A program made the position numbers and the translations under genes. This document shows, in pieces, positions 1-33,730 of a stretch of 33,730 nucleotides of DNA. The notes beneath the pieces are model-generated. The model saw nothing but the letters and a program-made list of their open reading frames with translations, made no database searches and had not been told where the DNA came from. The stretch is from Nitrosomonas sp. (lineage in GTDB: Bacteria > Pseudomonadota > Gammaproteobacteria > Burkholderiales > Nitrosomonadaceae). The stretch spans positions 1-33,730 of the forward strand of contig JAJFJJ010000049.1 of assembly GCA_021774195.1 (NCBI GenBank), given 5' to 3'. Each line of letters opens with the position of its first letter. Position 1 is the first letter of the stretch.

Positions 1-7
1 GTTTAAA

Positions 8-18
8 GGTATAATACC
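8..18 (+). promoter_or_regulatory. Candidate -10 promoter element of alaA
   Basis: A perfect TATAAT lies at 10-15 inside the small palindrome GGTATAATACC, about 37 bases before the first possible alaA start codon. The -35 region would fall outside the window, so only half of the promoter can be judged. Confidence 0.4.
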
Positions 19-51
19 TCGTTCAAATGTTGTGGAACCTGTAGATCAAAG

Positions 52-1281
52 ATGATGCGTCCAATTTCCAAATCCAATAAACTTTCGAATGTTTGTTACG
101 ATATTCGTGGGCCGGTGCTGGATCGTGCCAGGCAAATGGAGGATGACGGTCACCATATTATTAAACTGAATATCGGTAATCCGGCGACCTTTGGCTTTGA
201 TGTGCCGGAAGAGATATTACAGGATGTGATTCGTAATTTATCTGAGGCGTCAGGGTATTGCGACTCTAAAGGATTGTTTGCTGCGCGTAAAGCGATTATG
301 CATTATACGCAGGAGAAGCAGATCCCCAATGTGCAGATGGATGATATTTATATCGGCAATGGGGTTTCTGAGTTGGTGGTGTTGACCATGCAGGCATTGC
401 TGGACAATGAGGATGAGGTGCTGATTCCGATGCCTGATTATCCCCTCTGGACGGCTGCTGTGGTGTTGTCTGGCGGTGTTGCGCGACATTATATTTGCGA
501 TGAACAATCGGACTGGATGCCTGATCTGGACGACATTCGCAGTAAAATCAATGCTAAGACACGTGCCATTGTGATTATCAATCCGAATAATCCAACCGGC
601 GCGTTGTATCCAAAAGAGCTGTTGTATGAAATCATTGAGATTGCGCGCGAGCATCAGTTAATTATTTATGCCGATGAGATTTATGACAAGATTCTCTACG
701 ATGGCGCTACACATACGTCCATCGCGTCTCTGGCGGATGATTTGTTGTTCATTACCTTTAATGGCTTATCAAAAAATTATCGTGCGGCTGGGTTTCGTTC
801 CGGATGGGCGGTGGTTTCCGGGGAGAAAAGTCATGCGCAAGATTATATCGCCGGGTTAAACATGTTGGCTTCTATGCGGCTATGCGCTAATGTCCCTGCT
901 CAATTTGGCATCCAAACGGCATTGGGGGGATATCAAAGCATTCATGATTTAACCCTGCCAACCGGTCGGTTGATGCGCCAGCGAGATGTCGCCTGGGAGT
1001 TGTTGACACAAATTCCGGGTGTCAGTTGTTTCAAGCCGAAAGCCGCGTTGTATTTGTTTCCTAAGCTTGATCCGGCGATTTATCCCATTCAAGATGATGA
1101 GCAGTTCGCACTTGATTTGTTGCAAGAAGAAAAAGTGCTACTGGTACAAGGCAGCGGGTTTAATTGGATGCACCCGGATCATTTTAGAGTGGTGTTTTTA
1201 CCGAATGTCGATGATCTGACAGAAGCCATTGAACGTGTTGCGCATTTTCTCCACCGTTATCGAAAACGTCTCGGAGCTTGA
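52..1281 (+). CDS. alaA: Glutamate-pyruvate aminotransferase AlaA
   Basis: This is a fold-type I PLP-dependent aminotransferase (409 aa) that matches Escherichia coli AlaA nearly end to end. The shared blocks include NVCYDIRGPVL near the N-terminus, KLNIGNP, IIINPNNPTGA, YADEIYDKILYD and the segment FNGLSKNYRAAGFRSGW, where Lys241 should bind PLP. AlaA makes alanine from pyruvate and glutamate in the cytoplasm. Two ATG codons occur in tandem (52 and 55) with no clear Shine-Dalgarno, so either may be used. The hom and thrC genes follow on the same strand after 89 bases, and an amino-acid synthesis transcript is plausible. The family is certain, and the AlaA assignment is strong because the similarity covers the full length. 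Confidence 0.93.
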   Translation: MMRPISKSNKLSNVCYDIRGPVLDRARQMEDDGHHIIKLNIGNPATFGFDVPEEILQDVIRNLSEASGYCDSKGLFAARKAIMHYTQEKQIPNVQMDDIYIGNGVSELVVLTMQALLDNEDEVLIPMPDYPLWTAAVVLSGGVARHYICDEQSDWMPDLDDIRSKINAKTRAIVIINPNNPTGALYPKELLYEIIEIAREHQLIIYADEIYDKILYDGATHTSIASLADDLLFITFNGLSKNYRAAGFRSGWAVVSGEKSHAQDYIAGLNMLASMRLCANVPAQFGIQTALGGYQSIHDLTLPTGRLMRQRDVAWELLTQIPGVSCFKPKAALYLFPKLDPAIYPIQDDEQFALDLLQEEKVLLVQGSGFNWMHPDHFRVVFLPNVDDLTEAIERVAHFLHRYRKRLGA

Positions 1282-1370
1282 TCCAATTATTGTATGTATT
1301 TTAAATATTGTCTGCTTACTCATATAATATAGCGATACATTATTCTATTAAGTCTTTTTATAAAAAATAT

Positions 1371-2684
1371 ATGAAACCCATTAATGTTGGTTTGTTAGGA
1401 ATAGGAACGGTCGGTGGCGGTACTTTTACCGTACTCAAACGTAATCAAGAAGAAATTTCCCGTCGAGCCGGGCGTGGCATTGTGGTCAAAATGATCGCAG
1501 ATAAAGATCTCGATAAAGCACGGGCTCTTGCGGGGAACGAAGCGACTGTGACGGATAACGCAATGGATGTGGTGACCAATCCGGATATTGATATCGTTGT
1601 GGAATTGATTGGCGGCCAGACTTTTGCCAAAGATTTGATTCTGGAAGCGATTGCGCAAGGAAAGCATGTTGTGACTGCAAATAAGGCATTGTTGGCTGCG
1701 CATGGCACAGAGATTTTTGCTGCAGCGCGTGACAAGGGCGTGATGGTTGCGTTTGAAGCGGCAGTGGCGGGTGGTATTCCAATTATCAAGGCGTTACGAG
1801 AAGGGTTAACGGCTAATCGCATTGAATGGATTGCCGGTATTATCAATGGTACGGCGAATTTTATTTTGTCGGAAATGCGAGAAAAGGGGCTTTCTTTTCA
1901 GCCCGTTCTTGATCAGGCGCAGGCGTTAGGCTATGCGGAAGCCGATCCAACCTTTGATGTTGAAGGCATTGATGCCGCGCATAAAATCACTATCATGGCA
2001 GCGATTGCTTTTGGCATCCCGGTGCAGTTTGATAAGGTTTATACCGAGGGTGTGGCTAAGTTGACCCAGGAAGACATTCGTTATGCTGAAGAGCTGGGTT
2101 ATCGGATTAAGCTGCTCGGTATTACCAAGCGTGTCGAGAAAGGGATCGAGATACGTGTGCATCCTGCTTTGATACCCACGCGGCGTTTAATTGCGAATGT
2201 GGAAGGGGTGATGAATGCCGTGCTGGTAAAAGGTGATGCGGTTGGGCCGACGCTATACTATGGCGCCGGTGCCGGTGCAGAACCGACGGCCAGCTCTGTC
2301 ATCGCGGATTTAGTTGATGTGACCCGTATGCAAACGGCTGATCCGACGCATCGCGTGCCGACTTTATCATTTCAACCGGATCTATTGTCAGATACCCCCG
2401 TACTTTCAATGGATGAGGTGGAAACGGCCTATTATTTGAGATTACAGGTGGTTGATCAAGCGGGTGTGCTGGCGGAGATCACACGTATCTTGGCTGATCT
2501 GGGTATTTCAATTAGTGCCATGATCCAAAAAGAACACGCTAGTGATGAAGACACGGTTAATATTATTATTTTGACGCATGACACAATCGAGAAGAATATT
2601 AATTCAGCCATCACGAGTATTGAAGCCTTGCCGGTTGTTACTGGTCAAGTGACTCGTATTCGTATTGAAGAGTTGAGTAGTTAG
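1371..2684 (+). CDS. hom: Homoserine dehydrogenase
   Basis: This enzyme reduces aspartate semialdehyde to homoserine in the threonine/methionine pathway. The 437-aa protein has an N-terminal Rossmann motif GLLGIGTVGGG (residues 7-17), the catalytic-domain signature GIINGTANFILSEM, and a C-terminal ACT domain (about residues 355-435, starting YYLRLQVVDQAGVLAEI), which normally binds threonine for feedback inhibition. The frame stays open upstream to a TTG at 1308. The ATG at 1371 is preferred because MKPINVGLLG is the typical start of the family and gives the usual length. No good Shine-Dalgarno precedes it. A TATAAT at 1323-1328 could be a -10 box. The stop codon abuts the thrC ATG, so the two are probably translated together. 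Confidence 0.94.
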   Translation: MKPINVGLLGIGTVGGGTFTVLKRNQEEISRRAGRGIVVKMIADKDLDKARALAGNEATVTDNAMDVVTNPDIDIVVELIGGQTFAKDLILEAIAQGKHVVTANKALLAAHGTEIFAAARDKGVMVAFEAAVAGGIPIIKALREGLTANRIEWIAGIINGTANFILSEMREKGLSFQPVLDQAQALGYAEADPTFDVEGIDAAHKITIMAAIAFGIPVQFDKVYTEGVAKLTQEDIRYAEELGYRIKLLGITKRVEKGIEIRVHPALIPTRRLIANVEGVMNAVLVKGDAVGPTLYYGAGAGAEPTASSVIADLVDVTRMQTADPTHRVPTLSFQPDLLSDTPVLSMDEVETAYYLRLQVVDQAGVLAEITRILADLGISISAMIQKEHASDEDTVNIIILTHDTIEKNINSAITSIEALPVVTGQVTRIRIEELSS

Positions 2685-4091
2685 ATGCGATATATCTCAA
2701 CACGTGGCGGGATGCCGCCTAAACCGTTTTCTGAAATTTTGCTAAGTGGACTGTCTCCTGATGGCGGCTTGGCGATCCCGGAGAGTTATCCAAAAATATC
2801 GGCAGCAGAGTTGGAGGCATGGCGTGGTCTGGACTACCAATCACTGGCCTTTGAAATTTTGTCTCACTTTATTGACGATATTCCGGCTGATGATTTGCGT
2901 GGCATTATTGCGCGCACCTATACCCCGGAAGTATTCGGCAGCCAAGAGATTACACCGCTGAAAACGTTAGAGCCTGGACTGCATATCCTTGCACTGTCTA
3001 ATGGCCCAACACTGGCATTTAAAGATATTGCCATGCAATTATTGGGCAATCTATTTGAATATACATTGGAGAAGACCGGCGACGAATTAAATATTCTGGG
3101 TGCCACGTCAGGTGATACCGGTTCCAGTGCAGAATATGCCATGCGCGGGAAACACGGTATTCGCGTTTTTATGCTGTCGCCAGAAGGGAAAATGAGTCGT
3201 TTTCAAACGGCGCAAATGTTTTCATTGCAGGATGAAAACATTTTTAATATTGCCATTCGCGGTGTATTTGATGATTGTCAGGATATTGTCAAGGCCGTCA
3301 GTAATGATCATGAGTTTAAATTGGCGCATCGTATCGGCACGGTCAATTCCATCAATTGGGCGCGTATTGTTGCGCAAATTGTTTATTACTTTAAAGGTTA
3401 TTTTGCTGCCACGCAGTCGAATGCTGAGCAAGTTTCTTTTTCGGTGCCATCTGGGAATTTCGGCAACATTTGTGCCGGTCATGTGGCGCGTATGATGGGT
3501 CTTCCGATCAAAAATCTAATCTTGGCAACCAATGAGAATGATGTGCTGGATGAATTTTTCAGTACCGGTGTGTATCGCCCCCGTACCACCAAGGAGACTA
3601 AACACACCAGTAGCCCCTCAATGGATATTTCCAAAGCATCTAATTTTGAGCGCTTTATTTTTGATTTGACGGGTAGAGATGCGGCAAAAGTCGTCGAATT
3701 ATGGCGGGCAGTAGAACAAGGTGACGCGTTTGATTTATCAGCCGGTCCATTGTTTGAAAAGATCAATGATTTTGGTATTGTCTCTGGCGGCAGTAATCAT
3801 GCGGCACGGATCGACACCATAAGAGACATCTATCAAAAATATCAAGTGTTGATTGATACACACACAGCGGATGGCCTTAAGGTCGGGTTGGCGCATCGTG
3901 AAGCGGGTATTCCTTTAATATGCATGGAAACAGCGCAAGCGGCAAAGTTTGCTGAGAGTATTACTGAGGCCATCGGTCATGAGCCAGAACGGCCAGCTGG
4001 ATTTGAAAATTTGGAAGAATTACCGCAACGGTTTGTGGTGAAAGATGCGGATGCCCAGGTGGTTAAGACGTTTATCGATGAACAGTGTTAG
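2685..4091 (+). CDS. thrC: Threonine synthase (long type)
   Basis: ThrC is a PLP enzyme that converts O-phosphohomoserine to threonine. The 468-aa protein begins MRYISTRGGMPPKPFSEILL, the usual N-terminus of the long proteobacterial type. Lys113 in PTLAFKDIAMQ should carry PLP, and the segment GATSGDTGSSAEYAM provides the phosphate-binding Ser/Thr residues. The ATG begins directly after the hom stop codon, which indicates an operon. A short 21-codon frame (4078-4143) overlaps the end of thrC and is discussed as a finding. Confidence 0.95.
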   Translation: MRYISTRGGMPPKPFSEILLSGLSPDGGLAIPESYPKISAAELEAWRGLDYQSLAFEILSHFIDDIPADDLRGIIARTYTPEVFGSQEITPLKTLEPGLHILALSNGPTLAFKDIAMQLLGNLFEYTLEKTGDELNILGATSGDTGSSAEYAMRGKHGIRVFMLSPEGKMSRFQTAQMFSLQDENIFNIAIRGVFDDCQDIVKAVSNDHEFKLAHRIGTVNSINWARIVAQIVYYFKGYFAATQSNAEQVSFSVPSGNFGNICAGHVARMMGLPIKNLILATNENDVLDEFFSTGVYRPRTTKETKHTSSPSMDISKASNFERFIFDLTGRDAAKVVELWRAVEQGDAFDLSAGPLFEKINDFGIVSGGSNHAARIDTIRDIYQKYQVLIDTHTADGLKVGLAHREAGIPLICMETAQAAKFAESITEAIGHEPERPAGFENLEELPQRFVVKDADAQVVKTFIDEQC

Positions 4092-4230
4092 TTGGCTGAA
4101 TCACGATTGGTTTGATGGGTTAGCGCAAGAATTGATGCGGTAGATTTAACCTCAGTTGGTGTTTTTCCGGGCGCATGAGACCATTGTTTGCTAACAGTTC
4201 CCGTAGTGATAATTTGATATTCAAAAAATC

Positions 4231-4235
4231 AGGAG
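4231..4235 (+). promoter_or_regulatory. Ribosome binding site of sdhB
   Basis: AGGAG stands 6 bases before the sdhB ATG at 4242. This strong site fixes the start and shows that sdhB is translated independently of thrC. Confidence 0.75.
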
Positions 4236-4241
4236 TCTGTA

Positions 4242-4937
4242 ATGAAATTTTCTATCTCTCGTTATGATCCCGACAAAGATGACCAGCCGTATATGCAGGA
4301 TTATGACATCGAGTTAGCCGCTACGGATAAGATGTTATTAGATGCGTTGATCCGTATAAAATCCGTTGATGATAGCCTGAGTTTACGTCGTTCTTGCCGA
4401 GAGGGAGTGTGCGGATCTGATGCCATGAATATTAATGGCAGTAATGGTTTAGCTTGTATTACGCCAATTAAAAGCTTAACCGAACCGATTGAGATACGTC
4501 CTATACCGGGGTTGCCGATTATTCGAGATTTGATTGTGGATATGACGCAATTTTTCCAGCAATATCATTCGATCAAACCTTATTTAATTAATAATGACCC
4601 GCCACCAGAAACAGAACGTTTGCAGTCTCCTCAAGATAGGGCTGCGTTAGATGGTGCTTATGAGTGTATTTTATGCGCGTGTTGTTCAACTTCTTGTCCC
4701 TCTTTCTGGTGGAATCCGGATAAATTTGTCGGGCCTGCCGGATTGCTGCAAGCGTATCGTTTTATTGCGGATAGTCGGGACCAAGCCACTTCAGAGCGTT
4801 TGGATAATTTAGAAGATCCTTACCGCTTATTTCGTTGTCATTCTATTATGAATTGTGTCGCTTCATGCCCCAAAGAATTAAATCCAACCAATGCCATTGG
4901 GAAAATTAAAGATATGATGGTTAAAAGAATGGTATGA
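4242..4937 (+). CDS. sdhB: Succinate dehydrogenase iron-sulfur subunit
   Basis: SdhB carries electrons from the flavin subunit SdhA to quinone in the inner-membrane complex II. The 231-aa protein has the [2Fe-2S] motif SCREGVCGSDAM, with Cys52, Cys57 and Asp60 as ligands (the Asp ligand is as in E. coli) and a further Cys in NGLAC. It also has the [4Fe-4S]/[3Fe-4S] motifs CILCACCSTSCP and CHSIMNCVASCPKELNP. The usual partners sdhC, sdhD and sdhA are not upstream: only about 150 bases separate it from thrC. It overlaps sdhE by four bases (ATGA). The flavin and membrane subunits must lie elsewhere if complex II is complete. Confidence 0.95.
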   Translation: MKFSISRYDPDKDDQPYMQDYDIELAATDKMLLDALIRIKSVDDSLSLRRSCREGVCGSDAMNINGSNGLACITPIKSLTEPIEIRPIPGLPIIRDLIVDMTQFFQQYHSIKPYLINNDPPPETERLQSPQDRAALDGAYECILCACCSTSCPSFWWNPDKFVGPAGLLQAYRFIADSRDQATSERLDNLEDPYRLFRCHSIMNCVASCPKELNPTNAIGKIKDMMVKRMV

Positions 4938-5167
4938 AAGAACTGGAGCGTGCGCGTTGGCGATGCCGGCGCGGCCTGCTTGAACTGGATATCATACTGC
5001 AGCGCTTTATGGATCAGCATTATGCGCAACTGGGCGAAGATGAATTGCAGCAATTTGAAATACTGCTGTCACAATCTGATAATGACTTATGGGATATGAT
5101 CACTGGCAGAAAATCTTTGGATGATGATCGTTTGCAACCCGTTCTGAAATTATTGCAAGATTGTTAG
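4934..5167 (+). CDS. sdhE: SdhE, FAD assembly factor for succinate dehydrogenase
   Basis: This small cytoplasmic protein (77 aa) of the SdhE/YgfY family promotes covalent attachment of FAD to SdhA. The diagnostic RRGLLELD motif (an RGxxE core) is near residues 12-19, followed by the all-helical pattern with LLSQSDNDLWDMITGRK. The ATG overlaps the sdhB stop as ATGA, so translation is coupled. Its place between sdhB and gltA is the usual betaproteobacterial order. Confidence 0.9.
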   Translation: MKELERARWRCRRGLLELDIILQRFMDQHYAQLGEDELQQFEILLSQSDNDLWDMITGRKSLDDDRLQPVLKLLQDC

Positions 5168-5384
5168 AGAATCGCCGTTTGTTCAATCACAGAGCGTAGA
5201 TGGTTTGATTTGCAACAACTTGTTATTACTTGAAATCTAGGTCTTGATTTGAAAGATTCTGTTTCATTGCTCATTTGATTCAGAATAAATCAGTGATTCG
5301 TTGTAAAATCATTAAATAAGCAGTTTTTCTTGGATTGTATGACGTTACTTGAGAACCATGCAGATAAATCATGATGCAATAAGT

Positions 5385-5388
5385 GGAG
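5385..5388 (+). promoter_or_regulatory. Ribosome binding site of gltA
   Basis: GGAG lies 7 bases before the gltA ATG. The 228-base space between sdhE and gltA (5168-5395) has no other gene. It probably holds a gltA promoter, with a weak TAAAAT at 5304-5309 as the only -10 candidate I see. Confidence 0.6.
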
Positions 5389-5395
5389 AAGCATA

Positions 5396-6694
5396 ATGAC
5401 ACAAAAAGGTACAGCTACTTTGGATCTGGGTGATGGAAGTGCACCGATTGAGTTACCTGTTATGTCAGGGACGATGGGTCCTGATGTAATTGATATTCGT
5501 AAGTTACACGCCAAAAGTGGATTGTTTACTTATGACCCCGGGTTTCAGTCGACCGCCAGCAACAGCTCCGAAATAACATTCATTAATGGGGATGAAGGTA
5601 TCCTGCTATATCGGGGATATCCGATTGAACAGTTGGCAACCCATTGTGATTTTACACAAGTGTGTTACTTGTTAATGAATGGCGATTTGCCTGATAGTCA
5701 ACAAAAAATTGATTTTGATGATGCTATTAAGAATCACGCCATGTTGCACCAACAATTAGTTAAATTCTTTAATGGATTTCGGCGTGATGCACATCCGATG
5801 GCAGTTATGGTCGGTGTGGTTGGGGCGTTATCTGCTTTCTATCATGAAGCAATGGATATATCGGATGCGTCTCATCGGGAACAATCTGCATTACGACTGA
5901 TCGCTAAAATTCCAACCATTGCAGCAATGGCCTATAAATATAATATTGGTCAGCCCTTTGTGTACCCTCGTAACGAATTGAGTTATAGTGAAAATTTCTT
6001 GAATATGATGTTTTCTACGCCTGCTGAAGAATATAAGTCTAATCCAGTTGTCGCGCGAGCACTTGATCGGATATTAATCTTACATGCGGATCATGAGCAG
6101 AATGCCTCCACCTCAACAGTGCGTCTGGCTGGATCTAGTGGCGCCAATCCTTTTGCTTGTGTTTCAGCGGGTATCGCTTGTTTATGGGGGCCGGCTCATG
6201 GGGGCGCTAATGAAGCATGTCTTAATATGCTGGAAGAAATTGGCGATGTTTCACGTATCGATGAGTATATCGAACGCGCTAAAAATAAAGACGACAGTTA
6301 CCGGCTGATGGGATTTGGTCATCGTGTTTACAAAAACTTTGATCCACGTGCTATGTTGCTTAGAGAAACCTGCCATGAAGTATTAAATGAATTAGGGTTA
6401 CATAATGATCGTTTGTTTAAATTGGCGTTGCAATTAGAAAAAATAGCATTGGAGGATGAGTATTTTATTTCCAGGAAACTCTACCCAAATGTCGATTTTT
6501 ATTCAGGGATTGTGCAACGTGCTCTGGGTATTCCGACCAGCATGTTTACCGCAATGTTCGCTATGGCTCGAACGGTCGGTTGGGTTGCGCAGTGGAATGA
6601 GATGATTTCTGATCCGGCTTACAAGATTGGCCGGCCCCGACAACTTTATACTGGAACGACCATGCGTGATGTGCCGGATAATTTGCGCAAATAA
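5396..6694 (+). CDS. gltA: Citrate synthase (type II, E. coli-like)
   Basis: Citrate synthase condenses oxaloacetate with acetyl-CoA at the entry of the TCA cycle. The 432-aa protein has the three catalytic residues in their usual settings: His268 in [11 protein letters not shown], His309 in [15 protein letters not shown] and Asp367 in PNVDFYSG. The N-terminal extension with [20 protein letters not shown] is typical of the hexameric, NADH-sensitive Gram-negative type. It sits between sdhE and sucA on the same strand, 21 bases before sucA, so it is likely cotranscribed with the oxoglutarate dehydrogenase genes. Confidence 0.96.
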
Positions 6695-6715
6695 TTTACA
6701 CTGAGATCATAAAAG

Positions 6716-9538
6716 ATGAGTAAGCAGTTATTTGATGATTCTTTATTATCTGGTTCAAATGCGCCATTTATAGAAGAGATTTATGAAGAATATCTGCACA
6801 ATCCAGTGTCTGTTACACCGGCATGGCGCGAGTATTTTGACGATATTCATAAGCAGCAAATTTCGCCCAATGAACCACCCAATAAACCTGCCATTCAAAC
6901 GATTCTAACAGATAAGCCTGTTGAATCTGCTATGTTGCCAGGTTCAATGCAATTAGATAGCGATGATCGTAAGCAAGTTGCGATCCTTCAGTTGATCAAT
7001 ATGTATCGCTATTTAGGTTTAAGTGCGGCCAAATTGGACCCTTTAAACATTAAACAAAATTCCAATTACCCTGAATTGGATCCTGCTTATTTTGGTTTTT
7101 CCGACCAGGATATGGATAAAGTATTTAATACGGGTTCACTGGTTGGTCCTGAACACGCGACTTTGCGTGAAATATTGTGTATGTTGAAAGATACATACTG
7201 TAGTTCGGTGGGTGCCGAATACATGTATATTTCGTCCGTCGAGCAAAAGCGTTGGATCCAGGCAAGATTAGAAGGACAGCGTACAAACCCAAACTATTCC
7301 AATGAATATAAGAAGCATATTTTAGAGCGACTTAATGCCGCTGAAGGCCTGGAGAAGTACTTACATACGCGATACGTCGGGCAAAAACGTTTTTCCGGTG
7401 AAGGTAACGAAAGTCTTATTCCTTTGTTGGATTGTTTGATAAAAAGAGCTGGGAAGCTTGGTGTGCAAGAGATTGTAATGGGTATGGCGCATCGGGCTAG
7501 GCTCAATGTGTTAGTCAATACCTTAGGGAAAATGCCCGCTGATCTGTTTCGTGAGTTTGAGGGAAAGCATGTGCAAGATTTGCCCTCTGGAGATGTGAAG
7601 TATCATCAGGGCTTTTCATCGGCAATTATGACCCCAGGTGGTGTCGTTCGTTTGGCGCTAGCATTCAATCCATCACATTTGGAAATTGTGGATCCGGTTG
7701 TTGAAGGCTCGGTTCGTGCACGTCAGCATCGTTTGCGTGATCGACAGGGTGATCTTGTGTTGCCGGTGTTGCTCCATGGTGACGCGGCTTATGCCGGGCA
7801 GGGTGTGGTAATGGAAACGCTTAATTTATCGCAGACGAGAGGGTATGGTACCGGTGGTACAGTTCATGTGATTGTCAATAACCAAATTGGCTTTACAACA
7901 TCAGATCCTAGGGACAGTCGTTCGACATTATATTGCACGGATGTGTCCAAAATGATTGAGGCGCCTATTTTTCATGTTAATGGGGATGACCCTGAAGCGG
8001 TGACCATGATTACTGAATTGGCATTGGATTTTCGTATGCGATTTCATAAAGATGTTGTTATTGATATGGTGTGTTACCGGCGTCTTGGGCATAACGAGCA
8101 AGATGACCCCATGGTAACGCAGCCTAAAATGTATCAAGTGATCAGCCAACAGCCTAGTACGCGTCAACTTTATGCGGACAAACTGGAAGCGGAAGGTGTG
8201 ATTGAGGCGGGTGAAGGGGATGCCATGATCATGGCTTATAGAGACGCCATGGATGAAGGTATTAATCCTAATAAAACGATTTGTTATAAATACAAATCAG
8301 AATATTCCGTAAACTGGGCCGCTTTTTCGAAACCGATCAAGTGGAATCAAAAAGTTAAGACTGGTTTGGCGGTTAGTGCGCTAAAGCAATTGGCTAAACA
8401 GCTTGTTGATATTCCAGAGGATTTTGAATTACATAAACGGGTCGAGAAAATCATCACGGATCGTCGATTAATGGGTGAGGGTAAAATTCCATTGGATTGG
8501 GGTATGGCGGAGAATTTGGCTTATGCCGCATTGCTTAAAGAAGGTTATCCTATCCGTATTTCTGGACAAGACTCAGGGCGTGGTACTTTCTTTCATCGTC
8601 ATGCTGTGTTGCACAATCAGTCGTATGACAGTGAGGATAATAGTGTCTATATTCCTTTGCGTCACATTGCGCCAGAACAACCAGATTTTGTAGTGATAAA
8701 TTCCATGTTGTCAGAAGAGGCGGTACTTGCTTTTGAGTATGGTTATGCGACGACACAGCCGAATGAATTGATCGTGTGGGAAGCGCAATTTGGTGATTTT
8801 GCCAATGGCGCGCAGGTCGTGATTGATCAGTTCATTGCCTCGGGCGAAGCGAAATGGGGACGTTTATGCAGTTTGGTTATGATGCTGCCGCATGGTTACG
8901 AAGGGCAAGGACCGGAACATTCATCTGCTCGTTTGGAACGGTATCTTCAATTATGTGCGGATTACAATATTCAGATTTGTGTGCCTTCAACACCCGCCCA
9001 GATGTTCCATCTTTTACGTCGGCAGATGATTCGGATGATGCGTAAGCCGCTGATTATTATGAGTCCCAAAAGCATGTTGCGGCACAAGCAGTCCGTTTCG
9101 AGTTTGGCAGATTTGGCACAAGGCCATTTTATGCCGGTAATTTCTGAAACAGAAGATATTGAGACTGACAAAGTGCGTCGCGTTATTGCTTGTTCTGGGA
9201 AGATCTATTATGAGTTGTTGGCTTATCGGAAAGAGAACCAAATTACCGATATGGTCATTATTCGTCTTGAACAACTCTATCCATTTCCACATGAAGAATT
9301 TCAACAGGAGATGGAACGTTATGCCAGTGCGAAAGAAGTCATTTGGTGTCAGGAAGAGCCGGGAAACCAAGGCGCATGGCATCGCATTCAGCATTATTTG
9401 TTACGGCATATGCGGCCTGATCAGACTTTGGGTTATGCACTACGTCCATCATCAGCTTCTCCGTCAGTAGGTTATTTGGCAAGACACAAATTCAAGCAAA
9501 ATGAATTAATTGTGGCTGCATTTAGAGATGAAATTTAG
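6716..9538 (+). CDS. sucA: 2-oxoglutarate dehydrogenase E1 component
   Basis: SucA is the thiamine diphosphate-dependent decarboxylase of the 2-oxoglutarate dehydrogenase complex. The 940-aa length is normal. Family blocks include [35 protein letters not shown], the thiamine-binding region [18 protein letters not shown], and [14 protein letters not shown] in the C-terminal half. It lies between gltA and sucB (14-base gap), so the E1 and E2 subunits are made together. From general knowledge, ammonia oxidisers such as Nitrosomonas europaea carry sucAB although oxoglutarate dehydrogenase activity is low or undetected during growth. The gene here looks intact. Confidence 0.96.
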
Positions 9539-9552
9539 TTAAAGGGGGCACC

Positions 9553-10803
9553 ATGTTAATTGAAGTCAAAGTACCTGTGTTATCTGAGTCGATAGCGGAA
9601 GCAACATTGGTTTCATGGCATAAAAAACAAGGTGAGAAAGTTAATCGAGGCGATAACTTGATTGATGTGGAGACCGACAAGGTTGTACTTGAATTACCGG
9701 CACCCCAATCCGGTGTCTTATGCAAAATTATTAAAGCTGATGGTGCGACAGTCACTAGCGGTGAAGTTATTGCAAATATTGATACCGAAGCTTCAAAATC
9801 TGCTGAGACGCCAAACAGTGTTGATGATAACTCTGTTTCAGCGAGCGATGAAACTGAAGCAGCATTGGACAAGCAAAATGTTGATGAAACGATACCGATG
9901 CTGATGCCAGCAGCGCGTAAGCTCGCTGAGGAAAATAATTTAAAAGCGGCGGAAACGAATGGCATTAAAGGTACCGGTCGTGGTGGACGCATCACGAAAG
10001 AAGATGTGCAGGCCTATGTGAACAGTAAGGGAAGGGGCGTTGCAGATACGAGCAGTCAATCAATAAGCTCAGTAAGTCCGTCAGTAAAAATAACAACTGG
10101 TGAGCGGGTTGATCGCAAGGTTGCCATGTCTAGACTGCGTATGCGCATCGCCGAACGATTGGTGCAGTCTCAATCGACAGCGGCAATTCTGACCACATTT
10201 AATGAAGTCAATATGCAATCAATCATTGATCTGCGTACACGTTATAAGAAAACGTTCGAAAAAGAATATGGCGTCAAACTTGGCTTTACTTCATTTTTTG
10301 TCAAAGCAGTCATTGCCGCTTTAAAGAAATACCCGATTATCAATGCTTCGGTCGACGGGAATGAAATTGTTTATCATGACTATTACGACATCGGTATCGC
10401 AGTTGGCAGTCCGCGTGGATTGGTGGTGCCCATTATTCGTGATGCAGATCGTTTGTCGCTGGCCGAGATTGAACTGCAAATAGCCGATTTCGCCAAACGT
10501 GCGAAAGATGGCAAATTAACCATTGAAGAACTGACCGGTGGAACTTTCTCCATCACAAATGGCGGTGTATTCGGTTCTATGTTATCAACCCCGATTATCA
10601 ATCCACCGCAAAGTGCGATTTTAGGTATTCATGTCACTAAAGAGCGTCCTGTGGCCGAGAATGGACAAATTGTCATTCGTCCGATGAACTACCTGGCGCT
10701 ATCTTACGACCACCGGATTATTGATGGACGTGAAGCGGTGTTATCTCTGGTGGCGATAAAGGAAGCTTTGGAATACCCGGTGAGTCCGTTGTTGGAAACT
10801 TAA
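9553..10803 (+). CDS. sucB: Dihydrolipoyllysine succinyltransferase (E2 of 2-oxoglutarate dehydrogenase)
   Basis: This is the core acyltransferase of the 2-oxoglutarate dehydrogenase complex. Its 416 residues run as a lipoyl domain (1-77, with Lys43 of [12 protein letters not shown] as the lipoylated lysine), an acidic linker, a peripheral-subunit-binding domain (about 113-155, [15 protein letters not shown]), a second linker rich in Ser, and the catalytic domain ending with the active-site signature [11 protein letters not shown] (His387, Asp391). A GGGG-rich Shine-Dalgarno (AAAGGGGG) precedes the ATG. The E3 gene lpd, which commonly follows, is absent here. Confidence 0.96.
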
Positions 10804-10841
10804 ATGCGGTTAGTTTCTAATTATTTTTGTGAGCATGAATT

Positions 10842-10892
10842 TATGCCATCTATCGGGAAAACATGAAGTGATGGATGGCGCCTTATTGATTC
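10842..10892 (+). terminator. Possible terminator hairpin after sucB
   Basis: GCCATCTATC and GATGGATGGC can pair as a 10-bp stem with one G-U pair, roughly 40-85 bases after the sucB stop. There is no U-run after it, so a role as a factor-independent terminator is weak. Confidence 0.25.
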
Positions 10893-10927
10893 ACTCTGTA
10901 GTCTTCCTTTGCTAAGGAGTAAGTTAA

Positions 10928-11800
10928 ATGAAAAAACGTATAAAATGTTCGATATTATCTTTTTGCCTGCTGGTTTTATTCGGGAACGCAAATCTGGCAT
11001 CATCTGCCACAACACCTGAAATTGAGGCCATTTTTAACTGGGCGGAGAATAATTTTTCAGATTTATTTCCAAACCATCAAGCCACCCAGATGATTGATCC
11101 TTGGGCATTCAGATATTATTCATCAACAGGAATTTATATCGGTGCAGCAAACAACGAAGTTTTTGTGTTAGGAGGTCCTTGGGGAGCAAATAATCCAACC
11201 TTTATTGATACGATTTCAAATCTAACCGCTCAGATACAAGCCTCCGGCGGCAATAGCAGTGTTCCTGGTTGTGGTACTTCAGATATCCCAACCGGGATGG
11301 TCATCACACAGAGTGGAAATGTTGTTAACATTTCGACAGGTGATCAATGTGTTGTGTTACCCACTAATGGGAACACTAACTTTTGTGGTGCACCAGAACA
11401 ATCTGTGGCAACGGGAATTTCAGTGCTGAGTGATACTAATGTTACTTCTTCAGTTATACAAGGAATTGTAATTGATATACCGGGAATACCAAATCCTTTA
11501 GGATCTACTACGGATAGCATTGCCAACAGCAAATTTTGTGTCATCAATGCACCTCAGGAGCTAACTAATCAAATCGTGAATACGAATATTTGTCTCGATA
11601 TGACTGATCAATTTGGTTCGCTTCCATCCATACCAGGTATGACCGTTACTCCACCAATCACTTTTACGATGGTGAGTACTGCGACCAATCAGGTTGTCTC
11701 TGATTGTTTTGCAACCGATGCGACAGTTATTTCTGATGCGTTTACTGATGAATCATGGGTCAGGGGGGCTGATGGCAATTTTATTCAAACTGGGTTTTAG
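10928..11800 (+). CDS. Secreted protein of unknown function
   Basis: This 290-aa protein has a clear signal peptide (MKKRIKCSILSFCLLVLFGNA, cleavage probably near SSA-TT). After it comes a block (residues about 30-95) with FNWAENNFSDLFPNH, FRYYSSTGIYIG and VFVLGGPWG. I recognise this as a module repeated in many uncharacterised exported proteins of betaproteobacteria, but I know no function for it. The remainder (about 105-290) is rich in Thr, Ser, Val and Ile and contains six or more cysteines, suggesting a beta-rich exported domain with disulfides. An AAGGAG box stands 8 bases before the ATG. It lies downstream of sucB but has its own leader, and nothing in the context suggests its role. 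Confidence 0.8.
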   Translation: MKKRIKCSILSFCLLVLFGNANLASSATTPEIEAIFNWAENNFSDLFPNHQATQMIDPWAFRYYSSTGIYIGAANNEVFVLGGPWGANNPTFIDTISNLTAQIQASGGNSSVPGCGTSDIPTGMVITQSGNVVNISTGDQCVVLPTNGNTNFCGAPEQSVATGISVLSDTNVTSSVIQGIVIDIPGIPNPLGSTTDSIANSKFCVINAPQELTNQIVNTNICLDMTDQFGSLPSIPGMTVTPPITFTMVSTATNQVVSDCFATDATVISDAFTDESWVRGADGNFIQTGF

Positions 11801-11860
11801 TTTGAAGTACTCTTCACCTTAATCCTGGATTCTTCAGTTGGACGTGGCGAGTTTGTAGTT

Positions 11861-11981
11861 TTCGGGCTGCCTGACAAGGCGCGGGAAAAACTTTACGGCG
11901 CAGCACATAATTGATATGTAAGCAAAAAGGTTTTTCCGCAATACAGCCGTTGGGATGAAGTCTGTATTTCTAAAGGCGCCC
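11861..11981 (+). repeat. Diverged, partial copy of a short transposable element (family A)
   Basis: The core GGCGCAGCACATAATTGATA and the right end (GATGAAGTCTGTATTTCTAA, then AGGCGCCC) match the elements at 18584-18726 and at 32306-32447 (reverse orientation). The left terminal repeat cannot be recognised, so this copy is old or truncated. It ends 30 bases before the yceH-type start codon. A longer, probably false, reading frame of that gene runs into it. Confidence 0.5.
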
Positions 11982-12011
11982 TCAAATACATTTGTTAAAC
12001 AGGTTATAGAT

Positions 12012-12698
12012 ATGAATCAATCTTCGCTTCCTGAATTGTCATTGCTTGAAACACGTGTGCTGGGTGTTTTATCAGAAAAGCAAAAAACAGTTCCTGATAC
12101 CTATCCGTTAACACTGAATTCCTTGGTTGCAGGTTGTAATCAGAAATCCAGCCGTAATCCGGTGATTAATGCGTCACAAAGCGAGATTCAAGAAGTCGTT
12201 GATAATCTGAAGTTTTTGTCTTTTGTTATTGAATCAAGTGGTGGCAGAACGGTACGTTATGCGCATAATATTGAACGTGTATTGCAGATTCCAATGCAGT
12301 CTGCGGCGTTATTAACGATATTGATGCTGCGTGGGCCGCAAACAGCGGGTGAATTAAGAATTAATAGTGAGAGACTGCATAAGTTTGCTGATATTTCTTC
12401 AGTTGAGAGTTTTTTACATGAACTGTCAGAACGTTCCGCAGGAAGCCTAGTAAGAGAATTGCCGCGTCAACCGGGTGCGCGTGAGAATCGTTGGGTGCAT
12501 TTGTTATCTGGTGAACCTGAAATTGCAGTTGATAAAACGATCGATTCTCCGGTGGTACGTTCTGAACAAACGAATGCCGCAAGTGATGTTGCAGAACTAA
12601 AAGCCAAGGTTGCAGCGCTAGAAGTTGAAGTGAGCGCGTTGAGAAAGATTGTCACGAATGTTTGTCAGCAATTAGACATTGTTGACAGTGATTTATGA
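12012..12698 (+). CDS. YceH family protein (DUF480)
   Basis: A 228-aa protein similar over its length to E. coli YceH. The N-terminal part (LSLLETRVLGVLSEKQKTVPDTYPL, then VAGCNQKSSRNPV) and the second part (LLTILMLRGPQTAGELR, then REPG-like PRQPGARENRW) are two winged-helix domains as in DUF480 proteins. The C-terminal tail (about 190-228) is a predicted coiled coil (VAELKAKVAALEVEVSALR). The frame is open back to 11955, but that part lies in a repeat element, and MNQSSLPELSLLETRV is the family-like start. Function is not known; a DNA-binding role is an inference from the fold. Confidence 0.85.
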   Translation: MNQSSLPELSLLETRVLGVLSEKQKTVPDTYPLTLNSLVAGCNQKSSRNPVINASQSEIQEVVDNLKFLSFVIESSGGRTVRYAHNIERVLQIPMQSAALLTILMLRGPQTAGELRINSERLHKFADISSVESFLHELSERSAGSLVRELPRQPGARENRWVHLLSGEPEIAVDKTIDSPVVRSEQTNAASDVAELKAKVAALEVEVSALRKIVTNVCQQLDIVDSDL

Positions 12699-13334
12699 GA
12701 AAACAAAAGCTGTCAAATTGATGCATTTTAGCAATGCAAAAGTGTTTAGTAATTTTGTATTAATGTTGGGTCTGACTTATCAGGCATTAAAGTGAAAACG
12801 TAACTATTCAGCTTACCCCTAGGATTCACCATTTCTGTGTTACAAAATGATCATTTACACGTGTAAATTCACATTTTGCGCCTTGAACTGATGAATCCTA
12901 GGGGTAATCAGAACAGTTACCGCAATATACTGACTAGATACGTGAAGTAAGAAAACGCCCAACTTAAGAAAAAGGTTTCCACACAAGAAGCGGCACAAAG
13001 GTGCCCAATACTCAAACAAGCTTCTATTACGCTCGACTATCCCGCTGCAAATTTCCAAAAGGCTCTGCTAACGGGCATGTAATGAAAACTAAAATATTCC
13101 CCAATTACAGCTATTGAACCTAAAACCCTCAGTTGAATGATGCTTAGAGTGCATTGTTGTTTATTTTTGGCAAGGCGCAGTGAGGAGTAATAACTAGTTA
13201 TTACAACGAAGTGCAACGCAGCAAAAGATAAAGAACAGTGTGCTATAAGCGTCATAGCGTGGTTCTCCGTTAGGGTGCGTAGCATTCGACAAAATATTTG
13301 TTTTATTTCATAAGACTGGCCAATACTGAAGCGA
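12699..13334. other. Gene-free, repeat-rich region between yceH and pyrD
   Basis: This 636-base stretch holds a weak hairpin after yceH (TGCATT 12722-12727 with AATGCA 12733-12738), one palindromic GTAAC element (12800-12941) and most of an inverted-repeat element (13115-13356). The part between them (12942-13114) shows no convincing gene. Short frames there run across the repeats and have no recognisable similarity. Confidence 0.6.
12800..12941. mobile_element. Palindromic MITE, GTAAC family, copy 1 (IS66-like ends)
   Basis: The 142-base element begins GTAACTATTCAG and has an internal inverted repeat with a common core TTACCCCTAGGATTCA, a central perfect palindrome TTTACACGTGTAAA and an outer right end TGACTAGATAC. 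Its right end is more decayed than in copy 2. The flanks GTGAAAAC and GTGAAGTA agree in 5 of 8 bases and may be a worn 8-base target duplication. It has no coding capacity. Confidence 0.75.
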
Positions 13335-13356
13335 TCAACTGAGGATTTTAGGTTCA
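13115..13356. mobile_element. 242-base inverted-repeat element (family B) ending inside pyrD
   Basis: The ends are 22-base inverted repeats (13115-13136 and 13335-13356, reading TGAACCTAAAA then C or T, then CCTCAGTTGA) with one mismatch. The interior has no gene. The right repeat encodes the last residues and the stop codon of pyrD. I found no clear target duplication, so the call as a mobile element rests on the terminal repeats alone. Confidence 0.55.
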
Positions 13357-14366
13357 TCAACACAAATTAATTGAGCGATTTCTCGCACCAAATCTGGACC
13401 GCGATAAATTAGTCCGGTATAAATTTGTACTAAACTAGCACCCGCATCTATTTTCTGTTTCGCATCAATTGCCGACATAATACCGCCGACACCAATGATC
13501 GGTATGACACCATTTAAGGCGCCGTGCAGTTGATGAATGACTTTAGTTGCTTGCTGCGTTAAGGGCGCACCACTTAAACCGCCAGTTTCTTTTGACACAG
13601 GAAATTGATCAATTCCGGCTCGAGAAATTGTTGTATTGGTTGCAATAACACCATCAATTTGATGTTTCAGTAATAATGCCGCAATCGATTCAATTTGTGA
13701 GGCTTCCAGATCAGGGGCGATTTTTACCGCCAACGGCGTATATTTACCATGTTTTTCTGCCAGTTTTTCTTGTTCTAACTTTAATTCAAACAATAAATTA
13801 TTGAGTGACTCGGCATCTTGTAGCTGACGTAAATTTTTTGTGTTCGGAGAAGAAATGTTAACCGTGACATAGGTGGCACAGTTATAGACTTTACGTAAAC
13901 AAATTAGATAATCATCGACGGCTAATTCAACGGGTGTATCAAAATTTTTACCAATATTAATACCCAAAACACCCTGATAATCAGAGTTACTAACATTCTC
14001 TAGCAGCGCATCCACGCCATGATTGTTAAACCCCAAACGGTTAATCACCGCCTTAGCCTGCGGCAGACGAAAAACGCGTGGCGTTGGATTACCTGGTTGA
14101 GAACGAGGCGTCACTGTACCAACTTCGAGAAAACCGAACCCTAGTGCAGCTAAGGCATCCAAATGTTCGCCATTTTTGTCTAAGCCCGCAGCTAACCCAA
14201 TGGGATTAGGAAAACTGATACCCATCACTTGGCGCGGCTGGCAAGTAAAGGGTTTGTTATTGAGCAAACCAAGTTTTTTAGCTTTCTCAATGGCACTAAA
14301 TGTAATGCAGTGTGCCGCTTCAGGATCAAGTTTAAAAAGCAGTGGGCGTAGTAGAGAATATAACAT
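13335..14366 (-). CDS. pyrD: Dihydroorotate dehydrogenase (quinone), class 2
   Basis: PyrD oxidises dihydroorotate to orotate in pyrimidine synthesis and passes electrons to quinone at the inner membrane. The 343-aa protein has the class 2 N-terminal helical segment ([19 protein letters not shown]), the FMN-domain blocks [22 protein letters not shown] and [15 protein letters not shown] with the catalytic serine region, and GVGGI and the phosphate-binding region near the C-terminus ([16 protein letters not shown]). The last six residues and the stop codon come from the terminal repeat of a 242-base element, so the original C-terminus may have been slightly different. It lies on its own, downstream of the terminator of the multicopper oxidase operon. 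Confidence 0.95.
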
Positions 14367-14534
14367 GCGGCTAATTCTATCTTGAAAAGCCGAATAATTT
14401 AAATAAGATTTGTAAGAAAAATCGCTTTCGCCAAAAAAATATCAGTATAAGAAATTGATGGCTTTGTTATTTCGAACGTTATTGGTTAAAGATAAAATGA
14501 TTAGAAGGGAATTTGGAAGAAAATAGAAAAGGTA

Positions 14535-14572
14535 AGTAAAAGGGCTACCTAAGTTCAGGTAGCCCTTTTACT
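14535..14572 (-). terminator. Rho-independent terminator of the multicopper oxidase operon
   Basis: A perfect 16-bp stem (14535-14550 with 14557-14572, core AAAGGGCTACCT) with a 6-base loop starts directly after the stop codon of the large multicopper oxidase gene. On the minus strand it is followed by a T-rich tract (CCTTTTCTATTTTC). Confidence 0.9.
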
Positions 14573-17329
14573 TTATGGTACTGGGTTAAGCTGTGCTGGC
14601 GTTAATCCCCAATCACTACCTAAGTTTTGTACCCACCCATTGTATACATTTGGTACAGCATAGATACCTTGACCTCCGGTACCAGCTAAGCTAACAACGG
14701 CATCATCCGTCGGAACATTTCCGTCAGCGACCAATGCAATCCGGCCAGCAATAGAAGAGTTAGCTGGATTGTTTATATCAACGTCAACAATTATTAACTG
14801 ATTAGAAAACTTGCTGGTGACATAAGCATAGTAACCACCGCCAGCTTTGGCGCCAAAGTTCACACCGTGACAGCCTGGATCGCAAGGTAACATTTTGACC
14901 ACTTGATCAAGTTGTGTGTCAATAATTGTAATTGTTCCGCCTGTATTCGCCGTTACAACAACTCGACCTGTTGGATCAACAGGTGTTTGGATCGGAAAGA
15001 CACCAAGTGTAACCAAACCATCACCATCTTTATCGGTTGCGGTTGTATCACCTGTCGGATTGACTGGATCGTAGTCAGCAATCAGATTGATCTTTTTGAT
15101 GGGTGTACCATCTATACCGATAACATTTATTGAGTGATCCAATAGATTGGAAACATAGAATTTATCTATACCCATTCCGATGGCGATAGGATGTGGTCCA
15201 TGAGGGAAATTTCCACCAGCAGCTGGTCTACCAACAATTGCGCCAGTACTGTTATCATAGATCCCAGCATCACCGGTATTGATATTCGGCGTTACAATAG
15301 TTCCATCTGGTGTGACCCAATGACCATGTGGCATTGCAGGGATTTGGCCTGGTAACTGAGTCCGTGTCATAGATTGCGCCTCAGTTGCACCTGCCGGGAA
15401 TCTTACAATACCATTCTCACCATTGATGGCAACAGTCACTTCGTCAGTTCCAGGTATGGTCATAACATGTGAAGGAGAATCCCCGACTTGGATATTATTA
15501 ATTAAAGCGCCTGTTTCACGATCAATTGTAGTCAGTTTGTTATCAAACCACTGGGTTTGATAAATAACAGATTGATCAGCATTACTCCAAATATTATGTG
15601 GATGATTCATGTTGATCGCTGGCAAAGCTATCTTGCGTTTGATGGTCCAATTTGTTGCATCCAAAACGGTAATCGTTCCAGGCTTGGTTTTGCCAGCAGT
15701 TTTTTCAAATTGGGTATCAATCCATACTTCACCGATACCCGGTGTAGCTGGATTAAATAAGCCTTCTAATGCAATGTCTTGACCATAACGGCTTTCCAAT
15801 ACGTCTCTCAACGGCACCCCTTCAACAAGATTTCCATCAAGATCACCAATTGCGACATCTACATTTGGATAGCTCGCATGCCATGGTTTGGAAGAGGTGT
15901 AGTCTTGCCAATTTTCTTGTGTCGTTGCAACAAAGAATGTTCTTAATAAACGTGTTGCAAGATCACTGATTGTCGGTAGATCATTAATACCCGTTACAAT
16001 ATCAATTTTTGTGCCTAAATCGAAACCTGCGGTATTTGGGTCATCAATAATAACCGCACCAAACATATAAGGGTGAACTTTACAGGTAAAGACATAGAGT
16101 CCTGGTGTGTCAAGTTTAACGATACCACCACCCCTATATGCTTTCGATTGATCAAAAGGCATCATATGCGGATCACCTAAAACAGGATCGTTAGCATCAC
16201 TAGGCCATAGCAGTGATGTAACCGTATGTACTGCATTGGTGTCTGACATAATGAAATGAACCGTGGTTCCTGGTGGTCCAATTTCGAGTGAAGGCGAAAT
16301 AGTTGCATGCTTGATTTGATCGCTACGTATACTTCTAAAAAATTGACCTGGCTCATCAGATATTTCAAAAGTGACTAGACCAGGTTCGCCTGCAACAACG
16401 TTCGGCCAGATCTGTCCATTTGGAGAAGCACCAGCAATACTGTTTCCTAACTCGCCTGAATTTGGGTCAACCACATGAAATTTGCCCGCCATACCTGATT
16501 CCATGTGAGAAATTAGATGACAGTGATATTGCCAGAAACCAGTTCCAACACCTGTGCCAGATTTGATCGTAAAGGCATGGGTATCGAATGGTTGAGCTAA
16601 GAGTTTCGCATCAATAATGCTGGGCTCAACACCTTGAGCGACAAAATCAGTTTCATCAGGCCAACGATGAGCGTGTAAGTGGAATGTATGGTCAGGTCCA
16701 ATCGCCAGGATATGGAAACGGACAATATCATCTAGAACAGCGCCCAGTGTTGGGTTGGTCCATAATGGTGTTTGCGTGCCATTACTTATTTCGGTGCCCC
16801 AAAATGTTGAGCCGACCATGAACATAACGAAATCTTTTTTCAGCTCTGATTTATTTACGGCTGTGATAGTTCCATCACCATCAATATAGCTTTGCACTGT
16901 TCCATCAGTATTTTCAACGATGAGTGCGCCAAATAACCCGGTTAGATGGGAACCTAGATCACCATATGGGTGTGTACCAGCCACAGTAGCTGTAAATTGG
17001 GTACTGGTACTGTTTCCCGGCGCTAACTGGGCATCAATCATTGGCGCAAGTGCTGGTATCAATAAGCCAACATCCAGTGGTGTATTGTTGGTTAATTCAA
17101 CATTAATGACATCACCCTGTTTTACAAAGATTGTAGGGCCAGGTATGGTCGCTCCATCAGGGTAATTCTGAGTACTGCCATCACTACTCGTATGGCTAAT
17201 CATTTGATAAGCCGGCTGCCCATTGGGTAATAATTCAGCTGACATAACAATATTATGCGTAGCAGCAAGTGCAATATGGGGCACAAGAAAAGCTACTATA
17301 AATAACTTAATTGCTAAGATCGTTTTCAT
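14573..17329 (-). CDS. Large multicopper oxidase-like subunit: degenerate domain 1, catalytic domain 2, cupredoxin, beta-propeller
   Basis: A secreted 918-aa protein (signal peptide MKTILAIKLFIVAFLVPHIALA). Domain 1 (about 23-130) has the laccase fold but lacks both HxH motifs, with DVG and GDL in their places. Domain 2 (about 150-295) keeps the motifs of two-domain small laccases with the same spacing: His214-TF-His217-L-His219, then His269-Cys270-His271-LIS-His275-MESG-Met280. These are type 1, 2 and 3 copper ligands. Domain 3 (about 320-430) is an amicyanin-like cupredoxin with His368, Cys416, His419 and Met422 (CKVHPYM). From about 520 to 905 it is a YVTN-type beta-propeller with Pro-His motifs at blade starts. 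The frame is open to an ATG at 17368, but the ATG at 17327-17329 has GAGAGA before it and gives a normal signal peptide. It follows the small subunit gene in one operon. Substrate unknown. Confidence 0.85.
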   Translation of the reverse strand: MKTILAIKLFIVAFLVPHIALAATHNIVMSAELLPNGQPAYQMISHTSSDGSTQNYPDGATIPGPTIFVKQGDVINVELTNNTPLDVGLLIPALAPMIDAQLAPGNSTSTQFTATVAGTHPYGDLGSHLTGLFGALIVENTDGTVQSYIDGDGTITAVNKSELKKDFVMFMVGSTFWGTEISNGTQTPLWTNPTLGAVLDDIVRFHILAIGPDHTFHLHAHRWPDETDFVAQGVEPSIIDAKLLAQPFDTHAFTIKSGTGVGTGFWQYHCHLISHMESGMAGKFHVVDPNSGELGNSIAGASPNGQIWPNVVAGEPGLVTFEISDEPGQFFRSIRSDQIKHATISPSLEIGPPGTTVHFIMSDTNAVHTVTSLLWPSDANDPVLGDPHMMPFDQSKAYRGGGIVKLDTPGLYVFTCKVHPYMFGAVIIDDPNTAGFDLGTKIDIVTGINDLPTISDLATRLLRTFFVATTQENWQDYTSSKPWHASYPNVDVAIGDLDGNLVEGVPLRDVLESRYGQDIALEGLFNPATPGIGEVWIDTQFEKTAGKTKPGTITVLDATNWTIKRKIALPAINMNHPHNIWSNADQSVIYQTQWFDNKLTTIDRETGALINNIQVGDSPSHVMTIPGTDEVTVAINGENGIVRFPAGATEAQSMTRTQLPGQIPAMPHGHWVTPDGTIVTPNINTGDAGIYDNSTGAIVGRPAAGGNFPHGPHPIAIGMGIDKFYVSNLLDHSINVIGIDGTPIKKINLIADYDPVNPTGDTTATDKDGDGLVTLGVFPIQTPVDPTGRVVVTANTGGTITIIDTQLDQVVKMLPCDPGCHGVNFGAKAGGGYYAYVTSKFSNQLIIVDVDINNPANSSIAGRIALVADGNVPTDDAVVSLAGTGGQGIYAVPNVYNGWVQNLGSDWGLTPAQLNPVP

Positions 17330-17391
17330 ATTTATTCTCTCACTCAATTTACTAAAATTCATATTCATCCTCTTATTTAAATGCTGAGGTT

Positions 17392-18360
17392 TTATGGATT
17401 AACTAGAAAGCTACCTTGCATTCCTAATAACCGACTTGAAAAGGCCGTATCCGTGTATGTTGAATCTTCTGAGGCATTAACAGTAAACACAAGTTTTTCA
17501 ATTGGTCCCAGTGCTTTGCTGTTAACCATATTTTGAGTGCCTGGTTCTGGCCATAAATAGTTTGGCAGGGTAAATTGATGAATATTTGTTCCTAAAGCAA
17601 TGAGGTGAAATCTGACGTTGGTGTTTTCTTGTGCGGTCAAAGTCGGATTAACACCAGCGGGTGTATGTAGGCTTGTTTCATTATCAATTTCAGTTCCCAC
17701 AAAAGCATCATCAAAGATATACAGTACGTAATCTTTCATCACACTATCCAGTGAAACTGATTGACGTGTACCGCCACTGTTTACATCTACAATATTGGAT
17801 GCCGGATTAACAATTACGGCGCCATACAAACCTCTATCTTCTGCGCCATTATGAGTCAACAAATTGTGATCATGATAAGGCCAGGTACCAGCAGTCCCAG
17901 GTGCCGCAACCCAGCGATATTCATAAGACATTGCAGGTGTAGCACTTTCATCCATCAAAAAGTTAATGTATTCGAGTGTGCCGTCACTGATGATATCGTA
18001 ATGAACGCCATGAACATGAACACTAACATGCTCTTCCGCAGATGAATTTGTGTCGAAAGCATGAATCAACTTAAGGGTAACTTCATCACCTTCAGTAATA
18101 ACAATAGTTGGTCCTGGGATGGTTGGAGTATTAGGGTATCTGCTAGTAATATCTGTCGCGTTACCACCATCCAAATCGGAAACCGTATATTGCCGCATAC
18201 CATAAGCAAAATAACCACCGTCAAATTTTTCTGCCACCAACTCTATCGTGTGCAGCTTGCCGCTCTCAGCTTGCTGTGCATAGCTATTTACACTAATAAA
18301 GCAAAAAAACAGTGCGAAAATACAGCTTGACAGTACAGCGCTACTTGATCTGTATTGCAT
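17392..18360 (-). CDS. Small multicopper oxidase-like subunit with catalytic domain 1 only
   Basis: A secreted 322-aa protein (signal peptide through about NSYA-QQ) with the two-domain small-laccase architecture. Domain 1 keeps both trinuclear-site motifs: His115-V-His117-GVHYD and WPYHDHNLLTH (His163, His165). The following GLYGAVIVN is also conserved. Domain 2 has the fold, but IHQFTLPNYLW replaces the HxxHxH motif, and TYTDTAFSSRLLGM replaces HCHxxxHxxxxM, so it cannot hold type 1 copper or its half of the trinuclear site. Alone it should not be an oxidase. It is the first gene of the operon, 62 bases (or 23, with the upstream ATG) before the large protein, which has exactly the missing motifs. 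A joint complex in the periplasm is the simplest reading. Confidence 0.87.
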   Translation of the reverse strand: MQYRSSSAVLSSCIFALFFCFISVNSYAQQAESGKLHTIELVAEKFDGGYFAYGMRQYTVSDLDGGNATDITSRYPNTPTIPGPTIVITEGDEVTLKLIHAFDTNSSAEEHVSVHVHGVHYDIISDGTLEYINFLMDESATPAMSYEYRWVAAPGTAGTWPYHDHNLLTHNGAEDRGLYGAVIVNPASNIVDVNSGGTRQSVSLDSVMKDYVLYIFDDAFVGTEIDNETSLHTPAGVNPTLTAQENTNVRFHLIALGTNIHQFTLPNYLWPEPGTQNMVNSKALGPIEKLVFTVNASEDSTYTDTAFSSRLLGMQGSFLVNP

Positions 18361-18398
18361 ATTTCTCCCCTCTTATTTATTTCTTAATGAACAAAATC

Positions 18399-18429
18399 CG
18401 AGCGGTGCGACAAATTGTCGCACCGCTCG
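18399..18429. promoter_or_regulatory. Strong 15-bp palindrome in the leader of the multicopper oxidase operon
   Basis: CGAGCGGTGCGACAA and its exact reverse complement are separated by one base. The site begins 38 bases upstream of the small subunit start codon. On the minus strand the hairpin is followed by GGATTTTGTT, so it could act as an attenuator or as the terminator of something upstream. It could also be an operator for a dimeric regulator. Confidence 0.65.
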
Positions 18430-18457
18430 TAAATATACCACGTTCCAAATACAAATA

Positions 18458-18473
18458 TGTGATATTTATCATA
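18458..18473. promoter_or_regulatory. CRP/FNR-type binding site candidate upstream of the multicopper oxidase operon
   Basis: TGTGA-N6-TCATA at 18458-18473 differs by one base from the symmetric TGTGA-N6-TCACA pattern of Crp/Fnr-family regulators. It lies about 100 bases upstream of the operon. On the minus strand a TTTACA and a GATAAA with 17-base spacing overlap it and could be the promoter. The evidence is motif only. Confidence 0.35.
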
Positions 18474-18583
18474 GTCTTTGGGATTTATGTAAAGCTGTGG
18501 CATCAGAATTGCCTACCTAGCTATTTTTTTACCCAGATTTTCTATTTGAGTTTATTAACAAGAGAAAATGAGCGTAAATTACA

Positions 18584-18726
18584 GGGCATCTCTAAAAATT
18601 CATCGCTCGCCCAGATATAAGGCACGGTGACAAATTTTGTGGCGCAGCATATGATTAATATGTAGCAAAAAATTTCTCAGAACAAACACTGCAATTAAGA
18701 TGAGATCTGTATTTTTAGAGGTCCTC
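18584..18726 (+). mobile_element. Short transposable element, family A, with 4-base target duplication
   Basis: A 143-base element with imperfect terminal inverted repeats: GGGCATCTCTAAAAAT on the left and ATTTTTAGAGGTCCTC on the right (13 of 16 pair). It is flanked on both sides by TACA (18580-18583 and 18727-18730). The interior is shared with 11861-11981 and, reversed, with 32306-32447. It has no reading frame, so it must be moved by a transposase encoded elsewhere. Confidence 0.75.
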
Positions 18727-19027
18727 TACACAGAATTCAAGGGAAAGTATTCAATAACCAAAGGATAATGATGCGTCTCTAGCCTGATTACATCAGTTGC
18801 TGGAGTTTAAACAATGAGCTGTTTTAAATTGGGCGTACTTGCGACCAGAAACGCAGTTTTTTGGGGTAAGGAAGTATGTGCGCACAATTCATATGAGGGC
18901 CAGTAAAAACCAGCAAGCGAAGCTTAGGATATAAATTGTACCTTTAGTAAATTTACAAGAATCAATAACAATAAGGGTTACAAGCAGAAGTCAAGATACC
19001 GATAAGATATTCAGATTCAGGGTAACC

Positions 19028-19063
19028 AACTAACAAGTTTTCTTGGAAGAAAACCTGCTAGTT
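19028..19063. terminator. Hairpin after the cytochrome P460-family gene
   Basis: AACTAACAAGTTTTCTT and AAGAAAACCTGCTAGTT form a 17-bp stem with two wobble pairs and a very short loop, 17 bases after the stop codon. There is no strong U-run, so it may stabilise or end the minus-strand transcript. Confidence 0.45.
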
Positions 19064-19079
19064 AAATTCACCTAATCTT

Positions 19080-19607
19080 TTATTGAGAATTCTTTACGAA
19101 ATCAACTAATCTTTGGTAAGTAAACAAGTAGTCCTGTCCTTTCAGCGGAGTATGACACTGAACACAATTTAAGTCATTATCTTTTACGGTCCCATCAGGA
19201 TTATAAACTGCAAACCCCCAATCGCCAGTACGATTTTCAGCCGGAAAACTGGCATCCCATTCATCTTGTTTCTCCATCACAGCAACAGCGGCCAGTGCAT
19301 CAATTTCAAATAACCCATCATCACCTGCAACCGGTTTGCCGTCGGCATCTGTCTTGGTACTGTATATTTCCATCACCACAACAGAACCTGATGCACCACT
19401 TTCACCTTGTGTATAGCCTGAAATTGTAGCTTCATTGGCATATAACTTGGCGACCTGAGTCTGATTGGCACGATTGGCTGTCGCGTATTTAGTAAAAGAT
19501 TCTTCATAGCCCACCGGGAATTTGACATGTTCCGGGTCGCCACCACTGAAAGCAGTCAATGGTGTGAATGCAATAATTGCAGCAACTGTGGTTAACGCAT
19601 ATTTCAT
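19080..19607 (-). CDS. Cytochrome P460-family protein (secreted c-type haem)
   Basis: A 175-aa exported protein (signal peptide MKYALTTVAAIIAFTPLTAF) of the cytochrome P460 / cytochrome c'-beta family. One haem-binding motif CVQCH is at residues 148-152 near the C-terminus, preceded by the family segment GDWGFAVYNPDG. True P460 of ammonia oxidisers oxidises hydroxylamine and has a lysine cross-linked to the haem. Lys54, Lys85 and Lys91 are the central lysines here, and I cannot tell by eye whether one occupies that position. It could therefore be P460 or the non-cross-linked c'-beta type, which binds NO. AAGGAG precedes the ATG, and the DUF6164 gene is 14 bases upstream in the same operon. 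Confidence 0.85.
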   Translation of the reverse strand: MKYALTTVAAIIAFTPLTAFSGGDPEHVKFPVGYEESFTKYATANRANQTQVAKLYANEATISGYTQGESGASGSVVVMEIYSTKTDADGKPVAGDDGLFEIDALAAVAVMEKQDEWDASFPAENRTGDWGFAVYNPDGTVKDNDLNCVQCHTPLKGQDYLFTYQRLVDFVKNSQ

Positions 19608-19621
19608 ATTTTTCTCCTTAG

Positions 19622-19987
19622 TTAACTTCCTAAATCAATCACCAATTTTGCTGATAAATAAATCACCAGTAATGCAAGTCCCAAATGAACAGCAAACCGA
19701 ACGGGATGCTCTTTAACCGCATCAAAAAAGGTTCTATGCTTTCCTTCTTTTTTTAAACGGTCATATTCCGCCCTGACTCTGATACCTCGCTCCTTTTGGT
19801 ATTCATCCAATAATGCGCGCGCTTGTTTAAACTGTCCCGCATCTCTAAGCCATATGGCAGGCATTGAAACACCCCAGTTACCGGGCGATGTTTCATAAAA
19901 ATCAATATCATTATTGGTCAGTAATTCACGCACATCATCGGCTTCATCATCTGAAACGCCATTAAGCCTGAATAAAATTTTTGCCAT
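19622..19987 (-). CDS. DUF6164 family membrane protein
   Basis: A 121-aa protein. The N-terminal part (about 1-70; MAKILFRLNGVSDDEADDVRELL, then SPGNWGVSMPAIWLRD) resembles a small alpha/beta domain, and a charged linker follows. The C-terminus has one membrane segment (about 97-117, FAVHLGLALLVIYLSAKLVI). I recognise it as the DUF6164 family, whose function I do not know. It is the first gene of a two-gene unit with the cytochrome P460-family gene. A transposable element has inserted just 29 bases upstream of its start codon (22 to the target duplication), which must have moved the original promoter away or replaced it. Confidence 0.8.
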   Translation of the reverse strand: MAKILFRLNGVSDDEADDVRELLTNNDIDFYETSPGNWGVSMPAIWLRDAGQFKQARALLDEYQKERGIRVRAEYDRLKKEGKHRTFFDAVKEHPVRFAVHLGLALLVIYLSAKLVIDLGS

Positions 19988-20016
19988 TGGTAATCTTTTC
20001 TTGTGTTATTTTCTGG

Positions 20017-20158
20017 GTAACTATTCAGCTCACCCCTAGAATTCATCATTTCTGTGTTACAAAATGATCATTTACACGTGTAAACTCACATTTTGTGCCT
20101 TGAACTGATGAATTCTAGGGGCAATCTGAACAGTTACCGCAATGTGTTGAATAGTTAC
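20017..20158. mobile_element. Palindromic MITE, GTAAC family, copy 2 (perfect 8-base duplication)
   Basis: The 142-base element has 11-base perfect inverted ends (GTAACTATTCA at 20017-20027; its complement at 20148-20158). It is flanked by TTTTCTGG on both sides (20009-20016 and 20159-20166). An inner inverted repeat and the central TTTACACGTGTAAA make almost the whole element foldable into one hairpin. GTAA ends and 8-base duplications are the hallmark of IS66-family elements. It has no coding capacity. Confidence 0.9.
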
Positions 20159-20238
20159 TTTTCTGGTTGTTGTGCCTATTTTGGCACTGATGCTATCTTT
20201 GCACCCAATTAATTGTCAAGCTTTGCAACAAATACTTA

Positions 20239-21093
20239 ATGGATTTATTTAGTATGTCTAAGAAAAAAACAATATTAATAACAGGTTGTTCAAGTGGTAT
20301 TGGCTATTGTGTTGCCAAAGCACTACATCAACAGGGCTATCGTGTATTTGCCACGGCCAGAAAAGAGGAAAGTGTTGAGAAACTATTAGCAGAAGGACTG
20401 GAGAGCCTTTATCTAGACTTGACCGATTCCGATTCCATACGCCTAGCCTTTGATGAGGTAATGCGACGAACTGATGGAGAACTATATGCGTTATTTAACA
20501 ACGGCGCATATGGTTTACCGGGTGCCGTTGAAGATTTAAGTCGAAATGCTTTGCGGATACAATTTGAAACAAATGTTTTTGGTTGGCAAGAACTAACTAA
20601 TCTCGCGATACCGGTCATGCGAAAACAAGGCTACGGGCGTATTATTCAAAACAGTTCCGTTCTGGGTTTCGTATCCCTATCTTTTCGTGGTGCCTACAAT
20701 GCTTCAAAATACGCAATTGAAGGTTTAAGCGATACCATGCGTCTCGAACTCAGGGGCAGCAATATTTTTGTCAGTTTGATAGAACCCGGCCCTATAGCCA
20801 GTCAATTCAGAATCAACTCAGTCAAGGCATTGGCAAAATATGTGGATATTGATAACAGCTTGCATCACGAAAGATATCGAAAAGTGTTAAAACGACTTAA
20901 TACAAAAGGTCCAGCGGTTCCTTTCACCTTACCACCAGAAGCCGTATTAAAACGAGTCATTCACGCATTAGAAGCCCCAAAACCAAAGCCACGCTACTAT
21001 GTCACATTCCCAACCTATTTGTTTGGTGTTCTAAAACGCATACTCAGTACGCGTGTACTGGATGTCATTCTGGCAAAATCAAGTAATAATTAG
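20239..21093 (+). CDS. Short-chain dehydrogenase/reductase (SDR)
   Basis: A 284-aa classical SDR enzyme using NAD(P)H. The cofactor motif TGCSSGIG is near residues 15-22, the conserved NNGAYG block follows mid-protein, and the catalytic Ser and YxxxK are in QNSSVLGF and YNASKYAIEG. The C-terminal part (PKPKPRYYVTFPTY) is common in SDRs of the type acting on lipids or retinoid-like substrates, but the substrate cannot be read here. The start may also be the ATG at 20254 (MSKKKTILITG), since neither has a good ribosome binding site. The stop codon lies in the target duplication of a transposable element. Confidence 0.88.
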   Translation: MDLFSMSKKKTILITGCSSGIGYCVAKALHQQGYRVFATARKEESVEKLLAEGLESLYLDLTDSDSIRLAFDEVMRRTDGELYALFNNGAYGLPGAVEDLSRNALRIQFETNVFGWQELTNLAIPVMRKQGYGRIIQNSSVLGFVSLSFRGAYNASKYAIEGLSDTMRLELRGSNIFVSLIEPGPIASQFRINSVKALAKYVDIDNSLHHERYRKVLKRLNTKGPAVPFTLPPEAVLKRVIHALEAPKPKPRYYVTFPTYLFGVLKRILSTRVLDVILAKSSNN

Positions 21094-21242
21094 GTAACTA
21101 TTCAGCTTGTCCCTAGATCCCACCATTTCTGCGTTACAAAATAATCATTTACACGAGTAAACTAACATTTTGCGCCTTGAACTGATGAGATCTAAGGACA
21201 ATCAGAACAGTTCCTGCAATACGCAATACACTGACTGGTAAC
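21094..21242. mobile_element. Palindromic MITE, GTAAC family, copy 3 (7/8 duplication)
   Basis: A 149-base copy starts on the base after the SDR stop codon with GTAACTATTCAGCTTGTCCC and ends TGACTGGTAAC. The flanks are ATAATTAG (21086-21093) and ATAATGAG (21243-21250), equal in 7 of 8 bases. It carries a 7-base internal repetition (ACGCAAT region) not seen in the other copies, which explains its greater length. Confidence 0.82.
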
Positions 21243-21261
21243 ATAATGAGTAGACAAAAAA

Positions 21262-21290
21262 ACACCTCATTAATTATCTTAATGAGGTGT
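21262..21290 (-). terminator. Rho-independent terminator of the outer-membrane barrel gene
   Basis: ACACCTCATTAA and TTAATGAGGTGT form a perfect 12-bp stem with a 5-base loop. On the minus strand the stem is followed by seven T residues, a classical intrinsic terminator about 130 bases after the barrel gene. Confidence 0.88.
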
Positions 21291-21418
21291 AAAGGCTTCG
21301 TCACGAACTCATACATACTACGGGTGAAACTACAACAAGGAGAATTAAATCTCTAATGTTTTACTACTCAAATCAAATAAAGTTCTTTTATCAGAATTTA
21401 TAATTTAACGAATCTTGT

Positions 21419-22288
21419 TTAGAAACCGATACCAACATAACCACCAGCAGTCATACCATCGACTCTTACGCCATCGGTAGGTCCTGTGGTCAAGTTATAA
21501 CGACCTTCCATACCAACATAAAAATCTTTCCAAACGTTGTATTCTAAACCTGCACCAAACATGATGCCCGGCGCTAAATAGGTAACGGACTCAGTCGTTG
21601 GGCTAACCACATGAAGTGCCAAACCGCCAGGAATAATCCATGGTCTAATTTTTGATCCTTCCATGAATTTAATTTTTGGCGCCGCTGTTAAGGTAAATTG
21701 ACTCACTGTAACAGTACGTGGGTTCAATGAACCGCCCGCCAATTGAGTCGGCGCATTCGCCAATGCGTTACCTTGAACCTTATCGCCAAACTCTTTGTAC
21801 TCAAACATCAACTCAGCCAGAACAGAAGTTCTTGGTAAGAAACCCCATGCATCGTCGGTCAGATTCCAATCAAGCCCAGCACCAACATAAAAACCATCTT
21901 TGTCTGCCCGGTCTTGTGCGCCAACTGGTGCGACATTACTGGCTATACTAGAGCCAGTGCGAGTATCCATTGCGTGTGTAAAACCGCCACGGAAAAATAC
22001 TCTGTGTCCTTTCTTTACATCAGCACTACCCGTTGATGCTGCTGCACGTTTCTCTAAATTAGCATTACTTTGTTCAATACTATTTACCTTTTGTACAGTT
22101 TGCGAAGATTCTGATTTGATTTTTTCTAATTCAGCCTGAATGGCTTGCAAACTTTGTTCCAACTGCTGAATACGCTGTGCGGACCCATCTCCATTAGCTA
22201 ACGCCTGTGGTGCGACCATTGCTGCAGCAATAACCAGCGAACTGGCAGCAACACGGATTGTCCGTGTTCTGTCAAAAATATTTTTCAT
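21419..22288 (-). CDS. Outer-membrane beta-barrel protein with N-terminal coiled coil
   Basis: A 289-aa exported protein. It has a long signal peptide ending near APQALA-NG, then a coiled coil (about 36-85: IQQLEQSLQAIQAELEKIK), then a barrel domain of alternating strands ending in the aromatic GGYVGIGF, whose terminal Phe is the sorting signal for BAM-dependent insertion. The coiled coil before the barrel is like that of porins anchored or trimerised in the periplasm. A strong GGAGGA precedes the ATG, and it has its own terminator, so it is a single-gene unit. Ligand or pore role is unknown. Confidence 0.82.
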   Translation of the reverse strand: MKNIFDRTRTIRVAASSLVIAAAMVAPQALANGDGSAQRIQQLEQSLQAIQAELEKIKSESSQTVQKVNSIEQSNANLEKRAAASTGSADVKKGHRVFFRGGFTHAMDTRTGSSIASNVAPVGAQDRADKDGFYVGAGLDWNLTDDAWGFLPRTSVLAELMFEYKEFGDKVQGNALANAPTQLAGGSLNPRTVTVSQFTLTAAPKIKFMEGSKIRPWIIPGGLALHVVSPTTESVTYLAPGIMFGAGLEYNVWKDFYVGMEGRYNLTTGPTDGVRVDGMTAGGYVGIGF

Positions 22289-22464
22289 TCAATCCTCCTT
22301 TAATACTTATTTAATTGGTGGTGTATATTATTTGTTTTCTTATTTTCTTATTACTAACTGCTTGCTCTTTAATAGCTTCGCATGATAGAAAATCATTGTT
22401 CAAGAAAGTTTGATCTTAATCAAGGTAATAGTAATTAACAGCAAATATTCAACAAAAAAGAGAC

Positions 22465-23157
22465 ATGATTCCTTTGCTTTCAACACGCGCACCTTTTCCA
22501 CCATTAGAAACAGCACTACAAGAACCCAATGGTTTATTAGCTGCTGGAGGCGATCTTTCTGTTGAACGTCTGTTAAATGCCTACCGAATGGGGATCTTTC
22601 CTTGGTTTAATGAGGATGAACCAATCCTTTGGTGGAGCCCTGATCCACGCATGGTGTTATATCCCAATGAATTAAAAATTTCCCGTTCATTGCGTAAAAC
22701 AGTTAAGAAAAACCAATTCAAAATTTACTTCGATCGTCATTTCAATCAAGTCATGCACGCTTGCGCTGCACCCCGTAGTGGGCAGCCCGGAACTTGGATA
22801 CACCCGGAAATGATCACCGCTTATAACGAACTACATCAAATGGGGTATGCACACTCAGTAGAAGTTTTAATGGATGATTCGCTGGTTGGCGGACTTTATG
22901 GCGTCGCATTGGGAAAAGTTTTTTTCGGTGAATCAATGTTTTCTAAAGTTACCGATGCTTCTAAAGTCGCATTTGTTTATTTAGTCAAACAATTGCAAGA
23001 CCAGGGGTTTGAATTAATTGATTGCCAGGTTAAAACCACACATTTGGCTTCCTTGGGCGCACGTGAAATACCTAGAGCCGAATTTAGTCAGCACCTTTAT
23101 ACTTTAATACCGCATATTGATAAAGGTAACAGGTGGCACACTGACCAAACAAACTAA
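22465..23157 (+). CDS. aat: Leucyl/phenylalanyl-tRNA-protein transferase
   Basis: Aat adds Leu or Phe to proteins with N-terminal Arg or Lys and so marks them for ClpSAP degradation by the bacterial N-degron pathway. The 230-aa protein has the family blocks [41 protein letters not shown] and [20 protein letters not shown]. Upstream GAG is a poor ribosome binding site. It stands alone on the plus strand, facing the convergent flavin monooxygenase gene. Confidence 0.95.
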
Positions 23158-23205
23158 TCATTAACATAACTAAATAATTGCTTTCACTCACAAAACCATA
23201 CTCAT

Positions 23206-24507
23206 TTAAACCTTAGTTCGACGTAATTGGCACTCGAGCCAACGTTTGTAGGGAAAGAAATCGACTTGAATCGTGTGGCGGGTGGAAGAGACATAACGAT
23301 TGGCAAGGGCAGTCTGATCATTGATAATTGCTCGAATCATTTTGTCATATGTCGGCAGGTTCAATCGACCCGAAATAAGGCCTGCCACCCATTTGGCCTG
23401 TAGTTCCGCCAAGGGCATAATCGCACCCAGCGGCTGAATCAGACCGATAAAATAGAGCCCGGGATGGTCAGGATGAACAACCTTGCCATATAGATCGATT
23501 CGATTCTCCGTGGTTGAAATCAAATCATCACTAAGGAACGGAAAGCAAATCTGATAGCCAGTGGCGCATATGAGAACATCGACCGTCTCGCGACTGCTAT
23601 CAGTAAAGATGATCTCGGATCTATTGAGACGCTCCACAGCCGGTTTCGGAATGACTTTGCCTGCTTTTACTAGCGGCAGTAGCTCAGTTGATAAAGTCGG
23701 ATGCTCGGTGAGGATCCTAGTTGGCGGCACGGGCATAACAGTGCTAGATTGCCGACCGCGGCTTAACCAGACCAGCAAAGAAAAAAGAACTTGTTGTACA
23801 CAGAATGGAAATCTGGAAAAAAAAGGGGTTGTCCATTTATCGGTCGGTCGGCCAAGCAGATAACGAGGAATAACATGCGCGCCGCGACGACTCGCCAGGA
23901 AAGTTTGGGCCGCAACCGGTGCCACATCACAGGCAATGTCAACGCCAGAATTGCCGACGCCCAAGATTAATACGTTTTTGTTCTTGAAATCATCAGGATT
24001 ACGATACTGACATGAATGAATTGTTTCACCATCGAATTTGCCTGGGAAATTGGGCATCTTAGGCTGCCAGTGGTGACCGTTGCACACCAGCACAGCGGTA
24101 TAAGTATTTGTTTTCCTGATACCGGAATCCAAGTTTTCCGTACTGACTTTGTAACCACCATCAAGAAGCGGTTCTACGTGGTTAACACGTGTTCGGAAAC
24201 ACACCAGAGAAATAAGCCCAAAGTGCTCAGCGTAGCGCTCGAAGTACTCAAGTACCTGGCTGTGATGCGGGTAATTCGGGAAATCCTCCGGCATGGGAAA
24301 ATCTGAAAAGGCCATCCGATCTTTAGAGGTATCGATGTGCAACGAATCATACGCCGCAGAACATCCGTTATCGTTGTTATAATGCCAAAGACCACCAATT
24401 CCAGAGCCCATTTCGAACCAGTCAAAAGTGATGGCATTTTCATGAAGTGTCTTGGCGGCTGTAAGACCAGAAGCCCCTGCGCCGATAATGCAGATTTTAT
24501 GCGTCAT
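23206..24507 (-). CDS. Flavin-containing monooxygenase
   Basis: A 433-aa flavoprotein of the FMO/Baeyer-Villiger type. The FAD-binding motif GAGASG is at residues 9-14 (CIIGAGASGLTAAKTL), the FMO signature region is FDGETIHSCQYR, and the second dinucleotide motif LGVGNSGVDIA (NADPH) follows it. The C-terminal block ATGYQICFPFL is also typical. Such enzymes insert oxygen into N- or S-containing or ketone substrates; the substrate here is unknown. It converges with aat and diverges from lnt. Confidence 0.88.
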   Translation of the reverse strand: MTHKICIIGAGASGLTAAKTLHENAITFDWFEMGSGIGGLWHYNNDNGCSAAYDSLHIDTSKDRMAFSDFPMPEDFPNYPHHSQVLEYFERYAEHFGLISLVCFRTRVNHVEPLLDGGYKVSTENLDSGIRKTNTYTAVLVCNGHHWQPKMPNFPGKFDGETIHSCQYRNPDDFKNKNVLILGVGNSGVDIACDVAPVAAQTFLASRRGAHVIPRYLLGRPTDKWTTPFFSRFPFCVQQVLFSLLVWLSRGRQSSTVMPVPPTRILTEHPTLSTELLPLVKAGKVIPKPAVERLNRSEIIFTDSSRETVDVLICATGYQICFPFLSDDLISTTENRIDLYGKVVHPDHPGLYFIGLIQPLGAIMPLAELQAKWVAGLISGRLNLPTYDKMIRAIINDQTALANRYVSSTRHTIQVDFFPYKRWLECQLRRTKV

Positions 24508-24543
24508 GTGTTAAACAGTTTTTAATGAATCTAAGTTCTTCAG

Positions 24544-24574
24544 TTGACAGTACCCTAATCCTTAAATTTATAAT
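24544..24574 (+). promoter_or_regulatory. Candidate sigma-70 promoter of lnt
   Basis: TTGACA (24544-24549) and TATAAT (24569-24574) both match consensus perfectly with 19 bases between them, which is slightly long. They lie about 110 bases before lnt and read in its direction. Confidence 0.5.
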
Positions 24575-24681
24575 GAAAAATCTGAGTTTATTGTGACATC
24601 ACTATCTTGAATAGTTGATTCATCGCCACATCGCTTTATTACAAGGTAATATACGCAGCAACAAACAAACTAACAATTATT

Positions 24682-26208
24682 TTGAAGAACTTCCGCATAA
24701 AATTATTCATCACCTTCCTTCTGGGCATGATTACGGTGCTCGGTTTTGCGCCTTTTCACCTGTTCTTTTTACCGGTGATCACATTAGCGTTATTGTTCCG
24801 GTCATGGCATCGCAGTACCACACCCAAACAGGCGGCGTTATTGGGATTTTCATTCGGTATGGGGCTATTTCTCGCTGGAATATCCTGGGTTTATGTCAGT
24901 ATGCATGAATTTGGCAATATGCCGATGCCCCTCGCAGGGACTGCTGTGATTCTGTTATGCATGTATTTGGCCTTATATCCAGCTGTAAATGGCTGGGTTA
25001 TTGGGAAATTGCACCAATTGCACATCGGTACACCTTTTGCCTGGATGATGACGGCTACCGCGTTGTGGATTATCTTTGAATGGCTGCGCGGCAGTTTGAT
25101 TACTGGGTTTCCCTGGTTGGTAATGGGTTATACCCAAGTGCCGATTAGTCCGCTGGTGGGATTTGCGCCGGTGATTGGGGTTTATGGCGTATCGCTACTG
25201 GTGGTACTCAGTGCGGCTTTGTTATTTCTGTGTTTTGAAAAGGGTATCAGGCGTTGGCGCTATGGTCTGGTTCTCGGCATGATTTGGGTGAGTGGCTTTG
25301 GTTTGCAGCAAATCAATTGGGTTAAACCGATTGGCGAGCCGATCAGTGTCAGTTTGTTACAGGGCAATATTGCGCAGGATATGAAATGGCGTGAAGATTA
25401 TATCGCTCAAACCATGAAGATTTATGCGGACCTTGTTTTGGAAAGTAAAACACGCTTGATTGTAACGCCTGAAGTTTCTCTGCCGCTTTTTAGTCATTTC
25501 GTACCCAGAGATTATCTAGATCCTCTTGCCGAACATGCCAAAAAATACGATGGTGATGTGTTGATTGGCATGGTGGAAATGGATCCCAACGGGACAGATG
25601 ACTATTACAACACCATGTTTAGCTTCGGTTCGTCACCGGAGCAGCTTTACCGCAAGCATCATCTGGTGCCATTCGGCGAGTTCATTCCATTTGAACCCAT
25701 TTTTGGCTGGTTTATCCGCATGATGGAAGTTCCATTAGGGAATCTTAATATTGCACGTGGCAGTATCGACCAACAACCACTGGACTTAGCGGGACAAAAA
25801 GTAGCCGTCAACATATGCTATGAAGATGTTTTCGGAGAAGAAATCATTTATCAGCTGCCACAAGCCACCATGTTGGTGAATGTCAGTAATGATGCCTGGT
25901 TTGGCCGCTCCATCGGGCCACAACAACATTTGCAATTTTCACAAATGCGCGCCTTGGAAACCGGACGTTATATGTTGCGGTCAACCAATACCGGGATAAC
26001 CGCCATTATTAATGAACGTGGCATCATCGATCAAAAAATAGAAATCTATACCACCGCAGCGCTACATGGCATGGCACAAGGATTCACCGGAACCACACCC
26101 TATGTGCGCACCGGCAACTATCTAGCGCTGGGATTAGCCGCTTTGTTTTTATCTATTGGATTGATATCAGCTTTTCGTCACAAACAATCTAAAAAATCTA
26201 CTCATTGA
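24682..26208 (+). CDS. lnt: Apolipoprotein N-acyltransferase
   Basis: Lnt adds the third acyl chain to the N-terminal cysteine of lipoproteins in the inner membrane. The 508-aa protein has an N-terminal set of about six membrane segments, a nitrilase-like domain and a C-terminal membrane segment. The catalytic triad is visible as Glu264 (VTPEVSLPLF), Lys325 (YRKHHLVPFGEF) and Cys379 (VNICYEDVFGE). The start is TTG at 24682, because the next in-frame ATG would remove the first membrane segment and no ATG lies upstream in frame. In many relatives a corC-type gene precedes lnt, but none is here. Confidence 0.93.
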   Translation: MKNFRIKLFITFLLGMITVLGFAPFHLFFLPVITLALLFRSWHRSTTPKQAALLGFSFGMGLFLAGISWVYVSMHEFGNMPMPLAGTAVILLCMYLALYPAVNGWVIGKLHQLHIGTPFAWMMTATALWIIFEWLRGSLITGFPWLVMGYTQVPISPLVGFAPVIGVYGVSLLVVLSAALLFLCFEKGIRRWRYGLVLGMIWVSGFGLQQINWVKPIGEPISVSLLQGNIAQDMKWREDYIAQTMKIYADLVLESKTRLIVTPEVSLPLFSHFVPRDYLDPLAEHAKKYDGDVLIGMVEMDPNGTDDYYNTMFSFGSSPEQLYRKHHLVPFGEFIPFEPIFGWFIRMMEVPLGNLNIARGSIDQQPLDLAGQKVAVNICYEDVFGEEIIYQLPQATMLVNVSNDAWFGRSIGPQQHLQFSQMRALETGRYMLRSTNTGITAIINERGIIDQKIEIYTTAALHGMAQGFTGTTPYVRTGNYLALGLAALFLSIGLISAFRHKQSKKSTH

Positions 26209-26557
26209 AGTCCCCTGGTAAATTGTTATTTATTTCGTAGCATTGACGCCATCCCATTTTCTTGATCCGAAAGAATCGTCCGTATATTGCAATTACAGTA
26301 CTCAATTCACATTGAAATACAAAATATAAGCAAAGATTTACCGTCAAGATTACATCGATAAAATAGTAGTTTTAGCTTTCCAGCATTAGCTGAAAACTAA
26401 CTAGACGGCATACTAGGATCTCCTAAGTTTAAGTTTTTCCTAATCCAAGTAATGCATTACATCCAAATTGATTTATAATCCACTATTCATTAAAGTAAGT
26501 TAAGCATAACTTTAGTATTTTTCGCACAAGCTTGTTAGCAAGAAAGGGAGATCATCA
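26209..26557. other. 349-base leader region of the pnt operon
   Basis: There is no gene. A hairpin (26367-26377 with 26388-26399, TAGTTTTAGCT) may end lnt transcription. A TATAAT at 26474-26479 is the best -10 box, but its -35 (around 26451) is poor. GGGAG stands 10-11 bases before the pntAA ATG. Confidence 0.45.
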
Positions 26558-27682
26558 ATGCATATAGGCATACCCGCAGAGATTCGCGGGGGAGAGACGC
26601 GTGTCGCGGCTACACCGGAGACCGTAAAAAAATTTACTGCAAAGGGCATTCATGTAGTATCCGTGCAATCTGGCGCTGGTGCTGGCGCAAGTATACCGGA
26701 TTCGGCATATGAAGAAGCGGGGGCAAAAATAGTTGCTGACGCAACAGCGTTATACAGCCAATCTGAAATTGTACTGAAGGTGAGGGGGCCTGAATCCAGT
26801 GAATTAGCGTTAATACGCAAAGATGCTGTTTTAATTGGCCTTTTAGCACCACACAAATCAGATGGCATTGAAGCGTTGGCAAAATATGGTTTAACCGCAT
26901 TTTCCATGGAAAAATTACCGCGTATTACACGCGCTCAGAATATGGATGTGCTTTCTTCTCAGGCAAATATCGCAGGCTATAAATCAGTACTTATGGCGGC
27001 TGATGTTTATCAGAAATTTTTCCCCATGTTAATGACAGCGGCTGGCACGGTTAAGGCGGCTCGCGTTTTGATATTAGGTGCAGGTGTTGCGGGCCTACAA
27101 GCGATTGCAACAGCAAAGCGGTTGGGTGCAGTTGTGGAATCGTTTGATGTGCGCCCTGCTGCGAAAGAGCAGGTTGAGAGTCTGGGGGGGAAATTTATTG
27201 AAGTGCCTCTCAGTGATGAAGAAAAAGAAAAAGCGGAAACCGCCGGCGGCTATGCAACTGAGATGTCTGAGGATTATAAGCGTCGTCAAGGTGAATTAGT
27301 ACATGAACGTGCGATTGCGGCGGATGTTATTATTACAACAGCCTTGATTCCTGGGCGTCCTGCTCCCGTTTTGATTAAAGAAGAAACTGTGCAAGCAATG
27401 AAACCAGGCTCAGTTATTGTGGATATGGCTGTCGAAGCAGGTGGTAATTGTCCTTTATCTGAACTGGACAAAACAGTTGTTAAGCATGGGGTGCATTTGA
27501 TTGGTATCGCCAACATTCCAGGACTGGTAGCAACTGATTCCAGCGCGTTATATGCACGTAATTTAATGAACTTTCTAAATTTGATGCTTGATCCGGAAAC
27601 TGGAGCGCTCAAACTGGATCGTGAAGATGAAATTATTGCCGGAACGCTGGTTTGCACAAACGGTGAAATGATTAATAATTGA
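26558..27682 (+). CDS. pntA: NAD(P) transhydrogenase subunit alpha, part 1 (PntAA)
   Basis: This is the soluble NAD(H)-binding domain I of proton-translocating transhydrogenase (374 aa). The Rossmann motif GAGVAGLQAIATAKRLGA starts at residue 174, and the block MKPGSVIVDMAVEAGGNCP closes the NAD site. In E. coli this domain is fused to membrane segments. Here those segments are on a separate gene, as in Rhodospirillum-type three-gene systems. It leads a pntAA-pntAB-pntB operon. The enzyme uses the proton gradient to make NADPH from NADH, which is relevant to a CO2-fixing chemolithotroph. Confidence 0.94.
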   Translation: MHIGIPAEIRGGETRVAATPETVKKFTAKGIHVVSVQSGAGAGASIPDSAYEEAGAKIVADATALYSQSEIVLKVRGPESSELALIRKDAVLIGLLAPHKSDGIEALAKYGLTAFSMEKLPRITRAQNMDVLSSQANIAGYKSVLMAADVYQKFFPMLMTAAGTVKAARVLILGAGVAGLQAIATAKRLGAVVESFDVRPAAKEQVESLGGKFIEVPLSDEEKEKAETAGGYATEMSEDYKRRQGELVHERAIAADVIITTALIPGRPAPVLIKEETVQAMKPGSVIVDMAVEAGGNCPLSELDKTVVKHGVHLIGIANIPGLVATDSSALYARNLMNFLNLMLDPETGALKLDREDEIIAGTLVCTNGEMINN

Positions 27683-27724
27683 TACGTTTAAGACGTACAG
27701 TTTACGAAATTATAAGGAGTAATC

Positions 27725-28030
27725 ATGATTGATGTTGATCCAGTTATTATCAATCTAATAATATTTGTGCTGGCGATTTTTGTTGGCTACCATGTGGTAT
27801 GGAATGTCACACCAGCATTGCATACGCCCTTAATGTCAGTAACCAACGCGATATCCAGTATTATCATTGTGGGTGCCATGTTGGCAGCTGGACCTGCTGA
27901 GGCTGATTGGGGTGTATGGCTTGGTGCTGCGGCGGTTACGCTGGCGGCAGTTAATGTATTTGGTGGGTTTCTGGTAAGTCAACGAATGCTGGAAATGTTT
28001 AAGAAAAAAGAAAAAAAAGGAAAAGCATAA
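27725..28030 (+). CDS. pntAB: NAD(P) transhydrogenase subunit alpha, part 2 (PntAB)
   Basis: A 101-aa membrane protein with three hydrophobic segments (about 8-28, 34-55 and 62-85) and a lysine-rich C-terminus ([11 protein letters not shown]) that should face the cytoplasm. It supplies part of the proton channel (domain II). AAGGAG precedes the ATG. Its TAA stop codon abuts the ATG of pntB, and the Shine-Dalgarno of pntB (AAAGGAAAAG) lies in its last codons. Confidence 0.93.
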
Positions 28031-29410
28031 ATGTCTGCAAATATGGTAGCACTTGCATATTTAGTTGCTTCAGTATTTTTCATACTGGCACTAAAAGGCT
28101 TAAGCTCGCCGGAGTCTGCACGTCGCGGAAATTTATTTGGCATGGTTGGTATGGCGATTGCGATCGCCACGACAATGACCCTGACTGATAATTGGCCCTT
28201 GATATTAGGTTGTATTGCGGTTGGTGGTGTTATTGGCGCCATTGTCGCAAAACGTGTACAAATGACAGCGATGCCGGAATTAGTGGCATTTATGCATTCA
28301 CTGGTTGGTTTGGCGGCTGTATTTATCGCTATTGCGGCGATAAATAACCCGGTTTCATTTGGTTTGCCTGAGGTTTTACCTGCAGGTAGTAAGATAGAAT
28401 TATTTTTGGGTACATTTATTGGTGCAATGACATGGTCTGGATCAGTCATTGCGTTTTTAAAATTATCCGGTCGCATGAGCGGTACACCAATTGTCTTTAG
28501 TGGGCAACATATGCTGAATTTGTTGCTCGCAATTGCCATGGTTGGATGTGGTTTGTGGTTTTTCTTTAGTGAAACAACAAATTGGACCGCGTTTATTGCC
28601 ATGACAGCGATCGCGTTTTTATTAGGATTCCTCATCATTATTCCAATTGGTGGTGCGGATATGCCGGTTGTCATATCAATGCTTAACTCATACTCTGGAT
28701 GGGCTGCAGCGGGTATTGGCTTCTCAATCGGAAACCCAATGTTGATCATCGCCGGTTCATTGGTTGGTAGCTCTGGTGCAATTCTGTCTTATATTATGTG
28801 CAAAGCCATGAATAGACCGTTTCTTTCTGTCATATTGGGTGGTTTTGGCAGTGATGGAGGTGTGGCAGTTAGTGGTGACGGTACAGAAAAAACACATAGA
28901 AGTGGTAGCGCCGATGACGCCGCTTTCCTGATGGGAAATTCGGATAGTGTAGTCATTGTTCCCGGATATGGCTTGGCGGTTGCAAGAGCACAGCATGCTG
29001 TTAAAGAACTTTCTGACATGCTGTTGGAGAAAGGCGTCAATGTACGTTTTGCAATCCATCCAGTTGCTGGACGTATGCCCGGACATATGAATGTGTTGCT
29101 GGCAGAAGCAGAGATTCCTTATGAGCAAGTTCTGGAAATGGATGAGATCAATAGTGATTTTTCTGATACCGATGTGGTGCTAGTTTTGGGTGCTAATGAC
29201 GTGGTTAATCCGGCAGCATATGAGAAAGGTAGCCCAATTTATGGTATGCCTATTTTAGATGTACATAAAGCCCGCACAGTCATGGTAGTCAAACGTAGTA
29301 TGGGTGTTGGCTACGCCGGGCTTGATAATGACTTATTCTATATGGACAGAACCATGATGATTTTTGGTGATGCCAAGAAAGTTGTCGAAAACATGGTTAA
29401 GTCTCTATAA
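28031..29410 (+). CDS. pntB: NAD(P) transhydrogenase subunit beta (PntB)
   Basis: PntB (459 aa) has about nine N-terminal membrane helices (to about residue 260), with SGTPIVFSGQHMLNL and SMLNSYSGWAAA typical of the channel. The C-terminal NADP(H)-binding domain III has VPGYGLAVARAQHAV, HPVAGRMPGHMNVLLAEA and VLVLGANDVVNPAA. It completes the three-gene transhydrogenase and is followed by a perfect hairpin terminator. A 256-codon frame on the opposite strand is only a shadow. Confidence 0.95.
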   Translation: MSANMVALAYLVASVFFILALKGLSSPESARRGNLFGMVGMAIAIATTMTLTDNWPLILGCIAVGGVIGAIVAKRVQMTAMPELVAFMHSLVGLAAVFIAIAAINNPVSFGLPEVLPAGSKIELFLGTFIGAMTWSGSVIAFLKLSGRMSGTPIVFSGQHMLNLLLAIAMVGCGLWFFFSETTNWTAFIAMTAIAFLLGFLIIIPIGGADMPVVISMLNSYSGWAAAGIGFSIGNPMLIIAGSLVGSSGAILSYIMCKAMNRPFLSVILGGFGSDGGVAVSGDGTEKTHRSGSADDAAFLMGNSDSVVIVPGYGLAVARAQHAVKELSDMLLEKGVNVRFAIHPVAGRMPGHMNVLLAEAEIPYEQVLEMDEINSDFSDTDVVLVLGANDVVNPAAYEKGSPIYGMPILDVHKARTVMVVKRSMGVGYAGLDNDLFYMDRTMMIFGDAKKVVENMVKSL

Positions 29411-29417
29411 GATAACT

Positions 29418-29454
29418 AAATGAAAAGTAAAGTAAACAACTTTACTTTTCATTT
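29418..29454. terminator. Hairpin terminator between pntB and the EAL gene
   Basis: AAATGAAAAGTAAAGT and its perfect complement form a 16-bp stem with loop AAACA, 8 bases after the pntB stop codon. The two genes converge here, so it may serve both strands. Confidence 0.75.
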
Positions 29455-29481
29455 ACAAATACAAACTGGTCCCTACGTTTT

Positions 29482-30984
29482 TTATTTTAACGAAAATGGC
29501 TTTGCAATATAGAAACCTTGTACATAATCAATGCCGATTTCTCGCAATTTATTAACAACTTCATCAGTCTCAACCAACTCAGCAATTGTTTTGGCGTTGA
29601 TACTAGCAGCTAATTTCCCAATTTTAGTCACTTCCTCTAAATCGTCATTATCATTTAGGATATTACAAATTAAGCTGCCATCTATCTTCAGATAATCAAC
29701 TTTCATTTTGTTCAACAAATCGAGAGCAGACTGATTATGGCTAAAGCCACATAATGAAACAGAACTACCAAATTTTCGTATTTTCTCAGCAAATTTCTGT
29801 GCAGCACTCGAATTTGACTCTGCATCAGCTTCCTCAACTTCAAAACAAAGCAACCCCGGTCTAACATTTCTTTCTTCTAATTTACTTTGTACGAAACCAG
29901 GAAAACGGACATCGCATAATGTGTCTCGTGCAACATTGATACAAAAAACCTGATCAACTTCAGAGCTTGAACTTTGTGTTGACAACCATTGAATGATCTT
30001 TTCTACAATCCATCGATCAAGTTTTGGCATCATTTTAAATTGATCGACAAATGGTAAGAATGATCCCGGTGGCATCAAATTATTCTCTTCCTCCGCCATA
30101 CGAATTAAAATCTCTTGATGTACTAATGAAGAAGAATTTAGTGCTATTGGCGCAATTTTTTGACAATATAAATTAAACTCCCCACCATCAATAGCCTGAA
30201 GGATTCTTGCCGCTGTAATATCGGATTGATAAGATTGTTCGTTTAATTTAGAATCCTCAGTTTCTTGTTTTGTTATCGAATTGGCTTTTACCAGCTCATT
30301 ATCTTCCACACTTACAGATGAAATATTTTTTACAGACGTACGACATTTTTCATGGGAACGAGGTGTAATTAAGATATAAAAACCAAGAGTGTTCCCTTTG
30401 CCATCTATATGTGGAAGATATTGCTCAGAAAAAATATAGGGAAACCCTTTAGTTGATTTTAGCGTACGTTCATTATGTATTGTTTTTCCCGCGATAACCT
30501 CTGGCATAAAACTTTTCATACCCGAGAAAAACTCTTCATTTGTAAACTCCTGTAACAGATGACCATCGATTTGATCGGGCTTTAAACCAAACCAACTACG
30601 AAAAATTCTATTATGATAACGACAACGTTGATCCGTATTAAAATAAGCGAGCATAACGGGAATATTCTCATCAATAAACTGAGATTTAACTTTAATTTCT
30701 GAGGTAGTTTTTTCTGCCCACAGCCTATGCTTAATTTCATTTGTTAACCGCTCTTTACTTGCCAGTAACTGTGAAGAATAGTTCTTTATTTTTTTCTCTA
30801 TCACGACAAGCTGCACAATCACCCCTAGCAAAGATAGAATTAAACAACCCCACAAGGAAAAAATCCACACAGGCTCTAAAGTTAAATTGATCAAACTGAT
30901 AGCGAATAAAGCTATCGCTATAGTTATTGACAGGAATACCATCGAATAATGTTTAATGGTATCCCCTAAAGCGTTTTTAAGCAT
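29482..30984 (-). CDS. Membrane-bound PAS-EAL protein with degenerate EAL active site
   Basis: A 500-aa protein. Two N-terminal membrane segments lie at about residues 15-35 and 40-63, then a short coiled stretch, a PAS domain (about 85-210: VMLAYFNTDQRCRYHNRIF) and an EAL domain (about 250-500). The EAL motifs are only partly kept. E291-I-L replaces EAL, CINVARDTL and FEVEEADAE are near normal, and DYLKIDG and AELVET with QGFYIAKP are present. The essential metal-binding DDFGTG loop is SLCGFSHN, with Cys412-Gly413 in place of the two aspartates. It most likely does not hydrolyse cyclic-di-GMP, but could bind it or act by protein contacts. No GGDEF domain is present. Divergent in composition (AT-rich). 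Confidence 0.82.
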   Translation of the reverse strand: MLKNALGDTIKHYSMVFLSITIAIALFAISLINLTLEPVWIFSLWGCLILSLLGVIVQLVVIEKKIKNYSSQLLASKERLTNEIKHRLWAEKTTSEIKVKSQFIDENIPVMLAYFNTDQRCRYHNRIFRSWFGLKPDQIDGHLLQEFTNEEFFSGMKSFMPEVIAGKTIHNERTLKSTKGFPYIFSEQYLPHIDGKGNTLGFYILITPRSHEKCRTSVKNISSVSVEDNELVKANSITKQETEDSKLNEQSYQSDITAARILQAIDGGEFNLYCQKIAPIALNSSSLVHQEILIRMAEEENNLMPPGSFLPFVDQFKMMPKLDRWIVEKIIQWLSTQSSSSEVDQVFCINVARDTLCDVRFPGFVQSKLEERNVRPGLLCFEVEEADAESNSSAAQKFAEKIRKFGSSVSLCGFSHNQSALDLLNKMKVDYLKIDGSLICNILNDNDDLEEVTKIGKLAASINAKTIAELVETDEVVNKLREIGIDYVQGFYIAKPFSLK

Positions 30985-31057
30985 TTATGATCCTTAAGTA
31001 CTAAAACAGGCCAGAAGCACATTTTTTATAATCTAAGCAAACAATTATTTGCTCCAA

Positions 31058-32095
31058 CTAGCTATCTTTATAAAACGAAAGCGGCTTTGTAGCCAACCAG
31101 AATTTCCATAAATCTCTACGATTTATAACAAACGCTTGTTTCTTTATTCCATTAAACGTGATTATTGTTAATGTTTCTATCTCTCCTCTCTTCAAAGCTG
31201 CATACAAAGGCGCAAACCATTCCAAGTCAATTTTTTTTAAATTTTCACGCCATTCATAAGCCTCTCTATACTGGGCATTAACAAACAGTTCATCTATTAT
31301 TATTAGGTCATCCTCAGAAGTCTTTGATGAAAGCCATGCTGACGCATTAAGCGGTAATTTATCATGCTTAATATTACTAAGACGTGATAACGAACACACA
31401 AAATCGCTATCACTCCATATTTTAGTATAAGAAGCCTGGATTGAAGGAGGAATAACCCCCCCTCCCCAGAACCAAACACTATTGATTGCAAGTTCCCCAC
31501 GAATTTCACGTGCTTTATTTAATGGATGCTCATGCAATATCATTTGTATTTCATTAAACTTATTGTTCCAGAAAATGCCATCTTTTCCAGAAGACAAATA
31601 ATTATTAATATTCTTACAAGTTACCTGGGCTAACGTATAGGTTTTGATTTCTGGTGTTTTTTTGAGATGGATATACCATCGCTTAGGATGTAATGGTAAT
31701 ATCTTCCATCCTTCGTCCATAAAATTACGATTTATTTCACTTGTAAATCCTTCAGCTTCCTCACTAGTAATTTTAAAAGCATGACTATCGGCAAGCATAA
31801 TATGATTTTGTTCTATGCGTAGGTGTACTGGATCGGCACGGATCCAATAATCTTTACCACCTTCAACCACACTAGCACATTCTTCATGCAAGCTGATCGG
31901 TGCAATAGGCCAGTTTTGTTGTTTTTTGATGTTAAATATCTGACATAGCCAAGCTTCTAGCCCTTCCGATGACTGCGATAATCTATTGCTTTTTGCTAAT
32001 AGCTTCTCTAAATAGGGCAGTGGAAGTTCATGATAGATTTGATTCTGAGTCGTATCTGGCCAGCATAACGCGGGAATAACAAGATGCAAATTCAT
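31058..32095 (-). CDS. Conserved cytoplasmic protein, RpfE/phosphoglycerate mutase-like
   Basis: A 345-aa protein without a signal peptide or membrane segment. It begins MNLHLVIPALCWPD and contains YWIRADPVHLRIEQN, LADSHAF, RWYIHLKK, WNNKFNEIQMILHEHPLN and SVWFWGGG. I recognise these blocks from a betaproteobacterial and xanthomonad family often named regulatory protein RpfE type or phosphoglycerate mutase. The name is not experimentally grounded as far as I know, so no function is claimed. It lies 73 bases upstream of the EAL gene on the same strand and may be cotranscribed. Confidence 0.7.
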   Translation of the reverse strand: MNLHLVIPALCWPDTTQNQIYHELPLPYLEKLLAKSNRLSQSSEGLEAWLCQIFNIKKQQNWPIAPISLHEECASVVEGGKDYWIRADPVHLRIEQNHIMLADSHAFKITSEEAEGFTSEINRNFMDEGWKILPLHPKRWYIHLKKTPEIKTYTLAQVTCKNINNYLSSGKDGIFWNNKFNEIQMILHEHPLNKAREIRGELAINSVWFWGGGVIPPSIQASYTKIWSDSDFVCSLSRLSNIKHDKLPLNASAWLSSKTSEDDLIIIDELFVNAQYREAYEWRENLKKIDLEWFAPLYAALKRGEIETLTIITFNGIKKQAFVINRRDLWKFWLATKPLSFYKDS

Positions 32096-32499
32096 ATAAT
32101 TGAGATAAAGAATAGATTAAAATGGATCGTGATCGGTTTAATGGCTGATAATAGAGCGCTTTCTCTTTCAAGCCATTCTAAGTGTTTGAGTGTTAGATAC
32201 CAAGATCTAAATAGAATAAATTCATTATTAACATTCATTCAGGCTCACAAATAACGACTTAATTTATTTGTCGTATAATGCACCCTTGATCGCAAGCTTT
32301 CATAAGGACACCTCTAAAATTCCATATTTCGTTACAATACTTCGTTGTTCACAAAAAATGTTATCTTACATATCAGTCTATATGCTGCGACAACATTTTT
32401 TGTTCTCGCCTTGTCTTGTTTAAAACTCTGTATTTTTAGAGATGCCCATAATAAATTCTTAAAAAGAATATTTAACGATTAATACAAAACCATTAAATA
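32096..32499. other. 404-base gap between the RpfE-like gene and the aspartic protease gene
   Basis: About a third is one family A element (32306-32447). A TATAAT (32274-32279) reads toward the protease gene, but it is separated from it by the element and has no good -35. No gene was seen. Confidence 0.5.
32306..32447 (-). mobile_element. Short transposable element, family A, with ATAA target duplication
   Basis: A 142-base element in reverse orientation relative to the copy at 18584. Its left end is GGACACCTCTAAAATTCC, and its right end read on the minus strand is GGGCATCTCTAAAAATACAG. ATAA flanks it on both sides (32302-32305 and 32448-32451). The core GCAGCATATAGACTGATATG (minus strand) is shared with the other copies. 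It sits 52 bases before the protease gene. Confidence 0.75.
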
Positions 32500-32991
32500 A
32501 TGAGTATTCAAGTACCATGGGGCCACATCAATGTATTGGTGGTCTGGATTATTATTTTCAGTATTGCTTATTTGTATTTTGATCAACATCAAAACCCGAA
32601 GGTCGCTGTAATAAAGGGTGAATCACAACACGGGGAAGTTTTCATTCCGCGATCAATTGATGGTCATTATTACGTACGTGGCTCAATAAATGGACACCCT
32701 ATTGATTTTATGGTCGATACAGGAGCCAGTATCGTTTCTGTTAGTAAAACATTTGCTCAGATAGCTAACTTACCAACAGGTGCTCCAGCTAATTTCTCTA
32801 CAGCTGGCGGTACGGTGATAGGCGAGATTGTTCCTGGTCAATTCGTAGAAGCAGGCGGTATTGCTGTTAATAATTTAAATATTTCAGTTGGAATACATGG
32901 AGGCACAGCATTACTTGGACAAAACTTTCTACGTCATGTTGATGTTGTCCAATCTAATGACACGATGATTTTACGCGTTAGATCAGAATAA
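32500..32991 (+). CDS. Membrane-anchored clan AA (retropepsin-like) aspartic protease
   Basis: A 163-aa protein of the TIGR02281 clan AA type. An N-terminal membrane anchor (about 11-28, VLVVWIIIFSIAYLYFD) places the rest in the periplasm. The retropepsin-like domain starts HYYVRGSINGHPIDFMVDTGASIVSVS, with the active-site Asp in DTGAS, and ends with the second family block LLGQNFLRHVDV. A dimer is needed for activity in this clan. Substrate unknown. A family A element has inserted just upstream. Confidence 0.88.
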   Translation: MSIQVPWGHINVLVVWIIIFSIAYLYFDQHQNPKVAVIKGESQHGEVFIPRSIDGHYYVRGSINGHPIDFMVDTGASIVSVSKTFAQIANLPTGAPANFSTAGGTVIGEIVPGQFVEAGGIAVNNLNISVGIHGGTALLGQNFLRHVDVVQSNDTMILRVRSE

Positions 32992-33128
32992 CATATCAAA
33001 AACACTATATTGATTAGTCTAACTTATAGACATGTTACATTCCATTTAACTGGTTCTTATTCTAAAGAAAAATTAATCAATATCAGATACAATCAAATAA
33101 AAGACTGATATCAAAATTTGAAGATACT

Positions 33129-33534
33129 ATGTACCAGCATATAAAAGAGCTGGCTGACGGCGCGAAAATTCAGGTCAATAATGATTATTCATTGAACGTA
33201 CCTGATACCCCAATTATTCCTTTTATTGAAGGTATTGGTATTGCACCCCAGGTACAAACCTCAACGTTCAGCGGCAATATTCGAAGCTACACACATGGCA
33301 CCGCATCTAATATGCTGGAAAAAACCAGGTAAACCCTGAGTCACTCATTTTATCTGCTGAAATGATGTTAAGATATCTCGGTTGGATAGAGGCTGCTGAT
33401 TTGATCAGCAAAGCAATGAAGAGAATAATACAAGACAAAATTGTTACATATATAATTTTGCAAGACTAATGACAGGTACAGATAAAGTTTCTTACTCTGC
33501 ATTTGGCAACGCACTTACAAAACGTATGGACTAG
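33129..33534 (+). pseudogene. icd: Isocitrate dehydrogenase (NADP) pseudogene
   Basis: The 67-codon frame at 33129-33332 is the N-terminus of NADP-isocitrate dehydrogenase (NVPDTPIIPFIEG) fused at GIGIAP to a C-terminal part (FSGNIRSYTHGTA, E. coli GIGIAPGAN...ATHGTAPKY). About 280-290 residues are missing, with nearly all substrate-binding residues. After a frameshift at 33329 the next frame reads [19 protein letters not shown], then a second shift near 33450 leads to [20 protein letters not shown], ending at the stop codon at 33532-33534, just as the E. coli enzyme ends. The order matches family order exactly, so it is a relic and not a small protein gene. Confidence 0.9.
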
Positions 33535-33548
33535 CACAGAAATAGAGC

Positions 33549-33574
33549 ACCCCTTGCCTAAAATGACAAGGGGT
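33549..33574 (-). terminator. Terminator hairpin of the cold-shock gene
   Basis: ACCCCTTG and CAAGGGGT form an 8-bp GC-rich stem with a 10-base loop, about 65 bases after the cold-shock stop codon on the minus strand. The following bases are only moderately T-rich. Confidence 0.55.
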
Positions 33575-33640
33575 TAAAATAAATACGATGCTACGGTCTG
33601 ACTGCGTCTGCTAGTCTACGCCAGTTTTTTGAACAGACAG

Positions 33641-33730
33641 TTAAGTGGATTGAATATTTGAGGCTTGTTTTCCTTTGGGGCCTTGGGTGACATCGAAGCT
33701 CACTTTTTGACCTTCCTTGAGCGTTTTAAA
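33641..33730 (-). CDS. Cold-shock domain protein (C-terminal part, cut by window end)
   Basis: The last 29 codons of a CspA-type protein are visible: FKTLKEGQKVSFDVTQGPKG, then KQASNIQST and TAA. The motif EGQKVSFDVTQGPKGKQA is the typical last strand of the cold-shock OB-fold that binds single-stranded nucleic acid. The start lies outside the window. From general knowledge, betaproteobacteria often have icd next to a csp gene followed by clpS and clpA, which supports reading the relic next to it as the ancestral icd locus. Confidence 0.9.
   Translation of the reverse strand, partial: FKTLKEGQKVSFDVTQGPKGKQASNIQST

Follow-up and report, generated by a model that had tools for sequence, protein, structure and literature searches.

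Two adjacent genes of Nitrosomonas sp. very probably encode the two subunits of a single exported type-B two-domain multicopper oxidase, similar to the Streptomyces small laccase (SLAC), with a trinuclear copper site shared between the chains. The genes, here called S (small) and B (large), lie in a window of 33,730 nucleotides, by which we mean the whole stretch of DNA that was analysed. Residues of B are numbered on its 931-aa open reading frame (ORF); the initial annotation numbered them from Met14.

Complementary loss of copper ligands

The following features were assigned.

17392..18360, minus strand: S, probable small subunit, two-domain laccase-type protein (ORF; PF07732, 44.3 bits; SLAC matches)
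18010..18018, minus strand: HVH motif of S (H115, H117), His in 65/65 and 11/11 S
17866..17874, minus strand: HDH motif of S (H163, H165), His in 65/65 and 11/11 S
14573..17368, minus strand: B, probable large subunit, a laccase copy with a dead domain 1, an extra cupredoxin domain and a seven-bladed beta-propeller (ORF)
16454..17281, minus strand: laccase-like domains 1 and 2 of B, about residues 30-305 (SLAC alignment of residues 72-304, E 1.3e-19; ligand tables)
16673..16690, minus strand: HTFHLH motif of B (H227, H230, H232), His in 64/64 and 10/10 B
16490..16525, minus strand: HCHxxxHxxxxM motif of B (H282, C283, H284, H288, M293), all five in 64/64 and 10/10 B
16019..16417, minus strand: third cupredoxin domain of B, about residues 318-450, with type-1-like ligands H381, C429, H432 and M435 (invariant in 54/54 rows of alignment A6)
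14609..15751, minus strand: seven-bladed propeller of B, about residues 540-920, with conserved H591, H634, H681, H683 and H834
14534..14573, minus strand: terminator-like hairpin of 18 pairs immediately 3' of B (the region has 3 sites of this kind, against 3.9 expected by shuffling)

The initial annotation had read only the first two copper motifs in S and only the last two in B, and both the ORFs and the ligand tables confirm this. S retains the ligands of domain 1, and with them 4 of the 8 trinuclear ligands, and those of its domain 2 are gone; B retains the ligands of domain 2, and those of its domain 1 are gone. The complementary loss is conserved across the family of ammonia-oxidizing bacteria (AOB), with all four ligands in 76/76 S and all eight in 74/74 B (65 S and 64 B, then 11 S and 10 B out of further assemblies). 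The whole trinuclear and type-1 set occurs in a single chain in 0/76 S and 0/74 B, and S and B together complete it. Chance or a misread frame was rejected as an explanation, since the split is identical in every S and B counted.

Several observations place the pair among two-domain laccases. Proteins of this kind are the best PDB matches by sequence for S and for the front of B, and by structure for the S half. An S orthologue is predicted to adopt the SLAC fold, its two cupredoxin domains being arranged as in a type-B two-domain multicopper oxidase, and the N-terminus of S is, by eye, signal-like. An equivalent of Y108 is present in 64/65 and 11/11 S and absent from B. Type-B oxidases are defined by type-1 copper ligands located in domain 2, and it is there that B carries H227, C283, H288 and M293 (74/74 B). 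With the ligand columns excluded, 1540 comparisons across 56 loci gave a higher conservation for B domain 2 than for B domain 1 (0.692 vs 0.578) and a slightly higher one for S domain 1 than for S domain 2 (0.663 vs 0.629).

Two other copper enzymes differ from the pair. Copper nitrite reductase (NirK) has its type-1 Cys in domain 1, whereas that of B is in domain 2 and S has no Cys at the site. Nitrous oxide reductase has a CuA cupredoxin with two Cys placed after its propeller, whereas the cupredoxin of B precedes the propeller and has the ligands H381/C429/H432/M435. This third domain matches pseudoazurin and has a confident predicted structure when the cupredoxin-propeller part is modelled separately. 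Residues 361-445 of B match residues 363-444 of the copper nitrite reductase PDB 6hbe (E 1.5e-5), a cupredoxin region which we take to be a tethered electron-donor domain. PDB 9cck, a nitrite reductase entry whose chains have two lengths, also appeared in the PDB sequence search.

Co-occurrence of S and B

If the two proteins depend on each other, neither should regularly be found alone, as the initial annotation had pointed out. Among 125 family genomes (limit of the S search, E up to 1e-30), S was found in 72 and the front half of B in 71, and 71 were shared. The single exception is a MAG (G203, locus L091) with S present and B cut at about residue 273. In a further genome (G264), S is absent and B is reduced to a remnant interrupted by two stops; at the limit used, 53 of the 125 are without the pair. 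S lies directly upstream of B, on one strand, in 69 pairs passing length filters, and a B with the domain-2 motif adjoins 60 of the 63 split S loci. As orphan S genes, L226, L174 and L201 were rejected: the first runs into a stretch of N, the second stops at a contig end, and the third lies near a contig end with B on another contig taken as the same genome (G229, L113 and L114).

It is extremely improbable that S or B has its site completed by a different multicopper oxidase in the cell and not by its neighbour. The genome of the window does hold four further PF07732-matching proteins; however, the three of these that were read (L005 was left out) all look complete by motif. Matching genomes have 1-3 matches each (E up to 1e-30), and in the genus these matches are the S loci read, while the 11 matching genomes from two other genera were counted by match. 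S and B, moreover, travel together both in genomes and in the operon.

A proposed shared trinuclear site

In SLAC, the trinuclear cluster forms where domain 1 of a subunit meets domain 2 of its neighbour. Since such clusters span neighbouring subunits, the site would be shared by domain 1 of S and domain 2 of B, and the enzyme would be an obligate heteromer. S domain 1 may contribute four histidines and an oxygen-reduction tyrosine, Y121, and B domain 2 four histidines and the type-1 copper site; neither chain alone would be expected to be active as an oxidase. The available text of one SLAC study locates the clusters at subunit interfaces (PMC3192119), and in the accessible part of another, replacing any one of these His or Cys dramatically lowers activity (PMC3918160).

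Structural prediction and covariation were less informative. When an S and B orthologue was modelled with AlphaFold as one read-through chain, a pLDDT of 63.6 and a pTM of 0.56 left S/B docking unsettled; in the same model the ligand-motif blocks had a mean pLDDT of 45-61 and the third domain of B lay below 50. Pairs linking S domain 1 with B domain 2 made up 20 of the top 50 covarying pairs (11 expected) and 35 of the top 100 (22.5 expected), values which re-pairing within seven clades reached in 13/25 and 18/25 draws, respectively, and re-pairing with two clades in 1/25 and 10/25. A deeper alignment, A5 (118 rows), was set aside because, by identities, its S-only rows were aligned to the B half.

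The unsettled docking, and the covariation matched by seven-clade re-pairing, would also suit an arrangement with no shared site. In that case B, with its propeller and two type-1 coppers, would carry electrons, and S would have a structural or copper-binding role, its four His holding copper in a different manner. A residual pattern at the type-1 place of S domain 2 within the genus (His in 64/65, Asp replacing Cys in 62/65, Met in 62/65) suggests, in addition, that a metal site may be present within S itself. We nevertheless judge this arrangement very unlikely: every S counted has the four trinuclear His, and all but one the tyrosine, while B has exactly the four matching His together with the type-1 set. 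A mere carrier would not need the trinuclear histidines.

For the shared-site enzyme, the initial annotation had envisaged strict alternation of the subunits in a 2+2 or 3+3 ring. In such a ring every S domain 1 would be paired with a B domain 2, and no half site would be left over. It is, on balance, unlikely, as strict alternation requires an even number of subunits and makes three members impossible, whereas known two-domain laccases are described as trimers in the available portions of PMC3918160 and PMC3192119. By this analogy, a trimer in a ratio of 2:1 or 1:2, containing a single complete site, would be the more natural guess.

Undivided relatives and probable origin of the split

An undivided form exists. 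All 16 of 16 relatives, mostly methanotrophs, have the twelve ligands in one chain, and in 13 of the 16 a separate cupredoxin-propeller gene adjoins the complete laccase. Besides AOB, a few MAGs with odd labels have the split pair; most carriers of the complete form are methanotrophs. The methanotroph gene pair (L220 in Methylomicrobium, L231 and L237 in Methylocystis, L216 in Methyloglobulus) is homologous to S and B in every domain and has the same gene order. It differs in that its laccase is unsplit, with twelve ligands, and its propeller protein separate. No description of this pair was found among the matches listed in a literature search on methanotroph two-domain oxidases.

B resembles a fusion of a laccase copy with a cupredoxin-propeller gene. 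From gene order and homology we infer an ancestral pair in which the gene of a complete two-domain laccase preceded a cupredoxin-propeller gene; such a pair is still present in methanotrophs. In the AOB lineage the laccase would have been duplicated and one copy joined to the front of the cupredoxin-propeller gene, and complementary halves of the active site would have disappeared from the two laccase copies. In a tree built on selected rows (26 S and 26 B) and flagged for long-branch attraction (B with the Streptomyces outgroup), S formed one clade (support 99) and B another (99), with inner groups much alike. Constraining S and B together gave an AU p of 0.57, and the trees leave it ambiguous in which order S, B and the complete forms branched.

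Comparison with known systems

SLAC (PDB 3cg8/3tas) shares fold and ligand motifs with S and B. It is a homotrimer with all ligands in one chain, whereas here the set is divided over two genes, and in B the laccase part is joined to a cupredoxin and a propeller. Heterodimeric fungal laccases (NLAC, POXA3 and relatives) likewise combine a multicopper oxidase with a second, small subunit; their copper ligands are all in the catalytic chain. Unlike that small subunit, S is related to two-domain laccases and bears half of the trinuclear ligands. The fungal small protein is described, in the available text of PMC10741624, as a stabilising subunit of the catalytic laccase chain. Among the best-ranked matches of a mostly non-subscription literature, neither the S/B pair nor any multicopper oxidase whose ligands are distributed over two genes was found described.

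Should S and B function in this manner, nature would offer an example of a homomeric enzyme turned into an obligate two-gene enzyme, the two copies having given up opposite halves of an active site built at an interface, and the survival of the undivided form in relatives makes the evolutionary steps testable. A copper oxidase with its own electron relay would, in addition, join the repertoire of nitrifiers and methanotrophs, in whose copper and NO chemistry some steps are still open.

Possible electron relay and substrates

Electrons may enter from a reductant at or near the propeller, move via the type-1-like copper of the third domain of B to its type-1 copper in domain 2, and reach the shared cluster, where O2 would be reduced. 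A more encompassing proposal, which we put forward tentatively and consider rather unlikely, is an exported relay of four metal sites (the shared trinuclear cluster, two type-1 coppers and a His-lined propeller metal site) that arose by duplication and complementary loss and oxidises nitrogen species or copper(I) in ammonia oxidizers, the undivided enzyme doing the same job in methanotrophs.

That the physiological reductant is specifically a nitrogen species (NO or hydroxylamine), making the pair a candidate NO-oxidizing step of ammonia oxidizers, seems quite unlikely. Firstly, the 53 family genomes without the pair at the limit used mean that it cannot be a universal step. Secondly, its distribution fits copper(I) or another reductant equally well. 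In favour of a nitrogen species, AOB and methanotrophs are both expected to have copper membrane monooxygenases, and PF02461 was found in 18 of the 31 genomes tested (31 of the 79 loci), with 10 of 11 named isolates among them. One Methylocystis plasmid, furthermore, carries an NnrS-family gene about 6 kb away from the complete form. The available portion of PMC6478695 describes the NO oxidoreductase of AOB as unknown, with nitrosocyanin as the leading candidate.

None of the neighbour genes of the 79 loci points to a substrate. A cytochrome P460 gene lies upstream of S in the window, and one was found in the flanks of 0 of the 79 loci. DUF6164 occurs in the flanks of 4 loci and pyrD in those of 13. 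A gene resembling, by eye, a LuxR/NarL-type regulator was seen at 32 of the 79 loci, in 31 cases on the same strand and ending ≤800 nt from the S frame.

Division of the copper ligands

Two genes lie head to tail on the minus strand, the second beginning 23 bases past the stop codon of the first. We refer to them as S, a putative small subunit of the two-domain laccase type, and B, a putative large subunit with a laccase-like front, a third cupredoxin domain and a propeller.

17392-18360, minus strand: S, 322 aa
14573-17368, minus strand: B, 931 aa

Cu-oxidase_3 is the sole Pfam match of S, and B exceeds the cut-offs for Cu-oxidase_3 and Cu-oxidase_2, both within its front third. In a sequence search of the PDB, two-domain laccases were the best relatives of both S (best E 2.9e-16) and B (best E 1.3e-19).

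For the small laccase of Streptomyces (SLAC), PMC3918160 lists H102, H104, H156, H158, H234, H236, H287 and H289 as trinuclear ligands and H231, C288 and H293 as type-1 ligands, with M298 near them; it describes a dramatic drop in activity on exchange of any listed His or Cys and a decrease of about 35% for M298A, and mentions a role of Tyr108 in O2 reduction. S carries H115, H117, H163 and H165, and every trinuclear ligand of domain 2 is missing from it; B carries H227, H230, H232, H282, C283, H284, H288 and M293 (numbered on the 931-aa reading frame; the initial annotation counted from Met14), without the domain-1 set.

This division was followed through the loci of the genus and the window, in 65 S with an open frame of 320 aa or more and 64 B of 890 aa or more; copies that were shorter or frame-shifted had been excluded ahead of the ligand count. 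All four domain-1 histidines are present in 65/65 S, and all eight domain-2 ligands in 64/64 B. Named non-Nitrosomonas assemblies (Nitrosospira, Nitrosovibrio, a Nitrosomonadales MAG, and MAGs labelled Chromatiales, Pseudomonadales and Nitrospirae) contributed a further 11 S and 10 B, and every one shows this split. The initial annotation, which had assigned domain-1 copper ligands alone to S and domain-2 ligands alone to B, is thus borne out on both counts (65/65 and 11/11 S; 64/64 and 10/10 B); its observation of divided ligands is right, and stronger than was put there.

The equivalent of SLAC Tyr108 is present in 64/65 and 11/11 S and absent from B, and 41 of the 64 B retain the first His of the HDH motif. 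At the type-1 place of S domain 2, the genus set has His at H261 in 64/65 and Met at M314 in 62/65, Asp (D304) replaces Cys in 62/65, and the second His is absent; outside the genus the counts are 5/11 for His, 5/11 for Asp and 11/11 for Met. This dead type-1 place might hold another metal.

Evidence on a proposed shared active site

In keeping with the proposal of the initial annotation that S and B form an obligate heteromeric multicopper oxidase, neither was regularly found alone. At family level (125 genomes, E <=1e-30), S was detected in 72 genomes and the B front in 71, with 53 genomes lacking S; on comparing the two lists by reading, 71/71 B-front genomes also have S, and at this threshold none of the 125 has B without S. 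The one S genome lacking a B-front match (G203) has a B that begins at about residue 273 on its contig, and another genome, G264, has no S but retains a remnant of B containing two stops (E 5.6e-29). An order-level search (200 genomes, E <=1e-10) returned the same four genomes for each protein, all of the genus and the window's own included. S stands directly upstream of B in the 69 pairs passing length filters. Two pairs occur in some genomes, either apart or in tandem (L086 and L087, in two genomes), and three in one, G275 (L095, L104 and L125).

Conservation was compared across 56 loci (1540 comparisons). In B, domain 2 scored 0.692 versus 0.578 for domain 1, a difference which fits the proposal of a trinuclear site shared by domain 1 of S and domain 2 of B; in S, the difference is small (0.663 for domain 1 versus 0.629 for domain 2). 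In the covariation analysis, 20 of the 50 top-ranked S-B pairs linked S domain 1 with B domain 2 (11 expected), a value reached under re-pairing in 1/25 draws with two clades and 13/25 with seven. Among the top 100 there were 35 such pairs (22.5 expected), reached in 10/25 and 18/25 draws, respectively. For one orthologue, we also predicted the structure of a single chain in which S reads through into B up to the end of its third domain, using 14 rows. Its S half has the SLAC fold; the chain folds poorly overall (pLDDT 63.6, pTM 0.56), with values below 50 in the third domain and means of 45 to 61 in the ten-residue blocks that contain ligand motifs. Taken at the level of sequence comparison, a putative active site shared by S and B is well supported.

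The undivided form in relatives

Scanning species genomes with the S alignment and taking the best 80 of 98 relatives gave 79 loci, 63 with split S and 16 with a complete form in which all twelve ligands and the tyrosine occupy one chain (16/16). B adjoins S in 60 of the 63; in the other three, S reaches a contig end or comes close to it twice and passes into a stretch of N once. The complete-form records bear the labels Methylomicrobium, Methyloglobulus, Methylocystis, Methylocystaceae, Methylothermaceae and Methylohalobius; a further four are MAGs with no finer label than Gammaproteobacteria, and two more are labelled Nitrosopumilus or Nitrosopumilaceae.

In 13/16 the complete laccase has a neighbouring cupredoxin-propeller gene (downstream in the loci displayed), which corresponds by homology to the last two thirds of B; its product is 45-48% identical to the window's B in five methanotroph rows of one alignment (A4). 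A Methylocystis rosea plasmid (L237) has the same gene order, with a multicopper oxidase annotated first and a hypothetical protein after it. Upstream there is a gene for a sigma-70 family factor, and an NnrS-family gene lies about 6 kb or less downstream. In L219 and L224, the two Nitrosopumilus- or Nitrosopumilaceae-labelled MAGs, the flanks fetched around the complete laccase hold no propeller gene. Cupredoxin-propeller paralogues without a laccase front occur in two genomes of the genus (L152 4240-6078 and L153 4166-5974; 52% and 50% identity, respectively, to the back of B).

Gene neighbours and candidate function

The host is an ammonia oxidizer, as judged from an AMO/pMMO-type gene in its genome (PF02461, E 3.4e-120). 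A search for PF02461 covered 31 genomes, which account for 31 of the 79 loci, and gave a match in 18 of them, including 10/11 named isolates; twelve MAGs and one isolate gave no match. A regulator-like gene lies upstream in 31/79 loci, a place taken by other genes in the methanotroph loci displayed. Two further features lie upstream of S in the window.

18399-18429: 31-nt hairpin, 14 perfect pairs, just upstream of S
19080-19607, minus strand (as S): cytochrome P460 gene (PF16694, 87.7 bits), about 700 bases upstream of S

Since 0/79 locus flanks have a P460 relative, this gene is not a conserved neighbour of the pair; nor is the hairpin a conserved element, as just two others of 69 S loci scanned have an arm as long, with different sequences. 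For the substrate, one can only guess at NO, hydroxylamine or Cu(I).

History of the split

In trees of selected rows (26 S, 26 B and 17 complete), three groups each form a single clade: S (SH-aLRT 99), B (99 to 100) and, when Nitrosopumilus-labelled rows are left out, the remaining 15 complete ones (99). Compared by eye, much the same groups recur within the S and B clades, and so the split arose once before these genera of ammonia-oxidizing bacteria parted, or moved between them as one unit. The free tree groups S with the methanotroph forms (support 75), and S and B as one clade gives a p-AU of 0.57. We infer duplication, fusion and complementary loss as the simplest history. S also occurs in three MAGs that bear the labels Chromatiales, Nitrospirae and Pseudomonadales (L173, L174 and L178), with B in two of them; these S nest among Nitrosomonas rows, and their presence there would reflect either transfer or misbinning.
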